The position numbers and the translations under genes are program-made. From an uncultured Clostridium sp. (lineage in GTDB: Bacteria > Bacillota > Clostridia > Lachnospirales > Lachnospiraceae), in assembly GCA_947644195.1 (NCBI GenBank), contig CANRZB010000032.1, forward strand, positions 1-44,672: a stretch of 44,672 bases of DNA. The letters run 5' to 3'. Shown piece by piece: positions 1-44,672 of this stretch. Below the pieces are notes generated by a model. The model had not been told where the DNA came from. It did no database searches and saw only the letters and a list, made by a program, of their open reading frames with translations. Position 1 is the first letter of the stretch, and each line of letters starts with the position of its first letter.

Positions 1-353
1 TTTCTCATCCGGGGCGGTATATATGGTCTTCAAATCTTTTGCGAAAGCTTTCATGCTTCAATGGTCATGACCTCCTTATGTCCGTCTTCATTGATACCAA
101 GAACGATATAAGCAGCTAGTTTTCGGATGATCCCGTCGTCCCGGACGGAAAAATGGATAGCATCAATAAACACAATAGGGTATACATCAAACAGCGGACG
201 GTTCTGCCATTCCTCAATCTGTGGGAGCAGCTTGTCGGTGATGTCCGAGACCATTCCCTCGCTGATTTCAAAACCATAGATATCTTCTACCATCCCAGAG
301 ATCTGTGTTGTTGTCATGCCTTTTGGATACATCGAAATAATTTTGTCCTCTGA
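1..353 (-). pseudogene. IS256-family (mutator type) transposase remnant
   Basis: Minus-strand reading gives an IS256-type segment from EDKIISMYPKGM through the first catalytic-Asp region (VFIDAIHFSVRDDG) to HKEV. An in-frame TAA lies just before it near 354. After a stop at 51-53, a second piece in another frame (KAFAKDLKTIYTAPDEK) reaches the window edge. In intact IS256 transposases about 60 residues, including the second catalytic Asp, separate these two pieces. The gene has therefore lost its N-terminus, carries an internal deletion and is frameshifted, so it cannot make an active enzyme. It marks the left boundary of the alkylation-repair island. No terminal inverted repeats are visible inside the window. 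Confidence 0.85.
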
Positions 354-447
354 TATTTAGATTTTCTCATAGAAGACCTTTTTGGTATATTCATTATTTA
401 CAGAAATTTTTTCAAAGGCTCAATCGAAAGACTAAAAATATTCTGTA

Positions 448-1242
448 TTATTCATAAACACTGCCCTGTGGTTTCCTGCCAATTATAAAAATCCATTTTT
501 GCTTAAAAAAAATGCCCTTATCCGTCTGATATGGATAAAATCCAGTTCTTTCTGTTCCGTTTACATCATTTTCAAAACGTTCCATAAGTTTTTGTTTTGT
601 AGATACCGGCGTTTCTGTAAAATTAAGCCAATCGGCTGCTGAGGTAGGAATTTCCATCGTTTCGCATAGTTCCACTTTAAAAGAATGCCCTGAATATAAC
701 ATTAACATTTCTTCCCTGCTCAGATTACGGACATGGGATGGGTCACGCATTGTTTCAATTTCATCTCGAACTACTCTTAATTTATCCTCTGCCGCTTCCA
801 TATCAATAAAAACCAACTTTCCCTGGGGTCTAAGGACACGTACCATTTCATCAAAAGAATGGGCAGTATCGGGAAAATGATGGAACGCAAGACGGGAAAT
901 TACAATATCAAAGCTATTATTTAAAAACGGAAGTTCCCAGGCATCCCCTAGCACAAAAGTCATATTATATAATTCTTGCTTTTCAGCCGTTTCTTTTCCT
1001 GCTGTCAGCATTGCTGAAGTCATATCAAGACAGGTTACATTCTGCACAAATGGGGCAAGCGAACATCCGCAGGCACAAGTCCCTGCTGCAACCTCTAATA
1101 CGGTATCCGTTTTCTGTGGCTGCATATTAGATACTATAAAATCCAAAATTTTTTTCTCCGTAAAATTCAATTTCCCTGTTTCAAATTTTTTTGATTGTAA
1201 TGTAAAAGAGTGCTTGATGGCTTCTTCATTAGATGATTTCAT
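448..1242 (-). CDS. class I SAM-dependent methyltransferase (UbiE/Methyltransf_11 type)
   Basis: This 264-residue protein has the Rossmann-type SAM site VLEVAAGTCACG (about residues 48-59), an acidic residue after strand 2 (CLDMTSAML), and the motif-IV region FDIVISRLAFHHFPD. HHF is typical of UbiE/COQ5-like small-molecule methyltransferases. The substrate cannot be told from sequence. The ATG directly follows the ogt stop (TAAATG), with a weak AAAGGAA upstream, so it is probably translated with ogt. It is the last gene of the minus-strand repair run. A link to alkyl damage is only by neighbourhood. The C-terminal third (after about 170) is not a recognised domain. Confidence 0.8.
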   Translation of the reverse strand: MKSSNEEAIKHSFTLQSKKFETGKLNFTEKKILDFIVSNMQPQKTDTVLEVAAGTCACGCSLAPFVQNVTCLDMTSAMLTAGKETAEKQELYNMTFVLGDAWELPFLNNSFDIVISRLAFHHFPDTAHSFDEMVRVLRPQGKLVFIDMEAAEDKLRVVRDEIETMRDPSHVRNLSREEMLMLYSGHSFKVELCETMEIPTSAADWLNFTETPVSTKQKLMERFENDVNGTERTGFYPYQTDKGIFFKQKWIFIIGRKPQGSVYE

Positions 1243-1776
1243 TTATAACGCTGTTCCTTTCTTCGGCACAAAAAATGCCGACATATCCGTTTTTTCCATA
1301 GTGAGTAACAGTACCTTTTTCTCAATCCCTCCTGCATAACCTGTCAGACTTCCATTTGTTCCGACAACTCTGTGACAAGGAATAATTAAAGAAATAGAAT
1401 TATGTCCCACTGCACCACCCACCGCCTGTGCAGACATTTTTGCAAGTCCCCTTTGCTTTGCGATTCTGTCTGCAATCTCGCCATATGTCATTGTTTGTCC
1501 AAATGGAATTGTAAGCATGATTTCCCATACAGCTTTTCGGAAAGGGGTAGTATCCATTTTAAGTGGTGGTGTGAAATCGGGAGCTTTGCCACTGAAATAA
1601 ATATCAAGCCATTCTTTCGTTTCTTCAAAAATAGGCAAATCCTTTTCTTCATAGTTTTTCGTCAGCGTATCACCAAAATATTTCTGACCGTCAAACCACA
1701 GCCCCATAATCTCGTTTCCATTGCTTGAAGTTGTAATACCGCCTAAAGGCGATTGATAATGATAAATATAAGTCAT
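1243..1776 (-). CDS. ogt: methylated-DNA--[protein]-cysteine S-methyltransferase
   Basis: This is a suicide repair enzyme that moves the methyl group from O6-methylguanine to its own cysteine. The active-site motif PCHRVVG is present with acceptor Cys134. The helix-turn-helix part FRKAVWEIMLTIPFGQTMTYGEIA (about 79-102) is typical, and 177 residues is normal for Ogt. I chose ATG at 1776 because GAGGT lies 8 nt upstream; the only earlier in-frame start is a TTG at 1791 that overlaps this site. It lies 4 nt after the ABM gene and directly before the SAM methyltransferase, in what looks like one operon. With the separate Ada zinc domain upstream it supplies the second half of an Ada-like repair function. 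Confidence 0.93.
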   Translation of the reverse strand: MTYIYHYQSPLGGITTSSNGNEIMGLWFDGQKYFGDTLTKNYEEKDLPIFEETKEWLDIYFSGKAPDFTPPLKMDTTPFRKAVWEIMLTIPFGQTMTYGEIADRIAKQRGLAKMSAQAVGGAVGHNSISLIIPCHRVVGTNGSLTGYAGGIEKKVLLLTMEKTDMSAFFVPKKGTAL

Positions 1777-1780
1777 AGCA

Positions 1781-2134
1781 TCATACCTCAAAATATTTAT
1801 TAGAGTCTGCGGGTGCTTCCTCCCTGCCAGTCATAGTATATGTGCGGACAGGTGATACAACTGTAATTTTATAGTCCGCAAAGTCATTGATTCTTCCATG
1901 CTTCTGTGCAGTGCGGTGTGCTGCCAGGTTACGCCATTCTGTTACACTTTCCTCATTCTCCCATATGGACATACTAAGGAGTTTCCCGTCTGTTGCCAGA
2001 GATGAAAAACGCTCGGAACGGATAAATCCTTTCGCATTACCAAGGTTTTCTTTCAAAGATGTAGCCATCCTTAAATAATCGTCCATTTTTCCGTCTTTCA
2101 CTGTTACCTCAAATAATACAATTACATTTGCCAT
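1781..2134 (-). CDS. ABM-type (antibiotic biosynthesis monooxygenase fold) protein
   Basis: A 118-residue protein starts MANVIVLFEVTVKDGKMDDYL and contains a region resembling ABM dimeric alpha/beta-barrel proteins (SMSIWENEESVTEWRNLAAHRTAQ, about 51-74). Relatives include small monooxygenases such as YgiN and heme-degrading enzymes, but many have no known activity and no cofactor site is clear here. ATG 2134 is chosen because AAGGAGGA precedes it by 8 nt; longer readings overlap the Ada gene. Its start is 1 nt past the stop of the Ada zinc-domain gene, so the two are probably translationally coupled. Why it sits among alkylation-repair genes is unknown; a detoxifying role would be inference. 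Confidence 0.75.
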   Translation of the reverse strand: MANVIVLFEVTVKDGKMDDYLRMATSLKENLGNAKGFIRSERFSSLATDGKLLSMSIWENEESVTEWRNLAAHRTAQKHGRINDFADYKITVVSPVRTYTMTGREEAPADSNKYFEV

Positions 2135-2135
2135 T

Positions 2136-2375
2136 TTATTTTCCTCCTTCTTTTGATTGGTAATATCTTTCTGGCTTGCACCGTTTACAAAAGCGGTAGC
2201 CATTTTGTATTGCTTCTTCCATAGAACTGAAGAATACTATATTTTTTTCAAGGGGTATCTTAGAGGGACATCCTGCCATGCAGATAATCTTAGTTGTTTT
2301 TACACCAAAGATAAACCTGCCATTATAAGATTTATCCCTGCTCTGGATTGCTTTTAACATTTCTTTTTTGTCCAT
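2136..2375 (-). CDS. stand-alone Ada-type zinc-binding / methylphosphotriester-acceptor domain
   Basis: This 79-residue protein consists almost only of the Ada N-terminal domain: GRFIFGVKTTKIICMAGCPSKIP then GYRFCKRCKPE. The four zinc cysteines are Cys32, Cys36, Cys63 and Cys66. Cys32 corresponds to the Cys that accepts the methyl group from methylphosphotriesters in E. coli Ada. Ada normally carries this domain fused to an AraC-type HTH or to Ogt; here it stands alone. Start 2375 is supported by AAGGAAAGG upstream. It overlaps the 3' end of alkA by 44 nt, implying coupling. Its likely job is methyl sensing or phosphotriester repair, but without a DNA-binding domain of its own it would need a partner to regulate transcription. 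Confidence 0.85.
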   Translation of the reverse strand: MDKKEMLKAIQSRDKSYNGRFIFGVKTTKIICMAGCPSKIPLEKNIVFFSSMEEAIQNGYRFCKRCKPERYYQSKEGGK

Positions 2376-3021
2376 TTTTTCTCGCCTTTCCTTTTGGGGC
2401 ATAATCTTTCATTTCAGGTATTGCACCGCCTGCTACTGCCCAAAAATAAAGGCTTGCCACACTGCAATAAGGACTAAAACGCCTGCGGTATTTTTCAAAT
2501 AACTTACGGTCTATTTTCCGATGGTGGTATACCATTCTAATACCACGAAGGATTGCCAAATCACCAAAGCTGAATATATTTGGACGCTGCATGCAAAACA
2601 GCAAAATCATTTCCGCAGTCCATACTCCGATTCCTTGTAAACCAGATAGCTCCTTTATGGCATCTTCATCTGATTTTTCCCAAATTCCCTCTAAATCAAA
2701 GGTGCCGTCCGTGATTTTCCGTGCAAAATCGGTAATATACTCTGCTTTTCGGAAAGTCATGCCAAAAGATTGCAGATATTCTGTTCCTGCGGAAAGTACC
2801 GTATCGGCATTTACGACACCAAGATTATTATTCATTCGTTGCCATATCGTAGCTTGTGCCTTTGTAGATATCTGCTGACCGATAATATGGTGTATTACAG
2901 ATGAAAATAAATCCGTATCAACAGAACGCTCTATCTTTCCAACCTTATCTATGACATCGGCAAGCCTCTTATCTTTTTGTTTTAGATAAGCAATTTCTTC
3001 ATCGCCGTATTTGAAGTACAT
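2332..3021 (-). CDS. alkA: DNA-3-methyladenine glycosylase II (HhH-GPD family)
   Basis: This 229-residue base-excision glycosylase removes alkylated purines. It has the helix-hairpin-helix LQGIGVWTAEM (about 128-138) followed by the GPD segment with a probable catalytic Asp154 in FSFGDLAILRG. The N-terminal helical part contains IIGQQISTKAQATIW, the usual first HhH-GPD signature. There is no N-terminal TBP-like AlkA domain, so it is a short AlkA as in many Bacillota. ATG 3021 follows a strong AAGGAGGTG; the longer open frame upstream runs through the divergent promoter and is not coding. It is the first gene of the minus-strand repair run. Confidence 0.9.
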   Translation of the reverse strand: MYFKYGDEEIAYLKQKDKRLADVIDKVGKIERSVDTDLFSSVIHHIIGQQISTKAQATIWQRMNNNLGVVNADTVLSAGTEYLQSFGMTFRKAEYITDFARKITDGTFDLEGIWEKSDEDAIKELSGLQGIGVWTAEMILLFCMQRPNIFSFGDLAILRGIRMVYHHRKIDRKLFEKYRRRFSPYCSVASLYFWAVAGGAIPEMKDYAPKGKARKNGQKRNVKSNPEQG

Positions 3022-3036
3022 TATCGTTTCACCTCC

Positions 3037-3065
3037 TTGACTTGTCATATGGTTTACACTATAAT
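3037..3065 (+). promoter_or_regulatory. sigma-A-type promoter for the AraC-type regulator
   Basis: TTGACT (3037-3042) and TATAAT (3060-3065) with a 17-nt spacer, about 78 nt before the GTG start of the regulator gene. The -35 lies inside the leader of the divergent alkA gene, so a factor bound here could affect both directions. The minus-strand promoter for alkA should lie in the same 120 bp, but I could not pick it out with confidence. Confidence 0.7.
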
Positions 3066-3142
3066 AATAGCACAATAACCACATGAATAATATCATTTTT
3101 TCGCCAAAAACTATTATAATATCTTCAAGGCAGGTGATTTTA

Positions 3143-4018
3143 GTGACAGACACAAAAACGGAATTTATAAATTCTGTCAATCTGAATGCAGGCTCGGATT
3201 TTCCTTATCTTGTGCTTGACGTAGTAAATGAGCAAAGCTATCCACGCAATCCAGGATTTCAAGTTATGCACTGGCATGAGGATATACAGTTTATCTATGT
3301 GCTTGAAGGGGAGATAGAGATTAAAACCTTAACTAAATTGGTATCCGTTGACGCGGGGAGCGGGGTATTCATCAATAAAAATGTTGTCCATCTTGTAAGG
3401 AAAAACAGCGCCTGCCATTATAACAGCTTTATCTTTCCCGATTATTTTCTTAAATTCTATTTTGGCAGTCCTGCAAAAGATTTTGTTGAAAGCATAATCG
3501 GAAAGGAACAGATTCCCATTTGCTGTTTTTCAAGGAAAATGGAAAACCATAAAACTATTTTGAATGCACTAAAGAGGCTATCGGAGATAGAAAAGAACAA
3601 AACGGATTTTTATGTCTATGAAGTGCTTGTTTCGCTAACGACACTCTGGCTTGAGGTTCGGAAAAACATACAGTTTCCATCCGAAAAGCAAGATATTGTT
3701 GTTCATGCCCGTATGCAGAAATTTTTGCAATATATCGAACAGCATTTCGGAGAGGATGTTTCCTTAGACGTTTTGGCGGCAAGTGCCAATGTCAGCAAAT
3801 CAGAATGTTTACGTTGTTTTAAGTCAACAATGCAGTCCACGCCATATAAATATCTGATAGAATACCGCCTGTCAAAAGCAGCAGAATTGTTAAAAAATAC
3901 AGATGAGTCTATCAGCAATATTGCTGAATGTGTGGGATTTCATCAAATCAGCCATTTTGGTAAATGTTTCAAAGAAAAGACAGGTCTTGCACCAAGAGAT
4001 TATAGGAATAGGAAATAA
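3143..4018 (+). CDS. AraC-family transcriptional regulator with cupin-type sensor domain
   Basis: A 291-residue regulator has an N-terminal cupin-like ligand domain (MHWHEDIQFIYVLEGEIEI, about 43-61) and a C-terminal double HTH. The second HTH shows the AraC signature ISNIAECVGFHQISHFGKCFKEKTGLAPRDYR. It has no Ada cysteine domain. The start is GTG 3143, preceded by AAGGCAGGTG. It is divergent from alkA and the Ada zinc-domain gene, the normal layout for a regulator of its neighbours. I infer that it controls the repair run, perhaps with the separate Ada domain as methyl sensor. The cupin half suggests that it instead, or also, reads a small ligand. Confidence 0.88.
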   Translation: MTDTKTEFINSVNLNAGSDFPYLVLDVVNEQSYPRNPGFQVMHWHEDIQFIYVLEGEIEIKTLTKLVSVDAGSGVFINKNVVHLVRKNSACHYNSFIFPDYFLKFYFGSPAKDFVESIIGKEQIPICCFSRKMENHKTILNALKRLSEIEKNKTDFYVYEVLVSLTTLWLEVRKNIQFPSEKQDIVVHARMQKFLQYIEQHFGEDVSLDVLAASANVSKSECLRCFKSTMQSTPYKYLIEYRLSKAAELLKNTDESISNIAECVGFHQISHFGKCFKEKTGLAPRDYRNRK

Positions 4019-4041
4019 CGATTTGCCCAGAATGAAAATCT

Positions 4042-4073
4042 AAAAAAGCAGCAATCCTTTTAGAATTACTGCC
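4042..4073 (-). terminator. intrinsic terminator of the exosortase-G operon
   Basis: Read on the minus strand: GGCAGTAAT, a 9-nt loop, ATTGCTGC, then TTTTTT. The 8-bp stem has one G-T wobble. It lies 26 nt past the last gene of the operon. Downstream of the plus-strand AraC gene the same hairpin lacks a proper T-run, so it serves mainly the minus strand. Confidence 0.65.
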
Positions 4074-4098
4074 TTACTTCAACTGCAAACAGCTGCCC

Positions 4099-6525
4099 TT
4101 ATTTCCCCCGCCTTAACCACAGCAGAAAGAGAACGGTCAATGCAACTCCCAACAAAGTCACACACAATCCCTCTGCCAGATACGGATATCTCATTGTGAT
4201 TATCGTATTCCCCCGGTCCACATAGGTCAATTGATTCTTATGCCTTACCTTCTGCCTGCTGTGAAAGATATCGTGATAGGCAAGAGAGGTATTGACATCC
4301 TCCTTTGGGGAGGAAATGGTCAACTGATTTCTCTCATAGGTAATCTCCAAAGGAACCAGGCGTCGGTCTGGCAGCTCCCGCAGAAAATCTCCCGTCATTC
4401 GGTGAATCAGCTCTCCCGCTTTTTCATCCTGCGTCAGAGCATAATGAAAGGTCAGGTTCAGCCCGATAAAACAGATATTCTCATTCTTTACCGTTCCAAG
4501 AAAATCAATTTTGCGGCCAGCATCATACAAATACCCCTCCGTGTTCTCCAGACCATTAAAATACACGCATTTCCAGTCAGAATACTCCTTATCAAACAGC
4601 CCGCAGTCTACCTCGCCATCTTCCGTATATAACACCGGATACCCATTCTCAAACAGGATATCATGACAGGTTACCCCCAGAAATTCCTGCGTTCTTGTGT
4701 TCTTATGATAGGGGAGGCCATCGCCAATAATCACAATGCGCACTCCCGCCTCACTGAGGCGGACAACCAAATCCTCCGCCTTCTTCTTGTCATCATACAC
4801 AAAACCAGCCAGAAAAACCACCTGATATTGGGAGAGTTCCTCATAAGAATACTGATTGAGATTGATCGAATCGCCTTTGACAATATCCGGGTCAGACAAT
4901 GACATCAGGGAAGCAGCAGTTCCAATCCCAATGCCGTTGTACTGGCATACTGTCCCAAAGCAGCCAGGGGCAGCATCCAAATGATACAGCAAAAAACTGT
5001 CATTGGAATCCACCAGCTCGTATCCCAGTTTCCTGGCACTCTCCGTCATCTGCGGGATATCTGCCTCCTGGTATTTCATTTGACTGATCTTAATCAAAAC
5101 GGTATCATTGCCAAGCTCCAGACAACGGTCAAACAGATATAAATAATGTCCCTGCTCTACCGCCTCATTGAGCAGGGCGGTATTCTCTGCCGTAGAGGCA
5201 GACTGCCATCCGGCACTAAAGGTGCTCGGTGTCTTTGTTCCATCATAATCCACCAGAAGGTATTGTGCCATTGCCCCTAATGTACCTCCGTCCAGAAGCG
5301 CGGCCCTCTGAATAGTAATATCCTGCACTCTCCTGATCAGGCTGTCCTGTGCTGTCTCTTCCATCCGCTGGCTGGCAGTCGTCTGGGAACGCCCAGAATA
5401 CACCAGAGACAGGGACGGTATCGTATCCAGTACCAACAACGCCATACACAATACCACAATCCATCTGCGCAGCGAATTCCAGAGAAGAAAACTATAGAGA
5501 ATCATACAAAGGGCAATGGATATACAACGCAGCATCCAGAGATACTCTCCACCTGGTAGTTTTTCGAACACGGAACACATCGTTGTAGTAGTACAGAGAA
5601 AGATCAGAAATGCCGATAAAAACCCAATCACTGATTTCTTCTTACTGCAGATTCCTCCAAACACTAGGAGGAGAAACGCCGCCAACCCGAAATAGAATTC
5701 CACATGGCCCACCATCAAACGCCGAAATGGATTCAGGGAGATCACTGCCTCCTGGAAATAATGATGCATAACCTGGGAACTTTCTGCCACAGCGCCCCCT
5801 CCCCTCAGGAAAGCAAACAGCCAGACACCGATCAGCAGAAATGGCAAAAGCAGACCAGCAATCACAAAGAGATAATTTCCCTTTTTACCAGAGACAAGTC
5901 GATAAACCAAAAGAAAAATCAGCATAGCCAGCAGAATCATTCCCGCATATCCCACATGGCACAGTGCAATCCCTGTAAACACAGCGATAATTTTTCCCAT
6001 CTCCTGCCATCTCTTTCCCTGTAAATACTCATAGACAAAATAGAAAAGAAGTGGCAGTAACACTACCGACAGGGAACGGGGAAGATCTCCCTCCACAAAA
6101 ATAGCGTACAGGTTGTTGGGCATAAAAAACCAGAGAATACCCAAAAAAGCTCCCAACCATGGGCGCTCTTTTCTGACCCCGATATATAACCAGACCACGG
6201 CACCGAAAATAAATACAAGCGCCACAAAAACCAGATAACCTGCGATTGCATTTCCCCCGGCAAGCATCTGGCATAAGGCCAAAATATATACCGGCAGGGG
6301 AGAGGCATAACGCAGCACCTGTACCCCATTATCCCAGAGACCATCATACAAAGGATACCAGTTCCCCTCCTGGATGCTGTGATACAACAAATTGCCCTGA
6401 TAGATATGACGCATGGTATCTGTTCCGGCAGGATATCTGCCTCCCATCTGAAGGATCCCTGCCATTCCGACTGCGATTGCCGCATATAGCAAAACCATAG
6501 CCAAAATCCAAAACTTCTTCTTCAC
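4099..6525 (-). CDS. large PTPS-related polytopic membrane protein of the exosortase-G locus
   Basis: This 808-residue protein has one N-terminal TM segment (WILAMVLLYAAIAVGMAGIL), then about ten hydrophobic segments up to residue about 400. A long soluble region follows (about 400-770), then a last TM helix and a basic tail (LFLLWLRRGK). The first extracellular loop (YPAGTDTMRHIYQGNLLYHSI) resembles lipid-linked-sugar glycosyltransferase-like membrane proteins. The call rests on resemblance to the '6-pyruvoyl-tetrahydropterin synthase related' membrane family, named for its neighbourhood, not for activity. The start is GTG with GGAGT upstream. It is the last gene of the operon, 17 nt after the PTPS-like gene. 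A role in building or transferring a glycan for the sorted surface protein is inference. Confidence 0.75.
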   Translation of the reverse strand: MKKKFWILAMVLLYAAIAVGMAGILQMGGRYPAGTDTMRHIYQGNLLYHSIQEGNWYPLYDGLWDNGVQVLRYASPLPVYILALCQMLAGGNAIAGYLVFVALVFIFGAVVWLYIGVRKERPWLGAFLGILWFFMPNNLYAIFVEGDLPRSLSVVLLPLLFYFVYEYLQGKRWQEMGKIIAVFTGIALCHVGYAGMILLAMLIFLLVYRLVSGKKGNYLFVIAGLLLPFLLIGVWLFAFLRGGGAVAESSQVMHHYFQEAVISLNPFRRLMVGHVEFYFGLAAFLLLVFGGICSKKKSVIGFLSAFLIFLCTTTTMCSVFEKLPGGEYLWMLRCISIALCMILYSFLLWNSLRRWIVVLCMALLVLDTIPSLSLVYSGRSQTTASQRMEETAQDSLIRRVQDITIQRAALLDGGTLGAMAQYLLVDYDGTKTPSTFSAGWQSASTAENTALLNEAVEQGHYLYLFDRCLELGNDTVLIKISQMKYQEADIPQMTESARKLGYELVDSNDSFLLYHLDAAPGCFGTVCQYNGIGIGTAASLMSLSDPDIVKGDSINLNQYSYEELSQYQVVFLAGFVYDDKKKAEDLVVRLSEAGVRIVIIGDGLPYHKNTRTQEFLGVTCHDILFENGYPVLYTEDGEVDCGLFDKEYSDWKCVYFNGLENTEGYLYDAGRKIDFLGTVKNENICFIGLNLTFHYALTQDEKAGELIHRMTGDFLRELPDRRLVPLEITYERNQLTISSPKEDVNTSLAYHDIFHSRQKVRHKNQLTYVDRGNTIITMRYPYLAEGLCVTLLGVALTVLFLLWLRRGK

Positions 6526-6542
6526 TGCTCCCTACTCCTATC

Positions 6543-7004
6543 CTAATTCAGAATATTGTCCAGCACAGAATCAATGATTCCATCCACTTTTTTCTCTGAA
6601 TTTTTTCGAACGCTCTCCAGAAAACCAATCTCTCTCTCAAAGCTGATCACATAACTTCTGGTGGGTGTCTCACTGCTCTCCATTTTAATCAGTTCTCCCC
6701 CAAGATTTTTTACAATGCCGCGCACATCACGAATAAAATAGTCCGACATATTTTCCAGCGTTGGGATCACATGGTCAAAAGGAGCAATCTCATTAATTAC
6801 TCTGTTCTGATATTTATTAAAATATTCATCAATCGCTTTCTCAAAGGCATCGAATTGGACAAACTCGTCATTGTCCATTAGGATATCTACCATAAACTCC
6901 CAGGTATGGGGATGGCGCTGCCCTTCCTTACCATCAATGATAATAAAATGATTCGCATTAAGATAAAATTTGAATTTATATTCCCGGTAAAGTGCATTAC
7001 TCAT
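6543..7004 (-). CDS. 6-pyruvoyl-tetrahydropterin synthase / QueD-like protein, exosortase-G associated
   Basis: This 153-residue protein has the T-fold layout of PTPS/QueD. Three zinc-ligand histidines are kept: His19 (NANHF) and His31, His33 (RHPHTW). The PTLEN motif matches the family PTxEN, FDHV matches the catalytic His segment, and SSETPTRSYVI matches the substrate-binding Glu strand. The nucleophilic Cys, normally a few residues before HGH, is missing; the protein contains no cysteine at all. It probably does not run the standard pterin reaction. It overlaps the upstream gene by 8 nt and has a strong GGGGAGGAAG site. Proteins of this type accompany XrtG in other Bacillota (remembered, not searched). 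Confidence 0.82.
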   Translation of the reverse strand: MSNALYREYKFKFYLNANHFIIIDGKEGQRHPHTWEFMVDILMDNDEFVQFDAFEKAIDEYFNKYQNRVINEIAPFDHVIPTLENMSDYFIRDVRGIVKNLGGELIKMESSETPTRSYVISFEREIGFLESVRKNSEKKVDGIIDSVLDNILN

Positions 7005-8106
7005 CGGTATCTTCCTCCCCTATCTTTTCTGCCAGTCCCGCACGCCGCAGAAAATCTTCATAACATTCCCTGAGAGACTGTTCCGGTCTCTCACAAGCCA
7101 CAGGCGAACCAACCACAGATTCTTCCATCTGCATCCGCTCCATGGCCTTTTGCACATCCTCTTCCCGATATTGCAGAAATACCAGGACGATATCATGCTT
7201 CTTTACAGAAAATCGGAGTACCTTTTCATCCAACAAAAGCTGGGCTTTTTCTAAAAATACATTTCTCTGCTCCCGGTCTCCAAAAGAAAGCTGTAAAAAT
7301 ACCACCGAATCCAGCTCTCTCTGGGACAGTTTTGTCACAAAAGCATCCATCAGGCTCCCATGAAACAGATTCCAGCGAGTGTGATAATCATCCATAGACT
7401 CTATCTTTTCCTCCATCTGCTCCACCTGACGGTTCAGCAGTTGTGTCTTCTCAGACAAAGCCTGGATTTTCCTGGTCTTTCTGTCCAGAAAACGATTGAG
7501 AATCAAGGTAACCAGCAAAAATCCCAGTAAAATCACCGCAATAAAAATATACAGGGCAATCTTGGAGGATAAAAATACATTTTGATCCAGAATAAAGGTT
7601 TCATTGGTCAAAAGGCAGATTTTATAATCCTCACCCCGGTAAGCAAAGATCACACCGGATATGACATACCGCTTGCCGTCAATCTCGATAATCTCATGAC
7701 GAACTCGGTTGACTTCCAGATTCTCCATAAACCTGGCAGCACTTTCCGACACATAATATGTGGCGTTGGTAAAACCTTTATATCGGTTTGTCTCCGTAAT
7801 ATCCTTCACAAAAAGAAGGGACTGATTTTTGGACAACGTCCAATATTTCCGATTGGACGTATCCAGAGAGCCCAGAATGTCCCTGATAATATCTTCATCG
7901 GTTCGGTCCGGTTGCAGATTAATCTGATCAAGCACCAACTGTACAAAGGCGTCCTGCTGATCCGCATAAATGGAAAGCACACTGCTCTCATAGGCTTCCA
8001 TTTGGCGATATCCCACAAAGGCCATCAAAAGAACCAGTGCCATGATCCCAATCGACCATACTTTATAATCAATTTTGTTTTTCAGTTTCTGCTTCATAGT
8101 TGACAT
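6997..8106 (-). CDS. two-TM sensor-like protein of the exosortase-G operon, function unknown
   Basis: This 369-residue protein has TM1 at about 16-34, an extracellular region of about 145 residues, TM2 at about 182-204, a coiled coil at about 210-240 (QALSEKTQLLNRQVEQMEEK) and a cytoplasmic domain at about 250-325. The layout is that of a membrane sensor with a signalling helix. The cytoplasmic part (ELDSVVFLQLSFGD...VKKHDIVLVFLQY) could be a degenerate GGDEF-like fold, but no GGDEF motif or other catalytic signature is present. ATG 8106 is preceded by AGAAGGTG; it overlaps the 3' end of the glycosyltransferase by 38 nt. A likely role is assembly or control of the glycosyltransferase complex; this is inference. 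Confidence 0.6.
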   Translation of the reverse strand: MSTMKQKLKNKIDYKVWSIGIMALVLLMAFVGYRQMEAYESSVLSIYADQQDAFVQLVLDQINLQPDRTDEDIIRDILGSLDTSNRKYWTLSKNQSLLFVKDITETNRYKGFTNATYYVSESAARFMENLEVNRVRHEIIEIDGKRYVISGVIFAYRGEDYKICLLTNETFILDQNVFLSSKIALYIFIAVILLGFLLVTLILNRFLDRKTRKIQALSEKTQLLNRQVEQMEEKIESMDDYHTRWNLFHGSLMDAFVTKLSQRELDSVVFLQLSFGDREQRNVFLEKAQLLLDEKVLRFSVKKHDIVLVFLQYREEDVQKAMERMQMEESVVGSPVACERPEQSLRECYEDFLRRAGLAEKIGEEDTDE

Positions 8107-9454
8107 ATCCTCTCACCTTCTGTATCACATGCAGAACTCGGGCAAAATCTTTTACTATCGTCTGTTTCACACTCCCAAATTCCTCCCCAAATCCTTTTGT
8201 CCTCCATGCGCTGTCCGTGTTGATACTGTTAATGACCCCTGCAAAGCGGATAAAAAACACAATCAAGTTAAACAGCGGCAAGAAAGGCACCATGTACCAC
8301 TGTCTGGCATAATACTTCCGAATCTCTGGAAATCCTCTCAGAAACCCTACCGTTGAAACATAATAAAAGAATCCCATCAAAATATATAAACCAAGTAACA
8401 ACAACGAAGAAAATGCAATCAATGCAAAGGAATAATGCATAAATAACAGGCAAAACAATGCCAGATACCAGATCATCCTTGGAAATGCAAAGGTATGGTC
8501 ATAGAGAAGAGTGCGGACGCCCACATTGGTAAACATATTCCTGGCCTTCATCTTATCTTGCAGAAACAGCTTAGATACCTCCAGGCTTCCCCTCTGCCAC
8601 CGCTGCCGCTGTGTGTATAATTTATTCATATTCTCAATCGGATCGACAAAGAAAATTGCATTTTCACAGATGGAAACCTTGGTATTCATGAGGTATTTCA
8701 TCTGAAAGGTAATCTGTGTATCCTCACAGATCGTATCTGTATTATAAAGCTGTGACTTTAATACTGCTGATTTCCGAAAAGCAGAAAACGCTCCCGATAA
8801 GGTATAGATGGCGTTAAGCTCCGAGGCATAGTTGCGCCCCGCCAGAAATGCCTGGGCATACTCCAGAAACTCCAATTTTCTGAGCATCCTTGGAAAGAAC
8901 AGGGGATACCCCTCCACCTGCTTCGGATCCGTCAGAATCACTCCCGTCATACATTCAATCGACTGGTCCTGTTCAAACTTATACACCATGTTTTTTAATG
9001 CAGACGGCTCCAGAAGGCCATCACTGTCAATATGGATAATATATTTTCCCTCACTGTTAAACAATGCCAGATTCAACGCTTTTGACTTTCCCTGTTTTGC
9101 ATTGAGCCACTGCATCCGCAACTGTGGATACTTGCGCTGACATTCACAAAACACCTGGAAACTGTCATCTTGCCCTTGGTTGTTTACCAGAAAAATTCGA
9201 ATCCTGGAATCCGGGTAGTCGCTTTCATCAATAGAGCGAAGACATTCCTCCAGCGTATTCATGGAATTATAGACGGGAATAATCAGAGAAATTTCCGGAT
9301 CAATGGCAGGCACCTCACATACTGTCGGGAAGAGCCTCTTTTTAATAAGTACAATGACACTGCCAATGGATGGCACAATTTCCATCACAAAAGGAATGAC
9401 AATCCACGCAGACCAGAATACAAATGAATTCAATAAATTATTGATCCATGCCAT
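8069..9454 (-). CDS. family 2 processive-type glycosyltransferase, exosortase-G associated
   Basis: This 461-residue membrane glycosyltransferase has an N-terminal TM anchor, then a GT-A domain starting ISLIIPVYNSMNTLEECLRSI. It shows the metal-binding DSDG, the acceptor-site CEDTQ and the QRQRW (QxxRW) motif of processive enzymes such as cellulose, hyaluronan and poly-GlcNAc synthases. Three or four TM helices follow (LFCLLFMHYSFALIAF onward). ATG 9454 with AGTAGGTGG 8 nt upstream is preferred over a GTG at 9466. It overlaps the exosortase 3' end by 17 nt. It matches the glycosyltransferase that travels with XrtG and probably makes a surface glycan; the sugar is unknown. Confidence 0.88.
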   Translation of the reverse strand: MAWINNLLNSFVFWSAWIVIPFVMEIVPSIGSVIVLIKKRLFPTVCEVPAIDPEISLIIPVYNSMNTLEECLRSIDESDYPDSRIRIFLVNNQGQDDSFQVFCECQRKYPQLRMQWLNAKQGKSKALNLALFNSEGKYIIHIDSDGLLEPSALKNMVYKFEQDQSIECMTGVILTDPKQVEGYPLFFPRMLRKLEFLEYAQAFLAGRNYASELNAIYTLSGAFSAFRKSAVLKSQLYNTDTICEDTQITFQMKYLMNTKVSICENAIFFVDPIENMNKLYTQRQRWQRGSLEVSKLFLQDKMKARNMFTNVGVRTLLYDHTFAFPRMIWYLALFCLLFMHYSFALIAFSSLLLLGLYILMGFFYYVSTVGFLRGFPEIRKYYARQWYMVPFLPLFNLIVFFIRFAGVINSINTDSAWRTKGFGEEFGSVKQTIVKDFARVLHVIQKVRGYVNYEAETEKQN

Positions 9455-10034
9455 AGGAAAAGCCACCTACTTTCTGACGAATAATCTGTGTCCTGGTAAA
9501 GACAAAAAAATACAGCAATACGGATAAACCATAAAATACAAGTCTTCCAATAAAAGTATGCGCTACTGCATAAGCCGGCATGCCCCATATATGAATGATA
9601 ACACAGATGACAATAATGCGGAGAGCATTGACCAGAATGATATAACAGGTTCCCAGCATGGCAAGGACCAAGCGCTCATAACGGGTATATGCCCGGAAAA
9701 ACAAAAGCAGTGAGATAAACGCCATAATCTCCAAAATCCCAGAACATTCAAAATCAATGAGGAGGGATATTGCACCAGCCTTGGAATCTATAAAAATTAC
9801 CCCATATTTAAAATATGCGGAAAACATTTCCGTCCATGTTCCAAATCCTCCAGCCAGAGCTGCTACCACCTGTGCCAAAGGCTGCGTCAGCACCGGCCGG
9901 ACATAGATCATCATCAACACAAATAAACCACAGCTTCCCCATAGAAACCGCCATGCCGGAAGCTCACTTTTTGTCAGAACCCTTAAGATATATAACCATA
10001 TCGCCAATAGGAGTATTCCTAAGATCAGATTCAT
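9438..10034 (-). CDS. xrtG: exosortase family protein, Gram-positive XrtG type
   Basis: This 198-residue polytopic protein has the exosortase catalytic triad layout in membrane-proximal loops: Cys97 in FECSGI, Arg139 in VNALRI and His159 in YAVAHTFIGRLVFY. Exosortases and archaeosortases are transpeptidase-like enzymes that cut C-terminal sorting tails at the membrane. The short length and Bacillota setting fit XrtG. Its ATG comes directly after the stop of the putative substrate gene (TAAATG), with GGTGG upstream. The adjacent substrate, glycosyltransferase and PTPS-like genes are the expected partners. The triad assignment is from family knowledge; XrtG biochemistry is barely described. Confidence 0.9.
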   Translation of the reverse strand: MNLILGILLLAIWLYILRVLTKSELPAWRFLWGSCGLFVLMMIYVRPVLTQPLAQVVAALAGGFGTWTEMFSAYFKYGVIFIDSKAGAISLLIDFECSGILEIMAFISLLLFFRAYTRYERLVLAMLGTCYIILVNALRIIVICVIIHIWGMPAYAVAHTFIGRLVFYGLSVLLYFFVFTRTQIIRQKVGGFSYGMDQ

Positions 10035-11672
10035 TTATGCCACCCTACATTTCCTTTTACGATACCATAATACGCCTAATACAGACAGACCACACAGAGA
10101 GATCCCCATGACCGCTCCTGTGGATGCTCCAGCGATAGATACCCACTCTGTACCGATATTGATATATTGTGCCTGAATCAGCTTCATGTCAGTCACATCC
10201 ATATCAAAATGCGCCGCTAATCTTTTCATATCCACCCGAAATTCCATTTCGTCAGACACAGGCACACCGTCTGCTGTCTTACGCACCGTCAGATACATGC
10301 TTCCGAACACAGGGGCATCGGCATCTTCCAGATTACCCGCTGTAGAACCAGAAGCCAGATCCCATAAATAATATTCATACGTACCCGCATCCAGACCTTC
10401 ATGCTTTGGATTCATATTTATATTGCCATCCTGGTCCGCTGTCACAAGACGGAAGGATACCGCCGTCTTGTCATTTTCATTAACACGGATGGTAAAAGGC
10501 AGAAATTCCTTTTCATCCCGATGGAGATTGGATAGCACATGGCCATACAGGACAGTTCCATCAATATACAGCGCCGCTTCCGCATCCCCGCCGACACCGC
10601 CAGGGGTAGAATACTGTATCAGATCATGTGGATAATAATCCCAATCACGATAGCTGCCATCATACACAATTCCATTAAAGTTCTTTTCCTCCTGAGAAGG
10701 ATGCAAATTAGCCACATCAGAAATCAGCATCTCCTGATTCATATAATACCCAAAAGAAACCGTTTCTTTATACTGTTTTATCGCATTGGCAGGAATCGAG
10801 ATCTCATACTGGCAATTGGAATGTTTCACCTTTGCGCCGTCAATTCCCTCCACAGAATCCTTATTCAGTTTGAACGTAGTATTCCTTCCGGTATCCGTAT
10901 AAATCGTAAATTTACCATTACTTTTCTCCCCCGACCAGGTAACAACCCCGTCAGAAGTCTCTTTCATATAGAGATACAAATAATCTCCGTCAAACACCAT
11001 CGCAGTCTCAATCAGAATACCATCGCCCACTGCCTTTTTCGCCACTGCATCCCAGTCGCCAAAGCTTCCGTCAACGGTAATGCCCTGATAAACTGCCTCT
11101 GTGGGCTGTGGTGTCTCTTCCAGTTTACTCACATCCAGAATATCCTTACTCTTCACAGAGGTACCACAATACGTAACGGTATAATCCCGCTCCACAAAAA
11201 AAGTCTCTGGCACAGCAAACTCAATTTCATATATCTCCGCCTCACTACTTGGCTGATATGCTGTTTTTACATCTGCAATATCCCCATACCAGGCATCTTT
11301 GAGCTGCTCCATCATACCCGCAAAACGAATCTGGCAGCTTTTATCTTCTCTTCCGCTGTCATAGTCGATTTCTACATGAGTTTCGGTAATCGGCAGACCA
11401 TATTGGTTTCCTCCGTTTTGTTGCACATAGAAGTAGACATATCTGTCATCCCTGGCAATGGCCCACTTCTCAACCCTGCGATCCTTTGAAGACTGCATTG
11501 TCACTTGGCCCCAATCAGACGGATTACCATCTACCTTAATACTTTGGGCCGCCTCTGCCGGACAACTCCACGCACCAGCACCCAAAACTGCCGCCATCCA
11601 TGCTGCCACGCATCCCCTTACTATTCTTCTTTTGTTTCCTCTCTGATTTCTTTTAATAATTCCTTTCCTCAT
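10035..11672 (-). CDS. secreted Firmicu-CTERM-type surface protein, probable exosortase-G substrate
   Basis: This 545-residue protein has a long basic Sec signal (cut near Ala42), three modules and a C-terminal sorting tail. The tail has a small-residue stretch, a TM helix (GISLCGLSVLGVLWY) and basic RKRKCR, as in proteins with the Firmicu-CTERM tail. Each module starts with a DGxxxDW motif: residues 48-54 (DGNPSDW), 201-207 (DGSFGDW) and 338-344 (DGSYRDW). This is reminiscent of CBM9/DOMON-like beta-sandwich domains, so carbohydrate binding is plausible but not shown. ATG 11672 (GGGAGG upstream) is chosen over GTG 11681, which is too close to that site. It is the first and likely most expressed gene of the operon. 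Confidence 0.82.
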   Translation of the reverse strand: MRKGIIKRNQRGNKRRIVRGCVAAWMAAVLGAGAWSCPAEAAQSIKVDGNPSDWGQVTMQSSKDRRVEKWAIARDDRYVYFYVQQNGGNQYGLPITETHVEIDYDSGREDKSCQIRFAGMMEQLKDAWYGDIADVKTAYQPSSEAEIYEIEFAVPETFFVERDYTVTYCGTSVKSKDILDVSKLEETPQPTEAVYQGITVDGSFGDWDAVAKKAVGDGILIETAMVFDGDYLYLYMKETSDGVVTWSGEKSNGKFTIYTDTGRNTTFKLNKDSVEGIDGAKVKHSNCQYEISIPANAIKQYKETVSFGYYMNQEMLISDVANLHPSQEEKNFNGIVYDGSYRDWDYYPHDLIQYSTPGGVGGDAEAALYIDGTVLYGHVLSNLHRDEKEFLPFTIRVNENDKTAVSFRLVTADQDGNINMNPKHEGLDAGTYEYYLWDLASGSTAGNLEDADAPVFGSMYLTVRKTADGVPVSDEMEFRVDMKRLAAHFDMDVTDMKLIQAQYINIGTEWVSIAGASTGAVMGISLCGLSVLGVLWYRKRKCRVA

Positions 11673-11797
11673 AGCAACCACAACCTCCCATTATTCCTAT
11701 CAAGCTGCCGCTATTTCTCTTGTTCAGTTTATTCTTTCGTTATCATAATATTCAATTGGATTTTCCATCGTTCCACACTTACAATCAATCTGATCCT

Positions 11798-11825
11798 ATT
11801 TTATTAAATTTTTCTCTTTTGTCAA
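11798..11825 (-). promoter_or_regulatory. promoter of the exosortase-G operon
   Basis: On the minus strand, TTGACA (11825-11820), a 16-nt spacer and TAAAAT (11803-11798). This leaves a leader of about 118 nt before the ATG at 11672. The leader is AT-rich and shows no riboswitch that I recognise. Confidence 0.7.
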
Positions 11826-11957
11826 GTATCTACAAATGTCTTTCCTCTTTTTTGTGAAATATTTCCAAAAAAGTTTCCATTTTTCTCCATCTGTTTCCAA
11901 TTCTAGCCAGATAATACCCATTGGAATAGAAAACAGGAAAAAGCCTTTTCCCTGTTT

Positions 11958-11986
11958 TTGACAACCCCGCTCCCCCATGATAAAAT
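11958..11986 (+). promoter_or_regulatory. promoter of the cobalamin-riboswitch transcript
   Basis: TTGACA (11958-11963), a 17-nt spacer and TAAAAT (11981-11986). Transcription should start near 11993 and run through the riboswitch into the secreted protein gene. The stretch 11826-11957 between the two divergent promoters is AT-rich and holds no gene that I can support. Confidence 0.75.
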
Positions 11987-12079
11987 AGCAACGCTGTCAG
12001 TGAACTGCCGGCCTGCTTCCGTCGCAGTGGAGCAAAAACAGGATTCATGACTCATGTCCTCCGCTCTCATAGATCCAGG

Positions 12080-12402
12080 AAGCACCGTCAGGCAGACTGA
12101 AAAGGGAATGTAGTGAAAAGCTACAGCAGCCCCCGCTACTGTAAGAATGATGTGTTTTTTATAGCAGAACATCTATCCCGATCCGAGTTTCGACGTACCT
12201 GTGATATGCTGTCACAATCTCAGCGAAACCGAAGCCGCCTCTGGAAAGATTTTTTGCCGAAGCACCACTGTAGGATATTCTACAATTGTAGTTTGGCGAT
12301 TTGGACTAATCGCTCTTTGATTCGATTGACCATGTAGGAATTCTATGGGAAGGGAAAAACACAGTTTGAGTTCTAGCCAGGAGACCTGCTGACACGCCTT
12401 GC
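12080..12402 (+). promoter_or_regulatory. cobalamin (B12) riboswitch
   Basis: Conserved blocks of the cobalamin element occur in order: GAAAAGGGAA (12099-12108), AGCCCCCGCTACTGTA (12127-12142), CACCACTG (12263-12270), ATGGGAAGGG (12346-12355) and the B12 box AGCCAGGAGACCTGC (12375-12389). The spacing between the second and last blocks is long, so one or more peripheral arms are enlarged (about 12145-12340). There is no obvious T-run terminator before the gene. The 60 nt from the B12 box to the AGAGAGGAAAG site may act by hiding the ribosome binding site. By analogy with known elements, B12 should repress the downstream gene. Confidence 0.93.
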
Positions 12403-12460
12403 GAAACAGATTCCGGGGATGGGATCACACGCAAAATAAAGATCTAAGAGAGGAAAGAAA

Positions 12461-14596
12461 ATGAAGACAAGAAAACAAAAGATGCTAAGTCTACTGTTGT
12501 CTCTGGCACTGGTCCTCGGTTCCGTTACAGGAATCCCGTACCACACTGACGCAGCAACGGAGACAGCAAAAAAGATCATTGTGTATGTGGCAGCAGAGGG
12601 AACAAATGCATCCGGTGCATCTGTGACCATCGACAAGACACCCGTATTATTAAGCACCGGAAGTACGGCAAAAGAAGCCATCAAAACCGTACTGGACCAG
12701 AATTATCCAGATCATTATGTCATTTCTTCCAATGCGTGGGGCGACAGTCTGGACGCCATCGGCGACCTGGCGCAGACAGCAGATTATTCCGCATACTGGA
12801 ACTTCTGTGTCAATGGAGAGATGGCGCAGACCGGCATAGGCTCTTACGAACCGAAAGACCAGGATCAGATCAGTCTGCTCTATGGAGGATGGCCTCTAGA
12901 ATCCCTGGAATGTTCCAGCTATCAGAATGACACTTCCCTGGAGCCGGATGCCGAACGACGGGACGCTTTATTAAACAATGCAAAAGCACAGCAGTCGTTA
13001 TTAGCCGAAAAGATCTATGAAACTAATCTGGCAGGCGGCGCCTATGTTCCCGGAATCGAAGACACAAACGGCCTGTATGTGGTATTCTTCCTGGCACAAT
13101 CCGGTTTCTCTGCCGAGGAATACTATACTGCCGTCGTCAATAAAATTCTGGCACAATATACGGCAATCCGTACAAACGGTTCTACCTATGGCGCCGTATA
13201 CGATGCCGACATCACATACGATTATCTGGATACCAATCCCTATGCAATCAGCAATTACTGTAAAACCGCCCTGTGTCTAGCTGCTTTAGGGCAGGATATT
13301 ACCAATGTCGCAGGGATTAATCTGGTTGAGAAAATTACCAGCCAGAAAGTATATTCCGCAGCTACAAGCGATAACACCCTGTCCCGTGAATCTCTGATTC
13401 TGCTTACCATGGATGGGACAAACGCCAGTTGGCCGAAAACCCCGGACACAATTACCCGGGCAGAGCTGGTAAACACTCTGGCAAAAGATGTGGAGGACAA
13501 AATAACATCCTGTATCGCCTGGAACTCCTATGACTATGCCGCCATGGTCATTCAGGCACTTGCCTCCTCTCTGGAAACAGATGATTCTTCCATAGATACG
13601 GCGGCATTAGAACGAACCTGCCAACAAGTCATGGGACTGCTATCCAACGTTCAGCAAAAGGACGGCACCTATCTTTCCTATGGCACAAGCAGCCCTTGGA
13701 CACTGGCACAGGTAATGACTACCCTTGGATTATTTGGAATCAATCCATTAAAAGACAGCCGCTTTATCAAAAATGGCCAAACCGTCTTTGATATCTCCGC
13801 AACTTTTATTGACACAGAAAAACAATGGATTGATCCACAGCTCATCGGCGGAGAGTATGCGTTCCAGCCGGAACAGCTTTTAGAGGGACTGACTTCCTGC
13901 ATCCGCTCCCTAGAGCAAGCGCCAACGCTATTCGACCTGTCAGAACCAGCCTGCACAGTCACTCCTAAGAACCCGGATGCCATGCAGATCTTACAGTCCA
14001 GTATGGTTGCACCTATTCCGAACCAAACCGCAACGGGCAAGCCGGTCATGCCAAAACTCACGATAACGGCAAATCAGACTACACTAGTAGAAGGCATTGA
14101 CTTTACCGTAACATATCGAAACAACGCAGAACCAGGAACCGCCTACGCCATCGTTACGGGTATTGGAAATTGGATGAGCACGTCCCTCAAAATCCCATTC
14201 CAGATTGTCGCTGCCCAGAAACCGGGAACTCCGGGAAACCAGGCACCAACAACCGGAACTCCGGGTGGAAACCTACCGCCAAACAATCAAACGGCACAAA
14301 ACAGTAACAGAAAAGCGTCCATACCTGCCATACCAAAGATCCGTAAACTGGCTTCCCAAAAGAAAAAGACACTGACTGTTACCTTCTCCAAAGGGAAACA
14401 TGCAAAAAAATACAAAATCCAGATTGCCACAAACAAGAAGTTTCGGAAAAACGTGAAAACAAAAACGGTATCCTCCGTCAAAAAAGTAACGTTCCGAAAA
14501 TTACAATCTGGCAAGAAATACTATGTGCGCATCTGCGCCCTGAACGGAAAAAAACAGAGTACGTGGAGTAAGATAAAAAGTAAAAAAGTGAAATAA
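12461..14596 (+). CDS. secreted transcobalamin/intrinsic-factor-like protein (DUF4430 plus helical barrel), riboswitch-controlled
   Basis: This 711-residue exported protein has a signal peptide at about 1-32 and a DUF4430 domain at about 55-145. The segment YWNFCVNGEMAQTGIGSYEP followed by DQISLLYG resembles the cobalamin-binding beta domain of intrinsic factor and transcobalamin. A helical repeat region (about 160-490), with DYAAMVIQAL and QKDGTYLSYGTSSPWTLAQVM, is like the alpha6/alpha6 barrel of the same proteins and terpene cyclases. An Ig-like repeat (about 505-585), a Pro/Gly/Thr/Asn linker and a Lys-rich FN3-like domain (about 622-711) follow. There is no LPXTG or TM anchor, so attachment may be through the basic C-terminus. 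With the riboswitch just upstream, capture of B12 or other corrinoids outside the cell is the best inference. Confidence 0.8.
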   Translation: MKTRKQKMLSLLLSLALVLGSVTGIPYHTDAATETAKKIIVYVAAEGTNASGASVTIDKTPVLLSTGSTAKEAIKTVLDQNYPDHYVISSNAWGDSLDAIGDLAQTADYSAYWNFCVNGEMAQTGIGSYEPKDQDQISLLYGGWPLESLECSSYQNDTSLEPDAERRDALLNNAKAQQSLLAEKIYETNLAGGAYVPGIEDTNGLYVVFFLAQSGFSAEEYYTAVVNKILAQYTAIRTNGSTYGAVYDADITYDYLDTNPYAISNYCKTALCLAALGQDITNVAGINLVEKITSQKVYSAATSDNTLSRESLILLTMDGTNASWPKTPDTITRAELVNTLAKDVEDKITSCIAWNSYDYAAMVIQALASSLETDDSSIDTAALERTCQQVMGLLSNVQQKDGTYLSYGTSSPWTLAQVMTTLGLFGINPLKDSRFIKNGQTVFDISATFIDTEKQWIDPQLIGGEYAFQPEQLLEGLTSCIRSLEQAPTLFDLSEPACTVTPKNPDAMQILQSSMVAPIPNQTATGKPVMPKLTITANQTTLVEGIDFTVTYRNNAEPGTAYAIVTGIGNWMSTSLKIPFQIVAAQKPGTPGNQAPTTGTPGGNLPPNNQTAQNSNRKASIPAIPKIRKLASQKKKTLTVTFSKGKHAKKYKIQIATNKKFRKNVKTKTVSSVKKVTFRKLQSGKKYYVRICALNGKKQSTWSKIKSKKVK

Positions 14597-14630
14597 TTAT
14601 TTCTGGTTGTCAAACCATGAAAACAACAGT

Positions 14631-14669
14631 AAAAAACTTGCGTCAGAATGTTTCGACGCAAGTTTTTTT
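14631..14669. terminator. bidirectional intrinsic terminator
   Basis: AAAAAACTTGCGTC (14631-14644), a 10-nt loop and GACGCAAGTTTTTTT (14655-14669). The GC-containing core is ACTTGCGTC/GACGCAAGT, with T-runs on both strands. It ends the riboswitch-controlled gene on the plus strand and the methyltransferase gene at 14716 on the minus strand. Confidence 0.9.
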
Positions 14670-14715
14670 GTATCGTTATTTCTCCACAGAACTTCCTATT
14701 TCCCCTTTTGCACCA

Positions 14716-15576
14716 TTACCGTTCCCAGCGCCCAGACGCCCCACAGGGCAGAACTAGACCATTTTCCGATACCGGAAGTCCGATTTCCTCCGCCGCCACT
14801 TGTCCACCGAATTTCCCAGTCAGTTCCGTATGGATCAAATAGGACAGGACTGCGGGCTGCAAGCCGGTAGTATACGAGTTTACCAGGAAGAACAACGGAT
14901 CCTCGGATAATATTTTCGTACACAACTGGATAAAAGGATGAATCTTCTCCTCGATCTTCCAGATCTCTCCTTTCGGTCCCCGCCCATAAGACGGTGGATC
15001 CATAATAATACCATCATAGCGGTTTCCCCGACGAATTTCACGCTCCACAAATTTCACACAGTCGTCTACCAGCCACCGCACCGGACGGTCTGCCAGATTC
15101 GATGCAGCCGCATTTTCTTTAGCCCATCCAACCATTCCTTTCGACGCATCCACATGCGTTACACTGGCCCCGGCCGCTGCCGCTGCAAGCGTAGCGCCCC
15201 CGGTATAGGCAAACAGGTTCAGCACTTTTACCGGACGGCTCGCCTGACGGATCTTCTCCCCAAACCAGTCCCAGTTGACCGCCTGTTCAGGAAACAGTCC
15301 CGTATGCTTAAACTGGAACGGCTGCAAATGAAATGTCAGATCCCGGTAATGAATCTGCCACTTCTGTGGCAGACCAAAATCTTCCCACTGGCCGCCGCCT
15401 CGGCTGCTTCGATGATAATGCCCGTGGGGTCGGTCCCATCCCGGATTCCGTTTCGGCGTATTCCAGATCACCTGTGGATCCGGCCGAACCAAAAGATACT
15501 CCCCCCATCGCTCTAACTTTTCCCCACCAGAAGTGTCCAACACCTCATATTCCTGCCAATTGTCCGCTAACCACAT
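14716..15576 (-). CDS. class I SAM-dependent methyltransferase, RlmI/RlmL-like catalytic domain
   Basis: This 286-residue protein has the SAM-binding VLNLFAYTGGATLAAAAAG (motif I) and the substrate motif MDPPSYGRG typical of the COG1092 group of rRNA cytosine methyltransferases. The N-terminal PUA domain of RlmI is absent; instead there is an about 90-residue beta-rich region (WEDFGLPQKWQIHYRDLTFHL). It probably methylates RNA, but the target is not clear. The ATG at 15576 is chosen because GGAG lies 6 nt upstream, while the longer reading needs a TTG. It shares the bidirectional terminator with the gene on the other side. Confidence 0.82.
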   Translation of the reverse strand: MWLADNWQEYEVLDTSGGEKLERWGEYLLVRPDPQVIWNTPKRNPGWDRPHGHYHRSSRGGGQWEDFGLPQKWQIHYRDLTFHLQPFQFKHTGLFPEQAVNWDWFGEKIRQASRPVKVLNLFAYTGGATLAAAAAGASVTHVDASKGMVGWAKENAAASNLADRPVRWLVDDCVKFVEREIRRGNRYDGIIMDPPSYGRGPKGEIWKIEEKIHPFIQLCTKILSEDPLFFLVNSYTTGLQPAVLSYLIHTELTGKFGGQVAAEEIGLPVSENGLVLPCGASGRWER

Positions 15577-15633
15577 GATACTCTCCATTCCCAAAATGTC
15601 TGTCTTGTATTTCCTAGTGATACTTCAACTCTT

Positions 15634-16428
15634 TCACACCCGTAAAATATCCAGGATATGCGCTGCTGCTCCCAACAAATCCGATCTTTCACAAACCGAC
15701 AGATGATATTTAATAAATAATTGAAAGGTCTGCTCATCCATGGAATGTAACGTTTGCCGCATATAATTTGCCGGACCGTCCGGCGTTAAAATCCGTTCCC
15801 GGTGCACTCCCACCGTCTCATTCAACTTCTGGATATCTTCCAGCCTGACATAATCGTACAAATCCCTGGGCGTAGAAACACAATGGAAATCTTCTTCCCG
15901 AAGCCTTCCATCCTCCAGACATTCACGCACATGTCCATCCCGAAAACCGTACAGCAGGACACCATATTCATTCATCAGATAAGCAACCATAATTCTGCCG
16001 CCCGGTTTGGTTACCCGTACCGCCTCCGACAGCGCCTGACATTTATCCTCAAAATGAAACAGATGATACATCGGCCCAAACAACAACGTCAGATCAAAAC
16101 TATGGTCTGCAAAACGGGACAAATTTAAGGCATTCCCCTGGTAAGCTTTCACATCACTGCCTTTTGAACGCAAGATACCCAGGTTATATTTTACCAGTTC
16201 CACCGCCGTAACGTCATAACCTTCCTCCGACAACGCCACACTATAACGCCCGGTTCCCGCACCGACATCCAGAATTTTGATATCCTGACAGGATTTGTGC
16301 TCCCCCCTCATCTGTTCCAGACATAGGTGGATATATTTCATCGAAGTAATATATTCCACCATGCCATGCCGCCGCGATAATCGCTTCTCCTCACAGAATT
16401 TATTATAATATTGTTCTAACTCTGTCAC
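15634..16428 (-). CDS. class I SAM-dependent methyltransferase
   Basis: This 264-residue protein has motif I ILDVGAGTGRYSVAL (about 53-67), an acidic post-II residue (VTAVELV) and FDLTLLFGPMYHLFHFEDK as the motif-IV region. The fold is clear; the substrate is not. Similar small proteins in Clostridia are annotated only as methyltransferases. The start is GTG at 16428 with AGAAGGGC upstream. It is a single gene: the neighbours on both sides are unrelated, with an about 140-nt gap to the polysaccharide deacetylase upstream. Confidence 0.78.
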   Translation of the reverse strand: MTELEQYYNKFCEEKRLSRRHGMVEYITSMKYIHLCLEQMRGEHKSCQDIKILDVGAGTGRYSVALSEEGYDVTAVELVKYNLGILRSKGSDVKAYQGNALNLSRFADHSFDLTLLFGPMYHLFHFEDKCQALSEAVRVTKPGGRIMVAYLMNEYGVLLYGFRDGHVRECLEDGRLREEDFHCVSTPRDLYDYVRLEDIQKLNETVGVHRERILTPDGPANYMRQTLHSMDEQTFQLFIKYHLSVCERSDLLGAAAHILDILRV

Positions 16429-16567
16429 ATTTCTGCCCTTCTGTTCTATCTATATCACCACTGATATCATACCGATTGTGGTAAAGCACAGTTTCCTGAT
16501 CCGTATCCTTCGTCGCCTGACAAAGCACATGGTCCACATCTGCCCAACGGTTACATCTTAGAGTAAT

Positions 16568-17812
16568 TTAATTATTTACCTTATGATGCACTTCCTCCGT
16601 ACTAGCCGTCAATGGCAGAAATGTATATCCCTTTTTCTTACCATATTTGATTACCCGATCCAGAGCATCAATGGTCTTATCATTTTTATAGAAATCATGC
16701 ATGAGAACCACATTCTCCCGTCTGTCCGAAATCTCATTCTTAAAATTGCGCAATACATCCCCCGAATTTTTTGCGCCCCCGGCATCTCCCGAAGAAACAT
16801 TCCAATCAAAATAGTGATATCCCCATCCGTCCAATTTCTTGGACAGCTTCGTCATAATTCCTGGATGATAGGCGCTTACCATATTGGAACTTCCACCCGG
16901 AAACCGAGTTAGCGTACACCAAACACCAAATTTCTGAAAAAACAAGCTTCGCAGTTTGTCCAAATTTTCATGATAAGCTTCTTCCGATACATAGATCTCA
17001 TCATATTTATGCTTATAACCATGGATCGCCAGGGTATGTCCCTCCTTCAGGATCCGCTCCGTCAAGTCAAAATCTTTTTTAGCCGGCTTTAATTCGAAAA
17101 AAGTTGCTTTCACCTGATTTTCCTCTAAAATCTTTAGAATCTTCGGCGTAGAATAACGGTTCGGGCCGTCGTCAAAAGTGAGATATACAATCTTATCCGG
17201 TTTCTCCACCACGGTCAACTCACAGCAATAGGTACTGGCATCAGAAGCTCCGGTAATCATGGCAGTCCCCACTCCTTTTGCCTTGATCACTCCAGTTTTT
17301 GTCACCGACGCGACGCTTCGATCCGTCGAAGTCCAGGAATAATCAGAAGGATTGGATTTACTGCTAAACTGCAGAGACAGTGTTTCCCCTTGTAACATCT
17401 GAAATTTCGGATAAACCATCCCCCGCTTCCGCACTTTCACATTTGTCTGAAATTGTGTCTCCCCCACACTGGTCGTTACTATGGTCTCTCCCTGTGATAC
17501 GCCAAAGACGGAACCATCCTCTAATACTTTGACAATGGTTTCATCGGCACTGTTTATTTCACATTCCTGCCCATCGTGGCGTAACTCTGCTGCCAGATCC
17601 ATCTTCTCACCCAGTGCTATTTTCTGGCTTTCCGGAACTGTTACCTGTGGGGCATCCGTAACCTGCACTGCCTCCGATACATCCGTACTCCTAACTTTTT
17701 CCCTTGTTTGCTTTTGTTCTCCTCCTTCGCATCCTGCCAATGCAATTACCATAATCAATGCCATTCCAGCAACCATCAGGTTTCTGCCTTGGAGTAACCG
17801 CTTCCACGTCAT
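16568..17812 (-). CDS. lipoprotein polysaccharide deacetylase with two Ig-like BIG2 domains
   Basis: This 414-residue exported protein has lipobox ALAGC at Cys28, a Gln/Lys/Thr-rich linker, two BIG2-type Ig-like domains (about 57-128 and 134-203; KVLEDGSVFGVSQGETIVT and ASVTKTGVIKAKGVGTAMIT) and a C-terminal NodB domain. The NodB catalytic parts are present: TFDDGP (212-217), metal-site His264 and His268 in AIHGYKHKY, RFPGGS (303-308) and LMHD (370-373). It should remove N-acetyl groups from GlcNAc in peptidoglycan or a surface polysaccharide. The ATG follows TTGGAGGT by 6 nt. It sits downstream of dus but separated by about 150 nt, so it may have its own promoter, which I could not identify. 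Confidence 0.92.
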   Translation of the reverse strand: MTWKRLLQGRNLMVAGMALIMVIALAGCEGGEQKQTREKVRSTDVSEAVQVTDAPQVTVPESQKIALGEKMDLAAELRHDGQECEINSADETIVKVLEDGSVFGVSQGETIVTTSVGETQFQTNVKVRKRGMVYPKFQMLQGETLSLQFSSKSNPSDYSWTSTDRSVASVTKTGVIKAKGVGTAMITGASDASTYCCELTVVEKPDKIVYLTFDDGPNRYSTPKILKILEENQVKATFFELKPAKKDFDLTERILKEGHTLAIHGYKHKYDEIYVSEEAYHENLDKLRSLFFQKFGVWCTLTRFPGGSSNMVSAYHPGIMTKLSKKLDGWGYHYFDWNVSSGDAGGAKNSGDVLRNFKNEISDRRENVVLMHDFYKNDKTIDALDRVIKYGKKKGYTFLPLTASTEEVHHKVNN

Positions 17813-17962
17813 TTCTTACCTCCAAATCTATGCGAACAACTGTTTCCTCATTTCTGTCCTGCATCCGCAAGACTATGTATTTTGCCTTGTATTTCATCCT
17901 ACTGGAATGATTTACACCAATGTTCAACCATATTACTGATCTGTTTTCCATCTGCCAGTACA

Positions 17963-18949
17963 CTATCGCAACATTATTCTGGCTTTTTCACATAACCCTT
18001 CTAATTCCGCAAAGGTTTCCACTTGGTTGACCTCCCGGCGGATCTGCGCAGAATGGGCATATCCTGCGGTATACCAAGCTACGTGTTTCCGCATTTCCCG
18101 TATCCCCATCATTTCTCCCTTGTACTCTATCTGTAATCTGGCGTGACGCAGGATCATCTCAAGGACTTCATCGACCGACGGCTTTTCCGGTAAAATTCCC
18201 GTTTCCAAGTAGGATTTCGTCCTGGAAAATAACCAAGGATTTCCTCGCGCACCTCTGGCAAGCATCAACGCATCACATCCGGTTTCCCGCTGACAGCGAA
18301 GCGCATCCTCTGGAGTAAAAATATCCCCGCTGGCAATCACCGGAATGGTCACAGCCTCCTTAACCTGCCGGATGATCTCCCAATCCGCCTTGCCGCTATA
18401 ATACTGCTCCCTGGTTCTACCGTGCACTGCAATGGCCGCCGCTCCACTTTCCTGCGCCATTTTCGCAAAAGAAACAGCATTGACCTGATCTTCCGTAAAA
18501 CCCTTACGGAATTTGACCGTGACTGGTTTGCTAATCGCTCGCGAAACCGCCTGGATAATTTTTCCAGCCAATTTCGGTTCTTTCATTAATGCAGAACCCT
18601 CTCCATTGCCTACCACCTTCGGAACCGGACATCCCATATTGAGATCCAGAATATCAAAATTCCGCTCCTCAATGCGTTTCGCCATCTCTGCCATCAAGAC
18701 CGGATCGGAACCAAAAAGCTGTAAAGCTACCGGATGTTCCTCTTCCCGGATCTGCCATAACTGTTCTGTATTCTTATTGTGATAATAAATGCCCTTGGCA
18801 CTGATCATCTCTGTGTAAACCAGATCTGCTCCCTGCTCCTTGCATAACATTCGAAATGGCAGGTCGGTTACTCCGGCCATCGGCCCCAAAACCAGTTGCC
18901 CAGGTATCTCTGTCTGTCCTATCCTGAACCCATTCATAATATTTTTCAC
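17963..18949 (-). CDS. dus: tRNA-dihydrouridine synthase
   Basis: This flavoenzyme reduces specific uridines in tRNA. The 328-residue protein has LGPMAGVTDLPFR at the FMN-binding N-terminus, the active-site NMGCPVPKVVGNGEGSALM with catalytic Cys, VKFRKGF, HGRTREQYYSGKADW and GDIFTPEDA plus ARGARGNPW for phosphate binding. This is a complete DusB-type TIM barrel with its C-terminal helical domain. The start is GTG 18949, directly after coaX (11-nt gap). A later ATG at 18937 is also possible. It is the last gene of the nfeD-SPFH-argF-birA-DUF6145-coaX-dus run. Confidence 0.93.
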   Translation of the reverse strand: MKNIMNGFRIGQTEIPGQLVLGPMAGVTDLPFRMLCKEQGADLVYTEMISAKGIYYHNKNTEQLWQIREEEHPVALQLFGSDPVLMAEMAKRIEERNFDILDLNMGCPVPKVVGNGEGSALMKEPKLAGKIIQAVSRAISKPVTVKFRKGFTEDQVNAVSFAKMAQESGAAAIAVHGRTREQYYSGKADWEIIRQVKEAVTIPVIASGDIFTPEDALRCQRETGCDALMLARGARGNPWLFSRTKSYLETGILPEKPSVDEVLEMILRHARLQIEYKGEMMGIREMRKHVAWYTAGYAHSAQIRREVNQVETFAELEGLCEKARIMLR

Positions 18950-18960
18950 ACTATTTTTGC

Positions 18961-19734
18961 TTAACCCCGCTTCTGCTTCTGATAAATCAATTGCAGTCCT
19001 TTTAACGTCAAATCACTGTCGTATACCTGAATCTCATCCGTATTATCAGCTATGATCTTGCCCAAACCGCCGGTTGCCACGACCTTGACATCAGTCAGGC
19101 CAGACTCCTCCTTGATCTTGCGGATAATATACTCCGACTGTCCAATCGTACCATAAAACAATCCCGCCTGCATAGAGGAAACCGTTTCTTTGGCGATGAC
19201 AATCCCTGGGCTCTTAATCTCAATCTCCGGCAAATTCGCTGTATTATTCCACAAAGCATTGGCAGAGATCCGAATACCGGGACTGATGATCCCACCCAGG
19301 AAAATTCCCCCGTCGGTAACTAGATCATATGTAGTAGCCGTTCCAAAATCAACCACAATAATCGGCCCGCCATACTGTTCATACGCACTGACCGCATCGA
19401 CAATACGGTCTGGCCCGATTTCTTTGGGATTTGCTGTCTCAATGCGAATCCCTGTCCTGGTGCCAGCACCCACGACCACCGGATGACATTTGAGATACTT
19501 AATAATTCCACTGGTAAAGGAATACATCATCTTTGGCACCACAGAAGCGATAATGACCTCAGTAACATCTTTCGGCGAATATCCTTTCTGATCCAGGACA
19601 TTACAGATAACACCACCATATTCATCCGAACTCCGGGGCATTTTCGCCGTAATACGAAATCGGGTAATCAATTCACTCTCCTGAAACAGACCAAAGGTAA
19701 TGTCTGTATTTCCCACATCAACCGCTAATAACAT
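18961..19734 (-). CDS. coaX: type III pantothenate kinase
   Basis: This enzyme makes 4'-phosphopantothenate, the first step of coenzyme A synthesis. The 257-residue protein has the ASKHA phosphate loop DVGNTD (residues 5-10), the second phosphate motif [26 protein letters not shown] with the pantothenate-site residues, and GGIISPGI. Type III enzymes are not feedback-inhibited by CoA and need a monovalent cation. The ATG is preceded by AGGAGAAAG. It starts 2 nt after the stop of the DUF6145-like gene and lies just before dus. Confidence 0.96.
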
Positions 19735-19736
19735 AC

Positions 19737-20102
19737 TTAACTTTCTCCTTCCAGATACTCACTAATCTCTTCCCCCAGCATCACAGCACGGTAGTATAAT
19801 TCCAGGGATTCCATCAACTCCCGCTTGTCCGACTGCAACTGTTTGATTTTCAACACACTGCCAATCTCGTCAAACAGAAAATCGTCCTCCCGGGCAGTAA
19901 CATGCATCAGCAGATTTCCCTGCTGGTCAAACTGTAGTGTAAGAATCCCCCCTACATCAGCAGTATACAGGACACACATAATCTGTAGCTCCTGCTTAAT
20001 GGATTCCGGCAAATTTCCAAAATCCTCATTCAGATAAAATTTTTCCTCATAGGCACTTGCCGCACATAGTACTACCGCATCTTCATCCACTCTCTCAGAC
20101 AT
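19737..20102 (-). CDS. conserved hypothetical protein, DUF6145-like
   Basis: This 121-residue cytoplasmic protein starts [32 protein letters not shown]. It has a beta-rich middle ([18 protein letters not shown]) and a helical acidic end ([27 protein letters not shown]). I recall such proteins in Lachnospiraceae between coaX and birA as DUF6145, but the family name is from memory. No catalytic motif is visible. ATG 20102 with CAGGGGGT 4 nt upstream is chosen over an upstream start whose leader peptide looks non-coding. Position between two cofactor genes suggests a small housekeeping role; nothing more can be said. Confidence 0.7.
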
Positions 20103-20180
20103 AGCTACCCCCTGTCTATTTGCCTTCCTGCTAAATACACCATATATACTCCCTACCCTTTTTGCTCGCAAGCCAGTCTG

Positions 20181-21182
20181 TCAGACATATCCATAAGTTC
20201 CCCGGACAGATACCTCCCCGGACACAATGGGTTTATATACTCCATCCATTTCCACCAACAAGGCGCCCTCTGCATTGATACCTCTGGCAATCCCGGTTTC
20301 TATCTGCGACGGGTCTGCATCCTCCACCATACCATGATAGATCGTGACCTGCCGATCCCGATTGATCAACATTTGATTATATTCTTCCACAAATGCAGTC
20401 AGATTACCCTCTTTACAATACTGTTGATAATAATCCCCATATAACACCGCAAATCTACCGATGATCGCCGCTCTGTCCATACGACGTCCCGTTTCTAGAT
20501 ACAGGGAGGTAGCTCTATCCTGCACCTCCGCTGGAAACTGCTCTGTGTTCACATTGATGCCAATCCCTGTGACGGCATAATGCACATAGTTCATCTCTGA
20601 ACTGACTTCCGTCAGGATACCACAGAGTTTCTTTCCCTCCAAAACAATATCATTGGGCCACTTAATCTGAGATTCCACTCCACAAATATCCCGGATGGCA
20701 CGATTCACAGCGAGAGCCGCAATTAATGTTATCCCTGACAACTGAACCGGTTCCAATCCAGGACGGAGAATCAATGTCATCCAGATTCCTACCCCGGATT
20801 CCGCCAGCCAACCTCTGCCTCGCCTTCCACGTCCTGCCGTCTGCCGGTCTGCCACAACCAGAGTTCCCTCTGCTTCTCCCGCTTCTGCCAATTGTTTTGC
20901 ACGCAGATTGGTCGAATCAATACTGTCATAACATTCCACTTTCCGACAAAATCCATTCGGCTGTAGATAGCTTTCAATTTCCGGGCCAAATAGGATATCC
21001 GGTCTTGCGACGAGCCGGTACCCTTTCCTGGATACCGACTCGATCTCATAACCATATTCCTTTAATTGAACAATATTTTTCCATACTGCCTGTCTGGAAA
21101 CTCCCAGAATATCACATAGATATGTTCCAGATACGTAGCCTTCTCCTGCTTCCCGAAGCATTTTCAGTATCTGTCGTTTCAT
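20181..21182 (-). CDS. birA: bifunctional biotin--[acetyl-CoA-carboxylase] ligase / biotin operon repressor
   Basis: This 333-residue protein has an N-terminal winged HTH (about 1-60; [22 protein letters not shown]), then the ligase core with DSIDSTN, the biotinoyl-AMP loop GRGRRGRGW and [17 protein letters not shown], and a small C-terminal SH3-like domain. It attaches biotin to carboxylases. The HTH means that it may also repress biotin genes, none of which lie in this window. The start ATG overlaps the argF stop (ATGA) with GGGGAACGGG upstream, so it is translationally coupled to argF. Confidence 0.95.
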
Positions 21183-22180
21183 TCCCGTTCCCCTAATGTC
21201 GCTACCATCACAGCCTTGATTGTGTGCATACGGTTTTCCGCTTCGTCAAATACTACGGATCTCTCTGATTCAAAGACTTCATCCGTTACCTCCAACTCAC
21301 ACAATCCGTATTTTTCATTAATCTCCCGTCCAATTCCGGTGCCTAAATCATGAAACGCTGGAAGGCAATGCATGAAGATTGCCTGTGATCCCGCATTGTC
21401 CATCACAGCCCGATTGACCTGATAAGGAGATAACGCATCAATCCGTTCTTTCCATACCTCCTCCGGCTCTCCCATGGAAACCCAAACATCTGTGTAGATC
21501 ACATCAGCATCTTTGGTCCCCGTCGATACATCCTCCGTTAATGTGACAGAGCCGCCCGACTCTTTCGCATAACCCTGACACAATTCCACCAGGGCGGGAT
21601 CCGGAAAATATGCCTTAGCAGTGCAGGCCGTGAAATGCATCCCCATCTTTGCACAGGCAATCATCAGAGAATTCCCCATGTTATAACGGGCATCTCCCAT
21701 GTAGACAAAGCGGACACCTTCCAACCGTCCCAAATGTTCCTGGATCGTCAACAAATCTGCGAGCATCTGGGTCGGATGATATTCATTCGTCAAACCATTC
21801 CAAACCGGAATTCCTGCATGTTTTGCCAATTCTTCCACAATCTCCTGCCCATAACCGCGATATTCAATCCCATCATACATCCGTCCTAAGACCCGGGCAG
21901 TATCTGCGATACTTTCCTTTTTCCCTATCTGAGACCCCTGCGGATCCAGATAGGTAACCCCCATGCCCATGTCGTGGGCCGCCACCTCAAAAGAGCAACG
22001 GGTACGGGTACTGGTCTTCTCAAAGATCAAAACAATATTTTTATCCTGATAATGGTTTACCGGAATTCCCTGCTTCTTCTTTGCCTTCAGATCGGCAGCA
22101 AGCTGGATCAGATATTCGATCTCTGCCTTGCTGAAATCTTTCAGCGTCAAAAAATTCCTGCCTGTCAAATTAACACTCAT
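21179..22180 (-). CDS. argF: ornithine carbamoyltransferase
   Basis: This enzyme joins carbamoyl phosphate and ornithine to form citrulline. The 333-residue protein has the carbamoyl-phosphate loop STRTR (57-61) and the family signature [20 protein letters not shown]. It also has HPTQ-equivalent [12 protein letters not shown] and HCLPAFHD, the ornithine-specific HCLP motif. It is full length. Either arginine biosynthesis or the arginine deiminase pathway is possible from sequence; there is no arcA or argG neighbour. AGGAGAAG lies before the ATG, 26 nt after the SPFH gene. Confidence 0.95.
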
Positions 22181-22206
22181 ATTCTTCTCCTGTAAATCAC
22201 GGTTTG

Positions 22207-23127
22207 CTATTTCGCCAATTCTGTAACAGACTTTGCCAATCCTGCCAAGCCCTGGATCTCTGACGGAATAATAATCTTCGTTGCCTGACCGTCTGCCGCC
22301 TGTGCAAATGCCTCCAAGCTCTTTAAGCGGATTACAGCGTCACTGGCTGAAGCTTCATTTAACATACGGATACCATCCGCATTGGCCTGCTGTACTGCCT
22401 TAATCGCCATCGCCTTACCTTCTGCCTCACGGATTGTTGCCTCTTTCTTTGCCTCTGCACGCAGAATCGCCGCCTGCTTCTCTGCCTCTGCATCCAGGAT
22501 GGCGGCCTCTTTGTTACCCTGGGCTACCAGAATCGCAGATTCCTTTTCTCCCTGGGAGCGCAAAATCGCCTCACGTTTCTCACGCTCTGCCTTCATCTGA
22601 CGTTCCATGGCATCCTGAATTTCCTTTGGAGGAATAATATTCTTTAATTCCACACGATTTACCTTGATTCCCCACGGATCCGTTGCTTCATCCAGGGAAG
22701 CCCGCATCTCGGTATTAATCGTTTCACGGGAAGTCAGCGTTTCATCCAATTCCAGGTCACCGATGATATTACGCAGTGTCGTAGCACTCAGATTTTCAAT
22801 TGCCACAATCGGATTATCCACGCCATAGGCAAACATCTTTGGATCGGTAATTTGATAAAAGATTACGGTATCAATCCGCATCGTAACATTATCCTTGGTA
22901 ATAACTGGCTGCGGTGGGAAATCGACTACCTGCTCCTTTAAATTCACACGCCTTGCCACCTTATCAATAAACGGTACCTTGAAATGGATTCCCACGTCCC
23001 AAGTCGCCTGGTAACCACCTAAACGCTCCACAACATATGCCTTCGCCTGCGGCACGACATTGACACAGGACACCAGCACAATCAACAAAATAATAATGAA
23101 TATAAGAAATCCTCCAATTTGTTCCAT
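22207..23127 (-). CDS. SPFH/Band 7 membrane protein (stomatin/QmcA-like)
   Basis: This 306-residue protein has one N-terminal TM helix ([19 protein letters not shown]), an SPFH domain ([22 protein letters not shown] to about 170) and a long charged coiled coil. In the coiled coil an about 11-residue pattern repeats ([24 protein letters not shown]). Such proteins form cage-like oligomers that organise membrane microdomains. It directly follows an NfeD gene, the classic stomatin-operon-partner pair. The ATG follows GGGAGAGGTG. It is unrelated in detail to the second SPFH protein at 33918. Confidence 0.93.
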
Positions 23128-23148
23128 ACGACACCTCTCCCTTTCTGG

Positions 23149-23586
23149 TTAGTTGTTATCTTTTCTTTTTACAAATACCTTAACGCCCTCAACCCGGCAG
23201 ATCTCTACCCGGGAACCCGGCGGTATGATATCCCTGTCTTCTAAACTTCTGGCCGTCCATTCGACTCCACTGATTAGTATTGTACCAGTCTGATTAAAAT
23301 TATCAATCTCTACGGTCACTTTTGCCTCTCTGCCAATCATTCCGTTGACATTGGTCTGCTCCCGCTGCGCATTAAAATAACGCTCTGCAACCGGACGGGT
23401 AAAGATCAGCGTCAATAGGGAAACCAGTAAAAACAATACAATCTGCACTAGTAGCGGCAAATGCAGAATCGCAGCAACAAAAGCGACTAATGCACCCCCA
23501 GCAAACCAGATTGTGGTGAGTCCTAACGTAATAATTTCAATGACCAGAAAAACCACTAAGGCAATCAACCAATAAAATGGTTCCAT
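23149..23586 (-). CDS. NfeD-family membrane protein (stomatin operon partner)
   Basis: This 145-residue short NfeD has two or three TM segments in the first 70 residues (LIALVVFLVIEIITLGLTTIWF; LVQIVLFLLVSLLTLIF) and a C-terminal OB-fold (about 80-140; GREAKVTVEIDNFNQTGTILI). It lacks the ClpP-like protease half of long NfeD proteins. It is the first gene of the run and lies 21 nt before the SPFH gene, its usual partner in membrane-domain organisation. The ATG is preceded by GGAGGAGTGGT. Confidence 0.92.
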   Translation of the reverse strand: MEPFYWLIALVVFLVIEIITLGLTTIWFAGGALVAFVAAILHLPLLVQIVLFLLVSLLTLIFTRPVAERYFNAQREQTNVNGMIGREAKVTVEIDNFNQTGTILISGVEWTARSLEDRDIIPPGSRVEICRVEGVKVFVKRKDNN

Positions 23587-23688
23587 ACCACTCCTCCATT
23601 CTGAAACGTGTATCCGGATAACACGCTGCCTCCTTCATTCTTATTTCGGCAGCTTCCGGTTTTACCTGCGCCTTTAAACTCAGGTTTT

Positions 23689-23717
23689 ATTATAGACTAT
23701 TTTCATCATTTTTTCAA
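23689..23717 (-). promoter_or_regulatory. promoter of the nfeD-SPFH-argF-birA-coaX-dus run
   Basis: On the minus strand, TTGAAA (23717-23712), a 17-nt spacer and TATAAT (23694-23689), giving a leader of about 95 nt. It is the only strong promoter that I see for the seven-gene run. The stretch 23587-23890 has no gene and holds this promoter and the divergent one at 23821. Confidence 0.75.
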
Positions 23718-23820
23718 CCCGCTTGCAAAACCGTACCGGGCAACATCATCTACTTTTGTACTGGAATCACCATACACTACAAATCCATAATTTTTAAACA
23801 CCAACATTATCTCTGTCTAT

Positions 23821-23849
23821 TTGACTTCCCGGACAAACTCTTGTACAAT
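23821..23849 (+). promoter_or_regulatory. promoter of the PIG-V-like mannosyltransferase gene
   Basis: TTGACT (23821-23826), a 17-nt spacer and TACAAT (23844-23849), about 35 nt before the ATG at 23891. Confidence 0.7.
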
Positions 23850-23890
23850 ATAACTGTTTTTTAGTATGGTTCAACAGATCGGAGTATCCT

Positions 23891-25222
23891 ATGAATATTT
23901 TAAGCATCTTATTGAATTTAATTTTCGGCATAATCATAATAATCTGGTTTGTCCGGCTGGGCTTCCAGATGGGATTCCAGCGCAAAACATCAAAAACCAG
24001 TTCCCATACCGGAATAAAACATCGTTTCTTTCACTTATTCCAACATCAAACTGACTATGCCGGTGAAACAGTAACCCGCAGGGAAGTATTAGAGATTTTT
24101 TTCATGGCGGTTCTCATCCGTCTTGCCATCTATCTGATCAGCCTGATTTACATGTATATTGCTTCCGAGGCCACTACATTTACGGCATCGGATTTTCTTA
24201 CAACCTGGAATCGTTGGGATGCTCCCCACTACATAGAAATTGCTCAAAATGGTTATGGCAAATGGGAGTCCGAAGGAAGACATCTCTATCTGGTTTTCTT
24301 CCCACTGTATCCATGGCTGCTCCGCATCGTCCATCTGTTTATTTCAAACTGGGAAGTTGCCTGCCTGGTGCTATCCTCCCTCTCCTATGCCGTCGGCTGC
24401 TGTTTCTTTTATGCTGTCATTTCTGCAGAATACAGCAAATCCATTGCCTTCAAGTCCTTAGTCCTGCTCAGCGTATTTCCGTTTTCTTTCTTCTTCGGAG
24501 CAATGATGACAGAGAGCCTCTTTTTCTGTACCATATCCATGGGATTTTATTTCATCCGAAAACACAACTGGCTGGCCGTCGGATTAGTTGGCATCCTGTG
24601 CGCCCTGTGCAGAATCCAGGGTGTCATCATTATGGGGGTCGCAGGTGTGGAATTTCTCATTACCTATCCGTTTTTCCAAATGTACCGGGAGAAACGGATC
24701 AAAGAATTCTTCCATGCAGTTTTTACCAAAGGCATTTTCCTATTGCTGGCACCTATCGGAAATCTCATCTATCTGTATATCAACTACCGGGTTGAGGGAA
24801 ATCCATTTCAATTTTCGGTATATCAGCAGGAACACTGGTATCACAAAACCACCTGGTTTACGAACTGCCTGCAGGAAATACTTACTAACCTGAAAAATCC
24901 AGAAACCCAAAACACTCTGATTATGAGTATTTGGCTGCCGGAATTGATCTGTTTCGTGCTAGCCATCGCTTTTCTTCTCTATGGACTTAAGAGACATCCT
25001 CTTAAATACACCGCTTTTCTCGTGGTTTACACTCTAATCAATTATTCTGTTACCTTCCTCATCAGTGGTGGCAGATATATGAACTGTGCTTTCCCGCTCT
25101 TTATCATTGGCGGAGAAATTCTGGATCGCCACCCCAAATGGTATCCTTGGGTAACTGCGCTGTCCGCAATGATTATGACGATATATATGATAGGATATTT
25201 TCAGTGGAAACAGATTATGTAA
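23891..25222 (+). CDS. PIG-V-like integral-membrane mannosyltransferase (GT-C type)
   Basis: This 443-residue polytopic protein has about nine to ten TM helices. After an N-terminal TM and a cytoplasmic segment, the first outer loop has FLTTWNRWDAPHYIEIAQNGY. This WDAxHYxxIAxxGY pattern is diagnostic of the GPI mannosyltransferase 2 (PIG-V) family and its bacterial relatives, where the Asp acts in lipid-linked sugar transfer. PLYPWLLRIV and MMTESLFF also fit. Bacterial members probably use polyprenyl-phosphate sugars to decorate a surface polymer or protein; the substrate here is unknown. GGAG lies 6 nt before the ATG. It is a lone plus-strand gene, convergent with trmH (9-nt gap). Confidence 0.82.
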   Translation: MNILSILLNLIFGIIIIIWFVRLGFQMGFQRKTSKTSSHTGIKHRFFHLFQHQTDYAGETVTRREVLEIFFMAVLIRLAIYLISLIYMYIASEATTFTASDFLTTWNRWDAPHYIEIAQNGYGKWESEGRHLYLVFFPLYPWLLRIVHLFISNWEVACLVLSSLSYAVGCCFFYAVISAEYSKSIAFKSLVLLSVFPFSFFFGAMMTESLFFCTISMGFYFIRKHNWLAVGLVGILCALCRIQGVIIMGVAGVEFLITYPFFQMYREKRIKEFFHAVFTKGIFLLLAPIGNLIYLYINYRVEGNPFQFSVYQQEHWYHKTTWFTNCLQEILTNLKNPETQNTLIMSIWLPELICFVLAIAFLLYGLKRHPLKYTAFLVVYTLINYSVTFLISGGRYMNCAFPLFIIGGEILDRHPKWYPWVTALSAMIMTIYMIGYFQWKQIM

Positions 25223-25231
25223 CAGCAGATT

Positions 25232-26050
25232 CTAATTCTTTCGTTTCTGCCGATTCATCTCATACATAATCACAGCCGCAGACACTGCGGCATTCAGGGA
25301 TTCCAGCTGCCCTTCCATAGGAATTCTAATGGGTATTGGCTTTTCACGGAATACGGCATCTGAGATTCCATTTGCTTCGTTACCAATCACTACTGCCGCT
25401 CCTGCAGTGTAATCTGGCACATCATAGATAACACTGCCCTCCATTGCGGTAGCATAAACTTCCTGACCGCAATGTCGAATCTGCCGAATCGTATCCGGCA
25501 GGTTCTCTACATAGCAGTAAGGCATCCGAAAAATTGCCCCCATCGTTGCACGTACCACTTTGGGATTAAACAGATCGACACTGCCGTGGCTCAAAAGGAC
25601 ACCGGACATTCCAGCCCCTTCGGCAGTACGGATCATCGTACCCAGATTTCCGGGATCACGGACGTCGTCTAAGAGCAGGTATTGCGGTTTCGGAACTTGC
25701 AGAAGCTCCTCCAGCGAATACCGCGGAATCGTTACCAGTCCAAGAATTCCCTGTGGCGTCATCGTATCGGACACTTTTCGAAACACAGGGTCAGCAACCA
25801 CTTCAAATGCAAACTGAGCCAAAAGCTCCTTCCCACTTCTGGCTGAAGTTTCTCCTAACTGTTGATCACCTGCAAATTCAGCATATCTCTCTTCCGACAG
25901 ATAAATTTTCTGTAATTCCCCATATTGCGCTGCCTCATAAACCATTTTGAGGCCTTCGACAATAAAAATCCCCTGCTGCTTACGATAGCGTGCCTGTTTC
26001 TGCAGCTTCACCAATTCTTTGATCTGTCCATTTGTTTCACTGCTAATCAA
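25232..26050 (-). CDS. TrmH/SpoU-family RNA 2'-O-methyltransferase
   Basis: This 272-residue SPOUT enzyme has an N-terminal substrate-binding domain (about 1-100; KLQKQARYRKQQGIFIVEGLKMV) and a knotted C-terminal domain. Motif 1 is LDDVRDPGNLGTMIRTAEGAG, motif 2 VVIGNEANGIS, motif 3 IPIRIPMEGQLESLNAAVSAAV. It methylates ribose in rRNA or tRNA; the target base cannot be set from sequence. The start is TTG 26050, supported by GGAGG 7 nt upstream. It follows the GH5 gene by 12 nt, so it probably shares that transcript. Confidence 0.92.
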   Translation of the reverse strand: MISSETNGQIKELVKLQKQARYRKQQGIFIVEGLKMVYEAAQYGELQKIYLSEERYAEFAGDQQLGETSARSGKELLAQFAFEVVADPVFRKVSDTMTPQGILGLVTIPRYSLEELLQVPKPQYLLLDDVRDPGNLGTMIRTAEGAGMSGVLLSHGSVDLFNPKVVRATMGAIFRMPYCYVENLPDTIRQIRHCGQEVYATAMEGSVIYDVPDYTAGAAVVIGNEANGISDAVFREKPIPIRIPMEGQLESLNAAVSAAVIMYEMNRQKRKN

Positions 26051-26062
26051 CTGCCTGCCTCC

Positions 26063-27121
26063 TTATCGGTACTGCCGCACCAGCCATTTGCCCATATTAG
26101 ACAAATCAGAAGTCCGAAATCCACTGGTCTTCTGGCATCCTGGTTTTAGCAGGGATGCCGACTCCGGCTTATTACTCAGGCTCCAGCAGCAATAACTGAT
26201 ACGATTCTGATTCATCAGTTTCATCCATTCCTTCGCAGAGGCGAAATCATAGTTGCCGTTTCCGCTGGAATCACAAGCACTAAATTCACTACAAAATAGC
26301 GGCAATCCTTTCGACAATGCCGTTTTTACCTTTTCCCGCAAAAACTCTCCGTGAGTTGCCGCATAAAAATGAAAGGCGTACATAATATTTTTTCCCTGCA
26401 AAGGAGATTTCGCCGCCTCGTCCACATCTTGGCTCCAGGTTGGCGTACCTACGATAACTACTGCTTTTTTATTATATTTACGGATCACTTTAATCACAGA
26501 TTTTGCATAGCTCTTAATGGTCTTCCAATTTGTGCCGCCATTTGGTTCATTACAGATTTCATACAGCACATTGCCATAATTTTTGTATTTTTTGGCAACC
26601 TTCTTAAAAAACACCCTGGCTTCTTTCTGATGCGTCTTAGGTGAACCATCATTCAAAATATGCCAGTCAATAATCACATACATGCCAAGTTTTTTTCCAG
26701 CCTTGACAGCGACATCAATCTTTTGGAGCAATTTTTTCCGGCTCGCCGCATCCGTGACACAATACCCGTTGTAGTCTTCCGTATACATAGCTACCCGGAA
26801 GCAGTTCACACCCCATTCGTCCCGCAGATTCTGCATGGCTTTCTCATTCACAAAAGGTTCTCCCACATCCCAGTTGATACCGTGGCTGGAAATCCCCTTG
26901 AGCTGCACTGTCTTTCCCTGTTTGCCCACTAGTTTCGTGCCACGTACCCGCAGCTTCCCATAGGTTCCATAGGCCGTTTGAGAAGCAGGAACAGACTTCG
27001 TCTTCCCCGTCAGAACCACAGCGGCATCCGTTCTTTGAGGTACAGAAAATGGTGCCAGACATGCAAATAGCAGTGCCCACACCAAAAAACCAGACATCCA
27101 CTGATTGATCAATCTCTTCAT
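26063..27121 (-). CDS. secreted glycoside hydrolase family 5 endoglucanase-like enzyme
   Basis: This 352-residue exported enzyme has a signal peptide (about 1-33, cut near DAA). The GH5 TIM barrel follows: LKGISSHGINW, FRVAMYTEDY, VIIDWHIL, the acid/base YEICNEPNGG (Glu192), AFHFYAATH (His251) and the nucleophile LFCSEFSACD (Glu279). This matches subfamily-2-like cellulases. No carbohydrate-binding or anchoring domain is present, so it is freely secreted or loosely held. The ATG is preceded by GGGAGGAAGAAC. It lies downstream of prfA with a 137-nt gap containing an 8-bp inverted repeat, GTGTTAGA/TCTAACAC (minus strand). It may have its own promoter. Confidence 0.92.
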   Translation of the reverse strand: MKRLINQWMSGFLVWALLFACLAPFSVPQRTDAAVVLTGKTKSVPASQTAYGTYGKLRVRGTKLVGKQGKTVQLKGISSHGINWDVGEPFVNEKAMQNLRDEWGVNCFRVAMYTEDYNGYCVTDAASRKKLLQKIDVAVKAGKKLGMYVIIDWHILNDGSPKTHQKEARVFFKKVAKKYKNYGNVLYEICNEPNGGTNWKTIKSYAKSVIKVIRKYNKKAVVIVGTPTWSQDVDEAAKSPLQGKNIMYAFHFYAATHGEFLREKVKTALSKGLPLFCSEFSACDSSGNGNYDFASAKEWMKLMNQNRISYCCWSLSNKPESASLLKPGCQKTSGFRTSDLSNMGKWLVRQYR

Positions 27122-27258
27122 GTTCTTCCTCCCTGCTTCCCATCAGCAATCATATCCTGCTACATCAAAAAAACAATCCATTAATACACTTTCTGCCAAT
27201 CGGTTCTCGATAAGAAGAACAATGCCTTTTCGTTCTTCCCGTGTTAGACTTAGATGTT

Positions 27259-28338
27259 CTAACACTTTTCTTCATTTAAGCTGCTCAGCCGCATTGCCTG
27301 ATCAGCCGTTATAATATTCTGCAATAGTTCGGTAATATCTCCATCCAAAATCTCTCCCAACCGGTGGCTGGTAAATTTAATCCGGTGATCCGTTACCCGT
27401 CCCTGTGGAAAATTATAGGTACGGATCTTTTCAGAGCGGTCTCCCGTTCCCACCTGGCTGCGGCGCTGCGCTGCCTGCTCGCTGTCCGCTTTTTCCTGCT
27501 CCATATCATAGATCCGGGAACGAAGCACTTTCATTGCTTTATCCTTATTCTTTAACTGAGACTTCTCATCCTGGCAGGTTACCACAATTCCGGTAGGAAT
27601 ATGGGTAATCCTGACTGCCGAGTCTGTCGTATTGACACACTGTCCACCGTTTCCGGACGCACGATATACATCAATCTTACAGTCATTCGGATCCACAAAT
27701 ACTTCCACATCTTCCACTTCCGGCATAATTGCTACCGTCGCCGTAGACGTATGGATCCGTCCCCCGGATTCCGTAGATGGAATCCGCTGTACCCGATGAA
27801 CACCGCTCTCGTATTTTAATTTTGAATAGGCACCGTTTCCAATAACCATAAAGACAATTTCTTTTAATCCGCCAATCCCATTCTCATTCGCACTCATTAC
27901 CTCGACCTTCCAACGGTTCATTTCGGCATACTTGGAATACATACGGAATAAATCGGCAGCAAATAACGCCGCCTCATCTCCACCAGCCCCGCCGCGGATC
28001 TCCACAATAACATTTTTATCATCATTCGGATCTTTCGGCAGCATCAGAATCTTCAATTCCTGCTCACAGGTTTCCACCTTTGCTTTACACTCGTTTAATT
28101 CCTCTTTTGCCAACTCCCGCATTTCCTCATCGGTTTCCTCTTCCAGGATTGCCAGGCTATCCTCCACGCCTGCCTTGGCAGATTTATATTCCTGGTACTT
28201 TTCCACAATCGGCATCAATTCATTTTGCTCTTTCATATACCGACGGTAACGTTCCTGGTCACCGATCACATCTGGATCCGTCAGTTCAATATTTAATTCC
28301 TCTAAACGGTTTACCAGATCTTCTAATTTATCAAACAT
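27259..28338 (-). CDS. prfA: peptide chain release factor 1
   Basis: This factor reads UAA and UAG stop codons and triggers peptide release. The 359-residue protein has the universal GGQ motif ([18 protein letters not shown]), the N-terminal helical domain and the C-terminal [15 protein letters not shown] segment. ATG 28338 (MFDKLEDL) has GGAGG 6 nt upstream; the ATG 6 nt earlier overlaps that site. It follows prmC, the methyltransferase that modifies the GGQ glutamine of this factor, so the pair is a functional unit. Confidence 0.97.
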
Positions 28339-28413
28339 CTTCATCCTCCATACTGCTCATCACAGCAAAATTTATTTCTTAGATCATTTATCGAATCAAC
28401 CCCAAATCATTTG

Positions 28414-29283
28414 CTATTCCTTATAGACAATGGGTTTCGGCGGCCTCTTTGATTCGGGATGCCAAACTGCACAGACTACCCTGTCATGCCCTGCCAGATC
28501 CTGATGAATCCTGATTTCCTCAAATCCATGATCCTGTAGCAAAGCTTGAACAGATTCCCCCTGGTCATAGCCAATCTCCAGAAAAAGCTTCCCCCCCTCC
28601 TGTAGATACTGGCCAGCCTCTGCTGCCAACCGTCTGTAAAACAGACAGCCGTCTTCTCCACCATCTAACGCCATCAAAGGTTCCTGTTCCCGGACTTCCG
28701 GCATCAACCCTGGAATGACTTTGGACGCTATATAGGGGGGATTGGAGAGAATCACATCATAAGACTCTGTGACCTGTGCGAACAAATCACTCTGCCAGAC
28801 AGTTACCTCTGCATCCAGACGTCTACAATTTTCCTGGGCAACTGCCAATGCCTGTGGAGACAGATCTACCCCATGGCAGACAATCGGCTGTCCCAGTTTC
28901 TGTAATGCAATCGCAATACACCCGGAACCGGTGCACACATCCAACACCCGTTTCCCGTCTACTTCCGGCAATGCCAGTTCCACCAAAGTTTCGGTATCCT
29001 GTCTGGGAATTAACACATCCCGGTTGACCATAAAGGAAAGTCCCATAAATTCTGTTACTCCGGTCAGATATTGCAGGGGAATCCGTTTTTCGCGCTGTCC
29101 AATCAGCGACTGAAACTGTTCCCAATGTGATTGCGCAACCACATCATCCCGATGAAGCAAATAACCTGCCCGTTTCATGCCTGTCACATATTCCAGCAGA
29201 AGCCATGCATCCCATTCTGCATCCGGGATCTGCATTTCTGTCAGCCGCAACTTTCCCCAGTCATATGCTTCCCTATAGGTCAT
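28414..29283 (-). CDS. prmC: peptide chain release factor N5-glutamine methyltransferase
   Basis: This enzyme methylates the glutamine of the release-factor GGQ motif. The 289-residue protein has an N-terminal helical bundle, SAM motif I LDVCTGSGCIAIAL and the catalytic NPPY (ILSNPPYIAS). It is full length for HemK/PrmC. The ATG is preceded by TAGGTGGTG. Between DUF1385 and prfA, it matches the standard order rpmE-DUF1385-prmC-prfA of clostridia. Confidence 0.96.
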   Translation of the reverse strand: MTYREAYDWGKLRLTEMQIPDAEWDAWLLLEYVTGMKRAGYLLHRDDVVAQSHWEQFQSLIGQREKRIPLQYLTGVTEFMGLSFMVNRDVLIPRQDTETLVELALPEVDGKRVLDVCTGSGCIAIALQKLGQPIVCHGVDLSPQALAVAQENCRRLDAEVTVWQSDLFAQVTESYDVILSNPPYIASKVIPGLMPEVREQEPLMALDGGEDGCLFYRRLAAEAGQYLQEGGKLFLEIGYDQGESVQALLQDHGFEEIRIHQDLAGHDRVVCAVWHPESKRPPKPIVYKE

Positions 29284-29378
29284 ACCACACCACCTAATTA
29301 CATTTCATTCTGTCGATACCACTGCTCTCCACACCGGAATCATTCAAAAACCATCTATGATCTGCCTTTCCTACCCTC

Positions 29379-30806
29379 TCATGATTCTTCCGAATCCACA
29401 GACGGCTTATTTTTTCCGTCACTGTTCTCCTGGTCAAAGAAACGGTCTAGAGAGCCCAGCTCATCCTCCGCCATTTCACCATCCCTCTGGCTCAAGGATT
29501 CCCACTCTGTCCGGCGTTTTGTTACATTCCCTGCCTGACGGAGCTGTTTCGCTTCCCGCATTTCCCGTTCTCTGATCTGTTTATCCCGGTCATTGGCACG
29601 CCTTGCATCCTCTTCCTCACGCCTGCGCATTTCTTCCGTCATCTTAACCTCCGGCTCGCTCTCCCGCTCTACCGAACGCTTTCCCTGCCTCTGCAGTCTG
29701 CGCTTCCGGCTCTCCTCCATGGCGAGCATCCGGCTCTGATAAGACTTCCAGTCAAAAACGGCTTCCACAGAAGCAATTGCCACCTCAATCATGGAGTCAT
29801 CTGGCTCTCTGGTCGTCAAACGTTGCAGCCACATTCCAGGTTTACTTAGGATTTCCACTATTTTGGAATCACTGTTACCCGCCCACAGAATAAATTCATA
29901 GGAAATTCCCGCTACCAATGGAATTAATACCAGTCTGCTGATCAAGCGGTACCATATATTTTCAAAATGCAAAAACATAAAGAAGATGATACTCAGAAAC
30001 ATGACAATGAACAGAAAACTAGTCCCGCATCTCCGATGATGCCTGGACTGCCTGCGTACATTGGCAATTGTTAAATCTTCACAATTCTCCACGCAATTAA
30101 TCGTCTTATGCTCCGCTCCGTGATACATAAATACCCGATGAATATCATCCATATAAGAAATTGCGCACACATATCCGATAAATAAAGCCACACGGATGAT
30201 GCCCTCAATCAATGCCAGCAGTGCAAAAGAATGAATCATTTCCTGTAGTTTCACAGAAAGCAAAAATGGTAATGCCACAAATATAGCCAATGCCAAAACC
30301 ACCGACAATACTACGGTCAACACCATTTCCACCTGTTCCCTGGTGTCACTTTTTATTCTGCCAGCCTCTGCATGATCTCTTTTTCCAATTTTGCCAAAAA
30401 TGTTCTTCTCTTTTCCAGTGGTACTTGCCCCGGACTTTCTCTTTTCCCCATTCACAGTGTCCTGGTTGGAGTCAGCCGCCCCCACATTTTCCAAATCATG
30501 ACTGGAATTTGCCGGTTCTCCCTCTATTACTTCTATTCCCGATTTGGATTCCGGCTCGGCATCTTCATAAAACTTAGCAGAGTAGGTAAGCGTTTTCATC
30601 CCAAGATACAAAGAATCCACAAATGCTACCACTCCACGAACCAGAGGCAGTCGGAAAAAAATCCCTCGATCCGCATTACTCTTACACTTCTTGGTGTCAA
30701 CGACGATCTCCCCATCCGATTTACGCACCGCAACGGCGTATTCTGACTTATTGCGCATCATAACGCCTTCTAAGACAGCCTGCCCCCCAATTCCAGATGA
30801 CTTCAT
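29379..30806 (-). CDS. DUF1385 (YqhQ-like) membrane protein with charged C-terminal extension
   Basis: This 475-residue protein starts MKSSGIGGQAVLEGVMMRNK, the hallmark of the DUF1385 family. It has conserved LPLVRGVVAFVDSLYLGMK, a central TM region (four or more segments, about 165-310) and FMYHGAEHKTINCVE. A family-atypical linker (about 85-150) rich in Glu, Ser and Lys and a strongly charged tail (about 375-475; RKRRLQRQGKRSVERESEPE) extend it beyond the usual about 300 residues. Function is unknown. ATG 30806 with GGAGGG upstream is chosen over a longer reading. It is transcribed from a promoter that lies within a perfect inverted repeat. Confidence 0.9.
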   Translation of the reverse strand: MKSSGIGGQAVLEGVMMRNKSEYAVAVRKSDGEIVVDTKKCKSNADRGIFFRLPLVRGVVAFVDSLYLGMKTLTYSAKFYEDAEPESKSGIEVIEGEPANSSHDLENVGAADSNQDTVNGEKRKSGASTTGKEKNIFGKIGKRDHAEAGRIKSDTREQVEMVLTVVLSVVLALAIFVALPFLLSVKLQEMIHSFALLALIEGIIRVALFIGYVCAISYMDDIHRVFMYHGAEHKTINCVENCEDLTIANVRRQSRHHRRCGTSFLFIVMFLSIIFFMFLHFENIWYRLISRLVLIPLVAGISYEFILWAGNSDSKIVEILSKPGMWLQRLTTREPDDSMIEVAIASVEAVFDWKSYQSRMLAMEESRKRRLQRQGKRSVERESEPEVKMTEEMRRREEEDARRANDRDKQIREREMREAKQLRQAGNVTKRRTEWESLSQRDGEMAEDELGSLDRFFDQENSDGKNKPSVDSEES

Positions 30807-30920
30807 AACCAGTACCCTCCAAACTTTATCGCAACGAATTCCAAATACACTTCTACATATATCAAAATCCAAACAGTTACACAAAATAAAAAGATATCGT
30901 TCCCCTTACTCTATAACGCA

Positions 30921-30959
30921 AATGGTCACAGTACCATTATAACGAGTACTGTGACCATT
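30921..30959. repeat. perfect 14-bp inverted repeat over the DUF1385 promoter
   Basis: AATGGTCACAGTAC (30921-30934), an 11-nt centre and GTACTGTGACCATT (30946-30959). The arms are exact reverse complements. One arm lies in the -35/-10 spacer and the other covers the start region, so it looks like a dimeric repressor operator. There is no T-run on either side, so a terminator is unlikely. Confidence 0.85.
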
Positions 30960-30964
30960 GACAA
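30936..30964 (-). promoter_or_regulatory. promoter of DUF1385-prmC-prfA
   Basis: On the minus strand, TTGTCA (30964-30959), a 17-nt spacer and TATAAT (30941-30936). It sits inside the inverted repeat at 30921-30959 and gives a leader of about 120 nt. Confidence 0.75.
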
Positions 30965-30990
30965 GACCGGAATCCCGATCATTTTTATCA

Positions 30991-31197
30991 CTAGTTAGAC
31001 TGAATACCATACTTACGGTTGAATTTATCAATTGCACCGCGTGCTTTCACAGACTTCTGCTGGCCAGTGTAGAATGAATGGCACTTGGAACAGATTTCCA
31101 CATGGATCTCTTCTTTCGTAGAGCCAGTCACAAACTCATTGCCACAGTTACATACAACCTTTGCCTGATAATAATCCGGATGAATTCCTTCTCTCAT
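30991..31197 (-). CDS. rpmE: 50S ribosomal protein L31, zinc-binding type
   Basis: This 68-residue protein has the C+ form of L31: Cys16 and Cys18 (CNC) with Cys36 and Cys39 (CSKC) as zinc ligands. It starts [10 protein letters not shown] as in most L31 proteins. Zinc-type L31 is replaced by the C- form under zinc shortage in some bacteria; no C- paralogue is in this window. GGAATGGAGGT lies before the ATG. It lies between rho and DUF1385, with its own promoter at 31295-31323. Confidence 0.97.
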
Positions 31198-31294
31198 CGT
31201 TTTACCTCCATTCCACTATCTCTGGGATAGCTAATTTCCTATACGAAAAAGACACACCATGTTCTTTTCGACCTCTTTTTTACACAACTGCTTT

Positions 31295-31323
31295 AGTATA
31301 ACACAGAAAAATCTTCATTGCAA
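31295..31323 (-). promoter_or_regulatory. promoter of rpmE
   Basis: On the minus strand, TTGCAA (31323-31318), a 17-nt spacer and TATACT (31300-31295). A leader of about 90 nt follows, containing a pair CGAAAAGA / TCTTTTTCG that can fold. It overlaps a weak hairpin (AATCTT/AAGATT plus TTTC) that may be the end of rho. Confidence 0.7.
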
Positions 31324-31385
31324 GATTCTTTTTTGAAAATCTCTGCTGTCTGAACTTCAACCGGAATACTGTTCTGCCATTCTAC

Positions 31386-33374
31386 CTAAACTATTTTAAC
31401 TTTTCGAACCAACTGAATAAATTCCTGGTTATTTTTCGTCCGTCGGAACATTTCTATAATTTTTTCCACGGCTTCCTCCGACTTGACTCCGTTAAATGCC
31501 TTGCGCATCAAGTAATTTGCCTCAATTTCTTCCTGTGTCAACAACAAATCCTCCCTGCGAGTGCTGGATTTTGGCAGGTCAATAGCCGGAAAAACACGTT
31601 TCTCAGACAGACGGCGGTCCAAGACTAACTCCATATTACCAGTTCCCTTAAATTCTTCAAAAACCACATCATCCATCTTGCTTCCAGTATCTACCAACGC
31701 CGTCGCCAAAATCGTCAGGCTGCCGCCTTCCCTCATATTCCGGGCAGCGCCAAAGAAGCGCTTCGGCATATATAAGGCAGCCGGATCCAAACCGCCGGAC
31801 AAGGTACGTCCACTCGGCTGTACAGTCAGATTATAAGCTCTGGCAAGTCGGGTAATACTGTCCAACAGGATCATTACATCCTGACCATGCTCTACCAGGC
31901 GCTTTGCACGTTCGATTACCATTTCTGATACGCGTTTATGGTTCTCCGGCAGTTCATCAAATGTGGAATAAATCACGTCAACATTGTGCCCCATAATGGA
32001 CTCTTTGATATCCGTTACTTCCTCTGGACGCTCGTCAATCAGCAGTACAATCAGGTGCATCTTGGGATGATTCGTTTTTACCGCCTTTGCTACCTGTTTC
32101 AACAATGTTGTTTTTCCAGTCTTAGGCTGCGATACAATCATGCCTCTCTGCCCTTTGCCGATTGGCGAAATTAAATCCATCATCCGCATGGAAATCTGAG
32201 ATCCCGGTGTCTCTAAACGAATTCTTTCATTTGGAAAAATCGGAGTAAGTTTCTCAAATTTAATCCGATTCATAATCGAATCCGGAGAACAGCCATTCAC
32301 CGTTTTTAAATACAATAATGCCCCAAATTTCTCATTCTGGCTTTTCACGCGAAGGTTCCCTGACAGGATATCCCCCGTGCGCAGATGATATTTACGGATA
32401 ATTGCCGGAGCCACATAGATATCACGCTCTCCTGGCAGGAAATTATCACAACGGATAAAACCATAACCCTCGGATAATACTTCGAGAATACCTTCTCTCT
32501 CAATTCCGCTGTCCTGCTGCTCCATTTCTGCCGGAGATAAATCCTGGATTCGTTTCTGGCCCTGCTGCCCCTGTCGGTCATACTGCATATTCTGATTTTG
32601 CATCTGCCTTCCCTGAGCCACGGAAGACTGCGTATGCTCTACCTGACCGGATGTATAATTTCTTGATGCAGATGAATTTTGATGCACGGAATTCTGATGG
32701 GATGGATTTTGGTAGGACTGATTCTGATAGGATTGATTCTGGTAGGACTGGCGAGGATTCTTTTTATAGGAACCTGACTTCGCATCATAGTCCCTTTTAT
32801 TATAATTTCCAGCCCGATTATCATTTTCTCTCTTGTAGCCACCGGCTCTGCCGTCTAAATCTCTTTTATATCCTTCTCCCCGGTTGTCATTCTCTCGTTT
32901 ATACCCACCGGTTCTGCCATCTGCTTCCCTTTTACTGCCACTATTTCGGAGATCTGTCTCTTTTCGTTTGCGCGAAACAGCCCTGTTATCCGTTCTATTC
33001 GCCGAAGACTTGGCACTGTCTTCCTCCGTTTTTTCCGTATCTGTATCCCCGTATGCCACCGTCTGCTCCATCATGACAGACTGCTGCGGCACAGTTTCCC
33101 CAGATCCATCCGCATCCTGGGGATCTGCACTTCCCTGTCCGTTTTCCGGCGCCTCTTTCACTGTTTTCCTGCGACCACCTGTTTTCCGTCCCTTCGAAGA
33201 TGGTTTTTCCACCACACTCTTTTCCGAAGAAGCCTGCTCTGCTGTGCCACTGGCAACAACCTCCCGCACCTTGTCTAGCAATTCCTGTTTCTTATAGCTT
33301 GTTACGCTCTTGATCCCTAATTTCCGGGCTTCCACACGTAATTCCACCAATGATAGCTTTTCGTATTCTGACAT
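31386..33374 (-). CDS. rho: transcription termination factor Rho with long N/Q-rich insert
   Basis: This RNA-dependent helicase ends transcription. The 662-residue protein has an N-terminal SAP-like Rho_N domain (about 1-42), an about 240-residue low-complexity insert (45-285), an OB-fold RNA-binding domain ([27 protein letters not shown], 295-321) and a RecA-type ATPase. The ATPase has Walker [12 protein letters not shown] (415-425), Walker B MILLDS (501-506) and the Q/R-loop area. The insert has four about 11-residue repeats of the type [11 protein letters not shown] (157-200), then SYQNQ-type repeats (210-235). E. coli Rho has 419 residues and no such insert. The ATG is preceded by GAGGT. 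It is upstream of rpmE. Confidence 0.96.
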
Positions 33375-33610
33375 GTTTTACCTCATTTCTATTATATTAT
33401 CACCTGTGCATACCAGGGATATTGGAACCATAAATAACCCTTCCCGATCTTTCCGTGGAGTAATACTACCAATATGAATCTAATGGGATATATAACGGAA
33501 ACTACTTCATTGAACCACAATTTATTTCAGACGAAATATTTGACCTTTTAGATTGAAACACCCTCAGTATACATGATTTTGTGCGGGATGTAAAGACCGA
33601 AATACGGAAG
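33375..33610. other. intergenic region with a short plus-strand protein-like remnant
   Basis: There is no intact gene. On the plus strand, 33476-33556 reads in frame as an about 25-residue protein-like tail (NGIYNGNYFIEPQFISDEIF, then DLLD and a TGA), with a TAA not far upstream. It could be the last piece of a deleted gene whose terminator is at 33612-33651. On the minus strand, TATAAT just before the rho ribosome site may be its -10, without a clear -35. Confidence 0.4.
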
Positions 33611-33611
33611 A

Positions 33612-33651
33612 AACCGGGCAACATCATTTACTTGTTGCCCGGTTGCTTTTT
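33612..33651 (+). terminator. strong plus-strand intrinsic terminator with no intact gene upstream
   Basis: AACCGGGCAAC (33612-33622), an 11-nt loop and GTTGCCCGGTT (33634-33644), then GCTTTTTTT. It is a perfect 11-bp GC-rich stem. The T-run is on the plus strand, while both flanking genes are on the minus strand. The stop codon of the ribbon-helix-helix gene lies in its loop. Confidence 0.8.
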
Positions 33652-33899
33652 TTGCGTTTTTGCACAGCGTCTGATAGCAGATATTCGATTTGTCCGTTGA
33701 TGGACCGAAAATCGTCCTCCGCCCATCTCGCTAAATCCTCCCACAGCGAGGGAGAAAGACGCAGCAAAACCTGTTTTTTTGACTTTTCTTTTTCCTTAAC
33801 GGCTTTTTCCCGTTTTTTGACCGCCTGCTCCATTTCTTCCAAGCGACGGATCCGCTCCTCTAATTCGTTTTCACGCTGTTTTAGCTCTTTTTCTATCAT
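33624..33899 (-). CDS. coiled-coil plus ribbon-helix-helix (Arc-like) protein
   Basis: This 91-residue protein has a highly charged helix at 1-42 (ERIRRLEEMEQAVKKREKAV), then an Arc/MetJ-like RHH motif at 43-82 (VLLRLSPSLWEDLARWAEDD, then FRSINGQIEYLLSDAVQKR). The strand VLLRLS and the helix pair with SINGQIEYLL are typical of DNA-binding RHH proteins. It follows the SPFH gene by 18 nt, with AAAGG before the ATG, so the two are likely co-transcribed. It could be a repressor of its own operon, acting at the phased repeats at 34915-34944. Association of SPFH genes with such Arc-like proteins is remembered from other clostridia, not searched. Confidence 0.78.
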   Translation of the reverse strand: MIEKELKQRENELEERIRRLEEMEQAVKKREKAVKEKEKSKKQVLLRLSPSLWEDLARWAEDDFRSINGQIEYLLSDAVQKRKKSNRATSK

Positions 33900-33917
33900 A
33901 TTCAGCCTTTCGACGTA

Positions 33918-34895
33918 TTAATAAATACTTCCACTGTTTACAATCGGCTGTGCCTCCTGGTGTCCGCATAGTACAACCAGCAGATTACTTACCATTGCCG
34001 CCTTGCGTTCCTCGTCCAGAACTACCACTTCTTTTTCCCCTAACTGCTCAATCGCCATATCTACCATACCGACAGCTCCCTCAACTATTTTCTTACGGGC
34101 TGCAATAATCGCGGTAGCCTGCTGTCTCTGAAGCATTGCTGCAGCAATTTCCTCCGCATAGGCAAGATGGGTAATCCGTACTTCTTCGACAACAATTCCA
34201 GCCTCTGTGACACGTTTTTCCAGCTCTGCCTTCATACTCTCTGCAATCTCCTGGCTGCTGCCCCTCAGAGTTTTCTCATGGTTTTCCCCCTCTTCCTCTT
34301 CTTCCATCAGATCATAGGGATACAAACGCGCCACATTCCGAATTGTGGAATCACACTGGATTGACAAAAATGTCTGATAATTATCAACCTGGATCAACGC
34401 CTTCGTCGGATTCACCACTTTCCAAATGACAATTGCGCCAATAATGATCGGGTTTCCCAGGGCGTCATTGACTTTTTGCTGCTGATTGTTTAAGGTCATG
34501 GTTTTTAAGGAAACCTTTTTCTTCACAAGCTCCTCTTTCTTTTTACCAGCCACCGGCATCATTGCTGCAGCAAACGGATTGATAAAATAGAACCCCTCTT
34601 TCTTGATCGTGCCATAATATTCACCAAACAGTGTAAATACCATAGCTTCATTCGGATTAATCAAATGGAATCCACAGCAAGAAATAGAACCCATCAAAAT
34701 TAAAATTCCTGCTGCTACCCCTAGCACAATTCCTACTGGCACCGTCAATGCTCCACTTTCTTCCAGAATCCCTAAAGCAACAAAGCATCCCGTTGCCACA
34801 AGAAACTCTAAAATTACCAAAATCAATACGGGAATCCCATTTTTTTTGACAATTTCCCGTTCCTGCAATCCATTCTTACGTATCTCATTACCCAT
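33918..34895 (-). CDS. SPFH domain membrane protein, second type
   Basis: This 325-residue protein has two N-terminal TM helices ([22 protein letters not shown], then [21 protein letters not shown]). An SPFH domain follows ([29 protein letters not shown], about 80-108), with [23 protein letters not shown] and a C-terminal helical part ([27 protein letters not shown]). It belongs to the SPFH group with paired TM helices, distinct from the stomatin-like gene at 22207. ATG 34895 is preferred because GAGAGG lies 9 nt upstream; an ATG 9 nt earlier overlaps that site. It probably forms membrane assemblies; there is no NfeD partner here, only the RHH gene. Confidence 0.88.
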
Positions 34896-34914
34896 AACAA
34901 CCATCCTCTCTCTC

Positions 34915-34944
34915 TGATATCATTTTGATATCATCATAGTATCA
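34915..34944. promoter_or_regulatory. three 8-mers phased by 11 bp (candidate operator)
   Basis: TGATATCA at 34915-34922, TGATATCA at 34926-34933 and the variant TAGTATCA at 34937-34944, all with an 11-bp period. The first two are palindromes. They cover the -10 and start region of the SPFH-RHH promoter. Phasing by one helical turn suggests cooperative binding on one DNA face. Confidence 0.75.
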
Positions 34945-34964
34945 TTTCCTCGTTCCCTTGTCAA
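34936..34964 (-). promoter_or_regulatory. promoter of the SPFH-RHH pair
   Basis: On the minus strand, TTGACA (34964-34959), a 17-nt spacer and TACTAT (34941-34936). The leader to the ATG at 34895 is about 35 nt and holds two of the three operator 8-mers. Confidence 0.8.
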
Positions 34965-35026
34965 GACAAAATTACCGGCAATGATGTCATAATCTTTATC
35001 CTGCATCTATCGTTCCAAAAACAGGT

Positions 35027-35055
35027 TTGACAATTTCCTGCTATTTTGATAAGAT
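35027..35055 (+). promoter_or_regulatory. promoter of tyrS
   Basis: TTGACA (35027-35032), a 17-nt spacer and TAAGAT (35050-35055). Transcription would start near 35062, at the beginning of the T-box leader. Confidence 0.8.
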
Positions 35056-35062
35056 ACACGTA

Positions 35063-35331
35063 CAAATGCGAAGAAGAGAAGAAGTAATAACAGCAGAAAC
35101 CTACAGAAAGCCGCCGGTTGATGAGAGGCGCAGGAATACCCTGTTATGAATACATCTCCGAGCAGCAGACTGAAGGGCAGACTGCCTGGTAGGTCCCGCC
35201 GGTAGTGCACCCGTTAGCATGCAGGGATATCACAAGGTATCCTGCCGAGGCAGTATATGTGAGTATACTGTGAAAAAAGGTGGTAACACGATCATTCGTC
35301 CTTTTGTCCTATGACAAAAGGACTTATTTAT
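35063..35331 (+). promoter_or_regulatory. tyrosine T-box leader with terminator
   Basis: Leader RNA that senses uncharged tRNA-Tyr. The T-box sequence AAGGTGGTAACACG is at 35277-35290. The probable specifier is the Tyr codon TAC at 35152-35154 in ATGAATACATCTCCGAG, the usual specifier-loop context; another TAC lies at 35138-35140. The terminator is GTCCTTTTGTC (35298-35308) with GACAAAAGGAC (35313-35323), then TTATTTATTTT. Uncharged tRNA should favour the antiterminator and expression of tyrS. Confidence 0.93.
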
Positions 35332-35407
35332 TTTAAAGATTAGGGAATCAAACGGCCAAAACACCCTTTGATTTTTCCAGTCTTTAAAGGAAAACAGGAG
35401 GAAGATT

Positions 35408-36631
35408 ATGACAGTTTACGACGAATTAGTTGCCAGAGGCCTGATTGCCCAGGTAACCGATGAAGCAGAAATCAAAGAATTGATCAACACGGGAAAAGCC
35501 ACGTTCTATATTGGTTTTGACCCTACAGCAGACAGCCTGCATGTTGGCCATTTTATGGCATTATGTCTGATGAAACGGCTGCAGATGGCAGGAAATAAGC
35601 CAATCGCGCTGCTCGGCGGCGGCACAGCCATGATCGGCGATCCCAGCGGACGCACCGACATGCGCCAGATGATGACGAAGGAAACGATTGCCCATAATAT
35701 TGATTGCTTTCAAAAACAAATCAGCAGATTTATCGACTTCTCCGATGGAAAAGCACTGTTAGTCAACAATGCCGACTGGCTTTTAAATCTTAACTATGTC
35801 GATCTGCTCCGTGAGGTGGGTGCAAACTTCTCTGTCAACCGGATGCTGACGGCAGAATGTTATAAACAGCGCATGGAACGAGGATTAAGTTTTCTGGAAT
35901 TTAACTACATGATTATGCAGAGCTATGATTTTTACGCATTATACCAGAATTATGGCTGTAACATGCAGTTTGGTGGGGATGACCAGTGGAGCAACATGCT
36001 GGGCGGTACGGAACTGATCCGCCGCAAATTAGGCAAAGATGCCTATGCAATGACCATCAATCTGCTGTTAAATTCTGAAGGCAAAAAGATGGGAAAAACG
36101 CAGTCCGGCGCTGTCTGGCTGGATCCAAATAAAACCAGTCCATTTGACTTCTACCAATACTGGCGTAATGTCAGCGACGATGACGTACTAAAATGCCTGC
36201 GGATGCTGACGTTCCTGCCATTGGAACAGATTGATGAAATGGACCGCTGGGAGGGCAGCCAGCTAAACCAGGCAAAAGAGATTCTCGCCTTTGAGTTGAC
36301 CAAGATGGTACATGGCGACGAGGAAGCTGCCAAGGCACAGGAAGGAGCCCGGGCATTATTCTCCAGCGGCAATGCTGCCGATATGCCGGAAACCATACTG
36401 ACTGATTCTGATTTTGAAGAAAACGGAATCGGCATCCTGAATCTCATGGTAAAAGCAGGACTGGCGCCTTCCAATGGCGAAGCCCGCAGAAATATCCAAC
36501 AGGGTGGTGTCGCAATCGACGGCGACAAAGTAACCGACGTCAAGACCGTAATTACCAGAGACCAGATTGGTCCGGATGGTATCGTCTTAAAGCGAGGAAA
36601 AAAGAAGTTCGTTAAGATTCTGGTGCAGTAA
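35408..36631 (+). CDS. tyrS: tyrosyl-tRNA synthetase
   Basis: This class I synthetase charges tRNA-Tyr. The 407-residue protein has the HIGH-type motif PTADSLHVGHF, tyrosine-site segments (NYMIMQSYDFYALYQNYG; MQFGGDDQWSNMLGG), the KMSKS-type KMGKTQSG and a C-terminal S4 RNA-binding domain (NGEARRNIQQGGVAIDGDKV). It is full length for the bacterial TyrS type. CAGGAGGAAG lies before the ATG. It is controlled by the Tyr T-box just upstream. Its 3' end overlaps the convergent DUF4364 gene by 20 nt. Confidence 0.97.
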   Translation: MTVYDELVARGLIAQVTDEAEIKELINTGKATFYIGFDPTADSLHVGHFMALCLMKRLQMAGNKPIALLGGGTAMIGDPSGRTDMRQMMTKETIAHNIDCFQKQISRFIDFSDGKALLVNNADWLLNLNYVDLLREVGANFSVNRMLTAECYKQRMERGLSFLEFNYMIMQSYDFYALYQNYGCNMQFGGDDQWSNMLGGTELIRRKLGKDAYAMTINLLLNSEGKKMGKTQSGAVWLDPNKTSPFDFYQYWRNVSDDDVLKCLRMLTFLPLEQIDEMDRWEGSQLNQAKEILAFELTKMVHGDEEAAKAQEGARALFSSGNAADMPETILTDSDFEENGIGILNLMVKAGLAPSNGEARRNIQQGGVAIDGDKVTDVKTVITRDQIGPDGIVLKRGKKKFVKILVQ

Positions 36632-37139
36632 GAATTTGCAGCAACGACTGATAGACTTCTTCCTGCCGTTCCCGGAACTGCTCACAGATCCGAACGGCCT
36701 CCTGCTCAGTCGGCACATTCAGGGACACGGACAACAGGATATTTCCCCGTTCCATCAACGTGCCGGTCGCCAGATATTCGCGGGAACGCAGCTTAGTATA
36801 ATCGGTATTGACTGACACTGCCTGCTGGATAGAAATCTTATTTTCCCGCAGATAGTCTTCTATCTGGCATCTGGTATCCACGGGGAGTTGGGATCCAAAG
36901 TCGTCCAGGATCTCCACTCCCTTTTGTGTGATCTGATAAAAAGCAGACTGCCTGGTCTGTCTGACGGAAATCAACCGATCCTCCGTCAGGCTATGTAACG
37001 TCTGTTGAATCGTAAAATAATCGGTATAACGATTTTCCAGGATAAAATCGGACAGGATCGCATTGCTGGTCTCCTGTCCGGTTTTCTTTAGAAAATATAG
37101 AATAATGAGTTTATAAAGCTTAATTACTTCCGGTTTCAT
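36612..37139 (-). CDS. DUF4364 family winged-helix protein
   Basis: This 175-residue protein has an N-terminal winged HTH (about 1-75; LYKLIILYFLKKTGQETSNAIL and LHSLTEDRLISVRQTRQSAFYQIT) and a C-terminal alpha/beta domain of unknown role. It fits DUF4364, a clostridial family of putative transcription regulators. The ATG is preceded by AAGGGAG. The 3' end overlaps tyrS by 20 nt on the opposite strand, so transcription of one could interfere with the other. Targets are unknown. Confidence 0.85.
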   Translation of the reverse strand: MKPEVIKLYKLIILYFLKKTGQETSNAILSDFILENRYTDYFTIQQTLHSLTEDRLISVRQTRQSAFYQITQKGVEILDDFGSQLPVDTRCQIEDYLRENKISIQQAVSVNTDYTKLRSREYLATGTLMERGNILLSVSLNVPTEQEAVRICEQFRERQEEVYQSLLQILTAPES

Positions 37140-37167
37140 ATCTTTTACTCCCTTGGGAATCCTCTTT

Positions 37168-38316
37168 CTATATATGCGACTTCACAGCTTCTGCTACGGC
37201 TTCTGCTGCCCTTGGATCAAATGCCTCCGGCATAATATGGTCTTCATCCAATTGATCCTCCGATACCAGCCCTGCCAATGCCAAAGCTGCCGCCAGTTTC
37301 ATTTCCTCCGTGATCTGTCTGGCACGTCCCTCCAGAGCGCCTTTAAATATCCCCGGAAAAGCCACTACGTTATTGATCTGGTTCGGGAAATCCGAACGTC
37401 CGGTTCCCACAATTCTAGCCCCAGCCTCCTTTGCTAGATCCGGCATAATTTCCGGTACGGGATTTGACATGGCGAACAGAATCGCATCCCGATTCATGGA
37501 GGCTACCATTTCCGGCGTCACAGTATTTGGTGCAGAAACACCAATAAAAATATCAGCACCTTTCATGGCATCTGCGAGCGAGCCTGACAGTCCTGTCCGA
37601 TTGGTCACTTCTAACATTTCCCGCTGCATCCAGTTCAAACGATCGGATTCTTTGGACATGATCCCTCTGGAATTACACATAATAATATCCTGGAAACCAT
37701 AGAGAAGTAAAAGTTTTGCGATCGCTACACCGGCAGCACCTGCACCGTTCATCACGACCCTGCAGTCCTCTTTCTGTTTCTTGACAATCTTTAATGCGTT
37801 GATGATTCCTGCCAAAACCACAATTGCCGTACCATGCTGGTCATCATGGAAAACCGGAATCTCTAACGCTTCTTTCAAGCGGGTTTCGATCTCAAAGCAG
37901 CGCGGAGCAGAGATATCTTCCAGATTGATTCCCCCAAATGCCGGTGCAATGCGGATGACGGTCTGTATAATCTCCTCGGTATCCTGGGTGTCCAGGCAAA
38001 TCGGAAATGCATTGACGCCACCAAATTCTTTGAACAAGACCGCCTTTCCTTCCATCACTGGCATAGCGGCTTCCGGCCCAATATTTCCTAATCCCAGTAC
38101 GGCGCTTCCATCGGATACAACTGCAACCGTGTTTGATTTAATCGTATATTGATAAGCAGCTTCTTTATTTTCTGCAATGATTTTGCATGGTTCTGCGACT
38201 CCCGGTGTATACGCCAAGGCCAGATCCTCCCTGGATTTCACCTGGCATTTCGGAGTGGTATCCAACTTCCCTTTCCATTCCTGGTGTAACTTGATCGCTT
38301 TCTCTGCATTTGTCAT
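37168..38316 (-). CDS. NAD(P)-dependent malic enzyme
   Basis: This enzyme converts malate to pyruvate and CO2. The 382-residue protein is a short bacterial malic enzyme with no phosphotransacetylase domain. It has the substrate loop AYTPGVAEPC, the metal-site FHDDQHGTAIV and a Rossmann fold with GAGAAGVAIAKLL followed by MCNSRG. Cofactor choice (NAD or NADP) is not clear. ATG 38316 follows GGAGG by 5 nt; another ATG lies 12 nt earlier. A promoter is visible at 38380-38408. Confidence 0.95.
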   Translation of the reverse strand: MTNAEKAIKLHQEWKGKLDTTPKCQVKSREDLALAYTPGVAEPCKIIAENKEAAYQYTIKSNTVAVVSDGSAVLGLGNIGPEAAMPVMEGKAVLFKEFGGVNAFPICLDTQDTEEIIQTVIRIAPAFGGINLEDISAPRCFEIETRLKEALEIPVFHDDQHGTAIVVLAGIINALKIVKKQKEDCRVVMNGAGAAGVAIAKLLLLYGFQDIIMCNSRGIMSKESDRLNWMQREMLEVTNRTGLSGSLADAMKGADIFIGVSAPNTVTPEMVASMNRDAILFAMSNPVPEIMPDLAKEAGARIVGTGRSDFPNQINNVVAFPGIFKGALEGRARQITEEMKLAAALALAGLVSEDQLDEDHIMPEAFDPRAAEAVAEAVKSHI

Positions 38317-38379
38317 TTCGTCCTCCATTCCATCGCCACGTAACGGCTCCTAACGTAATCCATCTATTTCCAGAAACCT

Positions 38380-38408
38380 ATCTTAGCACAGATTGACATC
38401 GAAAACAA
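38380..38408 (-). promoter_or_regulatory. probable promoter of the malic enzyme gene
   Basis: On the minus strand, TTGTTT (38408-38403), a 17-nt spacer and TAAGAT (38385-38380). The -35 is off consensus at two positions. Confidence 0.5.
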
Positions 38409-38431
38409 GTACAGTGCCCCTTTCCCGTGTT

Positions 38432-39046
38432 CTAAAGAACTGCCGGAATCGGGGCATTAGCAATCCATTGATCCAGGGTCAGCGGGCGATAATCTGAAAA
38501 CATCGTAAAACAATTAATCAGATTACATGCCAGCGGCCTGGGTTCCCCCAGACCGCCGCCCCGGACTTTGGGCTGATATTGTATTTCCATGGATTCCCGT
38601 TGGAATCTCCGAATATTATCGTAATCGGCTGTCGCATGGACATGACCATATAACATATAAGTAGAATCTCCATGGTACTGTCCGTTATAACAGATGATCG
38701 GATAGTGGCACAGTACAACCTTGCGTCTGTTATCATGCATCTCCGCATAGGGTTTGACCCACACCAGGCGATCAGACTGAAATGCCTTGTCCTGTAGAAA
38801 ATATCGGTCATGGTTCCCTGTTACCAGATACTTTCTGCCATGCAGACTTGCGAGCAGTTCATTTGCCTGTGCTCCCTTACCCATGCAAAGATCTCCTAGG
38901 ATCACAACCTCATCTTTCTCCCGAACTGCCTCATTCCATCGTTCCACCATCACAGCATCCATTTCCTCAACGGAGGAAAACTTTCTGCCGTCCAGGATGC
39001 GAACCTCATCGTGTCCAAAATGACAATCTGCAATATAAAATCTCAT
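38432..39046 (-). CDS. calcineurin-like metallophosphoesterase
   Basis: This 204-residue protein has the full metallophosphoesterase set: [15 protein letters not shown] (metal Asp and His near the N-terminus), [20 protein letters not shown] and YGHVHA. It is soluble and single-domain. The substrate is unknown; such short proteins act on varied phosphodiesters. The ATG at 39046 overlaps the galE stop (ATGA), so it is translationally coupled to galE. No functional link between the two is obvious. Confidence 0.9.
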
Positions 39047-40059
39047 GCCCGGTATCCCTTTGGATTCTGCTGCTGCCATCTCCAGGTATCCTCACACATT
39101 TTATCAATACCACGCTCCGCTACCCAACCCAGCTCTTCTTTTGCCTTGGTTGGATCTGCATAACATGCGTCGATATCCCCTGGTCTGCGCTCGGTGATAC
39201 GGTACGGCACTTCATGCCCACATGCTTTTTCAAAGTTATGAATAATATCCAATACGCTATATCCTACCCCGGTACCTAAATTATAGGTCACTAACCCCGG
39301 ATGCTGCTGAAGTTTTTCAAGAGCTTTGATATGGCCAACCGCCAGATCCACCACATGGATATAATCGCGTACTCCCGTGCCGTCCGGTGTCTCATAATCA
39401 TCCCCAAAGACATTGACCTGCTCTAATTCCCCTCCGGCAACCTTCGCAATATAAGGCATCAGATTATTGGGAATTCCATTCGGATCCTCGCCAATCCGGC
39501 CACTCTCATGAGCTCCGATCGGATTAAAATACCGCAACAGGGCAATATCCCAGCTATCATCTGCCTGGTAGATATCACGCAGCATATCTTCTATGATCAA
39601 CTTAGTCCGCCCATACGGATTGGAAACCGACAGCGGAAAATCCTCGGTAATCGGTACGGTTTCTGGCTTTCCATAAACGGTGGCAGAAGAACTAAATACC
39701 AATGACTTACACCCGTGTTTCTTCATGCTTTTTAATAAATTCAAAGTACCACACAGGTTATTGTCAAAATACTCCAACGGAATCTTGCAGGATTCTCCCA
39801 CCGCCTTTAATCCGGCAAAATGAATCACGGCATCTATCGTTTCCTTGTTAAAAATTTCCTCGACTTCCTCCTCATTTACCAGATCTGCCTCATAAAACGT
39901 AATCGTTTTCCCCGTCAGTTCTTCCACTCTGCGAATGGATTCTTTGCTGGAATTACACAAATTATCCAGTACGACCACCTCATATCCCGCATTTAATAAC
40001 TCCACATTGGTATGACTGGCAATATAGCCTGCCCCCCCTGTCACTAAGATTTTACTCAT
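39043..40059 (-). CDS. galE: UDP-glucose 4-epimerase
   Basis: This NAD-dependent epimerase links UDP-glucose and UDP-galactose. The 338-residue protein has [12 protein letters not shown] (dinucleotide site; most relatives have GYIGSH), the catalytic Ser in FSSSATVYG, YxxxK as YGRTK, and the sugar-site [12 protein letters not shown]. It is full length. ATG 40059 has GGAG 4 nt upstream. It could supply galactose or similar units for the surface glycans suggested elsewhere in the window; this is inference. Confidence 0.95.
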
Positions 40060-40110
40060 GATTCTCCATCCTTTCCGCCAGTCTCCTGACACCTTCATTC
40101 CCATCCTGCT

Positions 40111-40140
40111 ACTATAAGACTTCTATTCGGGGTTTAGCAA
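40111..40140 (-). promoter_or_regulatory. possible promoter of galE and the phosphoesterase gene
   Basis: On the minus strand, TTGCTA (40140-40135), an 18-nt spacer and TATAGT (40116-40111). It is weak. Confidence 0.4.
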
Positions 40141-40177
40141 ACACGATCCCGTAGCAGATACCACGATCCAGACAAAC

Positions 40178-41596
40178 TCAATCTACCGTCTGTACCTTTA
40201 TCATATTCGTCGTTCCAGATATCCCAATCGGCACACCGGAAGTAAAGACCACCGTATCTCCCCGATCCACCAGATTCATCCGCTGACAGACACAGATTCC
40301 ATGTTCAAACAGTTCAAAGACATCTTTCTTTTCCTGCAGCAGTACCGGAGTTACTCCCCATGACATATTGAGCTGCCGGTATACTTTATCCGAAATGGCA
40401 CAGCCAATGATATCACAGCCGGGACGGTACTTCGAGATCATCCTAGCAGAACGGCCGGATTTTGTAACCGTAATGATCGCCCTGGCATTAATGTCATGCG
40501 CTGTCGTACACGTTGCATGGCAGATCGCATCCGTTACATCCGGGTCCACCTTGCGGTCTCGATGGAAAAAGCGCTTCCGATAATCAATGTCTGCCTCGGT
40601 GCAGTTGGCAATACGCACCATCATCTGCAGGGACTCCACCGGATATTTGCCGGCGGCTGTTTCACCAGATAACATGATTGCACTGGTGCCGTCATAGATG
40701 GCATTTGCTACATCTGTAGTCTCCGCCCTGGTCGGACGCGGATGCTGCATCATAGAATCCAGCATCTGGGTTGCCGTAATCACCTGTTTGCCTGCCTCGT
40801 AAACTTTTTTGATAATCATTTTCTGAATAACCGGAACTTCTTCCGTAGGAATCTCCACACCCATATCACCTCTGGCAATCATAATTGCATCGGAAGCTTC
40901 TATGATTTCGTCAATATGATCCACGCCCTCCCGGTTTTCAATCTTTGCCATAATCTTAATCATTCCACCGCCATTATTTTCCAGAAGGTTTCTAATCTGC
41001 CTCACATCCTCCGCCGTTCGGACAAAGGATGCCGCAATATAATCGACATCTTCCGCAATTCCAAACAGAATATCCTCTTTATCCTTTTCACTGAGATACG
41101 GCATACTCAAATGCACATCGGGAACGTTGACTCCTTTATGATTTGACACCATCCCACCGTTTTTTACCAGGCAGTGAATATCCATACCGTCAATCTCTGT
41201 GACTTCCATCTCAATCAAACCATCATCAATAAGAATCCGCTCCCCTACCTGGATATCTCCCACCAGATCGGGATAGGTAATGCTTACCTCCGATGCCGTT
41301 CCAAGAACCTCCCTGCCCGTGAGAACGAAAGTGTCTCCTGCCTGCAACTCTATGGATCCATTTTCAAAATCGCCCACCCGGATCTCAGGCCCCTTAGTAT
41401 CCAACAAAGCGGCTACCGGTCTTCCATATCGTTCCCGCAAAAGCCGCAGAGTTGTCAGACGTCGTTTCTGATCCTCATGGGTACCATGGGAAAAATTCAA
41501 TCTCGCAACATCCATTCCCTCTTTTACCAACGCCTTTAATATATCCTCGGAATCTGTTGCCGGACCCAAAGTGCATATGATCTTTGTTTTTCGCAT
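40178..41596 (-). CDS. pyk: pyruvate kinase
   Basis: This enzyme makes ATP and pyruvate from phosphoenolpyruvate. The 472-residue protein has ARLNFSHGTHEDQ, the catalytic Lys/Asp region MAKIENREGVDHIDEI and MIARGDMGVEIP, and TATQMLDSM. The C-terminal domain ends at the normal point; the extra PEP-utiliser domain found in many Bacillus enzymes is absent. ATG 41596 follows ATAGGAGG by 6 nt. Upstream there is a weak TTCTAA-17-TACACT promoter candidate on the minus strand. Confidence 0.97.
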   Translation of the reverse strand: MRKTKIICTLGPATDSEDILKALVKEGMDVARLNFSHGTHEDQKRRLTTLRLLRERYGRPVAALLDTKGPEIRVGDFENGSIELQAGDTFVLTGREVLGTASEVSITYPDLVGDIQVGERILIDDGLIEMEVTEIDGMDIHCLVKNGGMVSNHKGVNVPDVHLSMPYLSEKDKEDILFGIAEDVDYIAASFVRTAEDVRQIRNLLENNGGGMIKIMAKIENREGVDHIDEIIEASDAIMIARGDMGVEIPTEEVPVIQKMIIKKVYEAGKQVITATQMLDSMMQHPRPTRAETTDVANAIYDGTSAIMLSGETAAGKYPVESLQMMVRIANCTEADIDYRKRFFHRDRKVDPDVTDAICHATCTTAHDINARAIITVTKSGRSARMISKYRPGCDIIGCAISDKVYRQLNMSWGVTPVLLQEKKDVFELFEHGICVCQRMNLVDRGDTVVFTSGVPIGISGTTNMIKVQTVD

Positions 41597-41732
41597 ACCA
41601 TTCCTCCTATCTTCCATTACGCTCTTTTTTAGTGTACCACATTCTACCAGGTTTTAGAACCCTGTTTCTCTGATATGATAATGTGAATCATTCTCCAAAC
41701 TGACCGTAGCATTAAAATAGGATGGTCTGTGC

Positions 41733-42221
41733 TCAATATGGGATTACGGATACCATCCCATTGGCACTGACAGCCCTGCAGCAATCAACGTATACTTCAA
41801 TAAAATCATATCCTCCATACATGGCAATACCTCGTGCCTTTTCCATGCCATCCGGCAAACTCTGACCAGATGGGTAGTGCTTAATAATACCACCTTCCAT
41901 ATCTAAAGTATGAACCTCATAAGGTTTTCCCAAATAACAAATGGCTACATAGCCCAAAAGAATCCCTTTCAACTCAATCTCTGGGAACTCTTTTTTTATT
42001 GTATTTATTATTTCATTGACCTGATCTTGATTATGAACTCTCCCCCCTGCATCAAGACGATGAATCGCTGCCATATATTCCTTTGATCTTGTTTTTCTTA
42101 ACATCTGATCCAGTTTCCTTTGATCCGTCTGCTGATGCCGTTTTTGTTGCTGACTACGATCCGTCGCACTTAAAATATTGTTCTCTTGATTGGATGATCT
42201 TATTAATAATTGTCTCGCCAT
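41733..42221 (-). CDS. unknown protein downstream of the Ycf46-like ATPase
   Basis: I do not recognise this 162-residue protein. The first 45 residues are basic, Gln-rich and probably disordered (DRSQQQKRHQQTDQRKLDQ). The rest looks like a small alpha/beta domain (ELKGILLGYVAICYLGKPYEVHTLDMEGGIIKHY) ending in FIEVYVDCCRAVSANGMVSVIPY. No signal peptide, TM segment or catalytic motif is visible. It has GAGGTGTG before the ATG and follows the ATPase gene by 21 nt, so it is the last gene of that operon. It could be a client or adaptor of the ATPase. Confidence 0.7.
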   Translation of the reverse strand: MARQLLIRSSNQENNILSATDRSQQQKRHQQTDQRKLDQMLRKTRSKEYMAAIHRLDAGGRVHNQDQVNEIINTIKKEFPEIELKGILLGYVAICYLGKPYEVHTLDMEGGIIKHYPSGQSLPDGMEKARGIAMYGGYDFIEVYVDCCRAVSANGMVSVIPY

Positions 42222-42242
42222 GTCACACCTCTGATATTTTAA

Positions 42243-43814
42243 TTATACAAGAACTTTTCTTGTTCTTGGAACACGATTCCTCTGAGCAATTTCCTCAGCA
42301 CCAATCGGCCTTCCAGAAGCCGGTACTGCTCGCTCCTTACCCCATTCCCTAATTTGCTCAATCTTTTCAGGGCTAGTCTGCGAAAGCGGAACTACATTGT
42401 TAAAAGCGGTTATGATATTTTGTTGATTTAATACAAAATTCTCATTTGCAATGGATCGATACGCTAAATCTCGAACCGTTGATTCAAGATCTGCACCAGT
42501 AAACCCATCACTCATCTGGACAATCTTATCCGAAAAATCACCTGTAATTTGAATATTCAGATATTTTCTCATATACAAAGACAGAATTTCCCTCCGTTCA
42601 TCTGCTGTTGGAAGATCAATAAAAAACAATTCATCAAACCGTCCCCTTCTTAACAATTCGGATGGCAACAGGGAAACATCGTTGGCTGTCGCAACAACAA
42701 AAACCTGCTTTTTGCACTCTTGCATCCAAAATAAAAACTGTCCAACCATTCTGGTGGAGACCCCGCTTCTTCCCCCAATAGCACCAGACAATCCTTTTTC
42801 TATCTCGTCAATCCATAAAATACACGGCGAAACATTTTCTGCTGTCGTCAATGCATCTTTTAGTTGTTGTTCTGACTGTCCAACATAACTACCTTGCACT
42901 GTCGCAAAATCCAACCGATATAAAGGTAATTTCCAATTTGCAGAAATTGACTTTGCAGATAAAGATTTTCCACATCCTGGGACTCCCACAAGAAGAATAC
43001 CTCGTGGTGGTTGTATCCCCTTTGATCTTAAAGCATCCTTTTTTTCAGGGGTTAATAATTCTTTCTTTTCATCAAGCCATTTTCTCAGGCCCTCTAAACC
43101 TCCGACATCTTTTACGCTCTCATCAACTTCAATCTTTTCTAGACCACTGATATCTGAAAACAACCGATCTTTTGCATACCTCACTTCATCCATATCTGAT
43201 TTATGGATACATTTATTAGCAATTAGGGCGGCTATCACATTCTCTGCCTCTATTCTTGTTAATCCATTCAATGTGGCAGCTGCTTCTCTGATATCCGTGT
43301 TATCCCATTCAATTGGTATCTCATTTCGATAATCATCAATATATTCTTTGATAATGGAGTACATTTCATCTTCATTCGGAAGATCAATTTTAATAGTCAT
43401 CCCTTGTCTCTGCAGCTGATTCCATATGGAAGTATTTGTAAATACAATTACCACTCCACCAGACTCATTTGCAAGATTAACCAAAGCTAATATCTGCTTA
43501 GAATCACTATTTTCTGAACTTAAATCTGGAACTTCTGTCAGAACAATCGTTTGGTACTGTTTTCTTTTCATTTGTTCTGTCATATAATCTATTGCGCCAT
43601 AAACAGACTTATCTTCATTTAAATTCTTGTCTGTTGCAAGATCATAGACACCTTTTGTTAATGTATGCACATGAAACGGAAGTTGTAAATCCACCGAAAT
43701 ATCCTTTAGCATATCTAAGGTTCTTCTAGGTTCAATTGTATTTACTGCTATAAATGGTATTCTTGCTATCGAATATCTTGTAAGAAGCTCCTTACTTTTC
43801 GCTATATCACTCAT
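42243..43814 (-). CDS. Ycf46-like AAA+ ATPase
   Basis: This 523-residue protein has an N-terminal degenerate ATPase-like domain (about 15-220; FIAVNTIEPRRTLDMLKDIS, LPFHVHTLTKGVYD) and a C-terminal AAA+ domain. The AAA+ part has DVGGLEGLRKWL, Walker A GVPGCGKS (277-284), Walker B ILWIDE (332-337), a sensor-1 region VVATAND (373-379) and arginine fingers in LLRRGRFDELFF. This layout matches the plastid/cyanobacterial Ycf46 family, whose role is poorly known (linked to inorganic-carbon use in cyanobacteria). ATG 43814 follows GGGAGGGAAGGG and overlaps the upstream gene by 8 nt. A remodelling role for the operon's other proteins is inferred. Confidence 0.88.
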   Translation of the reverse strand: MSDIAKSKELLTRYSIARIPFIAVNTIEPRRTLDMLKDISVDLQLPFHVHTLTKGVYDLATDKNLNEDKSVYGAIDYMTEQMKRKQYQTIVLTEVPDLSSENSDSKQILALVNLANESGGVVIVFTNTSIWNQLQRQGMTIKIDLPNEDEMYSIIKEYIDDYRNEIPIEWDNTDIREAAATLNGLTRIEAENVIAALIANKCIHKSDMDEVRYAKDRLFSDISGLEKIEVDESVKDVGGLEGLRKWLDEKKELLTPEKKDALRSKGIQPPRGILLVGVPGCGKSLSAKSISANWKLPLYRLDFATVQGSYVGQSEQQLKDALTTAENVSPCILWIDEIEKGLSGAIGGRSGVSTRMVGQFLFWMQECKKQVFVVATANDVSLLPSELLRRGRFDELFFIDLPTADERREILSLYMRKYLNIQITGDFSDKIVQMSDGFTGADLESTVRDLAYRSIANENFVLNQQNIITAFNNVVPLSQTSPEKIEQIREWGKERAVPASGRPIGAEEIAQRNRVPRTRKVLV

Positions 43815-44280
43815 TTCCCTTCCCTCCCCCTGAAAGAATATTAACCTTATGGTTTCTAACAATACTGGACAATTTTCCACTGATATCTCTTTTCGCAGAA
43901 TCCTCTAATGACTTTTGCATCATATCCGCCTGTTTTATCACTAAATCCATATAATGCTGACGTTCTTTTTCCGGGATCGCAGGAAGATTCATTACTTTAG
44001 ACAAAAAAACCATTTCTTTTCTAAGTGCTATGATAGCCTGTACAATCGCCCCTTCCTGTCCCCCTGCTCTTGACATATTTACTTGAAATTGATCAGATGC
44101 AACATTCATTCTCGTATTTACCGTATCAATCAACTTTTGGGAAAACCTTTCTGCCACTCCCGGCTGCCATTCTATCGTTCCAGCCTGCATTGCTGCCAAA
44201 ACCCTCTCATCATCGGACCTATCCTTTAACAGCGTAAATACATGCACCCATTCTGAATATGTATGCGGTACTTCTATCAT
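43807..44280 (-). CDS. unknown helical protein in the Ycf46-like operon
   Basis: I do not recognise this 157-residue, mostly helical protein. It starts MIEVPHTYSEWVHVFTLLKD and contains WQPGVAERFSQKLIDTVNTRM and a conserved-looking GGQEGAIVQAIIALRKEM. The end (SGKLSSIVRNHKVNILSGGGKGNE) is basic and Gly-rich. There is no signal peptide or TM segment. Its ATG overlaps the stop of the Pro/Gln-repeat gene (ATGA), and its end overlaps the ATPase start, so the three genes are tightly coupled. The helical, soluble profile would suit a structural or adaptor protein. Confidence 0.7.
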   Translation of the reverse strand: MIEVPHTYSEWVHVFTLLKDRSDDERVLAAMQAGTIEWQPGVAERFSQKLIDTVNTRMNVASDQFQVNMSRAGGQEGAIVQAIIALRKEMVFLSKVMNLPAIPEKERQHYMDLVIKQADMMQKSLEDSAKRDISGKLSSIVRNHKVNILSGGGKGNE

Positions 44281-44672
44281 GATTTCTTTTTCCTCCTTAC
44301 CACAGTCTGTGGTGGAACAATACTCCAGGCTGGTAATCCCTGTGCAAACGCACTGACAGATTCTCTGACAATCTCCTGTGTAGGAGCATATTCCTGAAGA
44401 GAATGTTCCATCTCATTTTGTACAATATTCGTTTCTGACCTATCTTGTGGCTTCTGCAAAGTTTGCGTTGAAGCTACCTCCATTGACGATTTCGATGTTA
44501 CCTCCTGTTGAACTACTCCCGACGCTTGGGGCGAACGCTCTGGCTGAGATGATTGCACTGGCTGGGGTGGACGTTCTAACTGGGTCGGACGTGCTGGCTG
44601 AGGCGGTTGCGCTGGCCTAGTTGAGCGTTCTGGCTGAGGCGGTTGCGCTGGCCTAGGTGGGCGTTCTGGTTG
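44277..44672 (-). CDS. Pro/Gln/Arg-repeat protein, N-terminus outside the window
   Basis: Partial gene: the frame is open to the window edge with no start seen, giving 131 visible residues. It begins with 12-residue repeats: QPERPPRPAQPP, QPERSTRPAQPP, QPARPTQLERPP, QPVQSSQPERSP. A Ser/Thr/Gln-rich stretch follows, then a more ordered end (SVSAFAQGLPAWSIVPPQTVV) closing with RRKKKS. A GTG at 44558 could be an internal start, but the repeats continue in frame upstream, so I treat it as part of a longer protein. It looks like a disordered linker region attached to an unseen domain. It is the first visible gene of the Ycf46-like operon. Confidence 0.75.
   Translation of the reverse strand, partial: QPERPPRPAQPPQPERSTRPAQPPQPARPTQLERPPQPVQSSQPERSPQASGVVQQEVTSKSSMEVASTQTLQKPQDRSETNIVQNEMEHSLQEYAPTQEIVRESVSAFAQGLPAWSIVPPQTVVRRKKKS
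44561..44672 (-). repeat. 36-nt tandem coding repeats
   Basis: A 26-nt block is identical at 44594-44619 and 44630-44655 (period 36), with weaker copies on both sides. It encodes the 12-residue QPxR-type repeats and continues beyond the window. Confidence 0.85.

Follow-up and report, generated by a model that had tools for sequence, protein, structure and literature searches.

The window analysed here, positions 1 to 44,672 of a contig from an uncultured Clostridium sp. (Lachnospiraceae), raises the question of what kind of protein a gut-type bacterium places under the control of a cobalamin riboswitch, and whether that protein shares its architecture with the vitamin B12 carriers of animals. 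The riboswitch aptamer occupies 12072..12407 on the plus strand, where it matches the full covariance model RF00174 (model positions 1-189) with 58.7 bits, above the gathering threshold of 31.5 (E 3.8e-12), and contains a 174-nt insert within its variable region. Thus, the riboswitch that the initial annotation had placed before the gene is confirmed, but the start given for it, 11958, was 114 nt too early. RF00174 matches nowhere else in the source genome (3.44 Mb in 82 contigs, 97.5% complete). The aptamer ends 53 nt ahead of the open reading frame that starts at 12461, and between the aptamer and the start codon lie a hairpin, a candidate expression platform (12399..12434, plus strand, from a fold of 12072-12480), and the ribosome-binding-site-like GAGGAAAG (12450..12457, plus strand), read directly in the sequence. 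Given that the hairpin has no T-run, it is probably not an intrinsic terminator. An unusually stable fold of the whole leader was considered and rejected, since shuffled versions of 12072-12480 fold just as well (z -0.33); the hairpin is therefore weak evidence in itself.

The gene behind the riboswitch (12461..14596, plus strand, as are all the parts of it given below) encodes a secreted-type protein of 711 amino acids, which is documented by the open reading frame, Pfam, a structure model, fold matches and relatives in the genus. It stands alone, with no ECF genes adjoining it in its stretch; the exosortase genes next to it belong to a separate known system. By eye, residues 1-33 (12461..12559) look like a Sec signal peptide, suggesting that the protein is secreted; neither a membrane anchor nor an LPXTG anchor was seen by eye. 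The mature part would begin with a DUF4430 domain of the SLBB, transcobalamin beta-domain-like type (residues 38-142, 12572..12886). Pfam places PF14478 at residues 96-141 (E 3.1e-8, over the curated cut-off), an iterated HMM with the protein itself among its seeds widens the reach to about residues 49-141, and in the predicted structure this half has its strands and helix between residues 38 and 142. The next part is a predicted alpha/alpha barrel (residues about 164-500, 12950..13960), in which no Pfam family matches over cut-off and the modelled helices of at least 4 residues run from 157 through 484. The DUF4430 domain put earlier, from the sequence, at residues 55-145 is confirmed, and the modelled barrel comes close to the alpha-helical barrel put at 160-490. 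The region past residue 500, on which the initial annotation was silent, comprises a variable linker that is Ig-like by eye only (residues 501-625, 13961..14335) and a fibronectin type III domain (residues 635-704, 14363..14572; PF00041, E 1.8e-6, over cut-off) with a Lys-rich tail after it. A search of NCBIfam with the 711-aa protein returned nothing at E up to 0.01.

The structure of the protein was modelled on an alignment that includes fused rows (A6); an alternative input (A5) was rejected, having DUF4430 fragments aligned onto the barrel. The best Foldseek matches of the predicted DUF4430 half are 5no0 and 5np4, the beta domain of transcobalamin (5no0: E 8.5e-5, probability 1.00, target TM 0.68). 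The third match, lying among the transcobalamin beta domains, is a bacterial structure, RUMGNA_00854 of Ruminococcus gnavus (PDB 3u7z), a chain of 96-97 residues that lacks a barrel and is titled putative metal binding protein. The modelled barrel, in turn, fits the alpha domains of intrinsic factor (IF), haptocorrin (HC) and transcobalamin (TC), and squalene cyclases head its list of structural matches. Thus, the proposal that a single bacterial protein contains both halves of the animal carriers, an alpha/alpha barrel and a beta domain, is borne out at the level of the predicted folds by the fold search. The animal carriers, which bind cobalamin between the two domains, have the barrel first and the beta domain last, whereas in the 711-aa protein this order is reversed (DUF4430 38-142, then barrel ~164-500). 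Furthermore, the 711-aa protein differs from them in being bacterial, in its extra fn3 tail, in a barrel identity of about 12-14% in the alignments to IF, HC and TC, and in giving no match at E up to 1 to PF01122, which we take to be the animal intrinsic factor/haptocorrin/transcobalamin family. Sequence comparison by itself did not lead to intrinsic factor. Searched against PDB sequences, the A6 and A7 profiles of the barrel gave squalene-hopene cyclases (E about 1e-12), the DUF4430 profile gave nothing convincing (best E 0.32), and phmmer with the whole protein gave nothing below E 0.5. The tie to intrinsic factor rests on the predicted fold, on Pfam DUF4430 and on genomic context, not on sequence alone.

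Genomic context was explored by searching GTDB species genomes with a barrel-sequence pattern (A3), which matched 441 stretches; relatives are encoded in 300 of these, of which the best 80 (L035-L114) were taken. By title, all but one (L102, Eggerthellaceae) are Bacillota, and they cannot be counted as independent (L067 and L069, for instance, are near-identical). Among these best 80 of 300 loci, 42 carry a cobalamin-clan riboswitch by Rfam, with 46 of the 47 elements on the strand of the gene. Forty-five elements fall in 40 of 77 loci, and the last 3 loci add 2 more (L113 and L114; none in L112). In 38 of the 40 loci, a same-strand element lies upstream of the barrel ORF (in L073 it overlaps the called start), and in 24 of the 40 an element lies within 700 nt upstream. 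At an assumed 0.33 to 2 riboswitches per Mb, chance would be expected to place 0.25 to 1.5 in the 752,724 bases; as an internal control, the other Rfam matches in the 77 loci amount to 1 T-box, 1 TPP, 1 ZMP-ZTP and 4 tRNAs. A regular expression written by hand to detect the riboswitch, which in its strict form matched 1 of the 80 loci (0 in shuffles) and in its relaxed form 17 (versus 6 in shuffles), was replaced by Rfam.

DUF4430 is found in 77 of the 80 loci (iterated HMM, E < 1e-3): 68 have it in an ORF other than that of the barrel, and 28 have it within the barrel ORF itself. The EcfT of the source genome has relatives in 61 of the 80 loci, its ATPase EcfA in 55 (the least specific count, because the ATPase fold is common) and its S component in 43, with EcfT and EcfA together in 54. 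A frequent gene order is barrel, DUF4430, EcfT. In L084, L089 and L096, the barrel and DUF4430 are fused in the order of intrinsic factor, and in L084 and L089 EcfT directly follows the fusion gene. Pfam scans of 40 barrel proteins identified an own DUF4430 in 14, SQHop_cyclase_C in 28 and Prenyltrans in 18.

In the source genome, the corresponding transporter genes lie on another contig, C33 (L004:5132-9050, minus strand), and encode a DUF4430-TM protein, EcfT, a double ATPase (EcfAA) and an S component; no riboswitch reaches gathering level in the 16 kb scanned around them. The S component (PF12822) and ABC_tran exceed the Pfam cut-offs, and EcfT is recognised only by CbiQ, below cut-off (17 versus 25 bits). 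The best PDB sequence match of the S component is 6fnp (E 6e-6), the deposition of the ECF-CbrT vitamin B12 transporter according to PMC5997447, and its sequence thus resembles that of CbrT. To judge by eye, the DUF4430 protein of this locus is probably membrane-anchored. A profile headed by the L084 fusion recovers only 2 loci in the source genome: its barrel part matches the 711-aa protein (E 7e-33 and 3e-5), its DUF4430 part the C33 protein (E 1.3e-16). CobS (PF02654), the sole biosynthesis gene searched for, has no match in the genome, and B12-binding domains have 3, which is what one would expect if the organism uses B12 and obtains corrinoids by import.

Within the genus, orthologues with 42-68% identity occur in 9 of the 27 other genomes, 7 of them covering nearly the whole query and 2 (in G218 and G214) lacking the N-terminal part. 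Searches for close relatives gave 0 among 200 family genomes and 9 among 295 genomes, and a pattern search of viral contigs gave none. A riboswitch lies directly upstream of the orthologue in 4 of the 9 loci scanned (L118, L120, L121 and L122). In G212 (L127) and G211 (L128), where the orthologue is 42% identical overall and 35-52% by domain, one riboswitch heads a same-strand series of DUF4430-TM, EcfT, EcfAA, S and, last, the barrel orthologue; the remaining 3 loci show no riboswitch within the stretch scanned. The ECF-linked type of DUF4430 protein, called from match coverage and frame length, is present in 13 of 28 genus genomes, the neighbouring ECF genes being checked in 5 (the source genome, G204, G208, G211 and G212). 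It occurs in 10 of the 10 genomes with the barrel protein versus 3 of the 18 without (Fisher p 2.2e-5, a value that ignores kinship and incomplete assemblies). Two of these 3, G201 and G209, encode a further protein that matches DUF4430 weakly.

In the tree, the proteins of the genus group as a single clade (100/100 support) with a long stem. Of 64 conserved barrel positions, defined by at least 85% conservation among the 52 remaining rows of A6, the 711-aa protein matches 33 and the next lowest row 50; this consensus was made without the 711-aa protein and somewhat favours the other rows. Invariant positions among the 10 genus proteins number 17 in DUF4430 and 56 in the barrel, with 0 in residues 501-625 and 16 in residues 626-711. 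Both domains are thus maintained, the barrel in altered form, which leaves room for a different corrinoid; with about half of the conserved barrel positions changed, the preferred corrinoid of this protein may differ from that of the family.

From the established riboswitch and gene, the operon linkage in relatives, the co-occurrence, the ECF locus and the missing CobS match, together with the two predicted folds, we propose that the 711-aa protein, made when B12 is scarce, is very probably the part of an ECF-type vitamin B12 importer that captures corrinoids outside the cell. Under this scenario, scarcity of B12 would lead the riboswitch to allow expression of the gene, a direction of regulation taken from the usual behaviour of cobalamin riboswitches. 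Once exported, the protein would hold a corrinoid at the surface of the cell by means of its barrel and DUF4430 domain, the counterparts of intrinsic factor's alpha and beta halves. This ligand would then be handed to the second, membrane-anchored DUF4430 protein, that encoded on C33, for import by the CbrT-like S component, EcfT and the double ATPase of the same locus. The initial regulatory and the final import steps draw on the known behaviour of these classes.

Three other interpretations have to be weighed. The role in uptake might be retained but with a ligand other than cobalamin, such as another cobamide, cobinamide or a different B12-related compound. We consider this somewhat unlikely, although several lines of evidence point in its direction: the change of roughly half of the family-conserved barrel positions and the long, fully supported stem of the genus clade, a reviewer's caution, printed with PMC1796856, that the clade may bind other ligands, and the uptake of cobinamide, too, by CbrT (PMC5997447). 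The riboswitch and the CbrT-like S component, however, tie the 711-aa protein to corrinoids and render a non-corrinoid ligand unlikely. Alternatively, the secreted protein could withhold corrinoids from competitors or store them outside the cell instead of feeding an importer of its own, as might be suggested by the lack of an anchor visible by eye and by the separation of the gene from the ECF locus in the source genome. Given that the orthologue lies inside the importer cluster in G211 and G212 and that, in the genus, the barrel protein is confined to genomes with the ECF-type DUF4430 protein (10 of 10), this scenario appears improbable.

Finally, the barrel might be an enzyme-like alpha/alpha toroid, a relative of cyclases or sugar epimerases that belongs to the B12 regulon and binds no corrinoid. 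Among PDB sequences, the barrel profiles do indeed match squalene-hopene cyclases best, the matches to SQHop_cyclase_C and Prenyltrans in 28 and 18 of the 40 family members scanned are of the same kind, and squalene cyclases top the structural list. The barrel, however, also matches the alpha domains of IF, HC and TC in structure, and it lies near or is fused to DUF4430 in 77 of the 80 loci, with the intrinsic-factor order in L084, L089 and L096; to our knowledge, squalene cyclases carry no DUF4430-type partner. We therefore consider a purely enzymatic barrel highly improbable and prefer the capture of corrinoids for import. A more speculative extension of the capture model, which we regard as possible but still rather doubtful, is that Bacillota possess a split intrinsic factor: its barrel half would be soluble, its beta half would be tethered to the membrane, and the two would close on the corrinoid at the surface beside the ECF pump. 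This system would have given rise to the animal B12 carriers by fusion, as in L084, L089 and L096. In the genus, the barrel would have been re-tuned to another corrinoid and furnished with its own N-terminal beta domain, and the riboswitch would have been left on the barrel gene alone in several species, so that B12 would control capture rather than pumping.

The 711-aa protein is a member of a kind predicted by Burroughs et al. in 2007 (PMC1796856). That study describes secreted bacterial fusions of SLBB and an alpha/alpha toroid in either order, encoded in operons with CbiO/CbiQ-like genes and often a second SLBB gene, predicts that they scavenge B12 in low-GC Gram-positives, hosts without key enzymes of B12 biosynthesis, and proposes their transfer to animals; the word riboswitch is absent from the main text. 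The 711-aa protein shares with those proteins the combination of SLBB, which we equate with the later DUF4430, and the toroid, but differs in the riboswitch before its gene, in the strong divergence of its barrel and in its distance from the ECF genes: unlike in the CbiO/CbiQ operons, the gene stands alone and the cluster of the source genome is on C33, whereas the orthologues in G211 and G212 are clustered. With ECF-CbrT (6FNP, PMC5997447), the C33 locus has in common an S component whose best match is 6fnp, encoded together with DUF4430, EcfT and double-ATPase genes, but here the cluster is a dedicated one, with a gene for a DUF4430 protein and, in relatives, one for the barrel protein; the available part of that paper names no extracellular binder for CbrT. 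The BtuG, BtuH and BtuJ proteins of Bacteroides (PMC6977713, PMC13398666) likewise belong to B12 loci under riboswitch control and capture B12 at the cell surface so that it can be imported; unlike the 711-aa protein, however, BtuG is a beta-propeller and BtuJ1 a DUF4465 beta-jelly roll, working in a TonB/outer-membrane system. The word transcobalamin does not occur in the available part of a survey of riboswitch regulons (PMC3766115), and the open-access papers searched, six of which mention DUF4430, yielded neither an experiment on a bacterial DUF4430/toroid protein nor a description of a riboswitch for one.

To the 2007 prediction, our analysis adds the linkage to riboswitches at this scale, a system split between genes, structural matches for the two halves and a diverged clade, that is, regulatory, operon and structural evidence together with a concrete system that can be tested. 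According to PMC6593275, BtuFCD(B) and CbrT are the known B12 uptake transporters in gut genomes, and finding further uptake systems is an open problem. If the proposal is correct, a widespread, riboswitch-linked, intrinsic-factor-like capture protein working with an ECF pump would partly fill this gap, would bear on the origin of the B12 carriers of animals, and would make the competition between host and microbe for B12 testable with single proteins.

In four Paenibacillus loci recovered with the barrel sequence (L045, L066, L085 and L091), DUF4430 and the barrel both lie within giant proteins of about 1470–1730 aa, which are encoded downstream of cobalamin riboswitches. Among the 40 proteins scanned from A4, our alignment of barrel-family members, 13 matched a dockerin domain. 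The C-terminal stretch of the Ruminococcus bromii protein (locus L073) appears dockerin-like by eye, with a riboswitch at the start of its gene and ECF importer genes downstream. Cellulosome-like scaffolds may serve as mounts for predicted B12-capture proteins.

DUF4430 also occurs without the barrel. Other genera of the bacterial family to which the window belongs (genome:contig G125:C30, G031:C24, G157:C61, G024:C43, G165:C7 and G045:C26) encode small DUF4430 proteins, with open frames of 135–207 aa, a few hundred bases downstream of cobalamin riboswitches; these proteins perhaps represent another B12-regulated, barrel-less DUF4430 class. Our search of genomes from the window's own genus found no barrel orthologue in G209 (locus L129) or G201 (locus L130); both encode an ECF-type DUF4430 protein and an additional frame of 443–453 aa that matches DUF4430 weakly. 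The additional frame of G209 has a cobalamin riboswitch and ECF genes in its vicinity. This weakly matching frame is a possible replacement for the barrel protein in the two genomes.

Within the window, the barrel gene is adjoined by a known Gram-positive exosortase system (4099–11681, minus strand), comprising XrtG (9438–10034), the XrtG-associated glycosyltransferase (8069–9466), a Firmicu-CTERM sorting-domain protein (10035–11681) and a 6-pyruvoyl-tetrahydropterin-synthase-related protein (6543–7004); no B12 connection of these genes was seen. Farther along, on the plus strand, a T-box leader (99.9 bits) is directly followed by a tyrosyl-tRNA synthetase gene (together 35062–36631), an ordinary arrangement.

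Outside the window, PDB entry 3u7z is a solved Ruminococcus gnavus protein titled a putative metal binding protein. In structure comparison with the predicted model of the window protein, however, 3u7z ranks among the transcobalamin beta domains; its annotation may merit B12-related re-examination.
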